DNA of 64,000 bases, taken from assembly GCA_004297825.1 (NCBI GenBank), contig SCSX01000068.1, positions 92,651 to 156,650 on the forward strand, in the 5' to 3' direction. The notes beneath the pieces are model-generated. The model saw only the letters and a list, made by a program, of their open reading frames with translations, searched no databases and had not been told where the DNA came from. The stretch's first letter is position 1. Each line of letters opens with the position of its first letter. Both the position numbers and the translations under genes were made by a program. The DNA is from Spirochaetota bacterium. Its GTDB lineage: Bacteria > Spirochaetota > UBA4802 > UBA5368. Of the stretch, positions 1 to 64,000 are shown in pieces.

Positions 1-53
1 CGATTCGCGAACAGGCTGTATCGGACCCCTTTCCCCGAACGGAGCGAAATGCG

Positions 54-1451
54 TCACGCCTTCCCGGGACGCCGCTTGACCTTCGTCTGAGCGCGCTCCG
101 CGGCGCGCTTTTTGAAAATGGGAACGATGAGGGCCGTATACAGGAACATGCAGAGGAGGAAGAGCCCCATGACGACCGCAACCCAGTAATTATTGAAAAG
201 CTCCTTCCCGCTGTAATCCCTGGTAATGTCCGTGAAGATGCCCAGCATCAACAGGCCAAACACCGCCATCACGATCACCGGGATGACGATCCCGAAGGGC
301 ACCTTGTAGGAGCGCTCCATGTCCGGCTTTCGCTTCCGGAGCCTGATCACGCACAGCGCGGCGACCACGTAGATGAAACACTCGAGCGCCGCGGCCATGA
401 TGATGACGAAGAAATACATGTCCGTGACGAGCGTCACGAGGCTTATGGCGATCGCGAAACAACCCAGGAAGAGGATCGCGACCCAGGGCGTCGCGTATAA
501 CGGGTGCAGTTTGCTGAACACGCGCGGCAGGACGTTGTCCCGCCCCATCGCGTAGGCGAAGCGCGAGGTGTTGAGGATGCCCGTATTGAAGGAGGTCATG
601 GACGCCAGTATGCTCATGATCGAAAAGGTCACCAGGCCCGCCGCGCCGAAAAGGTTTTTCCCGAACATGATGTGCGGTATGGGCGAACCGCTCTCGAGCT
701 GCGCCGTCGTGAGCCCGGAGAACATGGCGACGATGAACATGCTGTAGGTTATAGAGAGCAGTCCCACGGCCAGGAGCATGCCCTTCCCGACGGTCTTGTA
801 ATCGGTGGTCTCCTCGGCCAGCGGCGCGACCCACTCGAAGCCCACGAAGAGGAAGACCCCCACGGCCGCCGCCTGCATGACGTTTTCAAACGTGAATTTC
901 GCGCTCTTCGCCGCCAGGCTGAAGTTTATATCGATGGTGGCGAAGGCGTACAGGGACACCCCGATCATGAACGCGACCATCACGTAGGTCATGATGTCCT
1001 GCGCGACACCCGAGATGAACACGCCCCTGAAGTTGATGAGCATGATGAAAAGGATGAATATGATCGTCCAGAAGATTTTGTCGTAGAACGGGTTGAATAT
1101 AGAGAAGACCGACGAGAGCACGCTCGAGAGGAGGTAGCTTTCCGCGCCCACCATCGAGATGCCCAGCAGCACGTAGAACATGCCGATGACGATCGATGTC
1201 TTCTCGTTGAAGGCCTGTTGTATGAAAAGCTTTATCCCCGCGGCCGTCGGGTAGAGCGCCGTGAGCTCCGAGAAACACATCGCCGAGAGCAGGCAGAAAA
1301 ATCCCGCGACGAGTATGGAAATCCATGCGAGCTCGCCCACGAGTATGGTGGCCACCTGGATGCCCGCGACGTAGCACGAGGTCGCGATGGCCATCCCGGT
1401 GGATGCGGAAATGACGGTACGAAGTTTTATTACCTTTTTCAATTCAGCCAT
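54..1451 (-). CDS. APC-superfamily amino acid permease
   Basis: This is a 465-residue, highly hydrophobic inner-membrane protein with about 12 predicted membrane spans. Its N-terminus runs straight into TM1 with a small-residue Thr-Gly-Met segment (about residues 15-25), as in the amino acid/polyamine/organocation superfamily. A basic tail (last ~20 residues) should be cytoplasmic. The ATG start at 1451 has a GGAGG ribosome site six bases upstream. It is the last gene of a minus-strand run aminotransferase - SCP2 protein - permease, with gaps of 32 and 96 bp. By family it imports or exchanges an amino acid or amine; the class-III aminotransferase upstream suggests an amine or omega-amino acid, but the substrate cannot be read from the sequence. 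Confidence 0.85.
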   Translation of the reverse strand: MAELKKVIKLRTVISASTGMAIATSCYVAGIQVATILVGELAWISILVAGFFCLLSAMCFSELTALYPTAAGIKLFIQQAFNEKTSIVIGMFYVLLGISMVGAESYLLSSVLSSVFSIFNPFYDKIFWTIIFILFIMLINFRGVFISGVAQDIMTYVMVAFMIGVSLYAFATIDINFSLAAKSAKFTFENVMQAAAVGVFLFVGFEWVAPLAEETTDYKTVGKGMLLAVGLLSITYSMFIVAMFSGLTTAQLESGSPIPHIMFGKNLFGAAGLVTFSIMSILASMTSFNTGILNTSRFAYAMGRDNVLPRVFSKLHPLYATPWVAILFLGCFAIAISLVTLVTDMYFFVIIMAAALECFIYVVAALCVIRLRKRKPDMERSYKVPFGIVIPVIVMAVFGLLMLGIFTDITRDYSGKELFNNYWVAVVMGLFLLCMFLYTALIVPIFKKRAAERAQTKVKRRPGKA

Positions 1452-1547
1452 TATATCCTCCTGTCAAAATGTCAAACAAAGGCGTGTAAGAAATGGAGAG
1501 GCAATCGCCGTTATCCTTTATCCCCCTATCTCCTGTTCCGTTGCCTT

Positions 1548-1904
1548 TTAATCCGGCCAGATTATCATCGTGATGGCGTCGATGCGCACGATGTCTTCCT
1601 GGCTCGCCTTCACGCGAATCTCGCCCTGCAGGTATTTCTGCGAGGGGTTCAGGTCTCCCCAGAACATGTCGCACAGGTCCTCGCTCTTCGCGGTGACGAT
1701 CACGTCCGGGGTCCCCTTCGCGCCGGGCTCGCAGGAGAGGATCTCTCCCTTGACCACGTTCATAGTGAACTGCTCTCCCGTCTCCTCCGCATTGAAGTGA
1801 ATGAGCTTCGTCCAGTCCCGCTGCATCTTGCGCAGCCTCTTGTTTTCGTTGCACTGTACCGTGTAATCGGCCAGCGCCTCAAGGATTTCGCCGCTTGTCG
1901 CCAT
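1548..1904 (-). CDS. SCP2 sterol-binding-domain protein
   Basis: This 118-residue soluble protein has no signal peptide and consists of a single SCP2-like lipid-binding fold. Visible family features are the N-terminal amphipathic helix, the central strand with Phe-Thr-Met-Asn-Val (about residues 46-50), and the Lys-Tyr-Leu-Gln-Gly-Glu-Ile turn (about 89-95), which matches the usual G-x-I segment near the end of SCP2 domains. The ATG at 1904 follows a strong AAGGAGG site. In the family the domain binds hydrophobic or acyl-CoA-like ligands. It sits between a class-III aminotransferase and an amino acid permease, an unusual pairing whose purpose is unknown; a lipid or CoA-linked intermediate is conceivable. 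Confidence 0.75.
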   Translation of the reverse strand: MATSGEILEALADYTVQCNENKRLRKMQRDWTKLIHFNAEETGEQFTMNVVKGEILSCEPGAKGTPDVIVTAKSEDLCDMFWGDLNPSQKYLQGEIRVKASQEDIVRIDAITMIIWPD

Positions 1905-1936
1905 GTAAGTCCTCCTTTTCCGTTAGTAGAAATATG

Positions 1937-3205
1937 TCAGTCGTTTTTCCCCAGGCCCGCTTCCTTCGAAAGCTCCCTGACGGAATCCTCGAGCGCGTTC
2001 AGCACGAAGTCCACCTCATCCGGTGTGATGACCAGCGGCGGCATGAGGCGGCAGATGCTCGGGTCGTTGCCCGTGTAGATCGCGATGACGCCCCTGTCCG
2101 CCATCTTCCTCGAGAGCCGGGGGCCGATAGACTCGTTCGTGTATTGCAGACCCATCATGAGTCCCTTCTGGCGCACCTCGAGGAGAAGGTCCGGAAAGTC
2201 TTTCAACAGCCTGTCGAAGCCGGTGCGGAAGCGCGCGCCCATTTTCTGCGCGTTGCCCGCGAGGTCGTGCTTCTGAATGTAATCGATCGCGGCCAGTCCC
2301 ACGATGCAGCCCAGGTCCGAGCCGCCGAACGTCGAGAGGTGTATGAAGGGATGCGGGACGAAGAAATCCATTATCTCTTCCTTGAATATCGTCGCGGAGA
2401 TCGGGTATATCCCTCCGCTCAGCGACTTCGCGACGGTCATGATGTCGGGTACGACGTCCCAGTGCTCACACGCAAACATTTTGCCCGTGCGCGCGAAACC
2501 GGTCTGTATCTCGTCCAGGATGAGCATGATCTCACGCTCGTCGCAAAGGGCGCGCACCGCCGCCAGGTAGCCGTCGGGCGGGATGTGTATTCCCCCCTCT
2601 CCCTGTATCGTCTCCAGGAGAATGCCCGCCGTATCGTCCGTCACCGTTTTTTTGAGCGCCTCGATATCGCCAAAAGGCACCAGCTTGAATCCCGGCATGA
2701 GCGGCTGGAAGGGCTCCTTGTAGGAATCGCGCCCTATTGCCGAGAGCGCGAACCCCGTGTGGCCGTGGTAGGATTTATGCGTGGAGATGATCTCCGTCTT
2801 CATCGTGTAGCCGCGCGCGAGCTTGATGGCCGCGTCGATCGCCTCCCCGCCCCCGACGCCGAAAACCGTGCACTTGAGATCGCCCGGGGTGATCTCCGCG
2901 AGCTTTTTCGCGAGGTCCGCCTTCTGCTTCGAGCAGAGCAGGAACACCCCGATATCGTACTGATCGAGCGCCTTCTTGAGCGCCTCGACGATTTCACGGT
3001 TGTGCCTGCCCACGTTCATGATCCCGGAGCCCGTCTGGCAGTCGATGTACTTCTTTCCGGTGATATCCCAGACGCTCGCGCCTTCGCGCCGGTCCTCGAT
3101 AATGTCCAGGCCCACGCTCTTCATGGTGCGCACCTTCATGGGGCTTATGTGCTTCTGAAAATCGGCGAGTGCTGCTTCCTTTATTTGCTTCGCATCGTGT
3201 TCCAT
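1937..3205 (-). CDS. Class-III PLP-dependent aminotransferase (omega/4-aminobutyrate type)
   Basis: This 422-residue cytoplasmic enzyme has the full length typical of the 4-aminobutyrate/ornithine/putrescine aminotransferase family. PLP-binding signatures are present: the Gly-rich phosphate-binding turn VGGGEA near residues 117-122, the aromatic SYHGHT motif (145-150), DEIQTGFARTG with Asp231 contacting the pyridine nitrogen, and the Schiff-base lysine Lys260 in TVAKSLSGG. The ATG at 3205 follows GGAGG. It transfers an amino group from an omega-amine or amino acid to a 2-oxo acid. The downstream SCP2 protein and APC permease look co-transcribed. The exact amino donor cannot be assigned. Confidence 0.9.
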   Translation of the reverse strand: MEHDAKQIKEAALADFQKHISPMKVRTMKSVGLDIIEDRREGASVWDITGKKYIDCQTGSGIMNVGRHNREIVEALKKALDQYDIGVFLLCSKQKADLAKKLAEITPGDLKCTVFGVGGGEAIDAAIKLARGYTMKTEIISTHKSYHGHTGFALSAIGRDSYKEPFQPLMPGFKLVPFGDIEALKKTVTDDTAGILLETIQGEGGIHIPPDGYLAAVRALCDEREIMLILDEIQTGFARTGKMFACEHWDVVPDIMTVAKSLSGGIYPISATIFKEEIMDFFVPHPFIHLSTFGGSDLGCIVGLAAIDYIQKHDLAGNAQKMGARFRTGFDRLLKDFPDLLLEVRQKGLMMGLQYTNESIGPRLSRKMADRGVIAIYTGNDPSICRLMPPLVITPDEVDFVLNALEDSVRELSKEAGLGKND

Positions 3206-3255
3206 GTGCCTCCTCCCGCCGCACCGGGCCGCGGTGCCGGCGTAATTTTATATCG

Positions 3256-3265
3256 GTCAATTGAC
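3256..3265. promoter_or_regulatory. Palindrome in divergent intergenic region 3206-3543
   Basis: The 338-bp gap separates the divergent aminotransferase operon (minus) and small Cys protein (plus). It holds a perfect 10-bp palindrome, GTCAATTGAC, about 50 bp upstream of the aminotransferase start, surrounded by AT-rich sequence (TATAT). This could be an operator, but a 10-bp palindrome can occur by chance. No other feature is supported in this gap apart from the ribosome site GGAAGGAAAG before the gene at 3544. Confidence 0.25.
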
Positions 3266-3543
3266 TAATATATACGAAGGGGCGGTTTCGTGTCATTCCC
3301 TTTTTTTCGTTGTCAGTCAAATTTGCCGTTTTTTCCGGAAGGGGTCCGCGGATGCGTGGAAAACGCCCCAACGCATGTTCGGGATAAATTCACCCCCATC
3401 ACGGGCGGTCCCGAAAAGGTACCGGGATCCCTATCGAGCACCTGCCGCTCTTTCTATATATTTTATCGGCACGATAATATTTCATTGTATTCCCTTCCCC
3501 GGCAGTATATACTTGCCGTATATTCATTCCGGGAAGGAAAGCC

Positions 3544-3753
3544 ATGACGCTTGAAGACTGCAAGACGTGCGAAAAACACAGTTATCACGGCAACGGTTTC
3601 GTGATCTGCCACTACTGGAACATGAACGAGCAGCGGATCACCCGCACCGGGGAAGCCAACATCGTGCACATCATCTCCTGCCCCAAGGAAAGCGATATCG
3701 AGGTCGACCAGAAGAAGGAATTCCGGCCCCGGTGGAATAAAAGCCTGTACTGA
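3544..3753 (+). CDS. Small four-cysteine protein, unknown function
   Basis: This is a 69-residue soluble protein with no signal or membrane segment. Four cysteines are at positions 6, 9, 22 and 46 (CKTC, then VICHY, then IISCP), with histidines nearby, which could form a small zinc or Fe-S site. The ATG has a good purine-rich site (GGAAGG) eight to ten bases upstream, and the composition is protein-like, so the gene is probably real despite its size. It is followed 46 bp later by an ICMT-type methyltransferase on the same strand and may be co-transcribed with it. I do not recognise a named family. Confidence 0.55.
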   Translation: MTLEDCKTCEKHSYHGNGFVICHYWNMNEQRITRTGEANIVHIISCPKESDIEVDQKKEFRPRWNKSLY

Positions 3754-3799
3754 CCACTGCACCCGGGAATCCCCCGACTCGCGCACACAAGGAGGTGCA

Positions 3800-4333
3800 A
3801 TGAATGCCGTGACTATCGTGCGCCATATCGCCGGGTATGCGGTCGGGATTTCGATTTTCTTTATGCTGATCCCCTGGGGACTACTCCTGTTGTCGATACA
3901 TGCCGATCCCGTGATCGGGGTGGGAATATTCGAGGTTTCCATCGTGCGGACGGTCGTATCGGCGCTCATCCTGACGCCCGGCGTCGTCTTTATGCTCTGG
4001 TCCAACGCGGCGCTGTTCTTGATAGGAAAAGGTGGACCCACGGACGGCCTTGGAATCGCTATCAGCCCCCGGACGCGGCATCTGGTGATCCGGGGCCCCT
4101 ACCGCTACTCGCGCAATCCCATGGTCTTTGGCGCCCTGTCCGGCTACTTCGCGTTCGCGGTCTACCTCGATTCCGCGGCGGCGCTCTTAACGCTCGCCGC
4201 GTTCGTCCCCCTCATTGTGGCGTACCTGAAAGCCACGGAGGAGAAGCGCCTTGAGCGGGACTTTGGCGAAGAATACCGCGCGTACCGCCGGCGCGTATCG
4301 ATGATATTCCCGCTGCCCCCGCGGCGGGACTGA
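3800..4333 (+). CDS. Isoprenylcysteine carboxyl methyltransferase-family integral membrane protein
   Basis: This 177-residue membrane protein has four to five hydrophobic segments. The C-terminal half carries the ICMT/PEMT-type SAM-binding signature: GPYRYSRNPM (about residues 99-108), then EEKRLERDFGEEYRAYRRRV (about 146-165), where the paired glutamates and the Y-x-x-Y-x-x-x-V ending are characteristic. Bacterial members are putative membrane-embedded methyltransferases whose substrate is generally unknown. The ATG follows AAGGAGG. It converges with the minus-strand SAM methyltransferase ending at 4364, leaving a 30-bp gap. Confidence 0.75.
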   Translation: MNAVTIVRHIAGYAVGISIFFMLIPWGLLLLSIHADPVIGVGIFEVSIVRTVVSALILTPGVVFMLWSNAALFLIGKGGPTDGLGIAISPRTRHLVIRGPYRYSRNPMVFGALSGYFAFAVYLDSAAALLTLAAFVPLIVAYLKATEEKRLERDFGEEYRAYRRRVSMIFPLPPRRD

Positions 4334-4363
4334 GCGTATCGGCCCCCCGGTCGCGGAGGAAAT

Positions 4364-5014
4364 TCATTTCTTCCCCAGCACATAATATATGGAACGGAAC
4401 AGGTCCGGCTTTTTTTTGAATTCCAGTATCTCCTTCATTTCGTCCCGGAAGGCCGATGAGTCTTCCATCCCGCCAATGGCCTTCTCCAGGCAGCGGTAGT
4501 ATCCGTGCCCCCACGCGTCCTCCCACAGCTCGAACGCATCGACCAGGTCAAGACCGTTGTTACGAAAGGAATTCCTCTTTTCGGCATCGTGCTTCAATTC
4601 ATCGTGAATGAGGAGATACCCGCCCCGCCGCGCAAGCCCGGCGAGGATCGGGAGCCCCGTGGCAAATCCCACGACATTCAGGAGTCCTTCGGCAACGACG
4701 ATGTCGAAGGCGCCCCCCGCGAGCCCCTGCTCGTGAAGGCTTGCCCGTGCCGTCGTTAGTCGTCCCGACATGCCGCACGCGCGGGCCTTTTCGGTGAGGC
4801 GCTCGAGGGAGAGCGCATCCGGGTCGACGGCGCGCACCGTCCCGTCGCACGCGCGCATCAGCGCGAGTGCGGGCTCCCCTGTCCCGCATCCCGCGTCCAG
4901 GATGCGCGGCTTTTCAATGCGCGGAATGCGGTAGAAGGCCCTGATCGTGTACCTGGTCAGGTTTCGCCTGCACGCATCCCTGATTTCCAGCCTGATTCTC
5001 AGCGCGTCATCCAT
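4364..5014 (-). CDS. Class I SAM-dependent methyltransferase
   Basis: This 216-residue soluble protein has a Rossmann methyltransferase core. Motif I is ILDAGCGTGEPAL (about residues 38-50), the acidic residue after strand 2 sits in AVDPD (about 59-63), and motif IV is FDIVVAEGLLNVV (about 102-114). The last ~60 residues (Trp- and Tyr-rich) probably form a substrate-specific cap. No neighbour reveals the substrate; candidates are a small molecule or a quinone- or lipid-like acceptor. The ATG at 5014 is the first codon of the domain and is preceded by a GGGGAAG site. It is probably transcribed separately from the downstream-reading symporter gene. Confidence 0.75.
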   Translation of the reverse strand: MDDALRIRLEIRDACRRNLTRYTIRAFYRIPRIEKPRILDAGCGTGEPALALMRACDGTVRAVDPDALSLERLTEKARACGMSGRLTTARASLHEQGLAGGAFDIVVAEGLLNVVGFATGLPILAGLARRGGYLLIHDELKHDAEKRNSFRNNGLDLVDAFELWEDAWGHGYYRCLEKAIGGMEDSSAFRDEMKEILEFKKKPDLFRSIYYVLGKK

Positions 5015-5082
5015 ATGAGGCTTCCCCTGTATTCACGTGTATCGGCCCGATCCCCTTGGCCGCTGCCGTTAACGCGCCTCGC

Positions 5083-6441
5083 TCACGCCTTGGCGCTCCG
5101 CTCCTCCCTCCCGCGAATCTGCGCCCGAATCTCTTCGTAACGCCGTCTGTCGATGGGATACAGGAACAGGAATACGAGACCGCCGATAAAAAAGGCGGCC
5201 GTGATGGGACCCACGAGGAGGCGAATCCCCAGGAGCGATTCCGCGCTCTGCACCGCGTCGGGAACGTAGCCGAATATCCCGAGCACGAGACCCACGAAGA
5301 GCCCGGCCAGGGCCTGACCGATCTTGATCATGAAGGTCCACAGCCCGTAATATACGCCCTCGCGTCGCACGCCGCTGTTCGCGTAGTCGTAATCGATGGT
5401 GTCGGGGATGATCGCCCAGGGCATGACATAATGCGCCGAAAGCCCGATGCCCGTCACGAACATGACCCCGTAGACGAAATAGATTCCCGCGACGTGCCCC
5501 ATGAAAAAAATGAGCATGCACGCGATGGACACCACGGACATCCCCAGGATGTAGGTGAGCCGCTTCCCGATTTTTCCCGAGAGCCAGACTGCGCCCGGGA
5601 TGAAGGCCATGGAGGTGATGAGCATGATGACGGAGGCGGGGGTGATAAGCTTCTCGTCGTTGAAGAGGTATTTGAAATAATAGATGAGCGTGGCAGTGAC
5701 GACGGTGACGCCGCAGGTGTTGAGCGTCCACGCGCCGAGAATCAGCACAAAGGGCCTGTTCCGGAACGCCTCGCGGTTGGAGCCGAAGATGCCGTGTGTT
5801 TCCGCGCCCCCCGCGCGCGCGGGCTCGCGCACCGCGAAGAAGGGCGTGAGCACCGAGAACACGATCATGGCGCCGAAGATCGCGCCCATGGCCATGAACC
5901 CCGTGGTCCGGTCGCCAAACCCCATGATGATGGGCATGCCCGCCCCGGCGCCCAGTATCGTGCCCACGCACGCGTACATGGACTTGTACCCGGTAAGCGA
6001 GGTGCGCTCGTTGTAGTCGGAGGTGAGCTCGGGCATGAGCGCGTTATATGGTACGTTGGCGCACGAGTAGGTCAGGCACAGCAGGATGAAAGACGCGCAT
6101 GCCCACACGAACATGGACGACTGGCTCGCGGCGTGCGGATTGGTGAACATGAGCATGTACGCGAGCCCGAAGGGAACGGCCCCGAACAGGAACCAGGGGC
6201 GGCGCCTCCCCATGCCGCTCTTCGTCCGGTCCGAAAGGAAGCCCACCGCGGGATCGATGAACGCGTCGAGCGCCTTGCCCGCCATGATGGCGAGCCCCGC
6301 GAGCCCCGCCGAAAGTCCCACCTCGTCGGTCAGGTAGTTCATGAGCCAGAACGCCATGGTGATCCAGAATATGCTGCTCGAGAACTCGCCCGCGCCGTAG
6401 CCGAGCTTTAGTTTCAGGGGGAGTCTTGCTGACGTGGTCAT
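5083..6441 (-). CDS. MFS/GPH-family sugar:cation symporter (MelB-like)
   Basis: This 452-residue transporter has about 12 membrane spans. The family signature of the glycoside-pentoside-hexuronide:cation symporters lies between TM2 and TM3: KALDAFIDPAVGFLSDRTKS followed by GMGRRRPW, with Asp residues expected in cation coupling and the basic loop on the cytoplasmic side. I chose the ATG at 6441 rather than the upstream in-frame codon at 6459, because GGAGG stands five bases before it and the protein then begins just before TM1. It should import a glycoside or related solute with H+ or Na+; no catabolic gene beside it identifies the sugar. Confidence 0.85.
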   Translation of the reverse strand: MTTSARLPLKLKLGYGAGEFSSSIFWITMAFWLMNYLTDEVGLSAGLAGLAIMAGKALDAFIDPAVGFLSDRTKSGMGRRRPWFLFGAVPFGLAYMLMFTNPHAASQSSMFVWACASFILLCLTYSCANVPYNALMPELTSDYNERTSLTGYKSMYACVGTILGAGAGMPIIMGFGDRTTGFMAMGAIFGAMIVFSVLTPFFAVREPARAGGAETHGIFGSNREAFRNRPFVLILGAWTLNTCGVTVVTATLIYYFKYLFNDEKLITPASVIMLITSMAFIPGAVWLSGKIGKRLTYILGMSVVSIACMLIFFMGHVAGIYFVYGVMFVTGIGLSAHYVMPWAIIPDTIDYDYANSGVRREGVYYGLWTFMIKIGQALAGLFVGLVLGIFGYVPDAVQSAESLLGIRLLVGPITAAFFIGGLVFLFLYPIDRRRYEEIRAQIRGREERSAKA

Positions 6442-6708
6442 CGTCGCCTCCGTATGCATTCAAAAATCGGCATGCGCCGTGCCGAATGTCCTGGAACCCG
6501 GTGAGGCTGTGGCGGTAAAGATGCACATGGGGATCCAATTCCGGATGCCATACAGTACACAGGCGGTGCGGGGATAATTCAAGCGGTTTTCATGAGCGAG
6601 ACCGGATAAAGGGCCTTCTCTGCCCGGAATTTCCAGGGGTTACGAAATTTTATGCACAATTTCGGCGACCTGCGCCGGCAAGGCCTCAATCCCCGGTGAA
6701 TATTTTTC

Positions 6709-6735
6709 TTGACAAAAACGCACCCTGGTTATATT
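6709..6735 (+). promoter_or_regulatory. Candidate sigma-70 promoter of tetR
   Basis: TTGACA at 6709-6714 is a perfect -35 box; TATATT at 6730-6735 is a -10-like box with a short 15-bp spacer, and TATTTG at 6733 gives 18 bp. The palindromic operator at 6743-6768 lies immediately downstream, where a repressor would block the start of transcription. The remaining part of the 6442-6802 gap (upstream of the divergent symporter gene) shows no other feature I can support. Confidence 0.5.
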
Positions 6736-6742
6736 TGACCAT

Positions 6743-6768
6743 AATGTTTAACGTTATAGTTAAACATT
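6743..6768. promoter_or_regulatory. Palindromic operator upstream of tetR (likely autoregulation)
   Basis: A perfect inverted repeat has 10-bp arms AATGTTTAAC / GTTAAACATT separated by 6 bp (GTTATA). It overlaps the predicted transcription start of the TetR-family gene 35 bp downstream. The core TAAC-N6-GTTA recurs in a second palindrome in front of the RND gene (7525-7552), as expected for one regulator controlling both units. Confidence 0.7.
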
Positions 6769-6802
6769 TTTGTTAATACCACTGTGCGGGCGGACCGACA
6801 GC

Positions 6803-7450
6803 ATGACCTCGAAGAGCAAGATACTGAACGCAGCCATCGAAGTATTCGCCGAAAAAGGCAAGCACGGCGCCACCATGGACGAGATCGGCGGCCGCGCCGG
6901 GATCAACAAGGCGATGGTTTATTACTATTATACGAGCAAGGATATGCTGTACCATGAAGCGCTCATGGACATTATCAAGGAACAGAGCGGGAGATTCGCG
7001 ACGGACCCGCGCAGCGAACAAAATCCCGGCGGGCAAATCGCGACCATCGAGCGCCTGATCAGGAAATTTTTCTACGGCTTCAACCAGGATCAGAATAAGA
7101 GCAAAATCCTTTTCGAATCCCTCATAAATTATCCCAACGATCTGCACAAGGTCATCAAAAAGGTGACGGCGGAATCAGAGGGTCCCGAATTCTTCGCGGA
7201 AGAATTTCTGGGCGTGTTGAAAAAGGGCATTAAAAACAAGACATTCCGGAACATCAATCCCGAGCATACGCTGATAAGCATCCTGGGGATGAGTATCATC
7301 TACAACCTGATGGGAAAATCGATCGCCGAGACGTTTTTATCCATGCCGGTAGGAGACGAGAAGGCCTTCATTTCGAAAAGGGAGAAATCCATCACGGACC
7401 TGGTCCTGTACGGTATATGCACTCAGGACGCGGGGGGAAAGGGACAGTGA
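6803..7450 (+). CDS. TetR/AcrR-family transcriptional repressor
   Basis: This 215-residue regulator has an N-terminal helix-turn-helix (about residues 5-50): KILNAAIEVFAEKG, then ATMDEIGGRAGINKAMVYYY and the SKDMLYHEAL helix, all typical of TetR DNA-binding domains. The C-terminal ~160 residues are the variable ligand/dimerisation domain. An upstream in-frame TTG at 6770 would overlap the operator region, so ATG 6803 is preferred, though its ribosome site is weak. It stands 127 bp before the RND transporter gene in the same direction, and matching palindromes lie in front of both. It most likely represses itself and the pump and is released by a pump substrate; the inducer is unknown. Confidence 0.9.
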   Translation: MTSKSKILNAAIEVFAEKGKHGATMDEIGGRAGINKAMVYYYYTSKDMLYHEALMDIIKEQSGRFATDPRSEQNPGGQIATIERLIRKFFYGFNQDQNKSKILFESLINYPNDLHKVIKKVTAESEGPEFFAEEFLGVLKKGIKNKTFRNINPEHTLISILGMSIIYNLMGKSIAETFLSMPVGDEKAFISKREKSITDLVLYGICTQDAGGKGQ

Positions 7451-7524
7451 ATCGCGGATCGGAATACCGGACATCATCGGGTGAAATTCCGTATCGATCG
7501 CGTAAATTTCGGATTATTTTTCCA

Positions 7525-7552
7525 GTTTAACTAACTAATCGGTTAGTTAAAC
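7525..7552. promoter_or_regulatory. Palindromic operator upstream of the RND pump
   Basis: A perfect inverted repeat has 11-bp arms GTTTAACTAAC / GTTAGTTAAAC around a 6-bp spacer TAATCG, ending 25 bp before the RND start codon. It shares the TAAC-N6-GTTA core and outer GTTTAAC/GTTAAAC sequence with the palindrome in front of tetR and has the form of classic TetR-family operators. Confidence 0.75.
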
Positions 7553-7577
7553 GATAGTGTTGATCAAGGAGGACATC

Positions 7578-10500
7578 ATGATCCGTTTAACCGAATACAT
7601 GCTGCAAAGAAGAATGCTCGTAAATCTCATCGCGCTATTGCTCATGCTCGCCGGCATCTTCTGCCTTGTGAGGATCAATCGCGAATCGATACCCGATGTG
7701 AACTTCGATATGGTCAGCATCGTCACCGTGTATCCCGGGGCGTCTCCGGCAGAAGCAGAGGACTTGATCTCTATTCCCATCGAAAAGAAACTCCGAGGCG
7801 TGAGCGGGATTCAAAAGGTCAGGTCCTACAATGTCGAAAACGTATCCTTTCTCGTCATCTTTCTCGAGGACGGGATTAAAGATAAGCGGAAGGCCGTACA
7901 GGATATCAAAGACGCGGTGGGACAGGCGGATAACCTGCCGTCGAATGCCTCGAAACCCCTTGTGAAAGAAATAACCTTCGAGAACACGGAGCTCGTATCC
8001 ATCGCCTTTACCGGAAAGAACGCCGGCGTTCCCTATTCAAGAATCAGGGACCTCGCCGACCGCATGGAGGATATTTTTTATGATATAGACGGAGTCGCCG
8101 AAGTCGAAAAATTGGGATTCTACGACCGCGAATACCTGGTCGAGGTCGATCCGGGTAAACTGGACGAATACCGCATCGGCATGAACACGCTGCTTGCCAC
8201 GCTTAAAATGCGCAACATCGATTTTCCCGGCGGCGCCCTTCGCATAGGGAAAAAGGAATTCGTACTTCGCACCAAAGGGCAGTTCCGGGACGTCGACGAG
8301 ATACGGAATACCGTGATCACGGCGAACGATTCCGGCAACGCGACCAGGATCGGGGACATCGCCACGGTCAGGGATTCGTACAAAGAGGCCGATGCACGCT
8401 TTCGCTTCGACGGCAAAGAGGCGGTGGTTTTCAAATTATGGAAAAAGAGAAGCGCCGATGAGATCGAGCTTTCGGGAAGACTACGAAAAACCATCGGTGA
8501 AAAGTCCCCATCCGGTTATGACGACATCGCGATCTCGTTCTTCGACGACCAGAGCAAGATGACGGAGCGGCGCCTGTCGGCGGTCATCGAGGAGGCCGTG
8601 ATCGGATTCACCATTCTCGGGCTGTTCATGCTCTTCCTGCTGGGGCGGCGGATGTCGCTTATCGTTCTCATGGGGATCCCGGTTACCTTCATGGGTACCT
8701 TCATCTACATGTGGTATTTCGGCATTACGCTCAATATCGTCAGCCTTTTCGGTGTCATCATGGTCCTCGGGATGGTCGTCGATTTCAGCATCGTCATCGC
8801 GGAGAACAGCCATCGCTACATGGAGGAGGGACTCGAGCGTATCGAGGCCGTACGCAAGGGTCTGCACGAGGTATTCTGGCCCGTGACCGTCACCTTCGTC
8901 TGCATCGTCATCGCGTTTCTGCCGCTCCTGCTGGTGTCGGGGATGATCGGCAAATTCGTGAAAGCGATCCCGACGGTGATCATCGTATCGCTGGCCGCCT
9001 CCTGGGCGTTCGCCATGTTTATGCTCCCCGCGTGGCTGAATATGCTCCTGCGCCGTGAGCAGGATTCCGGGAAACCAGGGAATTCCCCGACCCTGCCCAT
9101 GAGAGTGGCCGCTTTCATCTGCGCACTGTTCGGAAAAAAGACGGGCCGGGCCATGTCCGGTCCGGCGGTTACGGCAGATATCAGGGACGAGGACGCCCAC
9201 TTCGAAGCGGGCGGCTTTGGGCATGTGCAGCGAAGGTACAAGATGCTTGTACGCACCGCAGTCGAGCATCGCTATATTACCCTCGGGATACTGCTCGCGC
9301 TTTTTTCCCTTTCGCTCTACCTGATTCCGGTAATCGGATTCAAGTTTATCCCCAAGGGCGGCGAGGAACAGATCCGAATTAATGTCAAGCTGCCGTACGA
9401 AATGAATCTCGAAGCAAACCATGAAGAGATGAAAAAGCTTGAAAAAATAGTTCTTGAGCTTCCCGGGGAGGAGCTCGAATCGCTGTGCGTCACGGTTGGG
9501 GTCGAGAACGTGGACATCATCGATCCCAAGCCGTCGAAAGCGACGTTTAAAAGCACGTTCAACTGTTACCTGACCCCCGAAAAAACCCGCCGGCGCACGG
9601 CGGGCGTCATAAACGAAGGCTTACGGAAAAATATCACCGCGGCGCAGAAGGCCGGGATACTCATGACCGACATGGACGTCCGCACCGAAACCGTGATGAA
9701 ATCGCCGCCGGTGGGGAGACCGGTGAACGTGGAGATACGGGGGGAAGATTTCGAAACCTCAAAAAAAATCGCGGCCGAGTACGTCTCGTACCTCACGACA
9801 ATCGAAGGCGTGCACGATGTGGCGATCGACCTGGAAGAGGGCAAAACGGAATACCGGTATTCCGCCAACGATACGACCGCCGCGTGGACCGGGGTCTCCA
9901 CATATGATATCGCCATGTCGATTCACGCCTCGTTCGCGGGCGCGGTTCCCACGAAGCTGAACCAGAAGGACGAGGAGATCGGGATTCGCGTCAGGTTCAA
10001 TGAAGAGGCGCGAACGAAAATGAAGGGGCTGAGCGACGTCAAAATCGCGAACATGACCGGAGGACTGGTTCCGCTGAACGCCGTGAGTAAGGTACAGGTC
10101 GGGAAATCGTATTCCCAGATCAATCGGCTCAACTACCACCGGCTCATGCAGGTCCAGGCGGACGCGGATGCATCGATACTCACCCCCGTTGAAGTAACCA
10201 GTCTTCTTGAAAAAAAGTTTCCCGACATCGAAAAACGCTATCCGGGTTTTACCGTCCGTTACGGAGGCGAGCAGGAGGACACCGACAAATCTATGGGAGA
10301 GCTCGGCGCGCTGTTTGTCGCCGCGCTCATTGTCATCTTCATCATACTCACGGTGTATATGAATTCGCTGCTCCTCCCGGTCGTCGTCATGAGCGCGATC
10401 CCGTTCGCCCTCGTGGGGGTGGTGTTCGCCCTTGTCACGCACCAGCAGCCCCTGTCGTTCATGAGCACCCTGGGGCTGTTCAGCCTTGCGGGAATTATCG

Positions 10501-10817
10501 TAAGCAACACGCTCATCCTGGTCCAGTTTATCAACAAATTCCGGCAGGAGGGGATGAGCCTTAAAGACGCCATCATCGAGGGCGGGGTGGTCAGATTGAG
10601 GCCCATAGTGCTGACTGCGGGATCAATGGTGCTCGAACTCATTCCGGTGATTTACGGGATAGGCGGAAAAGATTACCTGGTGGCGCCGCTCGCGCTCGCG
10701 TTCGGATACGGCCTGATCTTCGCGACGTTCATTACGCTGATTATCGTTCCTTGTTTTTATCATATCGCCGAGGATCTTACAAAATCGTTTCGGCGGCTGT
10801 TCACACTATTCGGATAA
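7578..10817 (+). CDS. RND-family efflux permease (AcrB/HAE1-like)
   Basis: This 1079-residue inner-membrane transporter has the duplicated RND plan: TM1 near residues 14-34, a large periplasmic loop, TM2-6 near 340-490, TM7 near 570-590, a second loop, and TM8-12 in the last ~190 residues. The N-terminal porter domain begins with RINRESIPDVNFDMVSIVTV (33-52), typical of HAE1-type drug exporters. TM4 reads VVDFSIVIAEN (400-410): Asp402 of the proton relay is present, but the second Asp of the usual pair is Phe403. A cytoplasmic insertion (about 500-560) lies between the halves. Start chosen at ATG 7578, seven bases after AAGGAGG; an upstream TTG at 7557 is in frame. No membrane-fusion protein gene is adjacent; a TolC-type gene follows. 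Confidence 0.9.
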   Translation: MIRLTEYMLQRRMLVNLIALLLMLAGIFCLVRINRESIPDVNFDMVSIVTVYPGASPAEAEDLISIPIEKKLRGVSGIQKVRSYNVENVSFLVIFLEDGIKDKRKAVQDIKDAVGQADNLPSNASKPLVKEITFENTELVSIAFTGKNAGVPYSRIRDLADRMEDIFYDIDGVAEVEKLGFYDREYLVEVDPGKLDEYRIGMNTLLATLKMRNIDFPGGALRIGKKEFVLRTKGQFRDVDEIRNTVITANDSGNATRIGDIATVRDSYKEADARFRFDGKEAVVFKLWKKRSADEIELSGRLRKTIGEKSPSGYDDIAISFFDDQSKMTERRLSAVIEEAVIGFTILGLFMLFLLGRRMSLIVLMGIPVTFMGTFIYMWYFGITLNIVSLFGVIMVLGMVVDFSIVIAENSHRYMEEGLERIEAVRKGLHEVFWPVTVTFVCIVIAFLPLLLVSGMIGKFVKAIPTVIIVSLAASWAFAMFMLPAWLNMLLRREQDSGKPGNSPTLPMRVAAFICALFGKKTGRAMSGPAVTADIRDEDAHFEAGGFGHVQRRYKMLVRTAVEHRYITLGILLALFSLSLYLIPVIGFKFIPKGGEEQIRINVKLPYEMNLEANHEEMKKLEKIVLELPGEELESLCVTVGVENVDIIDPKPSKATFKSTFNCYLTPEKTRRRTAGVINEGLRKNITAAQKAGILMTDMDVRTETVMKSPPVGRPVNVEIRGEDFETSKKIAAEYVSYLTTIEGVHDVAIDLEEGKTEYRYSANDTTAAWTGVSTYDIAMSIHASFAGAVPTKLNQKDEEIGIRVRFNEEARTKMKGLSDVKIANMTGGLVPLNAVSKVQVGKSYSQINRLNYHRLMQVQADADASILTPVEVTSLLEKKFPDIEKRYPGFTVRYGGEQEDTDKSMGELGALFVAALIVIFIILTVYMNSLLLPVVVMSAIPFALVGVVFALVTHQQPLSFMSTLGLFSLAGIIVSNTLILVQFINKFRQEGMSLKDAIIEGGVVRLRPIVLTAGSMVLELIPVIYGIGGKDYLVAPLALAFGYGLIFATFITLIIVPCFYHIAEDLTKSFRRLFTLFG

Positions 10818-10903
10818 GGTAATCGAGGGGCGGTCGGCATGGGTATGGAAAAATGGAAATTATTTCAAAATGTCTGCAATTAATGATCTCCGGAGGAGTC
10901 GTT

Positions 10904-10972
10904 ATGACCATGGGAAATGATTTAACGGATCAGGTATGGATTTTAAACTCCACCCAGGAGCATTGTAAATGA
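10904..10972 (+). CDS. 22-codon leader ORF translationally coupled to the TolC gene
   Basis: ATG at 10904 has a very strong Shine-Dalgarno sequence (CGGAGGAG) six bases upstream. It opens a 22-codon frame whose TGA stop (10970-10972) overlaps the ATG of the TolC-family gene in an ATGA junction. The peptide begins MTMGNDLTDQ and ends in HCK; it has no recognisable domain. The arrangement suggests a leader peptide or coupling cistron that sets translation of the channel gene. It might also be a relic of a longer coding sequence lost from the space where an adaptor gene is often found. It is too short to prove from sequence alone. Confidence 0.45.
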   Translation: MTMGNDLTDQVWILNSTQEHCK

Positions 10973-12507
10973 AAAACAGGATTGCACTAAGCTTTGTCGT
11001 GTATGGGATATTCGTGGCGTCCGTTATCGGGAGCGCCGCCGCGCAGGATTCCCCAGATACCAGTCCGGACGCGGACCGCCCGCTCGAACTATCGGCACAC
11101 AAGGCGATCGAACTGGTGCTCAGGAATAATCTGACCCTGCAGTCCGCGAAGTACGATATCGCGATGAGCGATACGGCCTACCAGGCGTTCCAGAAAAAGT
11201 TTTCTCCGTTCGTCAACCTGCAGACGGGCTACGTGAAGCAGGAGAATCCCCCGACCGCGTTGTCGGAAATTACCGGCACGAAGTATCATGAATATGACGC
11301 AACGGTTGCGATATCGAAAATCTTCACAACGGGGACCAATGTCTCCCTTGGGGCGCGCGAAATGTATTACGATGCGAACGACAAGCAGTTCCTGCCGGGC
11401 ACCCCGGCCGATCCGGCGTTCCATAAGCCTTCACTGTTTTTTAATATCCAGCAGGAATTGTTAAAGAATTCATTCGGTTCGTCTGATCGGGCGTATAACA
11501 AAATATTCAGCAATTATTCGACCATGCAGAGGACCGCTATATTGAACAATCTTTCCGGACTGGTGGCCGGGGCACTGATCGATTACTGGACCATCACCGT
11601 CCGGAAGTCGTCGGTGGAAAATGCGAAGCTGGAGCTCGAATCAAAAAAGCAGGTGAGGAACATCATTGCGCGCAACGTGGACTTCGGGTTGATGGAATCG
11701 TACGACCTGAATCAATTCAATGCCCTCGTCGCCGGCGCCGAAACGCAGTTGGAGCTTGCGGAACAGGGCTATCGCGATGCGCTCAGGAATTTTCTCAGGA
11801 CGGTTGATATGCCGTCGGAAACCGAGATCAAGGGCGTATTGGATCTCCAGGAAACCCTTCCCGAGATGGAACCATCGGCCGCGCTGAAGGCCGGGTTCGC
11901 CAAGAGGACGGATTACCGGAACGCCATCATGGATCTTGAAAACAGGAAAATGGAGCTCGGGATACAGGAGGACAATTCCCTCCCGTCGCTCACCCTGAGC
12001 CTGGGGGGAAACCTGAACGGACAGGATGCCTCGCTTCCCGATGCCCTGAGGGGAACGGCCACGACCGATTACACCGGCTGGAACATACGCCTCATGGCGA
12101 CGTACCCGCTGGACGATACCGAAAACCAGGCGCTCCGGAGGAACGCGGTGATGAAGCTCAGACAGGCGGAGCTGGGCGTGAAGCGGCTCAAAAAGGAAAT
12201 AAACGATGATATTTACAGCAAGCTTGAGCACGTGAAGACCCAGCATGTCATGCTCTCCAAGAGCAAGACGTCGCGCACCGAAGCGGAGCTGTATTACCAG
12301 AAGATACTGATCCGGTTCGGCCAGGGAAAGGCGTCCACCGTGGCCATGCAGAATGCGCTGGATGCGATGATCCGTTCGCGCCAGATGGAACTCGAATCGC
12401 TGGTATGGTTTAACGTGGCGCTGCTGCAGTTGGATCTTTCGAAAAATGAGGTTTTTGATAAGTACGGAGTTGATGTTGAACATTACCTGATTAAAATCGC
12501 CGATTAA
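10969..12507 (+). CDS. TolC-family outer-membrane efflux channel
   Basis: This 512-residue protein has an N-terminal signal peptide (hydrophobic to about residue 22, Ala-Ala-Ala-Gln cleavage region). It contains the duplicated long alpha-helical hairpins of outer-membrane efflux proteins, with LSAHKAIELVLRNNLTLQSA (about 40-59) opening the first repeat. Alternating heptad-rich coil segments and beta-strand stretches (for example SLTLSLGGNL) follow the TolC fold of channel plus tunnel. It has an AGGAG ribosome site inside the overlapping 22-codon leader ORF. It should form the outer-membrane duct for the RND permease encoded just upstream; the usual periplasmic adaptor is not encoded between them. 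Confidence 0.85.
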   Translation: MKNRIALSFVVYGIFVASVIGSAAAQDSPDTSPDADRPLELSAHKAIELVLRNNLTLQSAKYDIAMSDTAYQAFQKKFSPFVNLQTGYVKQENPPTALSEITGTKYHEYDATVAISKIFTTGTNVSLGAREMYYDANDKQFLPGTPADPAFHKPSLFFNIQQELLKNSFGSSDRAYNKIFSNYSTMQRTAILNNLSGLVAGALIDYWTITVRKSSVENAKLELESKKQVRNIIARNVDFGLMESYDLNQFNALVAGAETQLELAEQGYRDALRNFLRTVDMPSETEIKGVLDLQETLPEMEPSAALKAGFAKRTDYRNAIMDLENRKMELGIQEDNSLPSLTLSLGGNLNGQDASLPDALRGTATTDYTGWNIRLMATYPLDDTENQALRRNAVMKLRQAELGVKRLKKEINDDIYSKLEHVKTQHVMLSKSKTSRTEAELYYQKILIRFGQGKASTVAMQNALDAMIRSRQMELESLVWFNVALLQLDLSKNEVFDKYGVDVEHYLIKIAD

Positions 12508-12544
12508 ATGCGCACATTCCGAAAAAAATCCAAGAGGGGGAGCG

Positions 12545-13231
12545 ATGATAATAGCGGTTTTTGGATCAACGGGCACGACCGGTAGGGAATTAATCACCCA
12601 GGCACTGGAGAGGGGACACCACATCAGGGCTTTTGCGCGCACCCCCGGAAAACTGAGCGACCTTCGGCATGAAGGACTGGAAATCATACCCGGTGAATTA
12701 AGCGATCGCGAATCTATAGTGAGAACGATAATAAACACGGATGCCGTCATCAGCCTGCTTGGACCGCGCGACAACAGCAGGGATCGTTCATTGAGTAACG
12801 GTATGCAATTCATCGTGGATGCGATGACACGGGCGGGAAATCGACGAATTGTGTCCATCTCAACGGCCAGTGTTCGTGATGATCAGGATCAATTCGACAT
12901 GCCATATTTTTTGCTGGTCGGCATCGTTAAACACGCGTTCAATCATGCATACGGAGAAATCATCGCCATGTCGGACATCATTCGATCCTCCGGCCTGGAC
13001 TGGACCCTTGTTCGTGTCGGATTGTTGAACAATGAGCAGATGAAACAAATAAAAGTAGGATACCATGGCAAGCGCAGCATCATGATTCCCATTTTCAGGT
13101 CGATCAGGACGGGATTCTACGGTCACCATCAGGTCGGAATCCAGGTTTCCAGAGTGAGCGTCGCAAAATTCATTTTGGATCAAATCACTTCGAAGAAATA
13201 TCTCAGGCAGGCGCCGGCGATCAGCGATTAG
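12545..13231 (+). CDS. NAD(P)H-binding Rossmann-fold protein (atypical SDR / NmrA-like)
   Basis: This 228-residue soluble protein starts directly with the dinucleotide-binding strand and glycine motif VFGSTGTTGRELI (about residues 5-17), followed by a basic AFARTP segment (about 29-34) that favours NADP(H). The mid-protein RIVSISTASV strand is typical of the extended/atypical SDR fold used by BLVRB- and NmrA-like proteins. The classical SDR catalytic Tyr-x-x-x-Lys is not evident, so it may be a redox sensor or flavin/quinone-type reductase. The start ATG lies four bases after GAGGGGGAG. It follows the TolC gene by 37 bp and may belong to the pump transcript. Its base composition is a little more AT-rich than its neighbours. 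Confidence 0.75.
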   Translation: MIIAVFGSTGTTGRELITQALERGHHIRAFARTPGKLSDLRHEGLEIIPGELSDRESIVRTIINTDAVISLLGPRDNSRDRSLSNGMQFIVDAMTRAGNRRIVSISTASVRDDQDQFDMPYFLLVGIVKHAFNHAYGEIIAMSDIIRSSGLDWTLVRVGLLNNEQMKQIKVGYHGKRSIMIPIFRSIRTGFYGHHQVGIQVSRVSVAKFILDQITSKKYLRQAPAISD

Positions 13232-13315
13232 CTGAAGCATTCCATGTCGCCGGCGATTTTTGCAACTCGAATACACACCCCCGCAAGGGCGAAACAAACC
13301 CCCTTGTCCCGGTCA

Positions 13316-13912
13316 TCAGCCCTCGCGATGATGGCTTCGCGCCTGTTCCATCACGCACGCGATGAACTCCGTCTTCCCGTCCGTATAGGCAGCCCTGTCG
13401 TTCGGAAATTTTTCCGCGAGGCGGAGCTTGAGTTCGCCGTATTCCCTCGCAACGTCGGGGTGTCCGATAAGCCAGTCCCTGAAGAGCAGCCGCTCCCAGT
13501 GTTCAAAGTGCTCCCCGACCACGTGGAGGTGATGCGTGCGTACGCCGTCACGGTTTCTTTTAATGAACCACGCGTAGAAGGGCCCGCCGTCGTCGCCATG
13601 CGTCGGCCTCCAGAGATACTCGTATCCCCTTCCCTCCAGGATGGGAACGATTACACGCGCCGCTTCCTCGAGGTCCCATACGCCCGCAAGCATGTCTATC
13701 ACCGGCTTCGCCGGGAGCCCCGGCACCGCGGTGCTGCCGAAATGCTCGATCCGCGTGAAGGTGCCGGGGGGGACACACGAGAGGAGACCCTTTTTCTCCC
13801 GTGCAAATTGCCCGGGCCACGCGGGATTCCACGGGACGATGTCGACGTCCTCGCGCACGAGCCGCGCGATTTTTTCTTCATGCGTCTCTACGCGATGCGC
13901 GCGGGCCGTCAA
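13316..13912 (-). CDS. GrpB family protein (UPF0157, nucleotidyltransferase fold)
   Basis: This 198-residue soluble protein matches the GrpB/UPF0157 family: IVPWNPAWPGQFAREK (about residues 25-40), the conserved IEHFGSTAVPGLPAKPVIDM motif (about 54-73), and H-x-H with LLFRDWLIGHPDVAREY (about 128-150). The GS-x-x-x-x-x-x-x-x-K-P-x-x-D pattern resembles nucleotidyltransferase active sites, which is why the family is grouped there; its biochemical role is not settled. The chosen start at 13912 is a TTG, and no better in-frame start is obvious, so the first ~15 residues are uncertain. It is monocistronic and convergent with the NAD(P)-binding gene. The 270-bp gap to 14183 shows nothing I can support beyond an AT-rich stretch. 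Confidence 0.85.
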   Translation of the reverse strand: MTARAHRVETHEEKIARLVREDVDIVPWNPAWPGQFAREKKGLLSCVPPGTFTRIEHFGSTAVPGLPAKPVIDMLAGVWDLEEAARVIVPILEGRGYEYLWRPTHGDDGGPFYAWFIKRNRDGVRTHHLHVVGEHFEHWERLLFRDWLIGHPDVAREYGELKLRLAEKFPNDRAAYTDGKTEFIACVMEQARSHHREG

Positions 13913-14182
13913 TGCATTACCCCGTGCGAAGCCAGGACCGGTTTCATTTCCTGCACCATGATTCTTTCACCGTAATCTCCCGGGAAGATAACTGCACGTG
14001 CGAATTCCCGGGTAAACAAAAAAAATAATTTTCAATTTAAGCCCCGATGTGTAGGGTAATTCAAAGACGGGATCATCGGCCGCACGCCTATCGGCGCGGA
14101 AGCGCGGGTTGCCCGGACGACAGACCTGTACTCGCCCCGCCCGCCCGGCGCGCGGGCATGCTGTAATTATTCGGAGGTCCCC

Positions 14183-15211
14183 ATGATCAAGCGCATACTG
14201 GTCGCGACCGCTGTTCTACTGACCCTGGTTGCCGTAATCGTCTTCTTTCTGGGCACTCACTGGCAGCGGACCGAATTCGGGAAGCTCGATTTCAAGGCCG
14301 CGATTCTGCTGAAGATGCGCAGCGCCCTCCAGGAAAAGGCGGCCCCCAAGGTCGCCCGGTTGCGCGCCGACGAGGCCTCCCGCGGCAAGTCGCTTCAGGA
14401 GCATCCCATGGCCGTGGCGCGGATAAGGGACATGGAAATGCCCGGGGGAGCGGGCGCGATCCCCCTGCGCGTCTACACACCTTCCGGAAACGCCCCTTTC
14501 CCCATCCTCCTCTTCTTCCACGGCGGCGGCTGGGTGATGGGCGACCTCGACTCGGCCGATTCGGCATGCCGCTTCCTTGCGAACACGGTTCTGTGTGTCG
14601 TGGTGTCGGTGGACTACCGTCTCGCGCCGGAGCACCCCTTCCCCGCGGCGATCGACGACTGCTACGCGGCGCTCGTATGGGTCCATGCGAACGGGAAAAC
14701 GCTTGACGGCGATCCCGGGCGTATCGGCGTCGCGGGAATGAGTGCGGGGGCAAACCTCGCGGCCGCGGCGGCGCTCATGGCGCGCGACAAGGCCGGCCCC
14801 CGCATCTCGTGCCAGGCCCTCGCATACCCGGCGGTGAACCTGTCGGCCCTCGACACACCCTCGTTCCGCCACTTCGCGGAGGGTTACGGGCTCACCAGCG
14901 AGATGGTCGATTTTTTCATCCGGTGCTATCTCTTCGACGAGACCGCCGGCAAAAACCCGTACGCGTCTCCCCTCCTGGCCGGGAATTTTTCCAAGCTGCC
15001 TCCCGCCATCGTCATAACCGCGGGATTCGACGTGCTGCACGACGAGGGCCGCGAGTACGCGGAGCGCCTGAACGCGGCCGGCGTGAATACCGTGTATTCG
15101 GATTATCCGACGATGATCCACGGATTCCTGAACATGGGGAAGGTATTCCCCGAGGCGAACGCGGCGCTTTCGGAAATAGCCGCGTTCGCGGCGCGAACCC
15201 TGCGGGACTGA
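14183..15211 (+). CDS. Alpha/beta hydrolase fold-3 esterase (hormone-sensitive-lipase family)
   Basis: This 342-residue esterase/lipase has an N-terminal membrane anchor or uncleaved signal (residues 5-24). Oxyanion-hole motif HGGGW is at 113-117, the nucleophile elbow is GMSAG with Ser187, the catalytic Asp is in FDVLHDEG (Asp283 or Asp287), and the His is His313 in MIHGF. YRLAPEHPFPAAIDD (145-159) is the standard segment of this family. The family elbow is normally GDSAG; here the Asp is Met186. The ATG follows GGAGG. It should hydrolyse short- to medium-chain esters at the outer face of the inner membrane. A very strong hairpin terminator follows. Confidence 0.88.
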   Translation: MIKRILVATAVLLTLVAVIVFFLGTHWQRTEFGKLDFKAAILLKMRSALQEKAAPKVARLRADEASRGKSLQEHPMAVARIRDMEMPGGAGAIPLRVYTPSGNAPFPILLFFHGGGWVMGDLDSADSACRFLANTVLCVVVSVDYRLAPEHPFPAAIDDCYAALVWVHANGKTLDGDPGRIGVAGMSAGANLAAAAALMARDKAGPRISCQALAYPAVNLSALDTPSFRHFAEGYGLTSEMVDFFIRCYLFDETAGKNPYASPLLAGNFSKLPPAIVITAGFDVLHDEGREYAERLNAAGVNTVYSDYPTMIHGFLNMGKVFPEANAALSEIAAFAARTLRD

Positions 15212-15256
15212 TACGCGCCGCCGGGAGAAATTCAAGGGAGCGCGCCTTTCCCAGGG

Positions 15257-15287
15257 CGACAGCGTGCTTTTTTTCTCGACGCTGTCG
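15257..15287. terminator. Hairpin downstream of the esterase gene
   Basis: A stem CGACAGCGT / ACGCTGTCG encloses a T-rich 13-base loop (GCTTTTTTTCTCG). It lies 46 bp after the esterase stop and 7 bp before a second, much stronger hairpin. It may be a first terminator or a folded 3' end. Confidence 0.4.
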
Positions 15288-15293
15288 GGGGGA

Positions 15294-15341
15294 TAAGGCG
15301 CGCGGGGGGCCGATGCGCGTATCGGCCCCCCGCGCGCCTTA
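15294..15341. terminator. Very stable 21-bp stem-loop, probable bidirectional terminator
   Basis: A perfect 21-bp inverted repeat (15294-15314 with 15321-15341) has a 6-base GCGCGT loop and an extremely GC-rich stem (GGCGCGCGGGGGGCC). TATATTTCC follows on the plus side. It sits between the convergent esterase (plus) and beta-barrel-like gene (minus) and would serve both. The rest of the 15212-15453 gap holds no gene. Confidence 0.7.
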
Positions 15342-15453
15342 TATATTTCCGAAATTGAATTGAAAATATGCGGCCATGCGATTGCCGTTCACCATCGGAA
15401 GGAAAAGCCATGGGTTAACCGATCCGCGGCGAGAACGACGCCCCCGCGCTCCG

Positions 15454-16176
15454 CTAGAAGTTCACCCCGATCGAGGTGAGGATGGTCACCGGGGTGAAGA
15501 TGTCGTCCAGGAAATCCTTTTGCGGCTGCTCCTGTGAGCGCACGTCCACCCGCCCCTCGAGTATCGTCCAGTGGATTCGCTCCCACAACCTGAACAGCCT
15601 GAGGGCGACAAGCGGCCGCAGGTTTACGCCCCTCCCGCCGGGGGCCCAGTTCCCCGTGCGACTCCCGAACGGCCCGTGGAGGTACAGGTCCCCCGATATT
15701 CCCGCACCGATATCGATCCCGATAGGAGCCGGCCGCGCGGCGCCGTCGCCGACGCGCCACGATTCCGCCACGAACTGGCCTCCGTAGCGAAACACCGCGC
15801 TGAACACGAGCGCGCGGAAATCGTTGTTGTATACCGGGTCCCGGGTATTATTCGCATCGCGGTACATCTCATACGCGCCGCCCCCGAAACCGAGGCTGAG
15901 CGTGACGACGGTGTAATCGTCTCCCGCGCGCCAGAAACGCCGCTCGAACATGAATCCCAGCTCATACAGGTACCCGCCCGATTTCTTTCCGGAATACTCC
16001 GCAGCCCGGCTTTCATCCGGGGCAGCGCCGGCCCCCTCGCCTATGAGCCCGGCACCGGCGATGATCCCCGCCGTCATGCGGGGTTTCGGTAGCACAAGCT
16101 CCTGGGCGAACAGTGACCCGCACAGTGACGCAAGGATTATCGCTGCGATCGCCGCCTTGAGTACAGATTCATGCAT
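15454..16176 (-). CDS. Exported protein, probable outer-membrane beta-barrel, unknown function
   Basis: This 240-residue protein has a clear signal peptide (residues 1-23, ending SLFAQ). The mature part has alternating aromatic/glycine strands (for example YTVVTLSLGFGGGAYEMY and RALVFSAVFRYGGQFVA), and the chain ends in Asn-Phe, the terminal aromatic expected of outer-membrane barrels recognised by BamA. The start ATG 16176 has GGAGG five bases upstream; a longer in-frame start at 16221 would spoil the signal peptide. It stands 160 bp downstream of the caspase-like lipoprotein gene on the same strand and could be transcribed with it. No named family recognised. Confidence 0.6.
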   Translation of the reverse strand: MHESVLKAAIAAIILASLCGSLFAQELVLPKPRMTAGIIAGAGLIGEGAGAAPDESRAAEYSGKKSGGYLYELGFMFERRFWRAGDDYTVVTLSLGFGGGAYEMYRDANNTRDPVYNNDFRALVFSAVFRYGGQFVAESWRVGDGAARPAPIGIDIGAGISGDLYLHGPFGSRTGNWAPGGRGVNLRPLVALRLFRLWERIHWTILEGRVDVRSQEQPQKDFLDDIFTPVTILTSIGVNF

Positions 16177-16336
16177 CCTGGCCTCCAGTATGGGGAATGG
16201 CGGGCAGTAGAGCACGTGCATCTCTCACGATCAAGATTTTTTTGACAGATGAAGACAGGTGGGTCACGTTCGACTACGGCCGGCAGGGAGGAACGTTCGC
16301 CATGGTAGAAGCGTCGATGCGCTCACAGGCGGCGTA

Positions 16337-19300
16337 TTAATGCGCCCGCCCGATCCCGAAATCCTCTCCAAAGATGTACAGCACCGGGGACTGTTCCACG
16401 CCCAGGTGCTTCTGCGCCGTCTCGCGCGTTGTCCTGTTGACGCGCGAGAGGAGGCGCGCGATGGTGATGATTCCGTCCTCGGCGACCTGATCCGCGGGAC
16501 CGCGTAGCGCCTCGATCATGCAGTAGGTGAAGATACCATGCCCCAGGGCTCTGATCTCGAACGCGTCCTGCGAAACGCTCGCTGCTGAAAAAACAGCGAT
16601 GCCGTGCTCCTTCGCGATGCGCGCGATGATCTTCGTTTCCTCGAGGCCGCGCGATACGGCTATCCGCTGAAGCGCCTGGGTGGCCGCGCCACTTTTGCAG
16701 GTGTCCAGCAGGAGCACCACCTTGTTCGCCGCGAGCGAGCGGACAAAGGCGCCCAGGTCCTCACCGGACAGGGCGCTCTCTTTCAACCGGGCCAGGTCGG
16801 CGTCGTGGGGAAGGAAATGGTAAACCCCGCCCTCGGTGTCGCCGTGGCCGGCCAGGAAGACGAGCACCGTGTCGGACTTTCCGGCGCGCGCGCTGATATC
16901 GCTCATCGCGTCCATGATCGACTTCCTCGTCGCGGCGCGATCGGTGAGGACGCGCGCGACGACCTTCCCGTATATCGGCGCCCCCGCCTCGTTGAATGCC
17001 GCGCTCACCGCCTTCGCGTCCTCCGCGGGGAAACCAAGTTTCAGATTCGCGTCGCGGTATTCGCTCACCCCCGCGGCGAGTATGTAGAGGTCCGGACGGA
17101 GCTCCCGTGCGGGGACATACTCGGCTCCCAGGGTCGTGCTGGTGCCGAACACGCGGTTGGCCCCGTCGTACGCGGCCCCGGAAATGATATTCATCCCCGG
17201 CTCGAGCGCGATCGTGAACACCCGGCATCCCTCCCGCGCCTGGACGCCGACACCGCGCGAGGATTCATCGATCATGCGCCCGTTGTGGATGACGAACACC
17301 CTGCCGAGACCGCCCTCCCTCGCCTTCGCGCACACGGCGACCGCGGCGCTCCCGTCCCCGGGATCCCGCGGCATGAGCGCCACCGTGACCTCCGGCGCCG
17401 AACGCACCGCCACCGACATATCCACGGGCGCCGGGATCATTCCCCTCAATAAATTTCCCGTGAGGCCCGGCGTGTAGAGCGCGTCCCAGAACTGGGCGGC
17501 ATCGTATGCCGTGAGTCCGCGGACGAAACGCACCTGCGCGCGCGCGCCGCTCGAGCACTCGAAGCGCCCCAGGTCGTCGAAGGCGTACCATTCGCCGTCC
17601 ATGAGCGCCACCAGGGTGACGGAGGATCCGTCGTCGAGCCTCCAGAGGCGGACGGTCCTGTCCGCGGACGAGGATGCCAGGTACTTTCCGTCCGCGCTGA
17701 ACGCCAGCGCCTTCACCGGGAGAATATGCCCGGAAAATGTCCTTAGCTTGACGCCCCTCGTATTCCACAAACAGACATTCCCGCTTTCATGACCCGTCGC
17801 GATCGTCTCTCCATGCGCGGCGATAGCCCCCTCCGCGAGCGGCTCGTCCATCGTGATCACTCCCGTCCGCGCGGCCTCCATATCGTACAGGGTAATCTCG
17901 TGCACGCCGCCGTGACTGGTCATGGTCTCGCGCACGAAGTACTTCATGTCTCTCTCGACCGCGCCCTCCGTCAGGGGAGCGATACCCCCGGTTCCTTCTC
18001 CCTTGAAGTAAATGCGGCGTTTCGGATTTCCCGCCCCGTCGAAAATCTCCCCGGCGTGCGTCAGGACAGTACCGTCGGGAAGCAGCATCACATAACGCTC
18101 GTTGAATTTCGTGTCAAGGCTCCCGGATTTCAGGTGGAAGTTCCCCCACTTGTCCGCGTAAAATCGATACTCCGCGCCGTCGCGGGTAAACCCGATGCTC
18201 TCCGGGATCTCGCCCAGGTAGGGCCCCGCGACATTCCACGAGATCGTTCTCTTCCCCCACTCGATCTCAAGGAATACGCGCGTTCCTTCCGGGGAGAAGA
18301 GAAGCCGTTTCGTTTCCAGCGCCATGGGACGCAGCTCCTTTTTAAGGGAGCCGCGACGGTCCCAGATGCGGATGCATCCTCCCAGGTGCTTATCGCCCTG
18401 AAAACCCGCCGCGAGGAAACGCCCGTCCGGTGAAAGCGCGATGCGCTCCGCTCCCCCCGCCCCCGAATCGCCGGTAATTCTCGTCTTCATTGTTCCCTGG
18501 TAGGTTCCGTCGATCCCGTACTTGAAAAAATCCCAGAATCCGTTAATGATAAGGGACTTGCCGTCGGCGGAGAAGAAAAAGTTGTGGAGCAGCGATTGCT
18601 TCGCCTTGAATTCCGCGACAGGCTCCCCGGCGGCCGTACGCAGGCGAATCGTACCGCCGATAAGCGCGATGAACGCGCCGTCCGGGCTTATCGCCGTCAT
18701 GAGCGCGTCCCCTCCGGGGCGGGAGCGCCGCTTTTCGCCCTGTTTATCGGGCTTGTCGGTTTCCAGGTCCGCCAGGAGGTTCCCCTTCATGTCCCATTTG
18801 CGCGCGGACGCGTTCCACCCGTCCTTTGAACGGGTCCCGTCGCCGCAGGTTATGAAATATCCGCCCGACGGACTCACCGACATGTGCTTCACCTGGCCGT
18901 CGTGCGCCTTCACGATCGTGCGCGTGTTCCAGCCCGCGTCGCGTATAACGACTGTTGTATCCCCGCTCGTGGTTAGTACGGTCCCATCCGGCGCGTAGGC
19001 AATCCATGCGTCGTTGTATGAATCGAGGCGATCATGTTCGCCTGTGAGCGTCTTGAGCAATCGCCCGTCGATTCCCAGGACGTATATCCCCTGGCGCGCG
19101 CCCACCGCGATCTGTGTGCCGTCACGCGAAATCGCGAGGCATCGGAAATCGGCATCGGGGATCGGCACCGTTTTAAGCAGGACCCCCTCGGCGCTCCAGA
19201 TCTTCACGGTACGGTCGTGCGCGGCGCTTACGATGAGCCTGCTGTCGGGCGATACGGCGATATCGATAATGCCGTTCTCGTGCGAACGCTGGAACATCAG

Positions 19301-19522
19301 TTTCGGTTCGTGGAGGGACTCCATCGCCGCGTAGTCGGGGCCCGGAATTGTCGCGGTGAAATCGTCCCCCGAAAGGGTGATTCGCTCTTTTTCCTTCGGA
19401 GAGGATTTCTGCGCACGACCGTCATGCGGCCCCTTCCGCACGCTCGCGGTATCCAGTGTGCATCCCCCGGCGGCACACACCGCGATAATGCACAGCATCA
19501 AACAAAGTCGCAGTACTTTCAT
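16337..19522 (-). CDS. Beta-propeller (WD40) lipoprotein with C-terminal caspase-like (C14) domain
   Basis: This 1061-residue lipoprotein has a signal peptide with lipobox AAGGC (Cys21). Residues about 50-660 form WD40/propeller repeats, clear near 600-650 (GHILPVKALAFSADG then ASSSADRTVRLW). A linker Ig-like stretch follows. Residues about 812-1056 form a caspase/p20-type peptidase: VLVFLAGHGD with catalytic His (about 893), then VVLLLDTCKSG with catalytic Cys (about 942), and a preceding GFPAEDAKAVSAAF helix typical of the fold. The dyad is intact, so activity is likely. ATG 19522 is favoured over TTG 19534 because GAGG precedes it. It should be a membrane-anchored, periplasm-facing protein, possibly a protease gated by the propeller. 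Confidence 0.88.
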   Translation of the reverse strand: MKVLRLCLMLCIIAVCAAGGCTLDTASVRKGPHDGRAQKSSPKEKERITLSGDDFTATIPGPDYAAMESLHEPKLMFQRSHENGIIDIAVSPDSRLIVSAAHDRTVKIWSAEGVLLKTVPIPDADFRCLAISRDGTQIAVGARQGIYVLGIDGRLLKTLTGEHDRLDSYNDAWIAYAPDGTVLTTSGDTTVVIRDAGWNTRTIVKAHDGQVKHMSVSPSGGYFITCGDGTRSKDGWNASARKWDMKGNLLADLETDKPDKQGEKRRSRPGGDALMTAISPDGAFIALIGGTIRLRTAAGEPVAEFKAKQSLLHNFFFSADGKSLIINGFWDFFKYGIDGTYQGTMKTRITGDSGAGGAERIALSPDGRFLAAGFQGDKHLGGCIRIWDRRGSLKKELRPMALETKRLLFSPEGTRVFLEIEWGKRTISWNVAGPYLGEIPESIGFTRDGAEYRFYADKWGNFHLKSGSLDTKFNERYVMLLPDGTVLTHAGEIFDGAGNPKRRIYFKGEGTGGIAPLTEGAVERDMKYFVRETMTSHGGVHEITLYDMEAARTGVITMDEPLAEGAIAAHGETIATGHESGNVCLWNTRGVKLRTFSGHILPVKALAFSADGKYLASSSADRTVRLWRLDDGSSVTLVALMDGEWYAFDDLGRFECSSGARAQVRFVRGLTAYDAAQFWDALYTPGLTGNLLRGMIPAPVDMSVAVRSAPEVTVALMPRDPGDGSAAVAVCAKAREGGLGRVFVIHNGRMIDESSRGVGVQAREGCRVFTIALEPGMNIISGAAYDGANRVFGTSTTLGAEYVPARELRPDLYILAAGVSEYRDANLKLGFPAEDAKAVSAAFNEAGAPIYGKVVARVLTDRAATRKSIMDAMSDISARAGKSDTVLVFLAGHGDTEGGVYHFLPHDADLARLKESALSGEDLGAFVRSLAANKVVLLLDTCKSGAATQALQRIAVSRGLEETKIIARIAKEHGIAVFSAASVSQDAFEIRALGHGIFTYCMIEALRGPADQVAEDGIITIARLLSRVNRTTRETAQKHLGVEQSPVLYIFGEDFGIGRAH

Positions 19523-19708
19523 GGGTCGCCTCAAGCACGGCTTTTTGGGGCCGATAATGCCCGGTGCTCGATTTTACGCATCCGGAATGACATCGACGCA
19601 ATAATAGAAAACGTACCATGTCGCGGCGTCGCGGGCAAATCAAATATCCGGGCTGAGGGAAATTACCGGGTATGATATCCGCCTCCGGACACACAACCTT
19701 ATGGAAGT

Positions 19709-19870
19709 TACCCATTACCCACAAGTCAAAAAACACCCCCCATACCCCCCGGCGGGGGGCAACGACATCCGCCATTAATAGAAAATGCATATTCTGCAGA
19801 TCGTTGAAGTCCCCCTCCGGGGGATTTAGGGGGCCTCCTGAGGCAGTTTTTGTGATATGGGTAATGGGTA
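19709..19870. repeat. 162-bp MITE-like element with 13-bp terminal inverted repeats
   Basis: The ends are TACCCATTACCCA (19709-19721) and its exact complement TGGGTAATGGGTA (19858-19870); a further A/T-rich match extends inward (CAAGTCAAAAA versus its partner near 19846-19857). The interior is packed with GC hairpins (CCCCCCGGCGGGGGG at about 19745-19759, CCCCCTCCGGGGG at 19811-19823, GCCTCCTGAGGC near 19833). No coding capacity and no obvious target-site duplication were seen. It occupies the gap between the caspase gene and the hydrogenase operon. Such structured elements are typical of miniature inverted-repeat elements, but transposase dependence is not shown here. The remainder of 19523-20002 holds no supported gene. 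Confidence 0.5.
19736..19794 (+). repeat. Left copy of the 59-bp dispersed inverted repeat
   Basis: These 59 bases match the reverse complement of 31171-31229 with three mismatches. The repeat runs from a run of six C through a GC palindrome and AACGACAT to TAATAGAAAATGCATATTC. It lies inside the MITE-like element on the left of the hydrogenase operon. Confidence 0.85.
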
Positions 19871-20002
19871 GTGCGAAAAGGGGAAAAGATGAAGGTGAAA
19901 ACATAGAACGCTCGTCCATATAGTTTTGAATAAATTACAAAAAAAATCTTGTCTTCCTCGCTTCCATGCCTAGAAATGGGCCGCAAAGGAGCTGCGGGAC
20001 AT

Positions 20003-21454
20003 ATGGATTACGAATCTCTTCTGGTCTGTGCCGTGAGCGTCCCCGTCGCGGGCGCCTTTCTCATGCCGATTATCGGCCGCGCGTCCAAAACCTTGCGCAA
20101 TGTGCTCTCTCTCTTCCTTATATGCGTACCCCTGGCCGCTTCGATCGCCCTGCTCCCGGCGGTGATCGCCGGGAAAACCGTGTACATAACCGCGGCCATG
20201 CCGCTCGGCCTCAATATCAGTCTCGCGGCGGACGGGCTCGCGGTGTTCATGGCGATCGTGTCTTCCTTTATAAGCGCGATCATCGCGCTCTATTCATTCG
20301 ATTATATCGACCACTACGAAAACCAGAACGAGTACTATCTCATGATCGTCCTCTTCCTGGGCTCCATGATGGGCATCTGCTATTCCGCGAACCTCATCCC
20401 GCTCTATATCTTCTGGGAGCTGACGGCGCTCTCCAGCTGGCGTCTCATAGGCTTCTTCCGGGACGAGGCGTTCGTCAGGCGGGCCGATAAAGCCTTCATG
20501 ACGACGGTGTTCGGGGCACTCCTCATGCTGCTTGGCTTCATCATGATCGGACAGCAGGCGGGCAGCTTCGAGCTCGCGGTCATCAAGGAGAAGCTCCTCA
20601 CCCAGCCCGTATCGCCGATAGCCGTGGGTCTCATTATCGCGGGCATACTGGCCAAATCGGCGACGCTCCCATTCCACACATGGCTCCCCGACGCGGGCGT
20701 CGCCCCCTCGCCGGTCACGGCGCTCCTCCACGCGGCCGTGCTGGTGAAGATCGGCGTGTACGCCTACGTGCGTCTCTTCGTCGCGACGATGTCCCCGGGG
20801 GAGTTCTGGTCAATCGCGCTCCCGGTCATCGCGCTCGCGAGCACGCTGGTTTCGGCGGGCGCAGCGCTCCTGGAAACCGACATCAAGCGCATCATCGCCT
20901 ATTCCACGGTGAGCCAGATCGGCTTCATTTTCCTGGGGCTTTCTTCCGGCACGGCGATAGGCATCACGGGCGGTTTATTATACATACTTATGCATGGCAT
21001 CGCGAAGGCCGGGCTCTTTCTCTCGGCGGGCATAATCGAGCAGAAGACGCACGTGCGCGACATCACAAAGCTGGGCGGGCTCATGAAGACCATGCCCGTG
21101 ACGGCAGTCTCGTTCCTGCTGTGCTCCTTCTCCGTCATGGGCATCCCGCCCTTCGGCGGATTTTTCAGCAAGTACATGGTGATCACGGGGGCGCTCGCGG
21201 GCGGCAATACGCTGATTGCGATCGCGTTCGTCGCCTGCGGATTTCTCACCCTCGTGTACCTGTTCCGCATTTTCAACGCGATCTTCCTTAAAGAAGCGCC
21301 TTCCCCGGAAATCCTCGTCAGGGAGGGTTCCGGAACGATGGTGTTCTCGGTGGCCCTGCTCGCCGTTCTCTCGGTCGCGGGCGGGCTTTTGATCAAGTAT
21401 CCCGCCGAATTTGGACTTGAAACCGCAAAACAGATCATGGGGCTTGTCAAATGA
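20003..21454 (+). CDS. Complex I-like antiporter subunit 1 of membrane-bound hydrogenase (NuoL/M/N-like)
   Basis: This 483-residue membrane protein has about 14 spans and belongs to the proton-conducting NuoL/M/N-MrpA/D family. The signature residues for ion transfer are visible: Glu in FWELTALSSW (about residue 137), Lys in AKSATLPFHTWLPDAG (about 218), Lys in HAAVLVKIGVY (about 248), and the TDIKRIIAYSTVSQIGF segment (about 292-308). It should translocate H+ or Na+ driven by the hydrogenase. It is the first gene of a 12-gene operon. The longer reading frame opens at 19949, but the hydrophobic domain starts at ATG 20003, preceded by AAGGAG. Its stop overlaps the next start (ATGA). Confidence 0.88.
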   Translation: MDYESLLVCAVSVPVAGAFLMPIIGRASKTLRNVLSLFLICVPLAASIALLPAVIAGKTVYITAAMPLGLNISLAADGLAVFMAIVSSFISAIIALYSFDYIDHYENQNEYYLMIVLFLGSMMGICYSANLIPLYIFWELTALSSWRLIGFFRDEAFVRRADKAFMTTVFGALLMLLGFIMIGQQAGSFELAVIKEKLLTQPVSPIAVGLIIAGILAKSATLPFHTWLPDAGVAPSPVTALLHAAVLVKIGVYAYVRLFVATMSPGEFWSIALPVIALASTLVSAGAALLETDIKRIIAYSTVSQIGFIFLGLSSGTAIGITGGLLYILMHGIAKAGLFLSAGIIEQKTHVRDITKLGGLMKTMPVTAVSFLLCSFSVMGIPPFGGFFSKYMVITGALAGGNTLIAIAFVACGFLTLVYLFRIFNAIFLKEAPSPEILVREGSGTMVFSVALLAVLSVAGGLLIKYPAEFGLETAKQIMGLVK

Positions 21455-23283
21455 GCGAATTCAATCTCATTCTCCCGATCGCCGTCCCGCTCGCCGCGGG
21501 CCTCCTGGTGCTCCCGTTCAAGGCCGTCAAGGGCACCGTGCACGCACTTGTTACCTTCGGCGTCGCCGCCTTCACCCTCGCGCTTTCGCTCGTGCTATTC
21601 GGAAGCGAATCGGCGCTTTCGATCCCCTGGGCGCCCTTCGGGCTCGATTTTTCGCTCAGGCTCTATTCCTTCAGCGGGTTCATCCTGGTCGCGGCATCGG
21701 GGTTCGGGACGCTCATCTCCCTCTACGCGGCGGCGTTCATGCGCGGAAAGGAAAAGCAGAACCAGTTCTTCGGCTATTTTCTCCTGACCATGGGTTTGGT
21801 GAACGGGGCGGTATTATCGGACAATCTCCTCCTCATGCTCTTTTTCTGGGAGGGGCTCCTCGTGCCGCTCTACGGCATGATCGCGATTGGGAGCCCCAAG
21901 TCCTACAGGACGGCGACCAAGGCCCTCATCATCGTGGGTTTATCGGACCTGTGCATGATGCTCGGGATCGCGATAGTATACAGCATGACCGATACGCTCA
22001 CCATCTCGAAGATAAGCGTCGCGACGGGAAGCGCGCTCGGAAGCGCCGCGTTCGTCCTCATGGCGATTGGTGCGGTCTCGAAGGCGGGCTCCATCCCGTT
22101 CCACAGCTGGATCCCGGACGCCGCGCGCGCGGCGGCCCTTCCCTTCATGGCCATACTTCCCGCGTCCCTCGAGAAGCTGCTGGGAATTTACTTCCTGTCC
22201 CGCATCTGCCTGGACCTCTTCGCGCTCACGCCGGACTCCTGGCTCTCGACGCTTCTCATGGCGCTCGGGTGCGTGACGATCATCGTCGCCGTGCTCATGG
22301 CGCTCATCCAGAAGGAATACAAGCGCCTGCTCTCGTACCACGCGATAAGCCAGGTGGGCTACATGGTCCTGGGGATAGGCACCGCGGTCCCGATCGGGAT
22401 CATGGGCGGGATATTCCACATGATCAACCACGCAATCTACAAGAGCTGCCTCTTCCTCACCGGCGGTGCGGTCGAGCACCGGGCAGGCACCACGGAGCTC
22501 GATAAACTGGGCGGGCTCCGCGCATCGATGCCCGTTACCTGCATCTGCTTCCTGGTCGCCGCGGCGTCGATATCCGGCGTTCCCCCGTTCAACGGATTTT
22601 TCTCGAAGGAGATGGTCTATGCCGGCGCACTCGCCCGCGGGCCGCTCTTTTACATCTTCGCCGTTATCGGTTCCTTTTTCACCGCGGCCTCGTTCCTGAA
22701 GCTGGGACACGCGGTCTACTTCGATCCGAAACAGGAAAGCGCCGAAAAGGTGCGCGAGGCTCCGCTCGCGATGCTCGTCCCCATGATCGTACTCGCGCTC
22801 CTGTGCGTCGCGTTCGGCGTGTGGAACGCATGGCCGATCGAGACGCTCATTGCGCCGTCCATCGCGGCGAGCGGCGCCCCGGTCGCGGATGCGCACGGCG
22901 GCGCCGGGATATTCCTGATCGTAATGACCTGCGTTGCGCTCGGCGGCGCGGTCCTGAATCACCTGTCCGGCTTCAAGATCACGCACCGCGGGCTCACCGC
23001 CGTGGACCATATCCACGACACCCCCGGGCTCTCATGGGCATACGACCGTGCGGAAAACCGCTACAACGATTTCTATGACCTGGGCAAGAAGGCGCTCGTG
23101 TCCTTCGCGAAGACGTTATGGAAAATAGACCGCGCCATCGACTGGATATTCGAGCATCTTGCCGGCGCCGTGGCCTTCGCGTTCACGGCGCGCCTGCGCG
23201 CCCTGCAGACCGGAAACTATTCGCTCTACATCGTGTTCAGCCTGCTCGGGGCCGCCGCGGTGGTAGCGTACCTGGTGCAATGA
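21451..23283 (+). CDS. Complex I-like antiporter subunit 2 with NuoL-type C-terminal extension
   Basis: This 610-residue membrane protein is about 120 residues longer than subunit 1. The core is an antiporter domain with Glu in FFWEGLLVPLYG (about 133), Lys in VSKAGSIPFHSWIPDA (about 212) and Lys in ASLEKLLGIY (about 241). The extra C-terminal part (about 490-610) contains DHIHDTPGLSWAY, a soluble helix (KIDRAIDWIFEHL) and LRALQTGNYSLY, resembling the C-terminal arm of NuoL. Such an arm would run along the complex and brace the subunits. The start overlaps the preceding stop by 4 bp, indicating translational coupling. Confidence 0.87.
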   Translation: MSEFNLILPIAVPLAAGLLVLPFKAVKGTVHALVTFGVAAFTLALSLVLFGSESALSIPWAPFGLDFSLRLYSFSGFILVAASGFGTLISLYAAAFMRGKEKQNQFFGYFLLTMGLVNGAVLSDNLLLMLFFWEGLLVPLYGMIAIGSPKSYRTATKALIIVGLSDLCMMLGIAIVYSMTDTLTISKISVATGSALGSAAFVLMAIGAVSKAGSIPFHSWIPDAARAAALPFMAILPASLEKLLGIYFLSRICLDLFALTPDSWLSTLLMALGCVTIIVAVLMALIQKEYKRLLSYHAISQVGYMVLGIGTAVPIGIMGGIFHMINHAIYKSCLFLTGGAVEHRAGTTELDKLGGLRASMPVTCICFLVAAASISGVPPFNGFFSKEMVYAGALARGPLFYIFAVIGSFFTAASFLKLGHAVYFDPKQESAEKVREAPLAMLVPMIVLALLCVAFGVWNAWPIETLIAPSIAASGAPVADAHGGAGIFLIVMTCVALGGAVLNHLSGFKITHRGLTAVDHIHDTPGLSWAYDRAENRYNDFYDLGKKALVSFAKTLWKIDRAIDWIFEHLAGAVAFAFTARLRALQTGNYSLYIVFSLLGAAAVVAYLVQ

Positions 23284-23296
23284 TGGGAGATAGACC

Positions 23297-24730
23297 ATGC
23301 CTACCCTTCTGATAATCGTGCCCCTTGCCCTTATGCTCGTCCTTAACCTCCCGTTCCTCCGGGCGGCCCGGCGCGTCTCGTTCTGGTTCTGCGCGATCCT
23401 CGCGCTCGTCCAGGTCGCCGCAGTCGCCGCGCACATGGGCGGGCTCATTCCCGGCTACGAGGATCTGTTCGACCGCTACATTAATTTGACCCTCACCATG
23501 AGCGGGCTTTCGGAGGTGGTGCTTCTCTCCATCGGCATCGTGGTTACCGCGAGCCTGTTTACGGCACGCGCGGTGATTGAAAACCACGAGGAGCGCTTCA
23601 AGTTCGGCAACCTCGTGATGCTCGCGATGGTGGGCCTCAACGGAACCGCGCTCCTGGCCGACCTCATCTCGCTGTACGTTTTTATCGAAATCACCGCGGT
23701 CTCGTCGTTCATCCTCATCGCCTTCAACCGGGACGCGGACGGGCTCGAGGGATCGTTCAAATATATCATCCTCTCCGCCGTGGCGACGGCGGGGCTCCTC
23801 TCCGCGATCGCGCTGCTCATGATGGTGTCGCAGGGCACCTCGTACGCGGCGGTGAGGGAGGCGCTGGGCGCATCGAGCAATTCATTCTATGTAAAGCTCG
23901 CGATGGGCTTCTTCATGTGCGGGCTCTTCATCAAGGGCGGGATCGTTCCCTTTCACTGGTGGCTGCCCGACGCGTACGCGTCGGCTCCGGCGCCCGCATC
24001 GGTGCTTCTCGCGGGAATCGTCACGAAGGTCTCCGGAATCTATACGCTCATCATCGTCACGACGTCGATATTCAGGCTCGATGGCGCCGTGGGCGAGATC
24101 ATCGTCGTCCTGGGCGCCGTCTCGGCGATCGCGGGCGCGCTGCTCGCGCTGGGGCAGAGGGACATGAAGCGCATGCTGGCGTATTCGAGCGTGAGCCAGG
24201 TGGGCTACATCCTGCTGGGTCTGGGTACAGGATCGGCCCTGGGGATCGCGGGGGCCGTGTTCCATTTTTTCAACCACGCGATATTCAAGTCGCTCCTCTT
24301 CGTGAACGCCACCGCCGTCGAGGGCTCGCTCGGGACCCGCGATATGGACCGCATGGGCGGGATCGCCTCGAAGATGCCCGTGACGGGCGCGACTTCATTA
24401 ATTGGATTTTTCTCGGCTGCCGGTATCCCGCCGCTCGCGGGGTTCTGGAGCAAGATTATGATTATCATCGCCCTGTGGCAGACGGGGTACACGGCCGCGG
24501 CCGTGATCGCGGCTCTTGTGGGTGTGCTCACGCTCGCCTATTTCCTCTCGATGCAGCGCAGGGTTTTCTTCGGGAAGCTGCGCGAGGGACTGGGCGGGAT
24601 ACGCGAGGCGCGCCTGTCGGTCCTGGTGCCGGCGGTATCGCTCGCGCTCATCACGATAGCCGCGGGCTTATTCTTCAAACCGATCTACACGATGGTGCTC
24701 ATGCCCATCGGCGAGATGCTGGCGAAATGA
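23297..24730 (+). CDS. Complex I-like antiporter subunit 3 (NuoN/MrpD-like)
   Basis: This 477-residue polytopic membrane protein has about 14 spans. Ion-channel residues are retained: Glu in YVFIEITAVSSFIL (about 122), Lys in FIKGGIVPFHWWLPDAY (about 213), Lys in AGIVTKVSGIYTL (about 241), and QRDMKRMLAYSSVSQVGYI (about 286-304). It is the third antiporter-type subunit in a row. The gap after subunit 2 is 13 bp. All three units keep both Glu and Lys, so each may be a working ion channel. Confidence 0.87.
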   Translation: MPTLLIIVPLALMLVLNLPFLRAARRVSFWFCAILALVQVAAVAAHMGGLIPGYEDLFDRYINLTLTMSGLSEVVLLSIGIVVTASLFTARAVIENHEERFKFGNLVMLAMVGLNGTALLADLISLYVFIEITAVSSFILIAFNRDADGLEGSFKYIILSAVATAGLLSAIALLMMVSQGTSYAAVREALGASSNSFYVKLAMGFFMCGLFIKGGIVPFHWWLPDAYASAPAPASVLLAGIVTKVSGIYTLIIVTTSIFRLDGAVGEIIVVLGAVSAIAGALLALGQRDMKRMLAYSSVSQVGYILLGLGTGSALGIAGAVFHFFNHAIFKSLLFVNATAVEGSLGTRDMDRMGGIASKMPVTGATSLIGFFSAAGIPPLAGFWSKIMIIIALWQTGYTAAAVIAALVGVLTLAYFLSMQRRVFFGKLREGLGGIREARLSVLVPAVSLALITIAAGLFFKPIYTMVLMPIGEMLAK

Positions 24731-24743
24731 ACGGGGTGCGCGC

Positions 24744-25250
24744 ATGATCGATGACCTTGCAATAAACGTAATACTCTGCGTGTTAATGACGGCGGCGGCC
24801 CTCTGGACCGTTCTCACCGTACGGCTGCTGCGCTCGGCGATAGGGCTCGCCGTGACAAGCGCGCTCCTGACCATAATCATATACCGGTTCGATTCGCCCC
24901 TGGCGGCCGCCTTCGAGCTCTCCGTGTGCGCGGGGCTCATATCGGTGATATTCGTGAGCGCGATCACCCTCACCGCCCGCCTGAGCCCGGATCGCCTGAC
25001 CCAGCGCGAGGGAGAGGTGCTGCGGCGCTTCTGGTTTCTCCCCCTCCTGGTCATCATCGCGGGGGTATTGCTGTATCAGACCTCGATCCCCATCGAAATG
25101 GTCGTCGGGGAGGCTAAAACGGGGGCCCAGGGCGACGTCCGGAGCATTATCTGGAACACGCGCCACCTGGACCTGATCGGGCAGATCGCGATTTTATTGG
25201 CGGGCGCGATTGGCGTGGTATTATTGTTCAAGGAGCGCAAGCATGACTGA
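24744..25250 (+). CDS. NuoJ/MbhD-like hydrogenase membrane subunit
   Basis: This 168-residue protein has four to five membrane spans. The motif AAFELSVCAGLISVIFVSAI (about residues 53-72) is the conserved TM3 region shared by NuoJ and the MbhD/DUF4040 type of proteins, where a glutamate within the membrane takes part in the central hydrophilic axis. The C-terminal part has an extra pair of helices and a periplasmic loop (EMVVGEAKTGAQGD). It ends by overlapping the next gene by 8 bp. Assignment to NuoJ rather than MbhD is uncertain because these short subunits diverge fast. Confidence 0.7.
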   Translation: MIDDLAINVILCVLMTAAALWTVLTVRLLRSAIGLAVTSALLTIIIYRFDSPLAAAFELSVCAGLISVIFVSAITLTARLSPDRLTQREGEVLRRFWFLPLLVIIAGVLLYQTSIPIEMVVGEAKTGAQGDVRSIIWNTRHLDLIGQIAILLAGAIGVVLLFKERKHD

Positions 25251-25560
25251 CAGCGTGTACGTATTCTGGTTATTCGGCATTTTCGTGGCGCTCCTGGCGA
25301 TCGTGGGCTTTTACTGCATTCTCATCACCTCGAACCTGATCCGGACGCTCATAGGCCTCGAGATCGTGACCAAGGCGGTCACGCTGCTCATTATTCTCGT
25401 GGGCCGGACCACCAACAATACGGGGCTTGCGCAATCCTTCGTGATCACGCTCATCGTCGTCGAGGTCGTGGTGATCGTCGTCGCGAGCGGCGTGGTGATC
25501 TCGGTGTTCAGGCGCAACGGCACCGTCGACGCGAATCTTTTCAGGAATCTAAAGGGGTAG
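25243..25560 (+). CDS. NuoK/MbhG-like hydrogenase membrane subunit
   Basis: This 105-residue protein has three membrane spans, the standard form of NuoK/MrpC/MbhG. TM2 carries the intramembrane Glu (LIGLEIVTKAVTLLI, about residues 34-48), and TM3 a second Glu in TLIVVEVVVIVVAS (about 74-87), the two positions essential in the family. The longer frame opens at 25210, but the family start is ATG 25243, which lies inside the end of the preceding gene. It is part of the ion-conducting axis joining the hydrogenase core to the antiporter subunits. Confidence 0.8.
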   Translation: MTDSVYVFWLFGIFVALLAIVGFYCILITSNLIRTLIGLEIVTKAVTLLIILVGRTTNNTGLAQSFVITLIVVEVVVIVVASGVVISVFRRNGTVDANLFRNLKG

Positions 25561-25564
25561 GGCA

Positions 25565-25897
25565 ATGGACCACTGGATACTGTCGCCGCCTTCCATATTC
25601 ATAATCGTGTTCTCCCTCGCGGGAGCGGCGCTCGCGGTCTTTCTGCATGTCGCGCGCCGGAAGCCCGGGGAGGTGTGCGCGTCCCAGGAGCCGTACGCGT
25701 GCGGCGAAGATTTACAGAATCACCTGCTCCAGCCCGACTACAGCACCTTCTTTCCTTTCGCATTTTATTTCACTATATTGCATGTGGTCGCGCTGTTCAT
25801 CTCGACCGTTCCGGCCGAAACGGCCGCGAGTTTCCCGATTGCGGTAATCTATATTATCGGCGCGATGATCGGCATGTTCATCCTCCTGGAGAAATAG
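25565..25897 (+). CDS. NuoA-like hydrogenase membrane subunit
   Basis: This 110-residue protein has three membrane spans. After TM1 comes a cytoplasmic loop with EPYACGEDL (about residues 40-48), the counterpart of the P-Y-E-C-G motif of NuoA/Nqo7 that lines the NuoB-NuoD-NuoH junction. Acidic residues on TM2/TM3 are fewer than in NuoA. Many membrane-bound hydrogenases lack such a recognisable NuoA, so its presence makes this complex unusually similar to complex I. It lies four bases after the NuoK-like gene. Confidence 0.75.
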   Translation: MDHWILSPPSIFIIVFSLAGAALAVFLHVARRKPGEVCASQEPYACGEDLQNHLLQPDYSTFFPFAFYFTILHVVALFISTVPAETAASFPIAVIYIIGAMIGMFILLEK

Positions 25898-25900
25898 GCC

Positions 25901-26344
25901 ATGGGTATCGGCAAAAAAATAATGACGTGGGCCAGGATCAAGTCGCCGTGGATCCTGCATTTCAACACGGGCTCGTGCAACGGGTGCGACATCGAGATCG
26001 TCGCCGCGCTCACGCCGCGCTTCGACGTCGAGCGCTTCGGCGTGATTCTCAAGGGAACGCCCCGTCACGCGGACGTGCTCGTCTGCTCGGGACCGGTCAC
26101 CCGGCAGATCCGGGAGCGGCTCATACGCATCTACGCCCAGATGCCCGCCCCCAAGTTCGTGATCGCGGTCGGGACCTGCGCTTGCAGCGGCGGGGTCTTC
26201 GAGGGCTGCTACAACGTCATGGGGGGGATCGATACGGTCATCCCCGTATCGGCGTATATCCCGGGATGTCCGGTCAATCCGCAGGCGATAATCGACGGCG
26301 TGGTCAAGCTGGTCGGGAGCCTGGAAGAGGGAAAAAGCGCCTGA
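25901..26344 (+). CDS. Group 4 [NiFe]-hydrogenase small subunit (NuoB-like)
   Basis: This 147-residue soluble subunit carries the proximal [4Fe-4S] cluster. Four ligand cysteines are visible: two in TGSCNGCDIEI (about residues 24-34), one in VGTCACSGG (about 89-97) and one in IPGCPVNPQAI (about 124-134), the pattern of NuoB/MbhJ/HycG. No Tat signal is present, as expected for the cytoplasm-facing group 4 enzymes. It passes electrons between a ferredoxin-type partner (through the NuoI-like subunit) and the [NiFe] site. It lies 3 bp after the NuoA-like gene. Confidence 0.9.
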   Translation: MGIGKKIMTWARIKSPWILHFNTGSCNGCDIEIVAALTPRFDVERFGVILKGTPRHADVLVCSGPVTRQIRERLIRIYAQMPAPKFVIAVGTCACSGGVFEGCYNVMGGIDTVIPVSAYIPGCPVNPQAIIDGVVKLVGSLEEGKSA

Positions 26345-26375
26345 GGGGCGCCATCGTGAAGGGGGCATCACTCCA

Positions 26376-26846
26376 ATGGAAGAAGAAAAAATCATACAGG
26401 ATATTATCGGCGAATACGCCTTTTTAAAAGATTCGATACGGCTCCAGCGCGCGCGGCGCATCTTCATCACCGTGCCCCGCGAGCAGTTCGAAAACGTCTT
26501 CAAGAATCTTGCGACGACCAGGGGATTCACCCAGCTCGCCACCATCACCGGCATCGATACCGGAGAAACATTTTCGATACTGTACCACCTGGCCACCGAG
26601 AACGGCATCGTGTGTACGCTCACGACGCAAATCCCGCGCGCCAATCCCGAAATAAATTCCATAGCCCGATTCTTCAACGGGGCGGAAATTTACGAGCGCG
26701 AGCTCGTCGATCTCCTGGGCATATGCGTGAACGGACTGCCCAAGGGGAACCGTTATCCGCTACCCGACGACTGGCCTGATAATCAGTATCCGCTAAGAAA
26801 AGACTGGCGGCCCGAGGGCGCGCCGGTCGAACCAGGCGAGGAGTAA
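26376..26846 (+). CDS. NuoC-like (30-kDa) hydrogenase subunit
   Basis: This 156-residue soluble protein has the NuoC/MbhK fold. The C-terminal signature ERELVDLLGICVNGLP followed by RYPLPDDWP (about residues 107-136) matches the E-R-E-x-x-D-x-x-G motif ending in the P-L-x-x-D-W segment of NuoC, HycE N-terminal and MbhK. Its role is structural, holding the large subunit on the NuoB/NuoI arm. It is separate from the large subunit here, whereas enteric HycE/HyfG have the two fused. It ends five bases before the large-subunit gene. Confidence 0.87.
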   Translation: MEEEKIIQDIIGEYAFLKDSIRLQRARRIFITVPREQFENVFKNLATTRGFTQLATITGIDTGETFSILYHLATENGIVCTLTTQIPRANPEINSIARFFNGAEIYERELVDLLGICVNGLPKGNRYPLPDDWPDNQYPLRKDWRPEGAPVEPGEE

Positions 26847-26851
26847 CCGCC

Positions 26852-28066
26852 ATGTCCGATCACTCTATAAACGTTCCCATAGGACCGCAGCACCCGGCGC
26901 TCAAGGAGCCCGAGAGTTTCATGCTCTCCGTGAGCGGCGAGAAAATCACCGGGGTGTCGATCCGCCTCGGGTATAACCACCGCGGCATCGAAAAGGCCTG
27001 CGAGGACCGCAGCTACATCCAGGACATCTACCTGATCGAGCGCATCTGCGGCATATGCTCGCACTCGCACTCGACCGCGTTCATCCAGGCGGTCGAGGAA
27101 ATCGCGGGGCTCGAAATCCCGCGGCGCGCGGTCTACATTCGCACACTCGTCGCCGAGCTCGAGCGGCTGCACAGCCACCTGCTCTGGCTGGGCGTCGCCG
27201 GCCACGAAATAGGGTTCGATACGCTCTTAATGTATACCTGGCGCGATCGCGAGTCCGTGCTCGACGTGCTGGCGGCCCTGACGGGCAACCGGGTCAACTA
27301 CGGGATCAACACGATCGGCGGGGTGCGCCGCGACATCGACGCCGCACAGCTCGAGAATATTCTTAAAGTTGTCGACGCCGTCGAGGAGCGCACGAAGTAC
27401 TACATCAAGCTCGCCACGGAGGAGACCACGATCATACAGCGGCTTTCTGGCGTCGGGGTGCTGACGAAGGAAGACGCCCTCCGGCTGGGGGCCGTGGGTC
27501 CCACCGCGCGCGCGTCCGGCGTGGCGCGCGACGTGCGCAAGGACGATCCGTATCTCGCGTACGGCGAGCTCGACTTCAAGGTGAGCACAAGCGAGCTTTC
27601 GGACGTATACGGAAGGACCGTCGTGCGATTGCTCGAGCTCATGGAATCGTTTTCCATTATTCGCCAGGTGGTCGCGAACATGCCCGACGGGCCCGTGTCC
27701 GTAAAGGCGCCGCGCAAGGTTCCCGCGGGGGAGGCCCTCAGCCGCTACGAGGCCCCGCGCGGCGAGGACGTGCACTACGTGCGCGCGAACGGCACCGAGC
27801 GTCCCGAGCGCGTCAAGGTGCGCGCCCCTACGCTGGCGAACCTCCAGTCCGTCGCGAAGATGCTCGAAGACCGCTACCTGGCCGATACGCCCATCATCAT
27901 CGCGGCGATCGACCCGTGTTTTTCGTGCACGGACCGCATGATCGTGAAAGACGAGCGCACGGGAAAGAGCGGCATGATGAACTGGGACGAACTGAGGCGC
28001 TACGGTATCGAGTGGTACCGCGGCCGCGGCATCGATACGTCCACGCTGAAACTCGCGCTGCCGTAA
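26852..28066 (+). CDS. Group 4 [NiFe]-hydrogenase large subunit (catalytic, NuoD-like)
   Basis: This 404-residue catalytic subunit binds the [NiFe] centre. Both pairs of Ni ligands are present: Cys66 and Cys69 in ERICGICSHSHS (L1 motif), and Cys356 and Cys359 in AIDPCFSCTDR (L2 motif). That separates it from NuoD/FpoD, which lost these cysteines. After CTDR a 42-residue tail starting with Met remains; in HycE-type enzymes such a tail is cut off by a dedicated protease, and one is encoded six kilobases into the same operon (29373). The enzyme interconverts H+ and H2 with reduced ferredoxin as likely electron partner, coupled to ion transport. Motif GPQHPALKEPESF (11-23) is the standard N-terminus. 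Confidence 0.93.
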   Translation: MSDHSINVPIGPQHPALKEPESFMLSVSGEKITGVSIRLGYNHRGIEKACEDRSYIQDIYLIERICGICSHSHSTAFIQAVEEIAGLEIPRRAVYIRTLVAELERLHSHLLWLGVAGHEIGFDTLLMYTWRDRESVLDVLAALTGNRVNYGINTIGGVRRDIDAAQLENILKVVDAVEERTKYYIKLATEETTIIQRLSGVGVLTKEDALRLGAVGPTARASGVARDVRKDDPYLAYGELDFKVSTSELSDVYGRTVVRLLELMESFSIIRQVVANMPDGPVSVKAPRKVPAGEALSRYEAPRGEDVHYVRANGTERPERVKVRAPTLANLQSVAKMLEDRYLADTPIIIAAIDPCFSCTDRMIVKDERTGKSGMMNWDELRRYGIEWYRGRGIDTSTLKLALP

Positions 28067-28088
28067 CGCGCGATTGTGAGAGGAGACA

Positions 28089-29030
28089 ATGGCCGAGATA
28101 CTTTTTTACATATTCATTTTCCCCGGGATACTGTTCCTGCTGGTGACGAGCTTCGTCATCGAGTTCATCGACCGGAAGCTCCATGCCAGGCTCCAGAACC
28201 GCGTAGGTCCGCCCTGGTTCCAGCCGCTCGCCGATTTCATCAAGCTCCTTGGAAAAGAGGTGGTGATAACCGATGACGCCGACCGGACGATATTCCGCAC
28301 GATGCCGGTGGTCGCGCTCACCGCGGCCGTCACGGCGTTCTTCTATATCCCGCTCTGGGGGACGCAGGCGATATACTCCTTCAACGGGGATCTTATCGTG
28401 GTGCTGTACCTCCTCACGCTGCCCACGCTCGCCTTCTTCCTGGGCGGCTGGTACTCGCGCAGCGTCTACGCCATGATCGGCGCGTCGCGCGCGCTCACCC
28501 AGCTCTTCGCGTACGAGGTCCCGCTGCTGCTCTCCGTCCTCGCATCGGCGCTCCTGGCGGGCACATGGTCGCTCTCCGAGCTCGCGCAATTCTACGCCGG
28601 ACACACGGGCTGGTGGCTTTTCAACCTGGTCGGTTTCTTCGTGGCGCTCATCGCGCTCCTGGGCAAGCTCGAGAAGGTTCCCTTCGACATTCCCGAGGCG
28701 GAGACCGAGATCGTGGCCGGCTACCTGACCGAGTACAGCGGGAGCCTCTATGCCTTCATCCGCCTTACGCTCAACATCGAGCTGATCGTGGGTTCCGCGC
28801 TCCTCGCCGCGGTATTTTTCCCCTGGGGGCTCTCGTACGGCCCCGTCGCCGGCTTCGCGTTTTTCATCCTCAAGCTCGCGCTCATCATGGGACTCATCAC
28901 GCTCCTGCGCTCGGTGCTCGCGCGATTCCGCATCGACCAGATGATCGAATTCTGCTGGAAGTACGTCTCAACGGTCGCCTTTGCGCAGGTGATCGCCACG
29001 CTGGTAATCAAAGGGGTGCTCGTCAGATGA
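28089..29030 (+). CDS. NuoH/MbhM-like hydrogenase membrane anchor
   Basis: This 313-residue protein has about eight membrane spans and the conserved features of NuoH/HycD/MbhM: FIDRKLHARLQNRVGPPW (about residues 21-38) in the first cytoplasmic loop, and KVPFDIPEAETEIVAGYLTE (about 196-215) in the third loop, which carries the acidic residues of the E-channel. It anchors the hydrogenase arm and begins the ion pathway. Its TGA stop overlaps the next ATG (ATGA at 29027-29030). Confidence 0.92.
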   Translation: MAEILFYIFIFPGILFLLVTSFVIEFIDRKLHARLQNRVGPPWFQPLADFIKLLGKEVVITDDADRTIFRTMPVVALTAAVTAFFYIPLWGTQAIYSFNGDLIVVLYLLTLPTLAFFLGGWYSRSVYAMIGASRALTQLFAYEVPLLLSVLASALLAGTWSLSELAQFYAGHTGWWLFNLVGFFVALIALLGKLEKVPFDIPEAETEIVAGYLTEYSGSLYAFIRLTLNIELIVGSALLAAVFFPWGLSYGPVAGFAFFILKLALIMGLITLLRSVLARFRIDQMIEFCWKYVSTVAFAQVIATLVIKGVLVR

Positions 29031-29410
29031 AAAAGCCCGCCGCCATGACCATGCAGCTTCTGCGCTCGCTTTTCACGAAGCCCGCGACGACGCGCTATCC
29101 CCACGAACCCTCAAAGATGCCCGACGGCTTCCGGGGCCGCCTCAATTTCGATCCCCGGAAATGCATAGGCTGCAAGCTCTGCGTACGCGACTGTCCCGCC
29201 GGGGGCATCGAGGTCACGAAAACCGGCGACCGCGAATTCGAGGTGGTGATCGACCTGGGCAAATGCATCTACTGCGGGCAGTGCGCCGAGAACTGCAACA
29301 AGGAAGCGCTCTCCTTCTCGGACGACTTCGAGCTGGCGGAGCTTGAAAACAGCAAGCTCGTGCTCCGGTACAATGTCAAGCCAGAACGAAAGCCTGTCCA
29401 GGAGCCTTGA
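29027..29410 (+). CDS. NuoI-like ferredoxin subunit with two [4Fe-4S] clusters
   Basis: This 127-residue protein holds two cluster motifs: CIGCKLCVRDCP (about residues 45-56) and CIYCGQCAENCN (about 80-91), each C-x2-C-x2-C-x3-C. The ATG at 29027 is in frame with a longer nonsense extension and overlaps the preceding stop, so this start is well supported. It should accept electrons from a soluble ferredoxin and feed the NuoB-like subunit. No NuoE/F/G module is encoded, so NADH is not the donor. Confidence 0.9.
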   Translation: MKKPAAMTMQLLRSLFTKPATTRYPHEPSKMPDGFRGRLNFDPRKCIGCKLCVRDCPAGGIEVTKTGDREFEVVIDLGKCIYCGQCAENCNKEALSFSDDFELAELENSKLVLRYNVKPERKPVQEP

Positions 29411-29897
29411 AGGCGCGACACGCGTCGCGGTCCTGGGCGTGGGCTCCGAGCTGCGCGGCGACGACGGCGCGGGCCTCGTCGCGATCCGTGAACTTGAACG
29501 CATCTGCCCGGACCTCGTGCACGAATGTTCCCTGGGCGTCTACTGGGGGTCCACCGCTCCCGAAAACCTCACCGGCACGATACGGGATTTCAATCCGTCG
29601 CATCTCGTCATCATAGACGCGGCAATGCTCGGGCTCCCGCCCGGCGGCACGCGCGTAATCGCGCGCGACGAGATCGGCGGGGTTTCGTTTTCCACGCACC
29701 GCCTTCCCATGAACATTCTCATCGATTTTATCTCGGCGACGCTTTCCTGCGCGATCGTGGTTGTCGGCATCCAGCCCTCGCAGACCGGGCTCTGCTGCGA
29801 CGTTGATCCGCGGGTGGCCGCAGGGGCCCGGACTCTCGCGGGAGAAATCGCGGACGCCCTCCGCGCGATCCCCCGGGAACAGGTGGATTGCACATAA
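29373..29897 (+). CDS. Hydrogenase maturation protease (HycI/HyaD family)
   Basis: This 174-residue protease is of the M52 type. The N-terminal motif VAVLGVGSELRGDDGAG (about residues 18-34) contains the nickel-sensing acidic pair; a second Asp is in LVIIDAAMLG, and the His in FSTHRLPM (near residue 110) completes the three-ligand set. It trims the tail of the large subunit after nickel insertion. I prefer ATG 29373 to the upstream TTG 29343; even so the gene overlaps the ferredoxin subunit by 38 bp. It closes the operon. No hypA-F maturation genes are in this window. Confidence 0.88.
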   Translation: MSSQNESLSRSLEGATRVAVLGVGSELRGDDGAGLVAIRELERICPDLVHECSLGVYWGSTAPENLTGTIRDFNPSHLVIIDAAMLGLPPGGTRVIARDEIGGVSFSTHRLPMNILIDFISATLSCAIVVVGIQPSQTGLCCDVDPRVAAGARTLAGEIADALRAIPREQVDCT

Positions 29898-29927
29898 CGG
29901 AAGTTCACCGCCCGCGCTCGTCACGGG

Positions 29928-29957
29928 TGTCACCCTGAGCGAAGTCGAAGGGCGACA
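29928..29957. repeat. Short intergenic palindromic (REP-like) sequence
   Basis: The sequence TGTCACCCT, 12 bases, then AGGGCGACA forms a nearly perfect 9-bp stem (one A-C mismatch) 31 bp after the hydrogenase operon ends. The core CCCTGAGCGAAGTCGAAGGG is of a type seen as intergenic repeat in many bacteria. It may also act as a transcript end. The 167-bp gap between the convergent genes has no coding sequence. Confidence 0.4.
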
Positions 29958-30064
29958 TTTATCGCCGGAAAGCATGGTTCGGCTCCGCTCACCATGACTG
30001 TGGTTGGACGGGGTTTATCCCGAGATTGTCGAGGGACTCGGGCGCCGATTCGCCATTCACCGGT

Positions 30065-31066
30065 TCAGGCGCGCCCCGCGAAAAACCGTGTCGGGCTTCC
30101 TTCGTCGGATTCCGCCCGGCCGGCGTTCACCAGGTGCCTGAGTGTGAGCACTACCCAGCCCTCCGCCATCATGCGTTTTACCCCGCCCCCGCCCGGATAG
30201 AGCGTGCGAAGAAGCTGCCTTACCGTGGCGCCCTTTCCACCGTACGAGCGGAGTGCCGCCCACACGTCCTCGATGCGCTTCCGCCTCCAGGCGATGAGCT
30301 CCCTGATACGGCCGCGCGGGTCCGTCACCGGGCTTCCATGCGCGCTCAGGATGAGCTCCAGGCGCGGCAGTGCGAGCATCTCTTCGAGCGAGGCAATGTA
30401 GTCCATGAGATGGGACTTCGGGGGACCAAGCCATGAGGTTACGCCGCGGAGCACGTTGTCCCCGGAAAAAAGCACGCCCCTGCCCTCGTGGTAGAGCGAT
30501 ATATGGTCGTCCGCGTGGCCGGGCGAGGGGAAGATGCACCACTCCTCGCTGTTTATTATGAGGGGGCCCCGTTCCGCGATGATCAGGTCAGGGTCCGGCA
30601 GGAAATTTATTCCGAAGAGCTTCACGTAGTACCGGTGAACCAGCGGGGCGGCCGCGCGATAGAGTAGCTGCCTGAGCGGCGAGTTGGCCACGTCCCCGAA
30701 GATCGAGTCCCCGCGCTGGTACGATGCGCGGTAGCGCTCCCCCGACGAGACGATAGACGCCATCTTCGCCGTGAGCGCAACGGGAACGCCGAGCGAGGCG
30801 CGGAGCGCGCGCAATCCGGAGAAATGGTCCGGATGGACATGGCTTGGAATGATGCGCGTTATGCGGAACCCACTGCCGCCCGCGTACATCGATTCCAGTT
30901 TCCGGAACTCCCGGACAAAGTGGCGCACCGATCCCGGGTCACCGTAACCCGCGTCGAATATAATGCCGTCCGGGCCCGGCAGCACGTAGATATTCACCGG
31001 AGGCTTCAATGCGCCAAACGCCCCCCTCTCCGTGATCATGAATATTCCCGCAGCCACCTCGCGCAT
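30065..31066 (-). CDS. Metallo-beta-lactamase-fold hydrolase with C-terminal winged helix
   Basis: This 333-residue soluble protein has the metallo-beta-lactamase fold. The metal motif is SHVHPDHFSGL (about residues 89-99); further ligands are His in SPGHADDHISL (about 202-212), Asp in FSGDNVLRG (about 221-229) and His in LSAHGSPVTDP (about 265-275). The last ~60 residues (WRRKRIEDVW onward) resemble the winged-helix tail of LACTB2-like hydrolases, often acting on thioesters or RNA. The start ATG 31066 follows AAGGAGAAG. No operon partner shows the substrate. It is convergent with the hydrogenase operon. Confidence 0.82.
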   Translation of the reverse strand: MREVAAGIFMITERGAFGALKPPVNIYVLPGPDGIIFDAGYGDPGSVRHFVREFRKLESMYAGGSGFRITRIIPSHVHPDHFSGLRALRASLGVPVALTAKMASIVSSGERYRASYQRGDSIFGDVANSPLRQLLYRAAAPLVHRYYVKLFGINFLPDPDLIIAERGPLIINSEEWCIFPSPGHADDHISLYHEGRGVLFSGDNVLRGVTSWLGPPKSHLMDYIASLEEMLALPRLELILSAHGSPVTDPRGRIRELIAWRRKRIEDVWAALRSYGGKGATVRQLLRTLYPGGGGVKRMMAEGWVVLTLRHLVNAGRAESDEGSPTRFFAGRA

Positions 31067-31170
31067 CCGCTTCTCCTTCGCACGGCCCCGGCCGGCGGTG
31101 GCGCCATATTTGCACTATCAGGATAGCCATATCCAGTATTTTCTTTTCTCGAAAGCATAAAATATCCTCT

Positions 31171-31229
31171 GAATATGCATTTTCTATTATTGGCAAATGT
31201 CGTTGCCCCCCGCCGGGGGGTATGGGGGG
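31171..31229 (-). repeat. Right copy of the 59-bp dispersed inverted repeat
   Basis: Reverse complement of 19736-19794 with three mismatches. It lies in the 31067-31447 gap between the divergent hydrolase and CDF genes. Unlike the left copy, it lacks the TACCCATTACCCA termini, so it is a partial or decayed element. The two copies face each other across the hydrogenase operon and the hydrolase gene. Confidence 0.85.
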
Positions 31230-31254
31230 CTTTGGTCTTGCCCCATCATTGAAA

Positions 31255-31271
31255 AATTATTGACAATAATT
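31255..31271. promoter_or_regulatory. AT-rich palindrome upstream of the CDF gene
   Basis: AATTATT-GAC-AATAATT is a 7-bp inverted repeat 177 bp before the cation-exporter start and includes a TTGACA -35-like box (31260-31265). A metal-responsive repressor site is possible, but no clear -10 box is visible at proper spacing. Confidence 0.25.
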
Positions 31272-31447
31272 CGAGGCACATTCCTGATTTACTTTAGGAA
31301 TTCGAAATATCATCGAGATCAGTCGATCCCGCGCGCGCGGGACGCGGACGGGCCCTTGCGGGCAGCAGGCAAAGCTCTGTGGGACAATATGTTCTGCGGG
31401 GCTTTTTTGTCATTTGAGCACCCATGGAATGGAGAGGGGGTACCCAC

Positions 31448-32323
31448 ATGGCCTCACAGCATAACGATGGCGGGGCAAAGACCCGGGTCGCGCTCGCCTC
31501 GGTCTTTGCCGCGGTCTTCCTCACGGGATCCAAGGTGGCGGTGGGCGTGCTTACCGGGAGCCTTGGCATACTCTCGGAGGCCCTTCACTCCGGGCTCGAT
31601 CTCGTCGCCGCGGTAATCACGTACTTCTCCGTAAGGGTATCGGACATCCCGGCGGACGATGATCATCATTACGGACACGGCAAGGTTGAAAATCTGTCAG
31701 CGTTTATCGAAACGCTCCTTCTGCTCGTGACCTGCGCATGGATAATATACGAAGCAGCGCACCGTCTCATTACGGGAAGGGTGATGATCGAGGTTACCCC
31801 GTGGAGTTATATCGTCGTTGCGGTTTCCGTCATCGTCGATTTCACGCGATCGCGCGCCCTCATGAAGGCGGCCCGTACGCACAACAGCCAGGCGCTCGAG
31901 GCCGATGCGCTTCATTTTTCGACCGATATCTGGAGCTCGGGCGTCGTCTTCCTGGGGCTCGTGTGCGCCAACTTTGGCTGGTTTTTCGCCGACGCGGTCG
32001 CGGCGTTTCTCGTGGCGCTCATCGTCCTTTTCGTCTCCTACAGGCTCGGGAGGCGCTCGGTAGAGGTCCTGCTCGACAAGGCGCCGGGCGATATCGTGCC
32101 CAGCGTGAGCCGCATCGCCGCGGCGACGCCCGGAATCCTCCGGTACCACGACGTGAGGGCGAGGAACGCGGGGGCGGACGTATTCATCGACCTCTGCATC
32201 CACGTGGCGCCCCACTGCACCATCGCGGAAGCTCACGGAATCGCGGAGGAGCTCGAGCGGCGCATCACGGCCGCGATCCCGCGGTGCACGGTGCACATCC
32301 ACGAGGAGCCCGAGGACGCATAA
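31448..32323 (+). CDS. Cation diffusion facilitator metal exporter
   Basis: This 291-residue inner-membrane protein has six predicted spans and a cytoplasmic C-terminal domain, the CDF (ZitB/FieF) layout. TM2 carries SEALHSGLDLVAAVITY with the His-x-x-x-Asp metal pair, and the loop after it contains DDDHHYGHGKVENLSAFIE (about 66-84), the family signature. TM5 has EADALHFSTDIWSSG with its own His/Asp site. The C-terminal ~80 residues (HDVRARNAG, HVAPHCTIAEAH) form the ferredoxin-like metal sensor. It exports Zn2+, Fe2+ or a similar divalent ion in exchange for H+. Start ATG 31448 follows GGAGAGGGGG. Confidence 0.9.
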   Translation: MASQHNDGGAKTRVALASVFAAVFLTGSKVAVGVLTGSLGILSEALHSGLDLVAAVITYFSVRVSDIPADDDHHYGHGKVENLSAFIETLLLLVTCAWIIYEAAHRLITGRVMIEVTPWSYIVVAVSVIVDFTRSRALMKAARTHNSQALEADALHFSTDIWSSGVVFLGLVCANFGWFFADAVAAFLVALIVLFVSYRLGRRSVEVLLDKAPGDIVPSVSRIAAATPGILRYHDVRARNAGADVFIDLCIHVAPHCTIAEAHGIAEELERRITAAIPRCTVHIHEEPEDA

Positions 32324-32325
32324 AC

Positions 32326-33267
32326 CTAGGTCTCCAGCAGCGCATCCTTCCGGATCCAGACGGTATTCAGCCATTCCTGGAATCGCGCCTGGTATTCCTT
32401 GTCCTCGATGTAATCGCCGAGCAGTTCGGCGGTGATGGGTATCTTTTCCACCAGGACGCGCACCTCCCTCACCCTGCCCGAGAGAAAGCTCCAGAACCTG
32501 GTGTCGCCGCCGGGGTACACTATGGTCACGTTGAGGATGCTGCGCAACTGTTCCCCCATCGTGGTGAGCACGAATCCCACGCCCCCGGCCTTCGGCCGGA
32601 GGAGGTGCTTGAAGGGCGATTTCTGGCCGATATGCTTCTTCGCGGTAAAGCGGGTTCCCTCGACAAAATTCATCACGGAAACGGGTATCTTTTCGAACTT
32701 CCTGCACGCCTTGCGGGTGATTTCGATGTCCTTGCCGCGCAGGTGGGGGAATTTCTTTAAAAATGCCGCGGAGTAGCGCTTCATGAAGGGAAAATCGAGC
32801 GCCCACCATGCCACGCCCAGGAGCGGCACCCATATAAGCTCTTTTTTCAGAAAGAATTTCAGAAACGGTATCTTGCGGTTGAACACCTTCTGCAGCACGA
32901 CGATGTCGCTCCAGGTCTGGTGGTTGGCGATGACGAGGTACCATTGTTTCATCGAGAGGTCGTCCATCCCCCGCACATCCCACCGAATCCCCTTGGTAAG
33001 GTTGATATTCAGGTTATTCACCGATATCCAGCCCTTGGCTATGCCGTTTATGACCTTCCCGCAAAGTTTTCTCCAGCCGTCTATCGGAACGGCAAGCTTC
33101 AGCAGGGCCGCAGTCATGAGGGGTCCGAAACAGAATGCCGTGTTCGCCGCGAGGAGCAGGACCGATATCGCCCCGTGAATGTGGTACCCGATCGTGGTAA
33201 ATATCGACTCCCTCCCCCCGGGGACGGGGTTTACGACGCGTTTTTCTTCAGCAATTCTCATGGCCAT
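32326..33267 (-). CDS. 1-acyl-sn-glycerol-3-phosphate acyltransferase-family protein (PlsC/YihG-like)
   Basis: This 313-residue membrane-associated enzyme has an N-terminal hydrophobic segment (about residues 25-55) and the acyltransferase motifs: NHQTWSDIVV with the H-x4-D catalytic pair (about 113-122), LIWVPLLGVAWWALDFPFMK (about 143-162) and FVEGTRFT (about 199-206). The wide spacing and the long C-terminal part match YihG-type proteins more than the short PlsC. It should acylate lysophosphatidic acid or another lysophospholipid at the inner membrane. It converges with the CDF gene with only 2 bp between the stops. Confidence 0.85.
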   Translation of the reverse strand: MAMRIAEEKRVVNPVPGGRESIFTTIGYHIHGAISVLLLAANTAFCFGPLMTAALLKLAVPIDGWRKLCGKVINGIAKGWISVNNLNINLTKGIRWDVRGMDDLSMKQWYLVIANHQTWSDIVVLQKVFNRKIPFLKFFLKKELIWVPLLGVAWWALDFPFMKRYSAAFLKKFPHLRGKDIEITRKACRKFEKIPVSVMNFVEGTRFTAKKHIGQKSPFKHLLRPKAGGVGFVLTTMGEQLRSILNVTIVYPGGDTRFWSFLSGRVREVRVLVEKIPITAELLGDYIEDKEYQARFQEWLNTVWIRKDALLET

Positions 33268-33395
33268 GGGTGAGATCTCCAGTATTTTATTGTATACCGC
33301 AACACAGAATCGAAGGGAGGCGGCGTTCCAGCGAGTTTATGTCACTGATTTATGAGACAGATATAGCGCACACCGGTTGCAAAATAAAATCTTTA

Positions 33396-33407
33396 TGTAA
33401 TATTACA
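33396..33407. promoter_or_regulatory. 12-bp palindrome upstream of the acyltransferase gene
   Basis: TGTAATATTACA is a perfect 12-bp palindrome in an AT-rich island about 130 bp upstream of the acyltransferase start, between that gene and the end of the kinase/phosphatase gene. It is a candidate binding site; there is no second copy in the window to support it. Confidence 0.25.
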
Positions 33408-33492
33408 AACAATTTTTTGCCGTCCTAATTATTTCGGTCCGCAGCGGACGGCGATCCTTGAGCCCCGTACCGGTCTTCAGCCGGCCGGCCGG

Positions 33493-36400
33493 CTATTTCG
33501 CGCGGAACTCGACTATCAGGATGGTCAGGTCGTCCTCTATCTGCCGCCCCTCGCCCGTATATTCCCTGACCTGGGCGTATATCCCCTCGCACATGCGGGA
33601 GGGCGACTCCCCGGAAAGCGACCCCGCCATCTCGAAAAACGCGTCGTCCCCCATCATCACCAGGTTCTCGTTGCGCGCCTCGGTGATGCCGTCCGTATAC
33701 AGTATCAGCTTATCGCCGCGTTCAAGGAGGATCGTACGGTCGTCGAACTCCGGTTTCAGGTCCTCAAGGATGAGGCGTCCCTTGAGTTGCACGATTTCGA
33801 GCGAACCCCCGCGGCGCACGAGGATCGGGCGCGGGTGTCCCGCCGAGCAAAGCGCGAGCTTCCCGCTTTTCAGATCCAGGCAGCCCGCACACGCGGTAAT
33901 AAAATTGCTGCCCATCTTCCCCTCGAGCGCCTGCTGGATCGATCGGAGCGTCGCCGCCGGCGAATCGAGGGTATCACTCCAGGTATGCAGGGACATCTTG
34001 ACCATGGACGCGAGAAGGGCGGCAGGCACGCCGTGTCCCGACACGTCGCAAATGAAAAGGCCGAGCAGGCCCCGCCGCGCGTCATACAGCACGTCAAGGA
34101 AATCGCCGCCCACGCCCATCATGGGCGCGTAGGTGAAGGCGAGCTCCGCCCCGGGTATGCGCGGAATTTTCTGGGGGAGGAGCGCCGTCTGTATCTTTTG
34201 GGCAAGGGTTATCTGGTTTTCGAGCTCCTGCTTCTGGCTCTCTATGGTTAGGGTGCGCTCGGCGACCTTCTCCTCCAGATTCGCGTACAGGCCCGCGTTT
34301 TCAATGGAGATCGCGGCCTGGGTCATGAACACGGAGAGGAGGTCGGCGTCATCGTCGGTGAATACGCCGGTCGAGAGGGGATTGTCCAGGTAACATACCC
34401 CGATCATGCGTTCGCCCCGGGAAACCGGAATGCAGAGGATCGACTTGAGACCATAGTCCCGCACGCTGCGGAACTCGGTGAGGGCCTCGTCCTCCCCCGC
34501 GTTCGTGGTGATCATGGCCCTGCCGCGCCGGAAGACGTCCTCTATAATGTGCTGCGAATACTCCGGTATGCCGGATTCACCAATATTCTTGGCGGCCCTG
34601 AGCTCTATGGCGCCGGTACGCTCGTTGTGCATGAAGAGGTAGCCGCGCTGGGCCCCGGTCACCTCGATCGCGCGCGCCATTACGTGCTCCAGGAGCACGT
34701 CGAGCCGGAGGATCGAGCTCATGTCCTGGCTGATCCTGATTATCGACGAAAGCCTCTGGCGGTCGGTGAGCCTCTGCATGGGACCACGCTCCTCCGCGGC
34801 AGCGCCCGCGCTTTCCGCGGCCTTGCGCTCGTATTGGCGCGCGGCTATTTCCCGGAAAAGCCGCAGCGCCGATTCGAGCCGCCCGGCTGCCTTTCCCCTG
34901 TCCCCCGACACGCGCAGCACGAGACCAAACTCCAGGAGCGTCTTCGCCAGCTCGAAACGCCTTCCCGCACGCGAACACTCCTCGACCGCACGCCGGTAGA
35001 GCCGTTCCGCCCGCGCGGGTCTTCCCGCGAGCGCCTGGAACCGCGCACGCACCCGGAGCGCGGGGCCCAGATGCGCGGGCCAGCTCCGGCAGGCCTTCCA
35101 CGCCTCGGCGCAGGCAGCGCGGATCTCGGCAAGGCGCCGTCCCCGTTCGCCTTCTTCCATCGCCGCGTGCTCGTCCTCGTAGGCGCGCAGGAGCGCCTCG
35201 GCCCGGTAGACGTAGAGCGGGGCCGCATAGACGCGCAGGGTGAACTTGTGCCGGCGGTCGAGCCCGCGCGCGGCTTCCGTCATGCGCAGCGCGCGCACAT
35301 GATCGCCCGTCTCGGTATAGAAATACCCCATGTACGCGCTCGCGAGGAAATGCGCGAACCAGATGCCCTGGCTTCTCGAAAGCTCCATGGCCCGCTGCCC
35401 GTATTCGCGCGCGCGCGCGTAATCGCCGCTCTCGACGTACACCCAGACGAGGTTCGCGAAGGCGTTGGACAGCCCGAAGTCGTTGCGGATCTTCGTGCTG
35501 ATATCGATCCACTCGTACAGGGATTTCTCGCACTCCTCGTAGCGCGACATGTAGTACTGGTTGACGCTCATTATGTTGCAGGTCTGCCCCGTTTCCCAGA
35601 GGTCGCCTATTCGCCTGAAATCCGCGTACGCCCTGCCCAGCCAGTCCGCGCTCTGCTCCATGTCGCCCGCCCACGAATAATGGGTGCCGATTAACTGCTT
35701 GGAGATCGCGATGTACAGCGCGTCCTCGATCTTCCGGGCGATATCGAGCCCGCGCTTCAGGTAGATCATCGCCAGGCCCCGCACGGGCGCCGCCGAATAC
35801 ATCATGCCCAGTCCCAGCAGGCTGATCGCGAGCTCCCGCGAGGTTCCGATACTCTTCTCGGAAATGTTCAGCATGCGCAGGGTGGAGCGCACGAATTTCA
35901 GGAGCGAGGAGAGCGCGTAGTTCCAACCCAGCGTATGGTAGAACTGAATGACGAGCTTCAGCCTCAGGTTCTCCGGGCGGCGCCGCGCCCTGTAGGCCGG
36001 AGGGAACAACCGGAGGAGGAGATGTACGGCGAACTCCCTGAAAATCCCCGCGATCACCGCGGGCATCGAGAGCGGAAGCGTCTCCCCGAGAAGGGAGAGA
36101 CCCTGGGCGCCGAATTTCTCGGAATTCGCGAAATCGCCTTTTTTAAAATATGCATAGCTTATCTGCCGGTAGGCCCACGCCTTTTCCTGCTCCGCGGCAA
36201 GGTGCGGGAGGAGGCGCGTGTAGAGCGCGATCACGTCGTCGTTCCTGCCGGTGACCAGGAAGAGCTCCCCGGTCATCTTCATGCATTCGCGCAGGAGTGG
36301 GCCCGTGCGCGCGTGCGCGGATTCGAAGCCGCCTTCGGCCTCCAGTATCTTCATCATCGCGGCGAAGTACCCGATCGCGTCTTCGTTCGCGAAGCTCGCC

Positions 36401-38643
36401 ATCGCATTTTTCCCGGCGGGCAGCGCATACCTGAGCACGCCCTCACCGTCCCCCGCCTGGGTGAAATGATGTACGAGGTCGAACGCCGAATGCTCCCCCC
36501 CGCGCTCCAGGGTACGGGCTATCTCGAGGTGCAGGGCCCTCCTGCGTTCCTCCCCGATTCTATTATAGAAAGCCTCCTTGATCCTGTCGTGGACGAAAAA
36601 GAGCTTTCCCTTTTCCTGCGCGTCGGCCTCGAGGAGCTGCATCGCGACGGCGCGGTCCACGATGTGCACCACCTCGTCATGCGTGAAGCCTTCCCCCGCG
36701 CCCGAACCCCCGACCAGCAATTCGAACAGGAGCCGGATGTCGAACCTGCGGCCTATCACCGCGGCGCACGAGAGCACCTGGTTTTCGCGCGCGGAGAGCC
36801 CGTCGATCCGCTTCATGACGGTGTCGAGCATCGTGGAGGAGATGTTGACCCTGCGCAGGCGCGCCTCGTTGGCGCGCCATGAGCCGTTCACCAGTGAGAG
36901 CGCGCCGTCCTGGACGAGCTGTTTCAGTATCTCGACCGCGAAAAAGGGATTGCCCATGCTCTTGTTATACACGATGTCCGCGATCTGCCCCACCTGGTCG
37001 CGCTCCTCGTATAAAAGCCCCGCGATGAAGGCGGCGACCGATTCCCGATCGAACGGGGGCAGGCTCATCAGCTCGAGGGGCCGGCCGGAATCGCGCGCGC
37101 TTCGGATGAGCCTCTGTACGCCGTGGTCGTCGCCCGTTTCGTTATCCCTGAACGCCCCGACGATCATCACGGGGGCGTGCGCGATCGAGGAGGCGATCTC
37201 GTCCAGGAGCGAAAAGCTGCCCTCGTCGGACCATTGCAGGTCGTCCAGGAAAATCACGAGCGGGGCATTCGTGCCGGCCAGGGCGAGGATGAACCCCGCG
37301 TTCACCATGAGAAAGCGGCGGTTTTCCCGCTCGGGGTCCAGCTCCACCGGTGAGGGCGTGTCGCCCGTGATCTCGCGCGCGAGCGGGTTAAGCCGGAGCG
37401 CCAGCCCCATGAGGTCCCCGCAGCGGGCGCGCACGCGCTCGCTCACGGCGTCCTTTTCGGCCGGGCTCATCCTCGCGAACTTGTTAAAAAACACGTTTTC
37501 GGCGTCAATGATGGGCCCGTAGGGGTTCTTGTTCTCGGAGGCGAAGCATTTCCCCTCGGCGAAGGTGCCTCCGCCGGCGATGACGAGCGCCCTGAGCTCC
37601 TCGGCCAGGCGCGTCTTTCCGCGGCCCGCCTCCCCGCCGATCAGGCATATCGACCCCCTCCCGCGCAGCAGGTCGTTCCAGCGCGTCTTAAGCCGCGCAA
37701 GCTCCGCCTCGCGGCCTACCAGGTTGGTGCGAAAATTCAGGCGCTCCAGCCGGTCGTCGCTCCCCGGGATGAAATCGCGGTCCCCCGAGAGCGCGCGCAG
37801 GACGTCCCGCTGCAGGCCGCGGGCGCTCTGGTAGCGGTTCTCCGGCTCCTTTTCCAGGAGCTTGAGCACGATCCGCTCCACCACCATGGGGATGCCGGGC
37901 GCGCGGCGCGAGGGCGGCTCGGGAGGCTGGGCGATGTGCAGGTGAATGAGCGAGCTTACGTCGTTCGCGCTAAAGGGGAGCATCCCGGCGAGCAGGCGGT
38001 ACATGAGCACCCCGAGCGAATAGAGATCGGAGCGCTCGTCGACGCCGCGGCGCATCATGCCGCTCTGCTCGGGCGACATGTAGCTGAAGGTTCCGATTAC
38101 GGCCTCGCGGCCCGATTCGCTGAACTCCCGCACGTGCGCGAGGCCGAAATCGATGAGCATGGCGCGCCTGCCGCCCGCCCCGTCCGCGGCGAGCATCACG
38201 TTCCCGGGGGAGAGGTCGCGGTGCACCACGCCCAGCTCGTGCACGTGTGCCAGGGCCTCGCACAAATGGGACACGATGTGGAGCGTCTCGTCCACCGAAA
38301 AGCGCGCGCCTTCCTTGATGAGGGCATGCAGGTTTTCGCCATCGATATATTCCATGACGATGTAGGGAACCCCCGTGACTCCGTCCAAAGAGATTTCCCC
38401 CACCTCCACCACCTTCACGATGCCGGGATGGCTCACGCGCGCGACCAGCCGCGCCTCCGCGTGAAAGCGGATCACGTCCTCGATGCGATGCGAGCAGTCG
38501 GCGTCCCGTACGATCTTGATCGCGTAGAGCCTGCCGGGATTATCCACGGCGCGGGCGCGGTAGACCACGCTCATGCCGCCTTCCCCGATCAGGTCCTCGA
38601 CGAGGTATCGTTCATTGATTATTCGGTTCGTGAGATTTGTCAT
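33493..38643 (-). CDS. Giant Ser/Thr kinase - AAA ATPase - helical repeat - GAF - SpoIIE phosphatase regulator
   Basis: This 1716-residue cytoplasmic protein has these domains in order. Hanks-type kinase (about 12-285) with Lys43, HRDLSPGN (Asp143) and DFG (Asp165), all intact. AAA/STAND-like ATPase (about 305-620) with P-loop GGEAGRGKT (336-344) and Walker B-like LVIFLDDLQWSD. TPR-like helical repeats (about 700-1250). GAF sensor (about 1310-1460) with AAISIENAGLYANLEEKVAERT leading into a coiled coil. PP2C/SpoIIE phosphatase (about 1500-1714) with GGDFLD, CDVSGHG and DDLTILIV metal ligands. It can in principle both phosphorylate and dephosphorylate partner proteins, for example an anti-sigma-factor antagonist, but none is adjacent. 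It is apparently monocistronic. Confidence 0.92.
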   Translation of the reverse strand: MTNLTNRIINERYLVEDLIGEGGMSVVYRARAVDNPGRLYAIKIVRDADCSHRIEDVIRFHAEARLVARVSHPGIVKVVEVGEISLDGVTGVPYIVMEYIDGENLHALIKEGARFSVDETLHIVSHLCEALAHVHELGVVHRDLSPGNVMLAADGAGGRRAMLIDFGLAHVREFSESGREAVIGTFSYMSPEQSGMMRRGVDERSDLYSLGVLMYRLLAGMLPFSANDVSSLIHLHIAQPPEPPSRRAPGIPMVVERIVLKLLEKEPENRYQSARGLQRDVLRALSGDRDFIPGSDDRLERLNFRTNLVGREAELARLKTRWNDLLRGRGSICLIGGEAGRGKTRLAEELRALVIAGGGTFAEGKCFASENKNPYGPIIDAENVFFNKFARMSPAEKDAVSERVRARCGDLMGLALRLNPLAREITGDTPSPVELDPERENRRFLMVNAGFILALAGTNAPLVIFLDDLQWSDEGSFSLLDEIASSIAHAPVMIVGAFRDNETGDDHGVQRLIRSARDSGRPLELMSLPPFDRESVAAFIAGLLYEERDQVGQIADIVYNKSMGNPFFAVEILKQLVQDGALSLVNGSWRANEARLRRVNISSTMLDTVMKRIDGLSARENQVLSCAAVIGRRFDIRLLFELLVGGSGAGEGFTHDEVVHIVDRAVAMQLLEADAQEKGKLFFVHDRIKEAFYNRIGEERRRALHLEIARTLERGGEHSAFDLVHHFTQAGDGEGVLRYALPAGKNAMASFANEDAIGYFAAMMKILEAEGGFESAHARTGPLLRECMKMTGELFLVTGRNDDVIALYTRLLPHLAAEQEKAWAYRQISYAYFKKGDFANSEKFGAQGLSLLGETLPLSMPAVIAGIFREFAVHLLLRLFPPAYRARRRPENLRLKLVIQFYHTLGWNYALSSLLKFVRSTLRMLNISEKSIGTSRELAISLLGLGMMYSAAPVRGLAMIYLKRGLDIARKIEDALYIAISKQLIGTHYSWAGDMEQSADWLGRAYADFRRIGDLWETGQTCNIMSVNQYYMSRYEECEKSLYEWIDISTKIRNDFGLSNAFANLVWVYVESGDYARAREYGQRAMELSRSQGIWFAHFLASAYMGYFYTETGDHVRALRMTEAARGLDRRHKFTLRVYAAPLYVYRAEALLRAYEDEHAAMEEGERGRRLAEIRAACAEAWKACRSWPAHLGPALRVRARFQALAGRPARAERLYRRAVEECSRAGRRFELAKTLLEFGLVLRVSGDRGKAAGRLESALRLFREIAARQYERKAAESAGAAAEERGPMQRLTDRQRLSSIIRISQDMSSILRLDVLLEHVMARAIEVTGAQRGYLFMHNERTGAIELRAAKNIGESGIPEYSQHIIEDVFRRGRAMITTNAGEDEALTEFRSVRDYGLKSILCIPVSRGERMIGVCYLDNPLSTGVFTDDDADLLSVFMTQAAISIENAGLYANLEEKVAERTLTIESQKQELENQITLAQKIQTALLPQKIPRIPGAELAFTYAPMMGVGGDFLDVLYDARRGLLGLFICDVSGHGVPAALLASMVKMSLHTWSDTLDSPAATLRSIQQALEGKMGSNFITACAGCLDLKSGKLALCSAGHPRPILVRRGGSLEIVQLKGRLILEDLKPEFDDRTILLERGDKLILYTDGITEARNENLVMMGDDAFFEMAGSLSGESPSRMCEGIYAQVREYTGEGRQIEDDLTILIVEFRAK

Positions 38644-38789
38644 GGCATTACCGGGTCATCGCCGCGCGCGCCCGAGGGCCTTTCTATATAGTGACGTTAA
38701 TATGGTAAAGAAAGATCATAGACCGTCAATTACTTTTAGCCCTCTCGGGCGGGGGGTCCGATACGCTTCACGGAAGATCGCGCGCGCCC

Positions 38790-39869
38790 CTATTCGAAGC
38801 GCGTGATATCCAGCCCCTGGGCGCGCGCCTTGGCCCGGTACCAGTCCATCTCGTCCTCGGGCGGCTCCGCCTGCAGCGCGGCCTCCTTCCTGACGAGGAC
38901 GATCGCCTTCTCCGGGCAGGCCGATGCGCACAGCCCGCAGCCGATGCAGCGCGCGGTGTTCACCCTGCGGGCGTTCTCGACGGCGTCGATCGCCTTGATG
39001 GGGCATCGCGTTTCGGAACAGGTACCGCAGTTTTTACAGCGTGATTCGTCGATCCGCGCAAAGTAATGCGCGTTCACCGTATCCGGGAGCCCAAACCGCG
39101 CGGCCATTAACTGGACGCAGCAGCACCCACAGCAGTTGCAGATGAAGAACTGGCCGTGCCGCGTGTTGGTGGTCATGTGCACCAGGCCCGCCTCCTCCGC
39201 CCTTTGGAGGATTTCGAGCGCCTCCCCGCGCGTGATGATGCGCTTCACCAGCGGGTGTCCCCGGAAGTAATCCGGCTTGTCCGATACCGAGAGGCACACC
39301 TCGCGCGGTTTGTCGCACGCCCGGTTCAGGAACGACATCTGTTTCTTGCAGATACAGTCGTTCACCGCGAACGAGACGGAGCGCTCGATGATCGCGGAGA
39401 CCTGTTCGTAGGGGGTCGCGTCGTGTGCGGGGGTGAGCTCCTTCTCGATGGGGAGCACCTGCATCATGTGCGGGCGCGGCGCCAGGAAATAGGGCCCCAC
39501 GGACTTGATGTACTTTGCGTGCAGGCGCGCGAAACCCTCGTCCAGGCGCTTGTTCTGCAGCTCGTAAAGTCCCAGTATCCACGGCACCAGGCCGTAGCGC
39601 CGCGCGGGGCCGGAGGGATCGCAGTCCACGAGCCCCCGCTCCCACATCGCCCCGAGGCGCTCCCCAAGGGAAGCCTCGTCGCGCCCCGTCCTCATGGCAA
39701 TTTCGTCCACGGTCTCCTTACGCAGCTTCAGCGCGCAAAAGAGCTCCGCCTCGTGCGGCTCGAAGACCTTCTTCAATAGATCGATATCAGCGCCGTTCTG
39801 GGCGCGCGGGAAACCGTTCGGAAGGGAACCGAGCACCTCGGCGAGTTTCAGGTAGATGTCGTCGCTCAT
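38790..39869 (-). CDS. 4Fe-4S dicluster ferredoxin protein with N-terminal helix-turn-helix-like domain
   Basis: This 359-residue soluble protein begins with a domain (about 1-100) rich in FCALKLRKETVDEIAMRTG, which looks like a winged helix. The middle part holds NDCICKKQM, a CLSVSD segment and a striking cysteine cluster CNCCGCCCVQL (about residues 250-260). The C-terminus has two ferredoxin motifs, CKNCGTCSETRCP (x4 before the last Cys) and CIGCGLCASACP. ATG 39869 is chosen over an upstream start at 39974 because GGAGGAG stands five bases before it. Up to three Fe-S centres are likely. It may be a redox-responsive regulator or an electron carrier of unknown partner; the combination is not one I can assign to a named enzyme. 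Confidence 0.75.
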   Translation of the reverse strand: MSDDIYLKLAEVLGSLPNGFPRAQNGADIDLLKKVFEPHEAELFCALKLRKETVDEIAMRTGRDEASLGERLGAMWERGLVDCDPSGPARRYGLVPWILGLYELQNKRLDEGFARLHAKYIKSVGPYFLAPRPHMMQVLPIEKELTPAHDATPYEQVSAIIERSVSFAVNDCICKKQMSFLNRACDKPREVCLSVSDKPDYFRGHPLVKRIITRGEALEILQRAEEAGLVHMTTNTRHGQFFICNCCGCCCVQLMAARFGLPDTVNAHYFARIDESRCKNCGTCSETRCPIKAIDAVENARRVNTARCIGCGLCASACPEKAIVLVRKEAALQAEPPEDEMDWYRAKARAQGLDITRFE

Positions 39870-40191
39870 ATTCACTCCTCCGGTGATGCGTGCGGCGCTT
39901 GAGGTCGTCGGTCGAAACGATGGCGCCAATGCGCGGCAGGATGATAATCTGCCCCCCTGTGTTCTTTTCGTCACAGTGTACCACGACGCGGGACTCTCAA
40001 CCAGAAAATGCTGCCTGCATGGTTTTATGCTGCCTTAGACTGTCAAGCATTATCATCCACGGCATAATCTGATGGCGATTGCTGCTTGCATGGGGCTGCC
40101 GCAAATCCTTTGAAGGCCGTACCGCGTCCCTCCATCTCCTGCCGAACGGAAACACGATGCTCTGTTTTCCGCTCACTTGTGAGGATTTATC

Positions 40192-40218
40192 TTGACAATG
40201 GGAGATATATAGTATCCT
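40192..40218 (+). promoter_or_regulatory. Candidate promoter of the lipoprotein pair (gap 39870-40278)
   Basis: TTGACA at 40192-40197 is a perfect -35 box; TATCCT at 40213-40218 is a -10-like box with a 15-bp spacer, followed by an AT-rich stretch (TTTTTTTAAAATAAA). It lies about 60 bp before the lipoprotein start at 40279. The remainder of the 409-bp divergent gap shows no other feature I can support. Confidence 0.4.
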
Positions 40219-40278
40219 TTTTTTAAAATAAACATACATTACTGAATACTGTTCAACACCATCCATCGAGGTCCGGAC

Positions 40279-42171
40279 ATGAAATATAAAAAGACAGTCC
40301 CGGCGCTTCTCACCATCCTGTGTTTGAGTCTCCCGTCCTGCATTGGGGCGAAAAGCGACGCATCGTCGTCCATACGGAACCAGAATTACGAGGACGGCTG
40401 GATGTACACGGTCACCTATCTCCAGGAGAACCAGGAGGACAGGGATGCCTACCTGGTGTTTTTCGGGAATATCGCGGCGATTCTCAAAGGGATCGATCCC
40501 ATCAACCAGTCAATCGTCGAAGTGAGCGAGATCGAGGCAATGCGGGGGCGCGTCGACGCGCGCCGGCCCCTGCTCCTGACGATGCGAACGGATTTCGACA
40601 AGGCAAGAAAGGCATTCAACCTGAGCGAAGAATTTTTAAGGAAGAATGTCTGGTTCGCGACGGTCAAACTCGAATTCGAGGAAAAAGACAAGACGCTGGC
40701 CGATTTCACCACGCGCTATGAACGCGCCCAGTTCGATCTCATCAAGCGGGTGGCGGCCCACGATTCGATGGCTAGGAGGTTGTACAACGTGGGACTCAGA
40801 AACCGTGACACGGGCGGTTATGAGGTTGCAGCGGCGGCGTTTACTATTTGCAGGAACTACAACAGGAGCTTCACTGAATCGGCGGACCGGATAATTGCGG
40901 GGATGAAGGCCCACGAGGAGGCGGAACAGGCGCGAAGCCGCGATGCCGACAGCTCCAAAACGGAGAATCTATTCCGCCTGGCGATGGGCATGGATCCCAC
41001 CAATCCGCGCATCATCGAGGGATCGGCGTATTACATGAACCGGCACCTGGTAAACGCCTACCAGCTTGAAACCAAAATGCTCTTAGGCGCCGCGGCGCTG
41101 GAATACGCGCAGGTCCTTCGCTTCAAGAACGCGGCACAGGATCTGAACTACCGGAACAAGTATAACGCGCTTGTCGGCGGCGCGAAAAACATGCCGCTCC
41201 TGACCGTCGCGATTACCCCGCGCGACGAAGGACAGAACGCGGCGGATGCGGCTGCGTTAACGTCTAATGTAGAAACTGACCTGCGCCAGATCATGGTGGA
41301 ACAGGGAAATATTATCGATATAAGAAGCGGATACCTTGCAGGGGAAGTAGCGATCGTGTCTATCCCCCGACCGGCTTTCAACGGGGCCGATCTCGCCCTT
41401 GGCATTTCCGTGCAAAGCATACGCATGGAGCCGTTGCAGCAGACATCCAATCCCAAGACCCAGAATTTCGTGTACTGCCAGAAATGCATAGAAGTTCAAA
41501 ATCCCGAGTACATCTCCGCCCTTGAAAAGGTGAGCACCGCGGAAACCGCGGTGTCAACGGCACGGACCTCGGTGGAGATGATGAGGGCGATGCGCATGCA
41601 CGTCAATGACTCGGCCGTCGATATCGCCGAAAAGGCGCTGGAGGTGGCGCGGATTTTTCTTTCCACCATACCGCAGACAATAATGGGGGACGATGTCCGC
41701 CAGGCTTACTGGAACGAGACCGAGAATACCCAAACCGCCGTGGTCGATCTCAAGGTGGAATTCTTCTCCCCGGGGAAGGGTGTCATTCATTCACTCGCGA
41801 TCCAGGGTACCTCCCGGCACACGGCCACGTCGATAGACCCGGGCGAGTATTGCGATCGCGTGGGCATAACGGCCAAGAATGCGGAATTGCGTCCGGACGA
41901 CGATCTCCTCCGCGAAGCCAGGGAATCCGCGCGTAAAAACACGTCGGATGATATCCTTCGGGAAATCGGGAAAGACGCCAATCTATTAAGGTACGTTATG
42001 CGCAACGTGCCGCCCAGCCTCTCGACATTCGAAAACAAGTGCCTGGCGGCCGATTACTGCGTGCGCATCCTGCTGACCGCACCTTCAAGCACCGGTTCGG
42101 ATGAGGCACGAAACATGCTGGCGGAAGCCATGCCCGGATATGCGATGGAGGGGATTATCAATGAACGATAA
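40279..42171 (+). CDS. Large lipoprotein, unknown function
   Basis: This 630-residue protein has a lipoprotein signal (hydrophobic residues 7-19, lipobox LPSC with Cys21), so it is anchored to a membrane and faces the periplasm or outside. The sequence is mainly alpha-helical with charged repeats; residues about 180-300 resemble TPR-like stretches (AAFTICRNYNRS, LFRLAMGMDPTNPR). CQKCIEV (about 395-400) is the only C-x2-C pair. The following gene overlaps its end by 11 bp, so the two are a translationally coupled pair. No named family recognised; an envelope assembly or export accessory is one possibility. Confidence 0.65.
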   Translation: MKYKKTVPALLTILCLSLPSCIGAKSDASSSIRNQNYEDGWMYTVTYLQENQEDRDAYLVFFGNIAAILKGIDPINQSIVEVSEIEAMRGRVDARRPLLLTMRTDFDKARKAFNLSEEFLRKNVWFATVKLEFEEKDKTLADFTTRYERAQFDLIKRVAAHDSMARRLYNVGLRNRDTGGYEVAAAAFTICRNYNRSFTESADRIIAGMKAHEEAEQARSRDADSSKTENLFRLAMGMDPTNPRIIEGSAYYMNRHLVNAYQLETKMLLGAAALEYAQVLRFKNAAQDLNYRNKYNALVGGAKNMPLLTVAITPRDEGQNAADAAALTSNVETDLRQIMVEQGNIIDIRSGYLAGEVAIVSIPRPAFNGADLALGISVQSIRMEPLQQTSNPKTQNFVYCQKCIEVQNPEYISALEKVSTAETAVSTARTSVEMMRAMRMHVNDSAVDIAEKALEVARIFLSTIPQTIMGDDVRQAYWNETENTQTAVVDLKVEFFSPGKGVIHSLAIQGTSRHTATSIDPGEYCDRVGITAKNAELRPDDDLLREARESARKNTSDDILREIGKDANLLRYVMRNVPPSLSTFENKCLAADYCVRILLTAPSSTGSDEARNMLAEAMPGYAMEGIINER

Positions 42172-42688
42172 CACGGCGTCTCGAATGTCAACATGCGCGC
42201 GACTCATAGTCGTACTTCTCGTCCTCATCACCTCGGTTGCGGCGTTCGCCGATGACAAGGTCCTCCTCATTCCCGGGTGCGGTAATTATTCTTCCACCGG
42301 TTCCGGTGTTATCCAGAGAATGCTTGCCGCCAATCCCGAAATATTGATCGTGCCCGCGGCGGAAATCGACCTCATGGCGCGTGCAATGAAATCTGACATT
42401 GGATCATGTGCCGATCCCGTACGCGCGCTTGCGCTTGCGAGGAACCTTGGCTCCGGTGCCCTCGTGTGGGTTGAGGCGCGCAGGGAGGGCGGAGAAATCT
42501 ACTTACAGGTGAACGCAATCAGCGCTATCGACGGATCCGCGCTCTTCGCCGAAGAAAAAAGGGTCTCCGAGGCCGGCGCAGATGCGGCATTCGCGGAGAT
42601 GGGCGGCCGCATGGCGGCAGCGCTTGCGTACTATTTCTCCATTCTCCCGCCCGAGGCTACCGTGACGCTGCTGCGGAACGACCAGTAA
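42161..42688 (+). CDS. Small periplasmic protein coupled to the large lipoprotein
   Basis: This 175-residue protein has a signal peptide starting at either ATG 42161 or, more cleanly, ATG 42185 (hydrophobic core VVLLVLITSVAAFA). The mature domain begins DDKVLLIPGCGNYSS and contains ARNLGSGALVWVEARREGGE and LQVNAISAIDGSALF, a strand-rich alternation reminiscent of the nucleotide-free fold of CsgG/LpoB/TolB-N proteins that help envelope assembly. This likeness is weak and is inference. The 11-bp overlap with the lipoprotein gene upstream implies that both proteins work together. Confidence 0.6.
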   Translation: MNDNTASRMSTCARLIVVLLVLITSVAAFADDKVLLIPGCGNYSSTGSGVIQRMLAANPEILIVPAAEIDLMARAMKSDIGSCADPVRALALARNLGSGALVWVEARREGGEIYLQVNAISAIDGSALFAEEKRVSEAGADAAFAEMGGRMAAALAYYFSILPPEATVTLLRNDQ

Positions 42689-42730
42689 AACGTATCCCCC
42701 GCGGGTGCCGACTGTCCGCGGCAAGGTATG

Positions 42731-45700
42731 TTATACAGCCTCCCTGCGCAGTGATTCTTTCTGCCCCGCCGCGAGGTTACGCAGGTACACCTCCGCGATC
42801 CTGTTCGGATCGCTCGTGCCGTCGTAGAAGAGCGTGAGCACCGGCGCCGCGAGCCCAGGGGCCAGCTTCTGGAAAATGGCGTTCGTGACGTTCCCCGGCA
42901 TGCAACCGAAGGGCGCGCAGTTGACGACCATGGCGGCGCCGTCGTTGATAAACCTGAGCGCCCGCCCCACCGTGACGATCGCCTCCCCCTCGAAGATGAG
43001 CGGGAAGTATTCCTTTCCCAGGTCGAGTATTTCTCCAACGGGCGGCTCCATCCTCCCGGGCAAAAGCGGCGCGAGCGCCTTTTCAAAGCGGTGCACGCGG
43101 TGAAAGAGATAGCGCGTCTTGAGGGCTACCCCCGCGCGCTCCGTCATGCCCCTTCGTTTCACGCGGGCCATGTGGCGCTCCATCCACTGCGTGTAGAGTA
43201 TCCATTCCATGATGGGCGAGAGCCAGGCCTCGCCGCCGGCGTGCTCGATCGCGCGTACCACGTCGCGGTTGCAGAAGGGATTGCAGCGCACATATATCTC
43301 GCCCACGATCCCCACGAGCGGCAGCTCCACGTCGCGCGCGGGGACCGCGAGGATCGATTCGATCGCGCGCTTCGTGGGATCGATAAGGTCCGCCTTGCGC
43401 TCGACCTCCGCCTCGAGGATTTCAAGCGCCGATTCCGCGGCGCGGTCGGTCGAGCCGGGCTCGATCTCGCGCGGGCGCACCCGGCATACCGCCTTGTAGA
43501 GCATCTCGGCGGCGGTGATGGAATCCCCCAGGTAGAGGCGCAGGCTGTCGGGCATTCCCATGTATGAGTTCACGGAGGTGGGCGAGAATATCTCGCACGC
43601 GCCAAACCCGTGCCGCTCCAGGATCCCGCGGTGAAGGATCGTGTACTGCCCAAAACGGCAGGGACCCTCGGCGGTGGGCATGAAGAGGGCGTGCTCCTCG
43701 GGACGCGCGCCTATTTTTCGTAAGGTCCGCATGAAGGACCCGATCGTGGTGTGCGCGGGAAGGCACTCGCTGCCGCGCACACCCTGCCTTCCGGCCTCGA
43801 GCGCAGCCTCATCCTCGAGGGGAAGCGCCTGTGAATCGAAGCCCCAGGCGCGGAACGCGGCCGCGGTGAAGCGCGGCGCAAACTCGTGCATGGCGGGGAT
43901 CCAGAGCTTGCGGCCCCTCCCCGTCCACGCCGAATGAAAGCGCTCCCGCACGCGCGGCGCACGCGCGCCCCGCGCGCGCTCCGCGCGCACGACGTCCATG
44001 AATGCCTCGATCCGCGTGATGTAGCCTGTCTCCGATCCGTGCTCGTCGAGCTCGATGATGAGGTAGGGCTTGCCGCGCATGAGCTTTTCGAACCGTGAAA
44101 GGATGAACGAGTCCGGCCCGCAGCCGAAATTGGTGAAGTAGATCGGGTATATCCCGTCCATGTCGCGGATTTTATCGGCGCACGAAAGGATGCGCTCACC
44201 GTAGTTCCAGTACATGTGGTGGATTTCCGGGCCCTCGTCCGCGGGGTCGATAAGCGCCTCGAAGGGAAAGGCCTGGGCGCCCATCGCGCGGAACCGTTCG
44301 GGAAGACCCAGGTTGATGACGCGATCATACAGGTTATAGGGCCTTCCCACGAAGACAATGCCCGTCCCTCCCTCCCGCGCGATGCGCGCGGTCAGCCGTT
44401 TTCCGTACTCGAAACGCGCCGCGAAGAATGCGTCAAGATCGCGCATCCCGGCCCGGTACGCGTCGCGGACCTCGCGGGCTTCCACGCCCCAGGACGCGAG
44501 CGACCGTGTGAGCTCCTCGGTCGCGTGGCGCTCGTCCAGCCTGAAGTCGAGCGCGGGCGCGACGACCGGAAGGCCCGCGTCCATCGCGTGCCGCACGAGC
44601 GAGGGAAACGAGATCACGTAGGGGCAAAACACGCGCGGCATCCCGTTTTCCTGGTTCTTCTCGCTTATGACCGTGGGAAAAAAGACCGCGTCCGCCTCGC
44701 CCGAATCGCACAGCGATTCGGCGTGCGCGAGGGCCATCTTCACGGGGAAGCAGAAATCCGACTGCGCGATGCGCGCGCCGCGCGCCTTGTGCCCTGCATC
44801 GGAATTTCCCGAGGTCACGACCTGGAATCCCAGCGCCTTGAAAAATCCCGACCAGAGCGGGAGATAGTTGAACATCGAAAGCGTCATGGGTATCCCGATG
44901 CGCCCGCGCGTTTTCGCTGCCGAGCCTTTCGCCGCGGGGCGCCCGGAAAGGCGCATTACCCTGGTGAAATGATCGGGCGTGCGCGTCCCGGCGGCATCGC
45001 CCCCTTCCTCCCTTCCGCACATGCGTCCCCATGAAACGGGGGCGCCGCCCGCGCGGGCGTGCGTGACCTGGCACTTGTTGGCGCACTCTTCGCACCGCGA
45101 ATACTCGAGCGAAATCTCGTCCTCGAACACGGACAGCCCGCGGAACGTCCGCTCCGCGGCCTCGGCGCGCTCGAGCGCAAGGAGGGCGGCCCCGTACGCG
45201 CCCATCACGTGGCAGTGAGGGGAGACGACGATCTCGCGATCGAGCAGAATTTCGAACGCCGCGACGAGCCCGCGATTGCGGGCCGTCGCCCCCTGGAAGA
45301 ACACCTTGTCGCCGGTTATGGGGCGCTGCCCCACAACGCGGTGCAGGTAGTTCTTCGCGACCGCGAACATAACGCCCGCGAGCGCTTCCTCGCGCGAGTG
45401 TCCTTCCCTCAACAGGGCGTGGATGTCCTGCTCCATGAAAACCGTGCAGCGGTCGCTCGCGCGCGGGACCTGTGCGCCCCTGGTAAGCTCACCGATCTCC
45501 CTGACGTCGAATCCCAGGCGCGAAGCCTGCTCCTCGATGAACGAGCCGGTCCCGGCCGCGCACACGTAATTCATCGCGCAGTCCTGGACGGCGCCCCCCA
45601 TGCCGCGGATGTATTTCGCGTCCTGGCCGCCTATCTCGAAAATCGTCTCGATACCGGGATCGCATTCCGCGGCCCCGCGGAAGTGCGCGGTGATCTCGTT

Positions 45701-46861
45701 CACGATGAGCTCCGCCCCCGCGAGCTCGCCTATGAGCCTGCGCCCCGAGCCGGTGGTCGCGGACGCGGTTATCCGCGCCTCATCGCGCACGATCCCGCGC
45801 AGCGCCCGGAACAATGCCCGCGCCGCCGCCGTGGGATCGCCCCCCGTCTTGCGGTAGATGTCGGCGGCGACCTCGCGGGTGCGCGCGTCCACGAGGGCGA
45901 GCTTGGTGCTGGTCGAGCCTATATCGATCCCCAGGGCGTAGCGCGCCCCCGGGTCGATCTCCGTGTGGATGCGCACCTCGTTCCCGTCTAACGCGTACTC
46001 GTTCATCGCGCCGGGCATCTCGTGCCGGGAGCGCGCGAGCTCCAGCCTGGGCCTATCGGCCCCCCGCCCGTCTTCCGCCGTTTTTTCCGGCCTTGGCCGC
46101 GCGCCGGGGACGCCGCGTTGCGCGAGGGAGAGCGCGCCCATAGCGGGAAAGAAATTTCCATTCTCGCGGAACACCGCGCCGGGGAGAACGGACGCGGTCC
46201 AGTGCCGCACGTGCCGCGAGAGGAACATCCCGCCGCAAAAGAGGACGCTGCCCGCGGGGTCGCCGCCGTGAAACGCGGTGCGCAGCATCGTCCCCACGAC
46301 GCCCCGGCAGAGCCCGGACCACATCTGCGCGCGCGAATAACCCTCCTGCTGGCGATGGATTATGTCGGATTTCGCGAAGACCGCGCAGCGCGTGGCGATC
46401 TCGCAGGGCGACTCGTCCACGTCCATACCGGAGAGCTCCTCGTAGGTGAAGCCCATGCGCCGCATCTGCTCGTCCAGGAAGCTTCCCGTTCCCGCGGCGC
46501 ACAGCGAATTCTCCCGGTATGCACGGAATCCCCCGGACTCGTCCAGGTCCACGCAGTTGATGGAACCGGCCCCGACGCTCACGATATGCCGGCATCCGGG
46601 CGCGTGCAGGCGGGCCGCCTCGACGAGCGCCGCCGCGTCATCCATGACGGTCCACCCCCGCGATCCCGCCGCCAGATTGTGCGCGAAATGCCCGGTGACG
46701 GCGACGCCGCCGTCATGCGGAAGCTCACCGCCGGCGCGAAGCTCCGCAAGCGTAGTTTCCGGGCTTCCCCTGTGTTCGCGGCAGGTGAACCGCGCCGCGC
46801 CGGAATCGTCCAGAATTATGAGTTTGAGGAACTTGCTGCCCGCGTCGATACCAGCCCGCAT
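42731..46861 (-). CDS. Fused 2-hydroxyacyl-CoA dehydratase activase / dehydratase-like protein
   Basis: This 1376-residue cytoplasmic protein has two BadF/BadG/HgdC-type ATPase domains in tandem (about 2-240 and 305-565), each with an ASKHA phosphate-loop start (DAGSKFLKLIILD; GIDIGSTSTKLALVD), CAAGTGSF and RCAVF/RCTVF signatures that supply the bridging [4Fe-4S] cluster. Then a DUF2229 domain (about 650-870) and a C-terminal HgdB-like part (about 950-1340) with several Cys (SECLPAHTTIGS, GPCRFGQY, NCAPFGCMPGN). In the family, ATP-driven electron injection powers the removal of water from 2-hydroxyacyl-CoA. This large fused type is widespread in anaerobes, but its substrate is unknown. ATG 46861 follows GGGGAGG. 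Confidence 0.85.
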   Translation of the reverse strand: MRAGIDAGSKFLKLIILDDSGAARFTCREHRGSPETTLAELRAGGELPHDGGVAVTGHFAHNLAAGSRGWTVMDDAAALVEAARLHAPGCRHIVSVGAGSINCVDLDESGGFRAYRENSLCAAGTGSFLDEQMRRMGFTYEELSGMDVDESPCEIATRCAVFAKSDIIHRQQEGYSRAQMWSGLCRGVVGTMLRTAFHGGDPAGSVLFCGGMFLSRHVRHWTASVLPGAVFRENGNFFPAMGALSLAQRGVPGARPRPEKTAEDGRGADRPRLELARSRHEMPGAMNEYALDGNEVRIHTEIDPGARYALGIDIGSTSTKLALVDARTREVAADIYRKTGGDPTAAARALFRALRGIVRDEARITASATTGSGRRLIGELAGAELIVNEITAHFRGAAECDPGIETIFEIGGQDAKYIRGMGGAVQDCAMNYVCAAGTGSFIEEQASRLGFDVREIGELTRGAQVPRASDRCTVFMEQDIHALLREGHSREEALAGVMFAVAKNYLHRVVGQRPITGDKVFFQGATARNRGLVAAFEILLDREIVVSPHCHVMGAYGAALLALERAEAAERTFRGLSVFEDEISLEYSRCEECANKCQVTHARAGGAPVSWGRMCGREEGGDAAGTRTPDHFTRVMRLSGRPAAKGSAAKTRGRIGIPMTLSMFNYLPLWSGFFKALGFQVVTSGNSDAGHKARGARIAQSDFCFPVKMALAHAESLCDSGEADAVFFPTVISEKNQENGMPRVFCPYVISFPSLVRHAMDAGLPVVAPALDFRLDERHATEELTRSLASWGVEAREVRDAYRAGMRDLDAFFAARFEYGKRLTARIAREGGTGIVFVGRPYNLYDRVINLGLPERFRAMGAQAFPFEALIDPADEGPEIHHMYWNYGERILSCADKIRDMDGIYPIYFTNFGCGPDSFILSRFEKLMRGKPYLIIELDEHGSETGYITRIEAFMDVVRAERARGARAPRVRERFHSAWTGRGRKLWIPAMHEFAPRFTAAAFRAWGFDSQALPLEDEAALEAGRQGVRGSECLPAHTTIGSFMRTLRKIGARPEEHALFMPTAEGPCRFGQYTILHRGILERHGFGACEIFSPTSVNSYMGMPDSLRLYLGDSITAAEMLYKAVCRVRPREIEPGSTDRAAESALEILEAEVERKADLIDPTKRAIESILAVPARDVELPLVGIVGEIYVRCNPFCNRDVVRAIEHAGGEAWLSPIMEWILYTQWMERHMARVKRRGMTERAGVALKTRYLFHRVHRFEKALAPLLPGRMEPPVGEILDLGKEYFPLIFEGEAIVTVGRALRFINDGAAMVVNCAPFGCMPGNVTNAIFQKLAPGLAAPVLTLFYDGTSDPNRIAEVYLRNLAAGQKESLRREAV

Positions 46862-46879
46862 GAGAGACCTCCCCGTCGA

Positions 46880-46916
46880 AAATAAAGGCCGAAAGCTTAC
46901 ACTTTCGGCTTTATTT
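46880..46916. terminator. Stem-loop between the chemoreceptor and dehydratase genes
   Basis: An 8-bp stem GCCGAAAG / CTTTCGGC continues, after one bulged G, into a paired AAATAAA / TTTATTT. On the minus strand it is followed by a T-rich tract. It stands 19 bp upstream of the dehydratase start and could end leftward transcription from the chemoreceptor gene or fold in the dehydratase 5' leader. Confidence 0.5.
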
Positions 46917-46945
46917 ACACTTATATTCGAACACTATGCCAATAA

Positions 46946-47200
46946 ATGTATTTTTTCGAACAGGTTTGTCAATGGTATTCTATTGGAAAAAGGCTGTTGG
47001 GCGTTGATATTACTAAAATTCCGTGGACACCGTGTCCGGAAGAGGACACGATATTTGAATTATGCGCAAAGGAACCGGGTGCAGGGGGATGTATAACTAT
47101 GTGTTCGGATTATGCGCTAAAGGCCGGTCATGCGCATTGCATGGAGGAAGCCCATGGAGATTCGCCCTCCGCGAGCGGGGATGACGAATTAATTACATAA
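46946..47200 (+). CDS. Possible small cysteine-rich protein (uncertain)
   Basis: This is an 84-codon frame in the 441-bp gap between two minus-strand genes. The latter two thirds look protein-like: DITKIPWTPCPEEDTIFELC, then GGCITMC, then HAHCMEE, with five cysteines at irregular spacing, but the first 20 residues derive from AT-rich sequence and no ribosome site is seen. It may be a real small metal-binding protein, a decayed gene fragment or chance. The stretch contains the short palindrome GGACAC-C-GTGTCC (47025-47037). No relative recognised. Confidence 0.25.
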   Translation: MYFFEQVCQWYSIGKRLLGVDITKIPWTPCPEEDTIFELCAKEPGAGGCITMCSDYALKAGHAHCMEEAHGDSPSASGDDELIT

Positions 47201-47271
47201 ACCGAGAATGAACGCCAATGAACGCGAATTGGGGGATCGATATTCGCGTCCATTCGTGTCTATTCGCGGTT
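47200..47271. repeat. Imperfect 29-bp inverted repeat of the CGCGAAT/GAATGAACGC type
   Basis: The left arm 47200-47228 (AACCGAGAATGAACGCCAAT...) pairs imperfectly with 47243-47271 (...CATTCGTGTCTATTCGCGG). It ends about 30 bp downstream of the chemoreceptor stop. Phrases such as ATTCGCGTCCATTCGTGTCT are a common kind of intergenic repeat in bacterial genomes; it may act as a weak terminator for the minus-strand chemoreceptor gene. Confidence 0.4.
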
Positions 47272-47302
47272 AAACATGCCTTTCCCGGCACCTTAAACCG
47301 CG

Positions 47303-48988
47303 TCACACCCTGAAGTAATCCACCCTTCGCTTCAGCGTTTCGGCCATGCCGGAAATTTCCTCGGCGTTGCCCGATATCTCCTCGGCGTTCGATGCGACGC
47401 CCTGGGTGAGTGCGCTGATGTTCGATATCGACTTCACGATCTCGGTCACCGCCGTTTTCTGCTCGGCGGTCGCGTTGCGGATTTCACCGGCGCGCTCCTT
47501 CACGCCCCCCGATTCCCGGGCAAGCTGGTCGTTCGTTTCCATCTGCCTGCGCATGAAATCGTAGATCGAGGCCATGAGCGTGCTTACCGAGCCCACCCCG
47601 CTTATGATTTCACTGATAACGCTCACCGTGCCCTCGACGTCCGTCTTGCCGTGCACGATCTCCTGCTCGTTCACGCGCACGAGGTTCCCGATCTCCTTCA
47701 CGCTGGAGGCGGTCTGGTCCGCCAGCTTGGAAATCTCGTCGGCCACGACGGCGAATCCGCGCCCCGCGTCTCCCGCGCGCGCCGCCTCGATCGCGGCGTT
47801 CAGGGACAGGAGATTGATCTTGTCCGATATATCCCCTATGATGTTCAGGATGCCCGTCATCTCGGTCGAGCTTTCCCGGATCTTCGCCATACTGTCGCTC
47901 ATCCCCGCGAGGGTGGCCTCCCCGGACTTCGCCTTCTCCGCGATGCCGCGCGAAAGGTCGAGCGACGACTTCACCTGTTCCCCCATTTCGATGATGATGC
48001 GCGAGAGCTCGCCAATCCGTCCCACGAGCGAGCCCATGCTGCCGAACTGCTCCTCCGCGTGGTTCGCGACCGAATCCATGCCCGCCGATATCTCTTCGAC
48101 CGTCGCGGTGATCTCCTCCGAGTTCGCGGCCTGGGTCTGCGCGGTTTCCGCGAAGGTCACGGACGCGGAGGACAATGTCGCGGACGACGCGGTGAGCGTC
48201 ACCGCCATCTCCTTCATCTCCCGCACGGCCTCGCCCACCCTCGCGATGAAATCGTTGAAGGTGAGGGAGAGCATGCCCAGCTCGTCGCGGGATCCGAGCT
48301 CGATGCTCGTGGTCAGGTCCCCCTCCGCAGCCCGGCTGAAGCCCCCCGAAAACACCGATATGGAATGGGTAATCGACCGTATCACGCGCACGGCGCCAAA
48401 CCCCAGGAGCGCCGCGAGAACCAGGATCACCGTGATCGTCAGGAAGCCGGAGGTACGGCTGAATCCCTCCATTGCAGCCTTGTTGACTTTCACCATGTCG
48501 TCGTTGATCGCCATGTGACGATCGAAGAGCTTGCGCAATTCCTCGAGATTTTTCTTCGTTTCGTTCGCGTAGATGGTGATGGCCGCGGCCTTGTTCTCCT
48601 CCGCTATGATCTTCGCCGCCGATTCGTGAAGTTGGATATGGAACGGCTCGACCGCGTCGATGATGCCGCGCTGCTCGTCCCCCAGACTCAGGTATGCGGG
48701 CGATCCCTTGAACGAATAGTACCATTTCCCGAGCCCGCACTTGTGATAATCCAGCTCCCCGGTGAACGGCTTTTTCATCGATATGGATTCCTGGAGATTG
48801 TTCACCCAGGAGAGATGGTCGATCAGGCGGCTTTTAAAAAACAGGCTCTCGTCCTGGAATCGGAACGCCTCCCCCGCCTGGGAACTGATACCCTTCTCGA
48901 ACGTGAACGACATGAGGCCGAGTCCAATGACCACAAGCAGAATAGTTATAGACGCGAAAATAAGCAGCTTTTTAATCGTAATCTTCAT
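47303..48988 (-). CDS. Methyl-accepting chemotaxis protein with extracytoplasmic CZB-like zinc domain
   Basis: This 561-residue receptor has TM1 (about 8-28), an extracytoplasmic domain (30-175), TM2 (about 177-199), HAMP (about 200-255) and a signalling region (about 290-555). The hairpin tip is [30 protein letters not shown] (quoted here only in part: [16 protein letters not shown]). The sensor holds His58 (LIDHLSW), His82/Cys84 ([10 protein letters not shown]), His117 and His121 (PFHIQLH), the 3His-Cys zinc pattern of the CZB family, here placed outside the membrane rather than at the cytoplasmic end. It likely senses zinc or an oxidant. No che genes are adjacent. A long gap (46862-47302) precedes the dehydratase gene. 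Confidence 0.9.
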
Positions 48989-49167
48989 ACTATATCCTCG
49001 ATCGGTCTCATGTGTATAAAAATTGAACTTGAATAATCCGCCGGCTCACCCGGATCCTTAATTCCCACAGAAATAATAGTTGTTTAGCATAGCTCAATCA
49101 ATGAAAAAACGCAACACAGAAACCCGGATACAATCCATTTTTCCCCGCCCTGAAGGACCGGATCCCG

Positions 49168-50196
49168 ATGCCTAAAACCCAAATAACCATACCGGTATTC
49201 GTTCCCCACCTGGGCTGCCCGCACACCTGCGTATTCTGCAACCAGCGGGTAACGGCAGGGGGGGCCGATACGCCAACCCCGGACCAGGTGCGCGGGCTGA
49301 TTCTACACTACCTGGGGACCGTGCAGCCGGGCGTACGGCGGATCGAGGTGGCCTTTTTCGGGGGAAGCTTTACGGCCATAAACCCGTCCGTGCAGCGCGC
49401 GCTTCTCGGGACGGCCCGCGAATTCCTGGAGGCCGGGACCGTGCACGGCATTCGCGTATCGACGCGCCCGGACTGCGTGGACGAACCGGCGCTCGAACTG
49501 CTGGCGGAGTACGGCGTGGACACGGTCGAGCTCGGTGCGCAGTCTTTGGATGACGGGGTGCTTTCCCTGGCGGACCGGGGACACTCAGCGGAGGACATAC
49601 GCAGGGCCTTCCGGGCCGTACGCGGCAGGGGGATGCGGTGCGTCCTCCAGCTCATGTGCGGGCTCCCGGGGGACACGCATGCAAAGGCCGTCGGTTCGGC
49701 GCGGGAGGCGGCGCTCATGAACCCGGACGGCGCGCGCATCTACCCGGTGGTCGTGCTTCCCGGCACCGGGCTCGAGACGCTTTTCCGCGAAGGGCGCTAC
49801 GTCCCGCTCACCCTAGAACAGGCGGTAGAAACCGCCGCCGACATGACCGGCGAATTTTCGTGCGAAGGCGTCCCCGTAATCCGGACCGGACTCCACCCGC
49901 TTCGTCCGGAAGAGGCGGCGCGCATCGTATCGGGCCCCTATCATCCGGCCTTCGGATTCCTGGTCCGCGCGCGACTTCGCAGGCGCGAGGCGGAAAGCCT
50001 GCTTGCCGCTGCGCTTGACGAGCGGCGCCTGGAACACCCGAAACGCGTTGTGCTGGTGCTCCCCGAGCGAAAGGCGGGCGAATATCTTGGCGGCGGGAGA
50101 GAAAATCTCGAATGGCTGCGGGCACGCCATCCCGGTCTCACCCTGGAATTCCGCGTGGAACCCCTGGCGCACGCCTTGACGCTGGAGCTCCTGTAG
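49168..50196 (+). CDS. Radical SAM protein, Elp3/oxygen-independent coproporphyrinogen oxidase-like
   Basis: This 342-residue enzyme has the radical SAM cluster motif at its start: CPHTCVFCNQ gives C-x3-C-x2-C (Cys17, 21, 24), preceded by PVFVPHLG. Further core strands are visible: VAFFGGSFTAI (about 56-66, the GGE-like SAM contact), VSTRPDCVDEPAL (about 96-108) and TVELGAQSLDDGVL (about 116-129). The order of motifs follows the Elp3/MiaB-type group, but the acetyltransferase half of Elp3 is lacking. The product could be a tRNA or cofactor modification; unknown. Start ATG 49168 has GAAGGA upstream. It lies before a small membrane-protein gene. Confidence 0.8.
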   Translation: MPKTQITIPVFVPHLGCPHTCVFCNQRVTAGGADTPTPDQVRGLILHYLGTVQPGVRRIEVAFFGGSFTAINPSVQRALLGTAREFLEAGTVHGIRVSTRPDCVDEPALELLAEYGVDTVELGAQSLDDGVLSLADRGHSAEDIRRAFRAVRGRGMRCVLQLMCGLPGDTHAKAVGSAREAALMNPDGARIYPVVVLPGTGLETLFREGRYVPLTLEQAVETAADMTGEFSCEGVPVIRTGLHPLRPEEAARIVSGPYHPAFGFLVRARLRRREAESLLAAALDERRLEHPKRVVLVLPERKAGEYLGGGRENLEWLRARHPGLTLEFRVEPLAHALTLELL

Positions 50197-50293
50197 AAGT
50201 ACATTAATACTACAGGCTTCGCCGATACCACCTATGAACCTATCGAACCCCGATCCCGGTCTCGAATACCGCCGCAGGGAAGAGCATCTCAAG

Positions 50294-50803
50294 ATGTCCG
50301 AGATCAGCATCTGGCTGGACGGATACGACGACATATTCTCGGACTTCGACCCGCGTCCCTACTCGGAGCGCGTTCTCTCGGACGATTTCCTGAAAGAGGC
50401 GCAAAAGGTGAGCGATGAGAAGTTCCCCGCCACCCACGAGCTCAACCTCCTGGTCCCGCGCGCCGGGCGCGAAACGAAAACCGAAAAGATAATCCGCAAG
50501 CGGCTCAAGCTGTACTTTCGCGCGCGGCTTGATCTGGCGCGGAAAGACCTGCTGCGCATGCGCCTGAAGGGACTCATGCTCGTGGGGATCGCGATCGTCA
50601 TCCTTACCGTCGCAACACTCGTCTCGCTCATCGAGGAGAAAAACCTCGCCGCGCACATGTTCCTCGTGCTGCTCGAACCCGCCGGCTGGTTCACCATCTG
50701 GAACGGTTTCGACGAGCTCTTCTTCGCCCCGGCAAAGAAAAAACCTACGCTCGAATTCTACCGGAAGATGGCGCGGTGCAACATCGTGTTCGTGTCGTAT
50801 TGA
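50294..50803 (+). CDS. Two-TM membrane protein, unknown function
   Basis: This 169-residue protein has a charged N-terminal half (about 1-95, LDGYDDIFSDFDPRPYSERV and many basic residues) and two hydrophobic segments (about 97-117 and 125-145), so the N-terminus is probably cytoplasmic. A start at ATG 50234 is possible, but ATG 50294 has a better purine site (GGGAAGAG). It follows the radical SAM gene by about 100 bp on the same strand. No family recognised. Confidence 0.6.
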   Translation: MSEISIWLDGYDDIFSDFDPRPYSERVLSDDFLKEAQKVSDEKFPATHELNLLVPRAGRETKTEKIIRKRLKLYFRARLDLARKDLLRMRLKGLMLVGIAIVILTVATLVSLIEEKNLAAHMFLVLLEPAGWFTIWNGFDELFFAPAKKKPTLEFYRKMARCNIVFVSY

Positions 50804-50860
50804 AAAAGGCGTGTAAGAGTGGGAGATGTGGAGATTGAAGAGATAGAGGGGATAGAGATT

Positions 50861-51610
50861 CTACATCCCCGTCGGAAGATCAATGAAGTGACTCGCGAGG
50901 GAAAACTTCCGCGCGCAGTGGGCAGCAAGCGCTTTTACGCCCAGCGTTTCGGTCGCGTAATGCCCCCCGAAGATGACGCTTATGCCAAATTCTCTTGCCG
51001 CGTGGAAGGACGAGTGCTTCGTCTCGCCCGTAACGAGCGTGTCGTATCCCGCGCGCGCCGCCTCGTCGAGGGCGAACGTTCCCCCGCCCGAAACGATCGC
51101 CACCCTGGACGAGGCTTCGCGATTGGCGAGCACCATGCATTCCGAACCGGTGCCGCCGGAAAGCAGCGCCGCTACCGCGTGTGGATCGAGCGGCTCCGGA
51201 AGCGCTCCTCCGCACCCGATCGAGACACCGTGATACTCGCCGAACGGCTGCCGTTTCTCGATCGAAAGGATGCGCGCGATTTCCGCGTTGTTGCCCACCT
51301 CGGGGTGAAGATCGAGCGGAAGGTGCGATGCGTAGAGCGATATTCCCCGCTCGATGAGCGTTTTTATCCGCGTGTAGTGCGCGCCCGTGATGGTTTGGGG
51401 TTCTCTCCAGAAAAGCCCGTGATGCACGATGATCATCTGCGCGCCGCATTCGGCGGCCATTTCGAACGAGGCGAGCGATGCATCGACCGCCGCCGCGATT
51501 GTCGTAATCTCGCCGGGCCCTTCGACCTGCAGGCCGTTCTGTGATTCGTCCCTAATCTCCGCCGTGCGGAGGTAGGAGTCGAGATAGGCGACAAGATCGG
51601 CGCGCTTCAT
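50861..51610 (-). CDS. Nif3-like dinuclear metal-centre protein (YbgI/GTP cyclohydrolase I type 2)
   Basis: This 249-residue soluble protein has the Nif3 signature. RDESQNGLQVEGPGEITTIA (about 20-39) is the ligand-binding N-terminus, and MIIVHHGLFWREPQTITG (about 64-81) holds two metal-binding His. YASHLPLDLHPEVGNNAEIA (about 98-117) gives another His, and GETKHSSFHAAREFGISVIFGGHYATE (quoted in part; about 197-220) the C-terminal metal residues. It forms toroidal hexamers in the family; its physiological reaction is not firmly known. ATG 51610 is preferred to the in-frame codon at 51652, which would run into the upstream gene. Confidence 0.88.
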   Translation of the reverse strand: MKRADLVAYLDSYLRTAEIRDESQNGLQVEGPGEITTIAAAVDASLASFEMAAECGAQMIIVHHGLFWREPQTITGAHYTRIKTLIERGISLYASHLPLDLHPEVGNNAEIARILSIEKRQPFGEYHGVSIGCGGALPEPLDPHAVAALLSGGTGSECMVLANREASSRVAIVSGGGTFALDEAARAGYDTLVTGETKHSSFHAAREFGISVIFGGHYATETLGVKALAAHCARKFSLASHFIDLPTGM

Positions 51611-51635
51611 GGTTTCCGCTTCCCGGTGACGGTCG

Positions 51636-51992
51636 TTACTTTTTCCGGACAAGGGTGACGGGTTTTCCGCCGCCCCCGCTCATGGTGATGTTGCTGTCAA
51701 GGCCGGGGCGCTTGATGGTGTACTGGTTGCCCATGCCATCCTGGACCTTGTACACCCAGCCCTTGCCCTCGCCCGCGTAGTCATTGCCGATGATCTCGTA
51801 CTCGAGCCACTTGTCGCCTTTTGCCGAGAAATACACCGCCTGCAGTTGGTCATTGATGTCGAACTTCAGCAAAGCGCTGAACGAAGCGCCTGAATAGATC
51901 ATGTCCAGATTCGGGTCCATTTCCAGTGCGGCAAGCGGGCCGGATGTTGCGATCAATCCAATGAGTGTGAGCACGATCAGGAACTTTTTCAT
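51636..51992 (-). CDS. Small exported protein, unknown function
   Basis: This 118-residue protein has a signal peptide (residues 1-21, KKFLIVLTLIGLIATSG, cleavage near PLAALEM). The mature part is beta-rich and basic at the end (SGGGGKPVTLVRKK). It is followed, 25 bp later on the same strand, by the Nif3-like gene. Periplasmic location is inferred from the signal peptide. No named family recognised. Confidence 0.6.
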   Translation of the reverse strand: MKKFLIVLTLIGLIATSGPLAALEMDPNLDMIYSGASFSALLKFDINDQLQAVYFSAKGDKWLEYEIIGNDYAGEGKGWVYKVQDGMGNQYTIKRPGLDSNITMSGGGGKPVTLVRKK

Positions 51993-52124
51993 ATCTACCG
52001 CCGGTTATTGGGGAGTTCACCGCGCCGTTGCGCGCGCGGTGATATGCGGCCAGGCCGCTCCTGCACTCCGCGACATAAGGCGGCATGTGTCAAGCCGGAA
52101 TTCCCCGGGTTCTGCAACTACAAA

Positions 52125-53291
52125 TCAAACGAGCGATTCTAAAAATTTATCCGCCGAAATAATGCGTATCCCGTCCTTCAACCAGTCGACGCCGTCTTTG
52201 CGCACGACCTGATATACGAAGGGTATTTTCAGCTTATCCTTGAAATGCGACAGGGAGGGAGCGAGCGAATCATCCGAGCTTTTCGCCTCGACGGCGAACC
52301 ACGGCCGATCATTGACCGTGACAAGGAAATCGACCTCACGTTTTTCCCTGTCCCTTAGAAAATGGAGATTGCATTTGTATCCTTCGGCATCGTACAGGAA
52401 GTGCACGAGCTTTAAGAGATGGGAAGCAACGAGGTTTTCAAACCGCGCCCCGGGCTCGATCACTTCCGACCAGTCCCACAGATACAGCTTAGGCCCTTTT
52501 TTAAGGGAGCGGATATTATTACCCGCGTAGGGATAAACCCTGAACGCATAATAGAACGACTCAAGAACATCGATCCAATGGGATACCGCCCTGTGGCTTA
52601 CTCCCAGGTCTTCCCGCAGGGAGTTAATAGACAATAGCGATCCGATCCGCGCGGGAATACTATCGCACAACAATTTCATGCTGCCGATATCCCGGACAAG
52701 CATGAGGTCCTGCACATCCTCCCGGAACAGACGCTCTATCTTTTCATTGTGCCATCTTCTCAGGGTGCGCATGTTCCCTTTCAGCAGGGGTTCCGGAAAA
52801 CCCCCAAAGGTTTCCAGGGCCGCAAGCTCGGCTCCGGATTTGCTTTCCGGAACAGTCAGCGCAGCGAAGGGCTCGAACGTGTTTAGCGTTTCATGTAATT
52901 CGGGCAGGGTAAAGGGGTGAAGACGGTAGTAGTGATAACGTCCCTGCAGGGAATCACCCCCGCGGCGATACAGGTCGAGCCGGGCGCTTCCGGTAACTAG
53001 AAATTTATAGGTATCTTTAAGTTTGTCGTATTCTCCCTTGACTAGGTTCTTCCATTTCGAATATTTGTGAATTTCATCGAGTATCACCAATTCCGCGTCC
53101 CCGGGCCATTCGGATGCCATTATCCTTTTCCGGTCTGCGCGGTTGTCCCAGTTGAAGTACGCCGATTTGCATGTTTTGCCTATTATTTTCTCCGCCAGGG
53201 TTGTCTTGCCGACCTGGCGCGGTCCTCCAATAAAGACCATTTTTTCCTTGAGGTCCTCGGCTATATGGCGGTGCAGGTACCTGTCTCTCAT
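52125..53291 (-). CDS. AAA+ ATPase with DUF4143 C-terminal domain
   Basis: This 388-residue protein has a Walker A GGPRQVGKT (about residues 22-30), Walker B LVILDEIHK (about 66-74) and sensor-like FLVTGSARLDLYRRGGDSL (about 96-114) in an N-terminal P-loop domain. The DUF4143 C-terminal part ends in the FAVEAKSSDDSLAPSL segment (about 340-355) with a nuclease-like E-x-K flavour. These ATPases are widespread, often clustered with mobile DNA, and of unsettled function. A perfect 23-bp inverted repeat lies 41 bp upstream of the ATG (53332-53381). Confidence 0.87.
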   Translation of the reverse strand: MRDRYLHRHIAEDLKEKMVFIGGPRQVGKTTLAEKIIGKTCKSAYFNWDNRADRKRIMASEWPGDAELVILDEIHKYSKWKNLVKGEYDKLKDTYKFLVTGSARLDLYRRGGDSLQGRYHYYRLHPFTLPELHETLNTFEPFAALTVPESKSGAELAALETFGGFPEPLLKGNMRTLRRWHNEKIERLFREDVQDLMLVRDIGSMKLLCDSIPARIGSLLSINSLREDLGVSHRAVSHWIDVLESFYYAFRVYPYAGNNIRSLKKGPKLYLWDWSEVIEPGARFENLVASHLLKLVHFLYDAEGYKCNLHFLRDREKREVDFLVTVNDRPWFAVEAKSSDDSLAPSLSHFKDKLKIPFVYQVVRKDGVDWLKDGIRIISADKFLESLV

Positions 53292-53331
53292 GAATTAAAA
53301 CATACGGGTCTGTTTTTGCGATGTCAACTAT

Positions 53332-53381
53332 TTTTGCTTATAAGCTAAAATAGTTATGACTATTTTAGCTTATAAGCAAAA
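53332..53381. promoter_or_regulatory. Perfect 23-bp inverted repeat upstream of the DUF4143 ATPase gene
   Basis: The arms 53332-53354 and 53359-53381 are exact complements with a 4-bp spacer TATG. Each arm includes the self-complementary GCTTATAAGC core, so the whole is a doubled palindrome with a TTTGC...GCAAA frame. It begins 41 bp upstream of the gene and is AT-rich within a GC-rich genome. This is a strong candidate operator for a dimeric or tetrameric protein, perhaps the ATPase itself. The rest of the 250-bp gap contains purine- and pyrimidine-rich runs but no gene. Confidence 0.65.
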
Positions 53382-53541
53382 TCGATCTAAACAGGGAATG
53401 CCTGCTTTAAGTCATCTCCCCCACCCCTCTTTGTCTCACATCCCCCGTGGAAGGCATACCGGGACATATTTCCCGCGGGAAGCGTGTCTCTAGGTCGCAA
53501 TGGGCGGGAGCGGTGGGGATAGAAGAGAGGAGGGGATAAAG

Positions 53542-55431
53542 CTATTTACCCTCGGCCCATGATTCCTCGCGCGGGTCGGCGCCGCCCGTGAGCGTTCCGG
53601 TGGACGGATCGCGTATGACCGCGCAGACCGCGCCCACCTTATTGTCCCAATTGCCGAGCGGAAGAACGGTATAGCCCATTTTCGCGAGCGCGGGCTCGTA
53701 CGAATCATACAAAGACCGTTCCATCTTGATGGTTCCCGCCGTATATGCATGCGGCGCGAATGAATCGGGCCAGTTGAGCGAAATGAAGCGCGGCGCCGAA
53801 ATCGCCTCCTGCACGTCCATTCCGAACACGACAAGATTCAGGAAAAACTGGATCATCGCCTGAGTCTGTGAATCACCCCCCGGGGTTCCGTAGGACATGT
53901 AGAATTTTCCGTTTTTAAAAACCATTCCCGGGTTGGGCGTGATGCGGGGACGCTTGCCGGGCATGAGACCGTCAGGATGTTTTTCATCGAGATAAAACTG
54001 AATCATACGCGTACCCAGCGTAAGCCCCGTTCCGGGAACCATGGGCGATTCCGGAAAATCGCTGGGCGTAAGGGAGACGGCGTTGCCCTGTTTGTCGACG
54101 ACGGCTATGTAGCTCGTATCCTTTCCAAACGAGAGACCACCGTCATTGCGCGCAACGGCAATATTTCTGTTTTCATAAATGAACGCGCCGCCCGTTTTTT
54201 GGAACGCGAACGGATCGCCGTGCCTCGGCGTCGCGCCGAACGCCCTGTTCGGGGTGAACAGCTTTCTCCGCTCCGCGGCATACCGCGGATTGAGCAGCCC
54301 CTCGACCGGCACATTGACGAACGCGGGGTCGCCAAAAAACGCCTCGCGGTCGGCCAGGCATAATTCTATCGCCTGCAGCACCGTGTGAATGTATTCGAGT
54401 GAATTGTGTCCCATGGATTTAAGATCGACGCCGTCGAGAAGCTGGAGCACCATGGGAACAATTGCGCCCTGGTTCCAGGTCCGGTTGGCGAATATCGTGT
54501 ACTCGCGGAATTTTCCCGAGAGCGGCTTCTCCCAGTAGCCCTTGTAATTTGAAAGATCGGCTTTCGTGATAAGACCCTTTTTTTCCTCGTGGAGCCCGGC
54601 GATCGCGTCCGCGATCGGTCCCTTGTAGAAATAGTCGCGCACCGCGTCGAGTCCCTGCTCGCGAGATGCGCCGCGCGCAAGGGCATCCTGTTCGGCCTTG
54701 CAGAGCGACTGAAAGGTATTCGCGAGATCGGGAAGCGTAAACCGGTCGGCATGATGGAAGGGGCGCCACCATTGACCTCGGTAATATACGTTTGAATTAT
54801 ACGGTAATAACCACGTGAGCCCGAGCCGCGTAAAAAAGCCCAGGTTCATGTCCGCCATCATCTGCTTGTGGATGGGGAACCCCTCTCGCGCAATTTTTAT
54901 CGCAGTCGCGCTCACTTCGGTGAAGCTCATGGTCCCGTATTGTTTTAAAACTGCGACGAGCACATCCGGTGATGCGGGCAGCAGGTGCGCAAGCACGTTG
55001 AGCTTGGGAATATTGTCGTATCCGTGCGACTTGAAATATTCCACCGTTGCCGCGGAGGGAGCCGTTCCCGCGCCGGTATAGCTTATGACTTCGCCGGTGC
55101 GTGCGTCATGCAGCAGGATCGGTGCGACACCCGGAAAGCTCGCGGCGTGTCCAAAGGTCACATTAAGCGCAAGGAGCGACGCAATCGAGGCATCGTACGC
55201 GTTTCCGCCCCTGTCCAGGATCTCGATCGCGGCGTGGGCGGCCCACGGTGTCCCCGCGGCAACCATGTAGTTTTTTCCGGTAACCAGGGTCCGTTCCACG
55301 CGATATGGATCATTGAACTCCATCGTATCGCGCGGACCGTGCGGAAGAATAAAATAGGCAGCCGTCAGCAAAACGGCAATCGATGCGGCGGTGATTCCGG
55401 CTGCCTTGAACACCTTTCGTAATTTACTCAT
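53542..55431 (-). CDS. ggt: Gamma-glutamyltransferase
   Basis: This 629-residue enzyme of the Ntn-hydrolase family has an N-terminal membrane anchor or signal (about residues 9-29). Family features: VAAGTPWAAHAAIEILDRGGNAYDASIA (about 57-84, quoted only partly: ILDRGGNAYDA), the nucleophile region GKDTSYIAVVDKQGNAVSLT (Thr the likely catalytic residue, autoproteolysis site before it, near residue 430), then SYGTPGGDSQTQ near 510-521. It should cleave gamma-glutamyl bonds in glutathione or peptides in the periplasm. The start ATG 55431 has GGGAG upstream, while 55461 is a longer in-frame alternative. No glutathione genes are adjacent. Confidence 0.9.
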   Translation of the reverse strand: MSKLRKVFKAAGITAASIAVLLTAAYFILPHGPRDTMEFNDPYRVERTLVTGKNYMVAAGTPWAAHAAIEILDRGGNAYDASIASLLALNVTFGHAASFPGVAPILLHDARTGEVISYTGAGTAPSAATVEYFKSHGYDNIPKLNVLAHLLPASPDVLVAVLKQYGTMSFTEVSATAIKIAREGFPIHKQMMADMNLGFFTRLGLTWLLPYNSNVYYRGQWWRPFHHADRFTLPDLANTFQSLCKAEQDALARGASREQGLDAVRDYFYKGPIADAIAGLHEEKKGLITKADLSNYKGYWEKPLSGKFREYTIFANRTWNQGAIVPMVLQLLDGVDLKSMGHNSLEYIHTVLQAIELCLADREAFFGDPAFVNVPVEGLLNPRYAAERRKLFTPNRAFGATPRHGDPFAFQKTGGAFIYENRNIAVARNDGGLSFGKDTSYIAVVDKQGNAVSLTPSDFPESPMVPGTGLTLGTRMIQFYLDEKHPDGLMPGKRPRITPNPGMVFKNGKFYMSYGTPGGDSQTQAMIQFFLNLVVFGMDVQEAISAPRFISLNWPDSFAPHAYTAGTIKMERSLYDSYEPALAKMGYTVLPLGNWDNKVGAVCAVIRDPSTGTLTGGADPREESWAEGK

Positions 55432-55898
55432 ATGAGTTCTCCCTGTAGTGCACACGTTCATAGCTGCGTCTTACCCGGACTTATCCTAAAACGAATAGCT
55501 GTATCGCAGATTCAAGGTTATTCCGCCAGTGCATATAGATAGTATCGTCAGTGTAACAGCGGCGCGGACGAAATGCAAGATTTTCGCATAAGTGGATTGG
55601 GTTGCCAGTACTCTCTCTCGGCAGGATTCACAAGCAAAAGACCTGAAATATTATTTCTTCGCATTTCGCGAAATATTTCGCATAACGCGAGCGGTGTTTA
55701 GTTCAATTAATGTGTTTGTTCAATTTAAAACATTAATACCCATCAATAATGTTCAATTATTCTCTTATATTAAAACACACCTGCGAATTCTGTACGAAAT
55801 AACCAACCCAACCCATCCATTCAACAAAAATTCACACTGGCACAGTATGTGCTAACTAGACAATGACCAGTCTGATTTTCAACAAAGGAGAAAATGCG
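55432..55898. other. 467-bp AT-rich intergenic region
   Basis: This divergent gap between gamma-glutamyltransferase and the NHL lipoprotein has visibly lower GC than the rest, with runs such as ATTAATACCCATCAATAATG. An 87-codon open frame (55592-55855) is present but has no ribosome site, no family likeness and low-complexity content; I judge it non-coding. AAAGGAG at 55884-55890 is the ribosome site of the next gene. No palindrome of note seen. Confidence 0.5.
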
Positions 55899-56912
55899 AT
55901 GAAATATCCAAACAGCGTATGTGCCTTTTTAATCAGTATTTGCCTGTTGCTTGGTTTTACTGCATGCGATTCAGGCGCCTCTTCGGAAACTTCTTCAGGC
56001 CCCCCTGCCTTTGTGCTGTCCTGGGGTTCTTCCGGAGCAACGGCGGGTCATTTTAATGCCCCCGCCGGGATCGCGGTCGATTCTTCGGGATATGTATATG
56101 TCGCCGATTCCGGCAATAACGTGATTCAAATATTCGACTCAAATGGCACCTTCGAGTCCAATATCGGAACCTTCGGTGGCGGCAGTTCAGTTGATGGAAA
56201 GTTCAACGCCCCCCAGGGGATGGCCTTTGACGGCTCGGGAAATATTTATGTTGCCGACGCCAATAATAGTCGGGTCCAAAAATTCGCCTTGGGAGCCACA
56301 GCTTTTTCCTATACATACTCGTCAAAATTCGGAAGCCCCGGCACCGGAGCGCTCCAGTTTAACGGTGGTCCTACGGGAATCGCAATCGACGACGCTACGG
56401 GATATCTATGGGTTGTCGATAAAGGTAATAGCCGGGTGCAGATATGGTATTTAAACGGAGCTGTGTGGACCCAATTCACTACAGTTGGCTATTATCAAGC
56501 CGTGATTGATCCCGGGGCTGCCGGAAACTATCAATATAATCAACCCTGGGGAATTGCCATTGCGGGCACCCATGCGTACCTCCCTGATACCAATCATTAC
56601 AGGATGATCAGAATACAACTGTCTAATGCGACCCCCAATCTGGTCTGGGGAGTAAATGGTACTGCCGATGGCGATCTGGGAGCACCCATGGGGGTCGCAG
56701 TTGATTCTTCCGGTCATGTATATGTCGTGGAATATAGCAACAATAGAATTCAGGAGTTTTCATCCTCTGGGGAATTTATAACCAAATGGGGAACTTCGGG
56801 GACAGGGGATGGCGAATTTTCCGGTCCCATGGGAATTGCTATCGATGATACCAACGGTTTTATTTATATTGCCGACACGGGTAATAATCGAATTCAAAAA
56901 TTCAAAAAGTAA
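55899..56912 (+). CDS. NHL-repeat (beta-propeller) lipoprotein
   Basis: This 337-residue protein has a lipoprotein signal (LLLGFTAC, Cys23), then about six NHL-type repeats. These are visible as FNAPAGIAVDSSGYVYVADS, FNAPQGMAFDGSGNIYVADA, GTAIDD..LWVVDKGNSRVQ and FSGPMGIAIDDTNGFIYIAD-like blocks at roughly 45-residue spacing (about 40-335). The repeats form a propeller used for binding protein, RNA or carbohydrate; the partner is unknown. Codon use and base content are more AT-rich than its neighbours, as if recently acquired. Start ATG 55899 follows AAAGGAG; a strong terminator follows. Confidence 0.85.
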   Translation: MKYPNSVCAFLISICLLLGFTACDSGASSETSSGPPAFVLSWGSSGATAGHFNAPAGIAVDSSGYVYVADSGNNVIQIFDSNGTFESNIGTFGGGSSVDGKFNAPQGMAFDGSGNIYVADANNSRVQKFALGATAFSYTYSSKFGSPGTGALQFNGGPTGIAIDDATGYLWVVDKGNSRVQIWYLNGAVWTQFTTVGYYQAVIDPGAAGNYQYNQPWGIAIAGTHAYLPDTNHYRMIRIQLSNATPNLVWGVNGTADGDLGAPMGVAVDSSGHVYVVEYSNNRIQEFSSSGEFITKWGTSGTGDGEFSGPMGIAIDDTNGFIYIADTGNNRIQKFKK

Positions 56913-56982
56913 TGGTAAGACCCGTTTCAATGATGGCCGACGGCCGTTGTTCAATCAGGCTTATATTGGTATCGTAAATTTC

Positions 56983-57006
56983 AAGCCCCCTATTCGGGGG
57001 CTTTTT
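56983..57006 (+). terminator. Rho-independent terminator of the NHL lipoprotein gene
   Basis: Stem AAGCCCCC / GGGGGCTT with a 5-base loop (TATTC) is followed by TTT, 70 bp after the stop codon. Confidence 0.75.
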
Positions 57007-57194
57007 GCCCGGGATCGTAACCACCAGCGGTTTTCGCTCCGATGGATAATGTTTTGACTTTACATCATTGTAGTATATCATTCGCAAAATGGTCAGATGT
57101 CGATTTAACCGATAATCGGGAAAAGGCGTATTTGTTCCATGAAAAGGACGTGGATTTCCTGGTATTTAAACCTCATTATTAAAAGGGGAACACT

Positions 57195-57599
57195 ATGAGC
57201 ATTACGACGATCGCCGTACTTGAATTTATTTTCGCCGCCGGGATTGCGGGTTTCTGGGTTTATTTCTTTCTTGTTGAGAACAAAAATCCGGAAAAATCAC
57301 AAGTCTACCTTGGCTTCGAAAGGTCTTTCCCGCTGCCGGATCTGGGTTACCTCGTCCCGGTGCTTCTCGCTGCCGGCTATGGCCTGCTTAACAACCATCA
57401 CTTCGGTTACATACTAACCATAACCGCGGGCGGCGGGCTCATTTTTCTCGGGCTGGTCGATATCGGCTTTAATGCTCAGAATAAAGGCTACTCCTCTAAT
57501 ATCGGCGATACCATAATGAATCTGTTTATCAACCTGGCCTGTGTGATCATGGGGCCCGTTTTCATTATCAATATTTCCAGGTATATTGCTATTAACTAG
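57195..57599 (+). CDS. Small multi-span membrane protein, unknown function
   Basis: This 134-residue protein has four hydrophobic segments (about 7-27, 50-66, 70-92, 105-128) with short loops. It is preceded by AAAAGGGGAAC. A perfect 14-bp hairpin terminator follows directly, shared with the convergent acyl-CoA ligase gene. It has the same AT-leaning composition as the NHL lipoprotein gene upstream and may have arrived with it. No named family recognised. Confidence 0.55.
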   Translation: MSITTIAVLEFIFAAGIAGFWVYFFLVENKNPEKSQVYLGFERSFPLPDLGYLVPVLLAAGYGLLNNHHFGYILTITAGGGLIFLGLVDIGFNAQNKGYSSNIGDTIMNLFINLACVIMGPVFIINISRYIAIN

Positions 57600-57615
57600 C
57601 GTATCCCCGCACACA

Positions 57616-57647
57616 CGAAGGGCGCGGATCTAAATCCGCGCCCTTCG
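57616..57647. terminator. Bidirectional terminator, perfect 14-bp stem
   Basis: CGAAGGGCGCGGAT pairs perfectly with ATCCGCGCCCTTCG around a 4-base loop (CTAA). It lies 16 bp after the membrane-protein gene and 30 bp from the end of the convergent ligase gene. Confidence 0.8.
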
Positions 57648-57677
57648 TTGCGTATATAATTACGGGCCTGGTAACGA

Positions 57678-59474
57678 TCAGCCCTTGTACGCCGCCTCGA
57701 TGAGGTCCGCGTATTTCTGGACGACCACGCGGCGCTTGAGCTTCATGGTCTGGGTGAGCATACCGTTATCGAGCGTGAAGTTTTCAGGAATATATACGAA
57801 CCTCTTGGGTATCTCGTATCCGCCATACTTGCCTTTGAGAGAAGCGACGATCTCGGACGAGATCATGTCCTGGACCTCTTTCTTCCCGATGATCTCCTGC
57901 GGGGTCCCGGTCATGCCCTTCTCCTTCGCCCAGCGCTCGAGCACCACGAAATCCGGGACGATGAGCCCGATCGTATTGCGCCTGTTCTCCCCGTAGACCA
58001 TCACGTTCTCGACGAACTGGTTGAGCTGGATGTCCTGCTCCATGGACGCGGGGAACACGAACTTGCCGTTTTCAAGCTTGAACTGCTCCTTGATGCGGCC
58101 CGTGATATAGAGGAACCCGTCATCGTCCAGCCGACCGCGGTCGCCCGTGCGCACGCCCCCGTCCGGGGTCAGGATTTCTTTCGTCTGGTCCGGTTTGTTG
58201 TGATAACCCTTCATCACGTTGGGGCCGTAGATAATTATCTCCCCGTCCGACGCCCCTTCCTCGACCACGGATTTGTCGATCACGATGCGCACCTTTTCGA
58301 TCGCTTTTCCCACACTTCCGATCTTATAGGCGTAGGACGCGTTCATGGTCGCCGCGGGAGAGGTTTCGCTCATGCCGTAGCAGTCGTAGCAGGGTATGCC
58401 GACATCGAAGAAGAAATGCGCGATATCGACGGTCATCGCGGCGCTCGCGGTCATGGCGCCCTTGAGCCTGCCGCCGAATCGCTCGCGGATCTTGGAGAAC
58501 ACCAGCTTGTCTCCAATCCTGAATTTCAGGTTGGTGAAAAAGCTCGACGTGCCCCGCTCAGCCAGCGCGCGGCGCTTCTTGCCGGCGTTCACGGCCATCA
58601 CGAAAAGGGCCTTTTTGAGCCCGCCCTCGTGGTTCATGCGGGTCCAGATGCCGTCGTATATCTTGTTGAACACCCGCGGCACCGCGATCAGGAAGGTAGG
58701 CCGTACCTTCGCGATGTCATCGCCCAGGGTCGCGGTGCTCTCCATGAAGCCTATCGACCCCCCGAAATAGATGACCGAGTAAAGCTCGGCGGTCTGCCCG
58801 TACGAATGGGCCCAGGGAAGAATGGAGAGGGTGACGTCGCCCTTGCCCAGCTCCGGGTACGCCTTCCGGCCGGCGTGCGAATTGCTGGAAATGTTGCCGT
58901 GCGAAAGGAGCACGCCCTTGGGATCGCCCGTCGTGCCCGAGGTATAGATGAGCACTGCGATTTCGTCGGGAACGGGACGGTAGGCCTGGACCGGGTTCGC
59001 CTCGCCCAGCTTCTCCAGCGCCGCCATCGAATTTTCGCCCTCGGCTTCGATGATGTAGATGTGCTTGAGCGTGGGGATTTCTTTCGTAAAGTGCTTCACC
59101 TTTTCATAAATCTCGGGCTTGGAGACGAAGAGCAGCTTCACGCCCGAATCGGCGATAATGTACTGCCATATCTTGACGAGCTCCGCCTCGTACATGGGTA
59201 CGTATCGGCCCCCCACGCCGTATGCCGCGAAGGCTACGATGGGCCATTCGGTGCGGTTGTTGGCGATGATCCCCACCGCGTCCCCCTTGCCGATGCCGAG
59301 CTTCGCGAGCCCCCCGCGCAGGTTGTCGACGCGGCGTCCTACTTCACCGTAGGTGACCCACTCGTATACGCCCTGCGTGTTCTTCGTGCCGAACAGGGGA
59401 AGATCGGAATAATGCTTTACGCCGTATTCGATAAATTCGACCAGGTTATCGGGTTTTTCGAGTTCGTACTTCAT
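57678..59474 (-). CDS. AMP-binding acyl-CoA ligase (long-chain fatty acid:CoA ligase type)
   Basis: This 598-residue enzyme of the ANL superfamily has P-loop-like motif A3 YTSGTTGDPKG (177-187), then the DCYGMSETSPA motif (about 365-375, A5 Y-G-x-T-E region) and motif A7/A8 VRTGDRGRLDDDGFLYITGR (about 454-473). It activates a fatty acid as acyl-adenylate and thioesterifies it to CoA at the cytoplasmic face of the membrane. Length and layout match the long FACS/ACSBG-like bacterial group. The start ATG 59474 has AGGAGG upstream. It appears monocistronic. Confidence 0.92.
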   Translation of the reverse strand: MKYELEKPDNLVEFIEYGVKHYSDLPLFGTKNTQGVYEWVTYGEVGRRVDNLRGGLAKLGIGKGDAVGIIANNRTEWPIVAFAAYGVGGRYVPMYEAELVKIWQYIIADSGVKLLFVSKPEIYEKVKHFTKEIPTLKHIYIIEAEGENSMAALEKLGEANPVQAYRPVPDEIAVLIYTSGTTGDPKGVLLSHGNISSNSHAGRKAYPELGKGDVTLSILPWAHSYGQTAELYSVIYFGGSIGFMESTATLGDDIAKVRPTFLIAVPRVFNKIYDGIWTRMNHEGGLKKALFVMAVNAGKKRRALAERGTSSFFTNLKFRIGDKLVFSKIRERFGGRLKGAMTASAAMTVDIAHFFFDVGIPCYDCYGMSETSPAATMNASYAYKIGSVGKAIEKVRIVIDKSVVEEGASDGEIIIYGPNVMKGYHNKPDQTKEILTPDGGVRTGDRGRLDDDGFLYITGRIKEQFKLENGKFVFPASMEQDIQLNQFVENVMVYGENRRNTIGLIVPDFVVLERWAKEKGMTGTPQEIIGKKEVQDMISSEIVASLKGKYGGYEIPKRFVYIPENFTLDNGMLTQTMKLKRRVVVQKYADLIEAAYKG

Positions 59475-59776
59475 GTGAGCCTCCTGCCGTAGAGTGGGTT
59501 ATTCACATACCGTGCCGCCGGCGTCCTGGGGTTATGCCGGCAGTCGCCAATGCGCATTGTAATCCGGACGGACTGTCTGGTATCATGGATAAACAGCGCC
59601 CCCTGTGCGTCAATTGTTTCTCGGCGCGGGCACGAAATTTTTAAGCGCGGCCGGGCAGCGTGTATCAATCCGGGGACTTACGGTAGTATACTACGATATG
59701 GTTAATGATTGGCTATTAACTCATCCCGATTCGATGGTGCGCATGATGGATTATTCAAAACAGGAATAAAATCCAT

Positions 59777-59805
59777 TTGACAAGGGGCGCCGGCGCCTTT
59801 ATCAT
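59777..59805 (+). promoter_or_regulatory. Sigma-70-type promoter of the DUF3015 gene
   Basis: TTGACA at 59777-59782 and TATCAT at 59800-59805 are spaced by 17 bp, close to the ideal. The ribosome site AGGAGG begins 11 bases before the gene at 59839. The rest of the 364-bp gap from 59475 has no gene or element that I can support. Confidence 0.65.
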
Positions 59806-59838
59806 TTCTTCGAATTCAAATCAAATCAGGAGGTTTTC

Positions 59839-60285
59839 ATGAAAAAGTTTTTAGTAGCCGTGGTCGCATGCTTGATGGTTTTCGCAGTTGCCGAAGTGTA
59901 CGCAAACAACGCGGGATGTGGTTTTGGAACCGCAATTATGCAGGGCAAGCAGGGCAAGGTTTTCGAGGTTCTCGCAGTCACCACTAATGGAACGTCCGCG
60001 AGCAGCACCTTCGCTATAACGACCGGGTCATCCGGCTATAAGGAAGGCGCGGTGATAGGCGTGAACATGGTCGACGTGTATGTCGCCGAGAACATGGACA
60101 GCCTCGCAACCGACATCGCTGCAGGACGCGGCGAGTATGTCGACACGCTTGCGCACCTCATGAAGGTCGAGAACAAGGACGCCTTCAAGGACATGCTGCA
60201 CAAGAATTTCAACAAGATCTACAGCTCCAAGGACATCACCTCGAAACAGGTTGTTGCGAACATCCGCGACCTCCAGAACAGCTAG
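59839..60285 (+). CDS. DUF3015-family exported protein
   Basis: This 148-residue protein has a signal peptide (residues 1-22, ending VYANN). The mature start NNAGCGFGTAIMQGKQGK (about 23-40) and the C-terminal half VAENMDSLATDIAAGRGEYVDTLAH (about 83-107, quoted partly) match the DUF3015 family, which occurs in Gram-negative bacteria with unknown function. It has a good promoter and ribosome site. The DUF4105 gene starts two bases after its stop, so the pair is coupled and a common envelope role is likely. Confidence 0.8.
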   Translation: MKKFLVAVVACLMVFAVAEVYANNAGCGFGTAIMQGKQGKVFEVLAVTTNGTSASSTFAITTGSSGYKEGAVIGVNMVDVYVAENMDSLATDIAAGRGEYVDTLAHLMKVENKDAFKDMLHKNFNKIYSSKDITSKQVVANIRDLQNS

Positions 60286-60287
60286 GC

Positions 60288-62228
60288 GTGACATTTTTCC
60301 GCATCTTTAAATGCGTCGGGTACGGCCTCACGGCCGTACCTTTCTTATTGTTATGCGCGGCGTCGATTCTCCTTACATCCGGACAAAGCCCTGCTGCGGA
60401 GAGAGCCCCCGCGGATGAAGCTTATGTTGCCGGCCTCATCGACCGGGCAGCGCGGGAGCGGCTTCACGAAGATCCCTACTGGCACGCGATCCTGCATTAC
60501 AAGAAGGGCGTGTTCGGATTCACCAGTCTCGTGGACGACCCGGCGTTCTTTTTCGCGAAGGACGGGAAGCACGATCCCTCGGAAGAACTGAAGGAAACAA
60601 TCCGCGCGTTTTTCAGGGAGCCCATTGAGGGCACGATACACCCTGCCGCGAAATACCCCGCCAGGCTCAAGTGGCTCTCCGACAAGCTGGAGATAGATCC
60701 CGCCGCGCTGCCCTTCGACGGGGAGGCCCGGTTCCGGGAGTTTTACAAGGAGGTTAACCCGTCCAGGATCATCCTGGTATTCCCGGCGGGATTCATGAAC
60801 AGTCCCGCATCCATGTTCGGGCACACCCTCCTTGTCATCGAATCCGGCGGCGGGAACCGCCTGATCGCCCGCGCGGCGAATTACGCCGCGCTCACCGATG
60901 AAACCTTCGGCCCGATATTCGCCTTCAGGGGCCTGTTCGGGTTGTACAAGGGATACTTTTCATTCCTGCCCTATTACCAGAAGATACGCGAATACGGGGA
61001 CGGCGAGATGCGCGATATGTGGGAATACGAGCTCGACATGTCGCCCCGCGACATGGAGCTCATGCTCCGTCACATCGTGGAGATGGAAGACATATCATCC
61101 GAGTACTATTTCATCGACGAGAATTGTTCCTATAACCTGCTCTACCTCGTCGAGGCGGCGCGCCCGGAAACCCGGCTCACGGATGCATTCGGCATAGGCG
61201 TCGAACCGATCGACACGCTCCGCGTCGCCCGCGACCGCGGGCTCGTCAGGTCGCTGGCGTACCGTCCGTCGCTCTATTCGAAGATCAACCACCTGCGCGC
61301 GAAATTGACGGCCCCCCACAGCGACCTGGCCCTGGCCATCTGCAAGGGGGGCGCTCCCGTTTCGAGCCTGGACGGCATACCCGCATCCGAAGAGGAGAAA
61401 ATCATCATCTGCGACCTGAGCGCCGACTATCTCAAATTCATGGCGATCAAGGGCTCCCTCACCGAACAGGAATACCGCGAGCGTTTCCTGGCGGTGCTCC
61501 AGAAACGAAACAGCTACGCCACGCTCGACACGACGGTGGATATCCGCGTCCCCTCAAAGCCCGAGGAATCCCACGGGTCCCGTCGAATAGGGTTCGAATC
61601 CGGGATGGCCCGGTCGGGCGCGTATTCCGCGATCTCGTACCGGCAGACCTGCCACGAGCTGATGGACCCGGACGAGGGATACAACCGAAATTCCCAGATC
61701 GTGTTCGGGAACGTCTCGGGCCGATACTACTACGAAGACAAGCTGTTCCTGCTCCAGGGGTTCGATATCATCAATCTCACCTCCCTTCCCGCGTCCGATT
61801 CCTATTTTTTCGGCGCATGTTACGATTTCAGGACGGGCCTCGAGCGGAACCTCTGGCACGACGGAAAAGAATACCTGTCCTACCGCGTCAAGGGCGCGAC
61901 CGGTCTCTCGACCCTGTTGGGAAGCCATTTCCAGACATACGCCTTCGCGGGCGTCCGTTCATGGTTCGCCCCGGTCTATGACCACGGCACCGATCTCGAG
62001 CTTGGCGGAGAATGGGGGCTTTTCACCTGGCTGGGCCCGTGGAAGAGCCACCTGTTCGCACAGTATTACCGCGCCCCTGTCGGGTATTCCCATACCGCGC
62101 TCACCGCGGGGGCGTCCGAACGGCTCAAGATCACGAACGCCTACTCGCTCGTGGCGGAATACCGCTACAATTCGATCTTCTCGTTCCAATTTCACGAGCT
62201 TTCCCTTCGCCTGAATTATTATTACTAG
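60288..62228 (+). CDS. DUF4105-domain (Lnb-like periplasmic) protein
   Basis: This 646-residue protein has an N-terminal signal or anchor (about 10-34). The DUF4105 domain (about 140-320) shows GFMNSPASMFGHTLLVIE (about 161-178) with an intact Ser/His-like set, and FIDENCSYNLLYLVEA (about 279-294), where the Cys in the N-C-S-Y-N motif is the hallmark and probable catalytic residue. The C-terminal ~300 residues are beta-rich and end in YYY, as an outer-membrane barrel might. GTG start, 2 bp after the DUF3015 stop. The family is reported as periplasmic with an amidase-like fold; an envelope or murein function is an inference. Confidence 0.85.
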   Translation: MTFFRIFKCVGYGLTAVPFLLLCAASILLTSGQSPAAERAPADEAYVAGLIDRAARERLHEDPYWHAILHYKKGVFGFTSLVDDPAFFFAKDGKHDPSEELKETIRAFFREPIEGTIHPAAKYPARLKWLSDKLEIDPAALPFDGEARFREFYKEVNPSRIILVFPAGFMNSPASMFGHTLLVIESGGGNRLIARAANYAALTDETFGPIFAFRGLFGLYKGYFSFLPYYQKIREYGDGEMRDMWEYELDMSPRDMELMLRHIVEMEDISSEYYFIDENCSYNLLYLVEAARPETRLTDAFGIGVEPIDTLRVARDRGLVRSLAYRPSLYSKINHLRAKLTAPHSDLALAICKGGAPVSSLDGIPASEEEKIIICDLSADYLKFMAIKGSLTEQEYRERFLAVLQKRNSYATLDTTVDIRVPSKPEESHGSRRIGFESGMARSGAYSAISYRQTCHELMDPDEGYNRNSQIVFGNVSGRYYYEDKLFLLQGFDIINLTSLPASDSYFFGACYDFRTGLERNLWHDGKEYLSYRVKGATGLSTLLGSHFQTYAFAGVRSWFAPVYDHGTDLELGGEWGLFTWLGPWKSHLFAQYYRAPVGYSHTALTAGASERLKITNAYSLVAEYRYNSIFSFQFHELSLRLNYYY

Positions 62229-62240
62229 GGACGGATACAC

Positions 62241-63134
62241 ATGAATGAAGATTTTATCGCGCGCATGCTGTGTGACGACCTGAACGTGCGCGCCTGCGCC
62301 GCGATCACCCTGGGAATCTCGAACGGGCTCGCACGGATGCACGGCGCGACCCCCGCCGCCGCGCTCGCCCTTTCGCGCACGGCGACCGCGGCCGCGCTCA
62401 TGAGCGCGACCCTGAAACCCGGCTCCGACCAGACCGTGAGCGTGCGCATTTCGGGGACCGGGCCCATCCGCGAGATCCACGTCCAGGCGGACGCGAAGGG
62501 TCATCTCCGCGGTTACGCGGGCAACCCGGGCGCCCATTCCGATCTTTCCGTTTCCGGTTTGAGCATCTCCGGGCTTATAGGCGCGGGGACGCTTACGGTG
62601 ATCAAGGACCTGGGACTCAAGGAACCCTATTCGAGCGTGCAGCCGCTCGTGCGCGGCGAGGTCGCGCACGACATCGCGCACTACCTCACGTTCTCGGAAC
62701 AGGTTCCCTCGGCGCTCATAATAGGCACGGCGCTCGAGCCGGACGGCGCCTTCTCCGCATCGGGGGGCATCCTCATCCAGGGGCTCCCGGGAACCGCCCC
62801 GGAGGCGCTCGTTACAATCGAAGAAAATATCGGCGCCATGAAAACGTCTTTAGGAGAGCGGCTCAGGCAGGGGGCCGATATTTACACGGTGACGGGCGAA
62901 CTCCTGGGCGACCGCGCGCTCGAGCTGCTGGAATCGTCGAAGCTGGAGCTCGCGTGCCGGTGCAACCGGGAACTGCTCGCGCGCATCATCGTGGGGCTCC
63001 CGGCGCACGAGATCGAAGACCTTCTCCGGCGCGACCGCGGGATCGAGCTCACCTGCACGTTCTGCACGACCCGCTACCGTTTCGACGAGCGGGAGGTCCG
63101 CACGCTGATGAGCGCGGGAAACCGGGTCCCGTAA
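62241..63134 (+). CDS. hslO: Hsp33 redox-regulated chaperone
   Basis: This 297-residue cytoplasmic holdase has the complete Hsp33 zinc switch at its C-terminus: CRC (Cys239, 241) and CTFC (Cys272, 275), separated by 30 residues. It contains the N-terminal domain with VRACAAITLGISNGLAR-like opening (about 12-30) and TVSVRISGTGPI (about 67-78). Under oxidative stress, disulphide formation activates it to hold unfolding proteins. The start ATG 62241 comes 12 bp after the DUF4105 stop, so it may be part of the same transcript. Confidence 0.95.
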   Translation: MNEDFIARMLCDDLNVRACAAITLGISNGLARMHGATPAAALALSRTATAAALMSATLKPGSDQTVSVRISGTGPIREIHVQADAKGHLRGYAGNPGAHSDLSVSGLSISGLIGAGTLTVIKDLGLKEPYSSVQPLVRGEVAHDIAHYLTFSEQVPSALIIGTALEPDGAFSASGGILIQGLPGTAPEALVTIEENIGAMKTSLGERLRQGADIYTVTGELLGDRALELLESSKLELACRCNRELLARIIVGLPAHEIEDLLRRDRGIELTCTFCTTRYRFDEREVRTLMSAGNRVP

Positions 63135-63219
63135 ATTAAAAAATTGTTTCTTCACGGGGCCCGCGTGTGCGAGAATGGCATTACCGTCACGCGGCGGCGC
63201 GCACTGGAGGTGAGCCGAG

Positions 63220-64000
63220 GTGGAAGAAAAATATTTCCCTGAAAAATACGCGGAACCGGGTCGGGTGCTCGATCTCATCAAGCCGGGCAACCGCGTATAC
63301 CTGAGCAGCGGCCCCGCCATCCCCGCGAGGATCGCGCAGGAGATCGTTAAGTCCGACAAGAAAAACCTCCTGGACCTGGAGCTCGTCCAGCTTATCACCC
63401 TGGGCGATTACATCCCGAACGACGCCTCGTTCAACTACAAGTTCAGACTCAAGACCTTCAACACGGGGGAGAGCATCAGCAAGGCGATCAGCGAAGGGCG
63501 CGTGGACTTCATACCGGCGAACCTCATCGAGATCCCGTTCATACTCGCCAGCGGCGCTATCGGCATCGACGTCGCCGTCGTGCAGACGTCGCCCCCCGAC
63601 CGGTACGGATTCCTCAACCTGGGCATCGCGATCGACGTCGCGAACATCGCGATCAAGAACGCCGACATCGTCGTCGCGGAGGTGAACCCTCACGTGCCGC
63701 ACACCTACGGCGAGACGACCATCCATATCGACCAGGTGAACTATCTCGTGGAGAGCTCCATCCCCCTCCTCGAGCGCGCACGCAAGCCATTCGACGCGGT
63801 CATGGACCGGATCGGCTGGCATATATCGAACATCATCGAGGACGAATCCACCGTGGTCCTGCACGCGGGCCGGTTGTTCGACGCGATCGCGCACAACCTG
63901 CTTTCAAAGAAGAGGCTGGGCGTCTATACACACGTCATCTCCGACTGGGTCATGGACCTCCTGGAGGCGGGCGCGATCTCCTTCGAACGCAGTCGGTTCC
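63220..64000 (+). CDS. Acetyl-CoA hydrolase/transferase, 5' part (cut by window end)
   Basis: At least 260 codons read from a GTG at 63220 (GGAGG ten bases before it) to the window end without stop. Family features: RVLDLIKPGNRVYLSSGPAI (about 14-33), IPANLIEIPFILASGAIGID (about 96-115) and DVAVVQTSPPDRYGFLNLGI (about 115-134), the pattern of acetyl-CoA hydrolase/CoA-transferase (cat1/ACH1 group). The catalytic Glu expected near the C-terminal domain is outside the window. It transfers CoA between acyl-CoA and acetate or a similar acid in fermentation. The 85-bp gap after Hsp33 holds no element I can support. Confidence 0.87.
   Translation, partial: MEEKYFPEKYAEPGRVLDLIKPGNRVYLSSGPAIPARIAQEIVKSDKKNLLDLELVQLITLGDYIPNDASFNYKFRLKTFNTGESISKAISEGRVDFIPANLIEIPFILASGAIGIDVAVVQTSPPDRYGFLNLGIAIDVANIAIKNADIVVAEVNPHVPHTYGETTIHIDQVNYLVESSIPLLERARKPFDAVMDRIGWHISNIIEDESTVVLHAGRLFDAIAHNLLSKKRLGVYTHVISDWVMDLLEAGAISFERSRF

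Follow-up and report, generated by a model that had tools for sequence, protein, structure and literature searches.

The window analysed here, a single stretch of DNA taken at its full length of 64,000 nucleotides, contains a gene for an AAA_14-DUF4143 ATPase with a long perfect inverted repeat upstream of its start codon (Table 1). The neighbouring genes encode a gamma-glutamyltransferase-like protein, a Nif3-like protein, and a 118-residue protein without a match. The two 23-nt arms of the repeat (53332–53354 and 53359–53381) are 100% complementary across a 4-nt spacer, as the initial annotation had described, and the self-complementary core that it reported as doubled, GCTTATAAGC, is read at 53336–53345 and again at 53368–53377. 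The repeat and the ATG (53291–53289) are 40 nt apart, and the earlier figure of 41 bp is thus right within counting convention.

Table 1. Features of the DUF4143 locus in the window, with positions counted from its first nucleotide.
Feature	Position	Strand	Remarks
AAA_14-DUF4143 ATPase, 388 aa	52125..53291	-	AAA+ domain, predicted winged helix (~residues 199–272), PD-(D/E)XK-like end (E285, D321, E335xK337)
Predicted -10, TATGTT	53299..53304	-	7 nt before ATG
Predicted -35, TTGACA	53322..53327	-	centred 16 bp downstream of proximal dyad centre
Whole candidate operator, perfect 23-bp inverted repeat with 4-nt spacer	53332..53381	.	unique in window
Gene-proximal 18-bp palindromic unit TTTTGCTTATAAGCTAAA	53332..53349	.	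one mismatched pair; centre 53340/53341
Middle dyad AATAGTTATGACTATT	53349..53364	.	centre 53356/53357, 16 bp (half-period) from each unit
Gene-distal 18-bp palindromic unit TTTAGCTTATAAGCAAAA	53364..53381	.	one mismatched pair; centre 53372/53373

The architecture was singled out as unusual for a GC-rich region, and it stands out in several comparisons. The segment from 53300 to 53420 has a GC content of 35% versus 59.3% for the 64-kb window, and among the three perfect inverted repeats in the window with arms of at least 12 nt and loops of at most 30 nt this one is the longest, with 23-nt arms versus a longest arm of 10 in one shuffled window. The full 50-bp pattern, with up to three mismatches allowed, occurs once in the window and in none of 100 shuffles. 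In the source genome, which was searched as an assembly of 96 contigs estimated at 95.3% completeness, the core TTWGCTTATAAGCWAA occurs without mismatch only at the two places within the repeat, and two further sites are found at two mismatches; a reversed control pattern gives six matches per strand at up to two mismatches. Elsewhere in the window, a perfect 22-bp GC-rich inverted repeat (15293–15342) lies between a plus-strand gene that looks esterase-like by eye and a convergent minus-strand gene for a 255-aa product, and is most likely a bidirectional terminator. A perfect 15-bp inverted repeat (57615–57648) between convergent open reading frames (134 aa, plus strand; 598 aa and AMP-ligase-like by eye, minus strand) is probably also a terminator.

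The repeat upstream of the DUF4143 gene is best read as two 18-bp palindromes, with most of one in each arm, whose centres are exactly 32 bp apart, equal to three helical turns; the long inverted repeat can be seen as a consequence of this arrangement. That a single palindrome is repeated at exactly 32 bp goes beyond the initial annotation, as does the position of the gene-proximal end, which lies 4 bp from the TTGACA of a predicted promoter-like site (TTGACA-N17-TATGTT; 10 of 12 consensus matches) between the repeat and the gene. With the predicted -10 so close to the ATG, the transcript is likely to have no leader or almost none. The repeat could fold into a 23-bp hairpin and act in RNA as an attenuator or terminator. 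It lies, however, upstream of the predicted promoter, no terminator pattern is found between 53200 and 53560, in the window none of the Rfam families attains its gathering score, and those members of the gene family that have direct repeats (see below) would form no such hairpin; we therefore give an RNA hairpin hardly any probability.

The 388-residue product matches Pfam families PF13173 (89.3 bits) and PF13635 (85.2 bits), for which the gathering scores are 27 and 28.1. Residues E285, D321, E335 and K337, which we take to be the PD-(D/E)XK catalytic set, are invariant across nine aligned members, and with this conserved E, D and ExK the protein is a putative nuclease. A structure model built from nine aligned sequences (pLDDT 84.9) has helices at residues 222–229 and 233–245 followed by strands, a predicted winged helix. 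The best Foldseek match of the model is DNA-bound Cdc6/Orc1 (2qby; E 2.2e-8, with a TM-score of only 0.31), and the fold also resembles RuvB; the top VIA matches are PABY2304 (2qen; Z 14.2, rmsd 5.2) and SSO1545 (2fna; Z 14.1, rmsd 4.6), followed by STAND proteins among others. A sequence search for solved relatives found none at E 0.001. The protein also matches the PADLOC models for the phage-defence candidate PDC-S01 (E 1.5e-53); of the several hundred members collected, ten others were tested and every one matches too. PDC-S01 is reported to consist of an ATPase with a fused PD-(D/E)XK member and to rank fourth in frequency among prokaryotic defence systems, with most such candidates awaiting validation (PMC12988326), and a rumen survey lists it among the most frequent defence systems (PMC13356809).

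The initial annotation held that absence of the palindrome upstream of orthologous genes would tell against a dedicated operator. When the collected members are ranked by blastp score, the top nine full-length relatives (L038, L125, L009, L010, L126, L137, L039, L127 and L040) have scores of 421 bits or more and 51–63% identity. In seven of them two TTTGC-N6-GCAAA units are retained 32 bp apart, the pair scoring at least 17 out of 20. The pair is missing in L125 (score 13) and L127 (score 11), the labels of these two being UBP8 and Armatimonadetes; in L137 an alternative pair at 33 bp scores one point above that at 32 bp. L009, L010, L038, L039 and L040 belong to the same phylum as the window, L137 is labelled Desulfobulbaceae, and L126 is labelled only as a bacterium; the count omits L128, for which a wrong frame was taken, and L149, a gene fragment. 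The next relatives (L041, L129 and L042; ~50% identity, ~370 bits) have pair scores of 12 to 14, and among the other 50 relatives listed only L079 reaches at least 17 at 32 bp. The earlier proposal to look for TTTGCTTATAAGC before other DUF4143 genes would mislead, as close relatives alone retain this sequence. The recognition helix reads SH[RK][AS][VI] in nine of the ten members with a TTTGC unit, the tenth being the distant L020, in which the unit is probably a chance match. Because these nine belong mostly to one clade, the shared helix motif is not independent evidence for a specificity code, and a code of this kind was rejected.

There are seven DUF4143 genes in the source genome, and their upstream sequences differ from one another. 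Five of the paralogues besides the window gene have an inverted repeat of at least 12 near the start, and L003 has a weak one only (10, with a loop of 29 nt). The open reading frame of the paralogue L004 starts past the position of the Walker A motif and is probably truncated or frameshifted. A single motif common to all DUF4143 genes is ruled out, as the sequence varies by clade and by paralogue, and the different upstream sequences make one shared regulator unlikely. Upstream palindromes often serve as binding sites for a separate regulator, and an unrelated trans-acting host protein could be proposed to bind here too. Against this stand the confinement of the mismatch-free core to this one repeat, the different sites of the paralogues, the recognised neighbours, which are the gamma-glutamyltransferase-like and Nif3-like genes, and a geometry that accompanies the gene family in different groups but does not extend to adjacent genes (see below); a host regulator is accordingly improbable. 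No signal of avoidance of operator sharing among paralogues of one genome was seen in 75 within-genome pairs.

The family was initially collected with a finder that overlooked relatives, and with it an inverted repeat of at least 9 was found in 60 of 84 members, 5.4% of 840 shuffles, and 18% of 267 controls. Nine listed controls had lag 32 as their best lag with a value of at least 9; seven of these were overlooked family members and two were neighbours sharing the intergenic region of a member, and both members and controls were therefore redefined by HMM. This gave 206 distinct members, of which 200 were left after short, N-containing or near-identical upstream regions were dropped; other family tests started from 205. 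As starts are predicted only, the Walker A codon served as the reference point for member regions and the first ATG for control regions. Paralogues that share a genome are non-independent throughout these counts.

Periodicity was looked for without assuming any motif. Lag 32 lies 7.2 standard deviations above the mean of lags 6–70 and is the best lag in 65 of 161 upstream regions. It reaches at least 9 in 71 of 200 members versus 3 of 216 neighbour genes, and at least 12 in 53 versus none; the other lags reach 9 in a mean of 3.4 and a maximum of 11 of the 200 members. Inverted-repeat scores of at least 12 are reached by 62 of the 200 members, compared with 3 of the 216 neighbour genes. Counting all types, operator-like arrays precede 144 of 205 members versus 16 of 216 neighbour genes, and in the other 61 no array reaches the thresholds used. 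In more distant members the sequences differ while the layout is similar: palindromes or direct repeats lie close to the start and have a period of 32/33 bp or, in one branch, 22/23 bp.

The two periods are distributed unevenly over a midpoint-rooted tree of 246 members, comprising the 205 together with viral and plasmid members, in which the window's branch has low support at the root (0.052) and 106 of its 111 members group with a support of 0.998. Lag 32 reaches at least 10 in 63 of the 111 window-clade members (none of 111 shuffles) and in 4 of 135 members of the other clade. Lag 22 or 23 is found in 22 of these 135, with none in shuffles and, among 216 controls, three at lag 22 and none at lag 23; several such members have three or more direct copies by eye. 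Iteron-like 23-bp direct repeats, in at least three copies by eye, precede L169, L170, L173, L179 and L203, which belong to one branch. Neither repeat nor array is present, at the thresholds used for the tree, in 86 of the 246 members. In L014 and L096 the intergenic region with the operator-like array is common to a divergent neighbour gene, which might be co-regulated.

Relatives of the window protein occur in distant groups, on plasmids (336 records) and on viral contigs (36), from which it follows that the gene moves, and the repeats could in principle be the ends or target sites of a mobile element carrying it. Yet when the 200 nt downstream were scored in 122 members, an operator-like copy reached at least 12 in just three (and in none of 122 shuffled sequences), and the repeats are tied to the promoter region, making a mobile-element origin very improbable. 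Among eleven named plasmid members, inverted-repeat scores are 5 for L241 (Thermus), 8 for L243 (Bandiella), 18 and 10 for L244 and L245 (both Runella), 9 for L247 (Thermus), L248 (Allochromatium) and L251 (Meiothermus), and 7 for L249 (the one archaeon) and L250 (Bacteroides); L242 (Rhabdochlamydia) has an inverted repeat of 8 with lag 32 of 12, and L246 (Ruminococcus) one of 6 with lag 23 of 18. The array rule is thus not universal. On viral contigs, with repeats of one locus included, an inverted repeat of at least 9 is found in 13 of 36 and lag 32 of at least 9 in 1 of 36. The Bandiella gene is annotated in two pieces and has on either side an annotated toxin-antitoxin pair with an AbrB-type antitoxin. 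The Thermus thermophilus member TT_P0211 is reported to be up 6.6-fold with a plasmid when Argonaute is present (PMC4406477); L247, a family gene in pTT27 of HB27, may be another gene than TT_P0211 and has a weak repeat only, and nothing is drawn from this induction.

The pattern was examined again in a hold-out set of eight genomes, chosen because first-set members from other groups lie in them and with the first-set members left out. DUF4143 matches or fragments in these genomes number 109, with as many as 30 in a single genome; 90 of the 109 were taken up, and 76 of the 90 HMM matches were kept as new members. An array of any type precedes 48 of the 76 versus 9 of 80 controls (member regions being 165 nt, against 160 nt for the first-set controls), and 28 have none. 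At a value of at least 10, lag 32 is found in 14 and lag 33 in 15 of the 76, no other lag is found in more than two, and shuffles give at most one; lag 32, lag 22/23 and the inverted-repeat test had been set beforehand, and lag 33 was noticed in the hold-out itself. Lag 32 or 33 is present in 27 of 76 members versus 3 of 80 controls and an inverted repeat of at least 10 in 33 of 76 versus 6 of 80; lag 22 or 23 is rare (3 of 76 versus 0 of 80). All six window-clade members of the hold-out have an inverted repeat of at least 10, and four have lag 32. The Bacteroidales genome G394, with 30 DUF4143 matches (L322–L341 and others), has 32/33-bp direct repeats before 18 of the 22 members examined, and by eye the repeated letters vary from gene to gene.

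Several further features bear on how the arrays relate to promoters and to the encoded proteins. TTGAC is present upstream of 136 of the 205 members; among controls it is found in 51 of 216, and among shuffles in 25 of 205. Of the 83 members with both features, 28 have the TTGAC centre at 0 to +2 relative to the best dyad and 27 have it one 16-bp step away (-14 to -16, +16 or +18). Of 84 pairs of dyad centres, 41 are spaced by exactly 16 bp and 13 by 32 bp, although the 16-bp spacing is an arithmetic consequence of a palindrome with a 32-bp period and no separate finding. Arm covariation is 0.667 for the AGTCTTGACT type (n = 18) versus 0.464 after arm swapping (maximum 0.566 of 1000), and 0.692 for the CTCATGAG type (n = 10) versus 0.517 (maximum 0.650). 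For these two core types, arms match their own partner better than same-type arms of other genes, indicating that symmetry is kept while the letters change; in the TTTGC type no clear covariation is seen outside the 16-bp unit (0.487 versus 0.430). Across 123 members, operator similarity tracks winged-helix identity beyond ATPase and nuclease identity (partial correlation 0.122; 0 of 300 permutations), with values of 0.069 for the helix-turn-helix alone (6 of 300 permutations as high) and 0.039 for the middle domain (39 of 300). The nuclease domain given the winged helix has 0.116, about equal to 0.122, and the winged-helix correlation thus lends weak support.

We conclude that the repeat is, with fairly good confidence, the gene's own cooperative autoregulatory operator, bound by the winged helix of the encoded protein. 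The AAA+-winged-helix-nuclease protein would bind as dimers on the two palindromes three helical turns apart, and the dimers would sit cooperatively on the same face of the helix with the half-period dyad between them; the bound protein would occlude the adjacent -35 and so shut off its own promoter. Elsewhere in the family the operator letters differ by clade and paralogue, with recurrence of the geometry (32/33 bp, or 22/23 bp in one branch). A dedicated operator with autoregulation had been proposed in the initial annotation and is probably right, supported by conservation of the site in 7/9 close relatives, the abutting promoter-like sequence, a core unique in the genome, the predicted winged helix, and like arrays in 144/205 and 48/76 members. 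The accompanying suggestion of toxin-antitoxin-like conditional cooperativity finds no support, as no toxin or antitoxin partner adjoining the gene is recognisable among the neighbours examined. What we infer from these patterns is that the product binds the site before its own gene, that it does so cooperatively, and that it represses the promoter instead of activating it; the same applies to any part that ATP or the nuclease may play.

Repression seems likelier than activation because many dyads in the family sit on TTGAC. The candidate operator of the window gene, like that of several relatives, is placed just upstream of the -35, where an activator might equally bind. The protein might then polymerise on its private array like an initiator on iterons, either activating its own promoter or storing an inactive nuclease, with no repression involved; the resemblance of the fold to Orc1/Cdc6, RuvB and STAND proteins and the iteron-like direct repeats of some members are in keeping with this. 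The 28 of 83 members in which the centres of TTGAC and the best dyad nearly coincide (0 to +2), and several members whose arms end within 10 nt of the likely ATG, are better suited to repression, and we consider activation or assembly of this type unlikely. An extension of the autoregulatory operator reading, which we put forward as doubtful, is that PDC-S01 is a single-protein switch, in which the STAND-like ATPase would assemble on its own array in three-turn steps with the nuclease held off and expression shut. Infection would release both protein and promoter, the triggers being competing DNA, a DNA-modifying or DNA-degrading phage, or loss of the array, and paralogues would act as independent channels.

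Autoregulation on helically phased repeats is familiar from iteron-controlled plasmid initiators and toxin-antitoxin operators; the DUF4143 locus differs in that no replicon and no partner protein are recognised there. Orc1/Cdc6 initiators with origin recognition boxes, the genes of which often lie beside these boxes, share with the predicted model an AAA+ domain plus a winged helix. The DUF4143 protein differs from them in having a PD-(D/E)XK-like end and many paralogues per genome with different sites, and the likeness is one of fold only. STAND ATPases (PABY2304, SSO1545, CED-4, NLRs, Avs5) have a nucleotide-binding, helical and winged-helix layout, which the DUF4143 protein may share, as judged from structural matches of the predicted model. 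It differs in that its winged helix seems to retain specific DNA recognition, the remaining domain being nuclease-like. Among the literature matches listed, the nearest functional parallels are RptR and IniR. RptR represses a defence-island promoter via three direct repeats, with a 6-bp palindrome as the minimal site (PMC12255303), and IniR is a regulator whose ATPase domain resembles SSO1545 (PMC5760070). Repression of a defence promoter through repeats would thus be shared with RptR, which is a separate small regulator, whereas here regulator and effector would be one protein. PDC-S01 itself is a candidate system, and no operator, repeat, regulation or autoregulation of DUF4143/PDC-S01 proteins is described among the literature matches listed, whose coverage leaves out most subscription papers and preprints. 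Autoregulatory operators and phased repeats are known kinds, and their combination in the DUF4143 family seems undescribed in the searchable literature.

As judged from sequence, a very common and little-characterised family of ATPase-nucleases often carries gene-specific, helically phased operator-like arrays. Should each of these proteins bind the array that precedes its gene, sequence alone would reveal the DNA targets of many that are uncharacterised, and the strict 32-bp step would also predict how the ATPase packs on DNA. The arrays would then be ready substrates for binding, ATPase and nuclease assays and would make it possible to test directly when the genes are turned on, and the family would offer a large natural set of protein-operator pairs with apparently different specificities.
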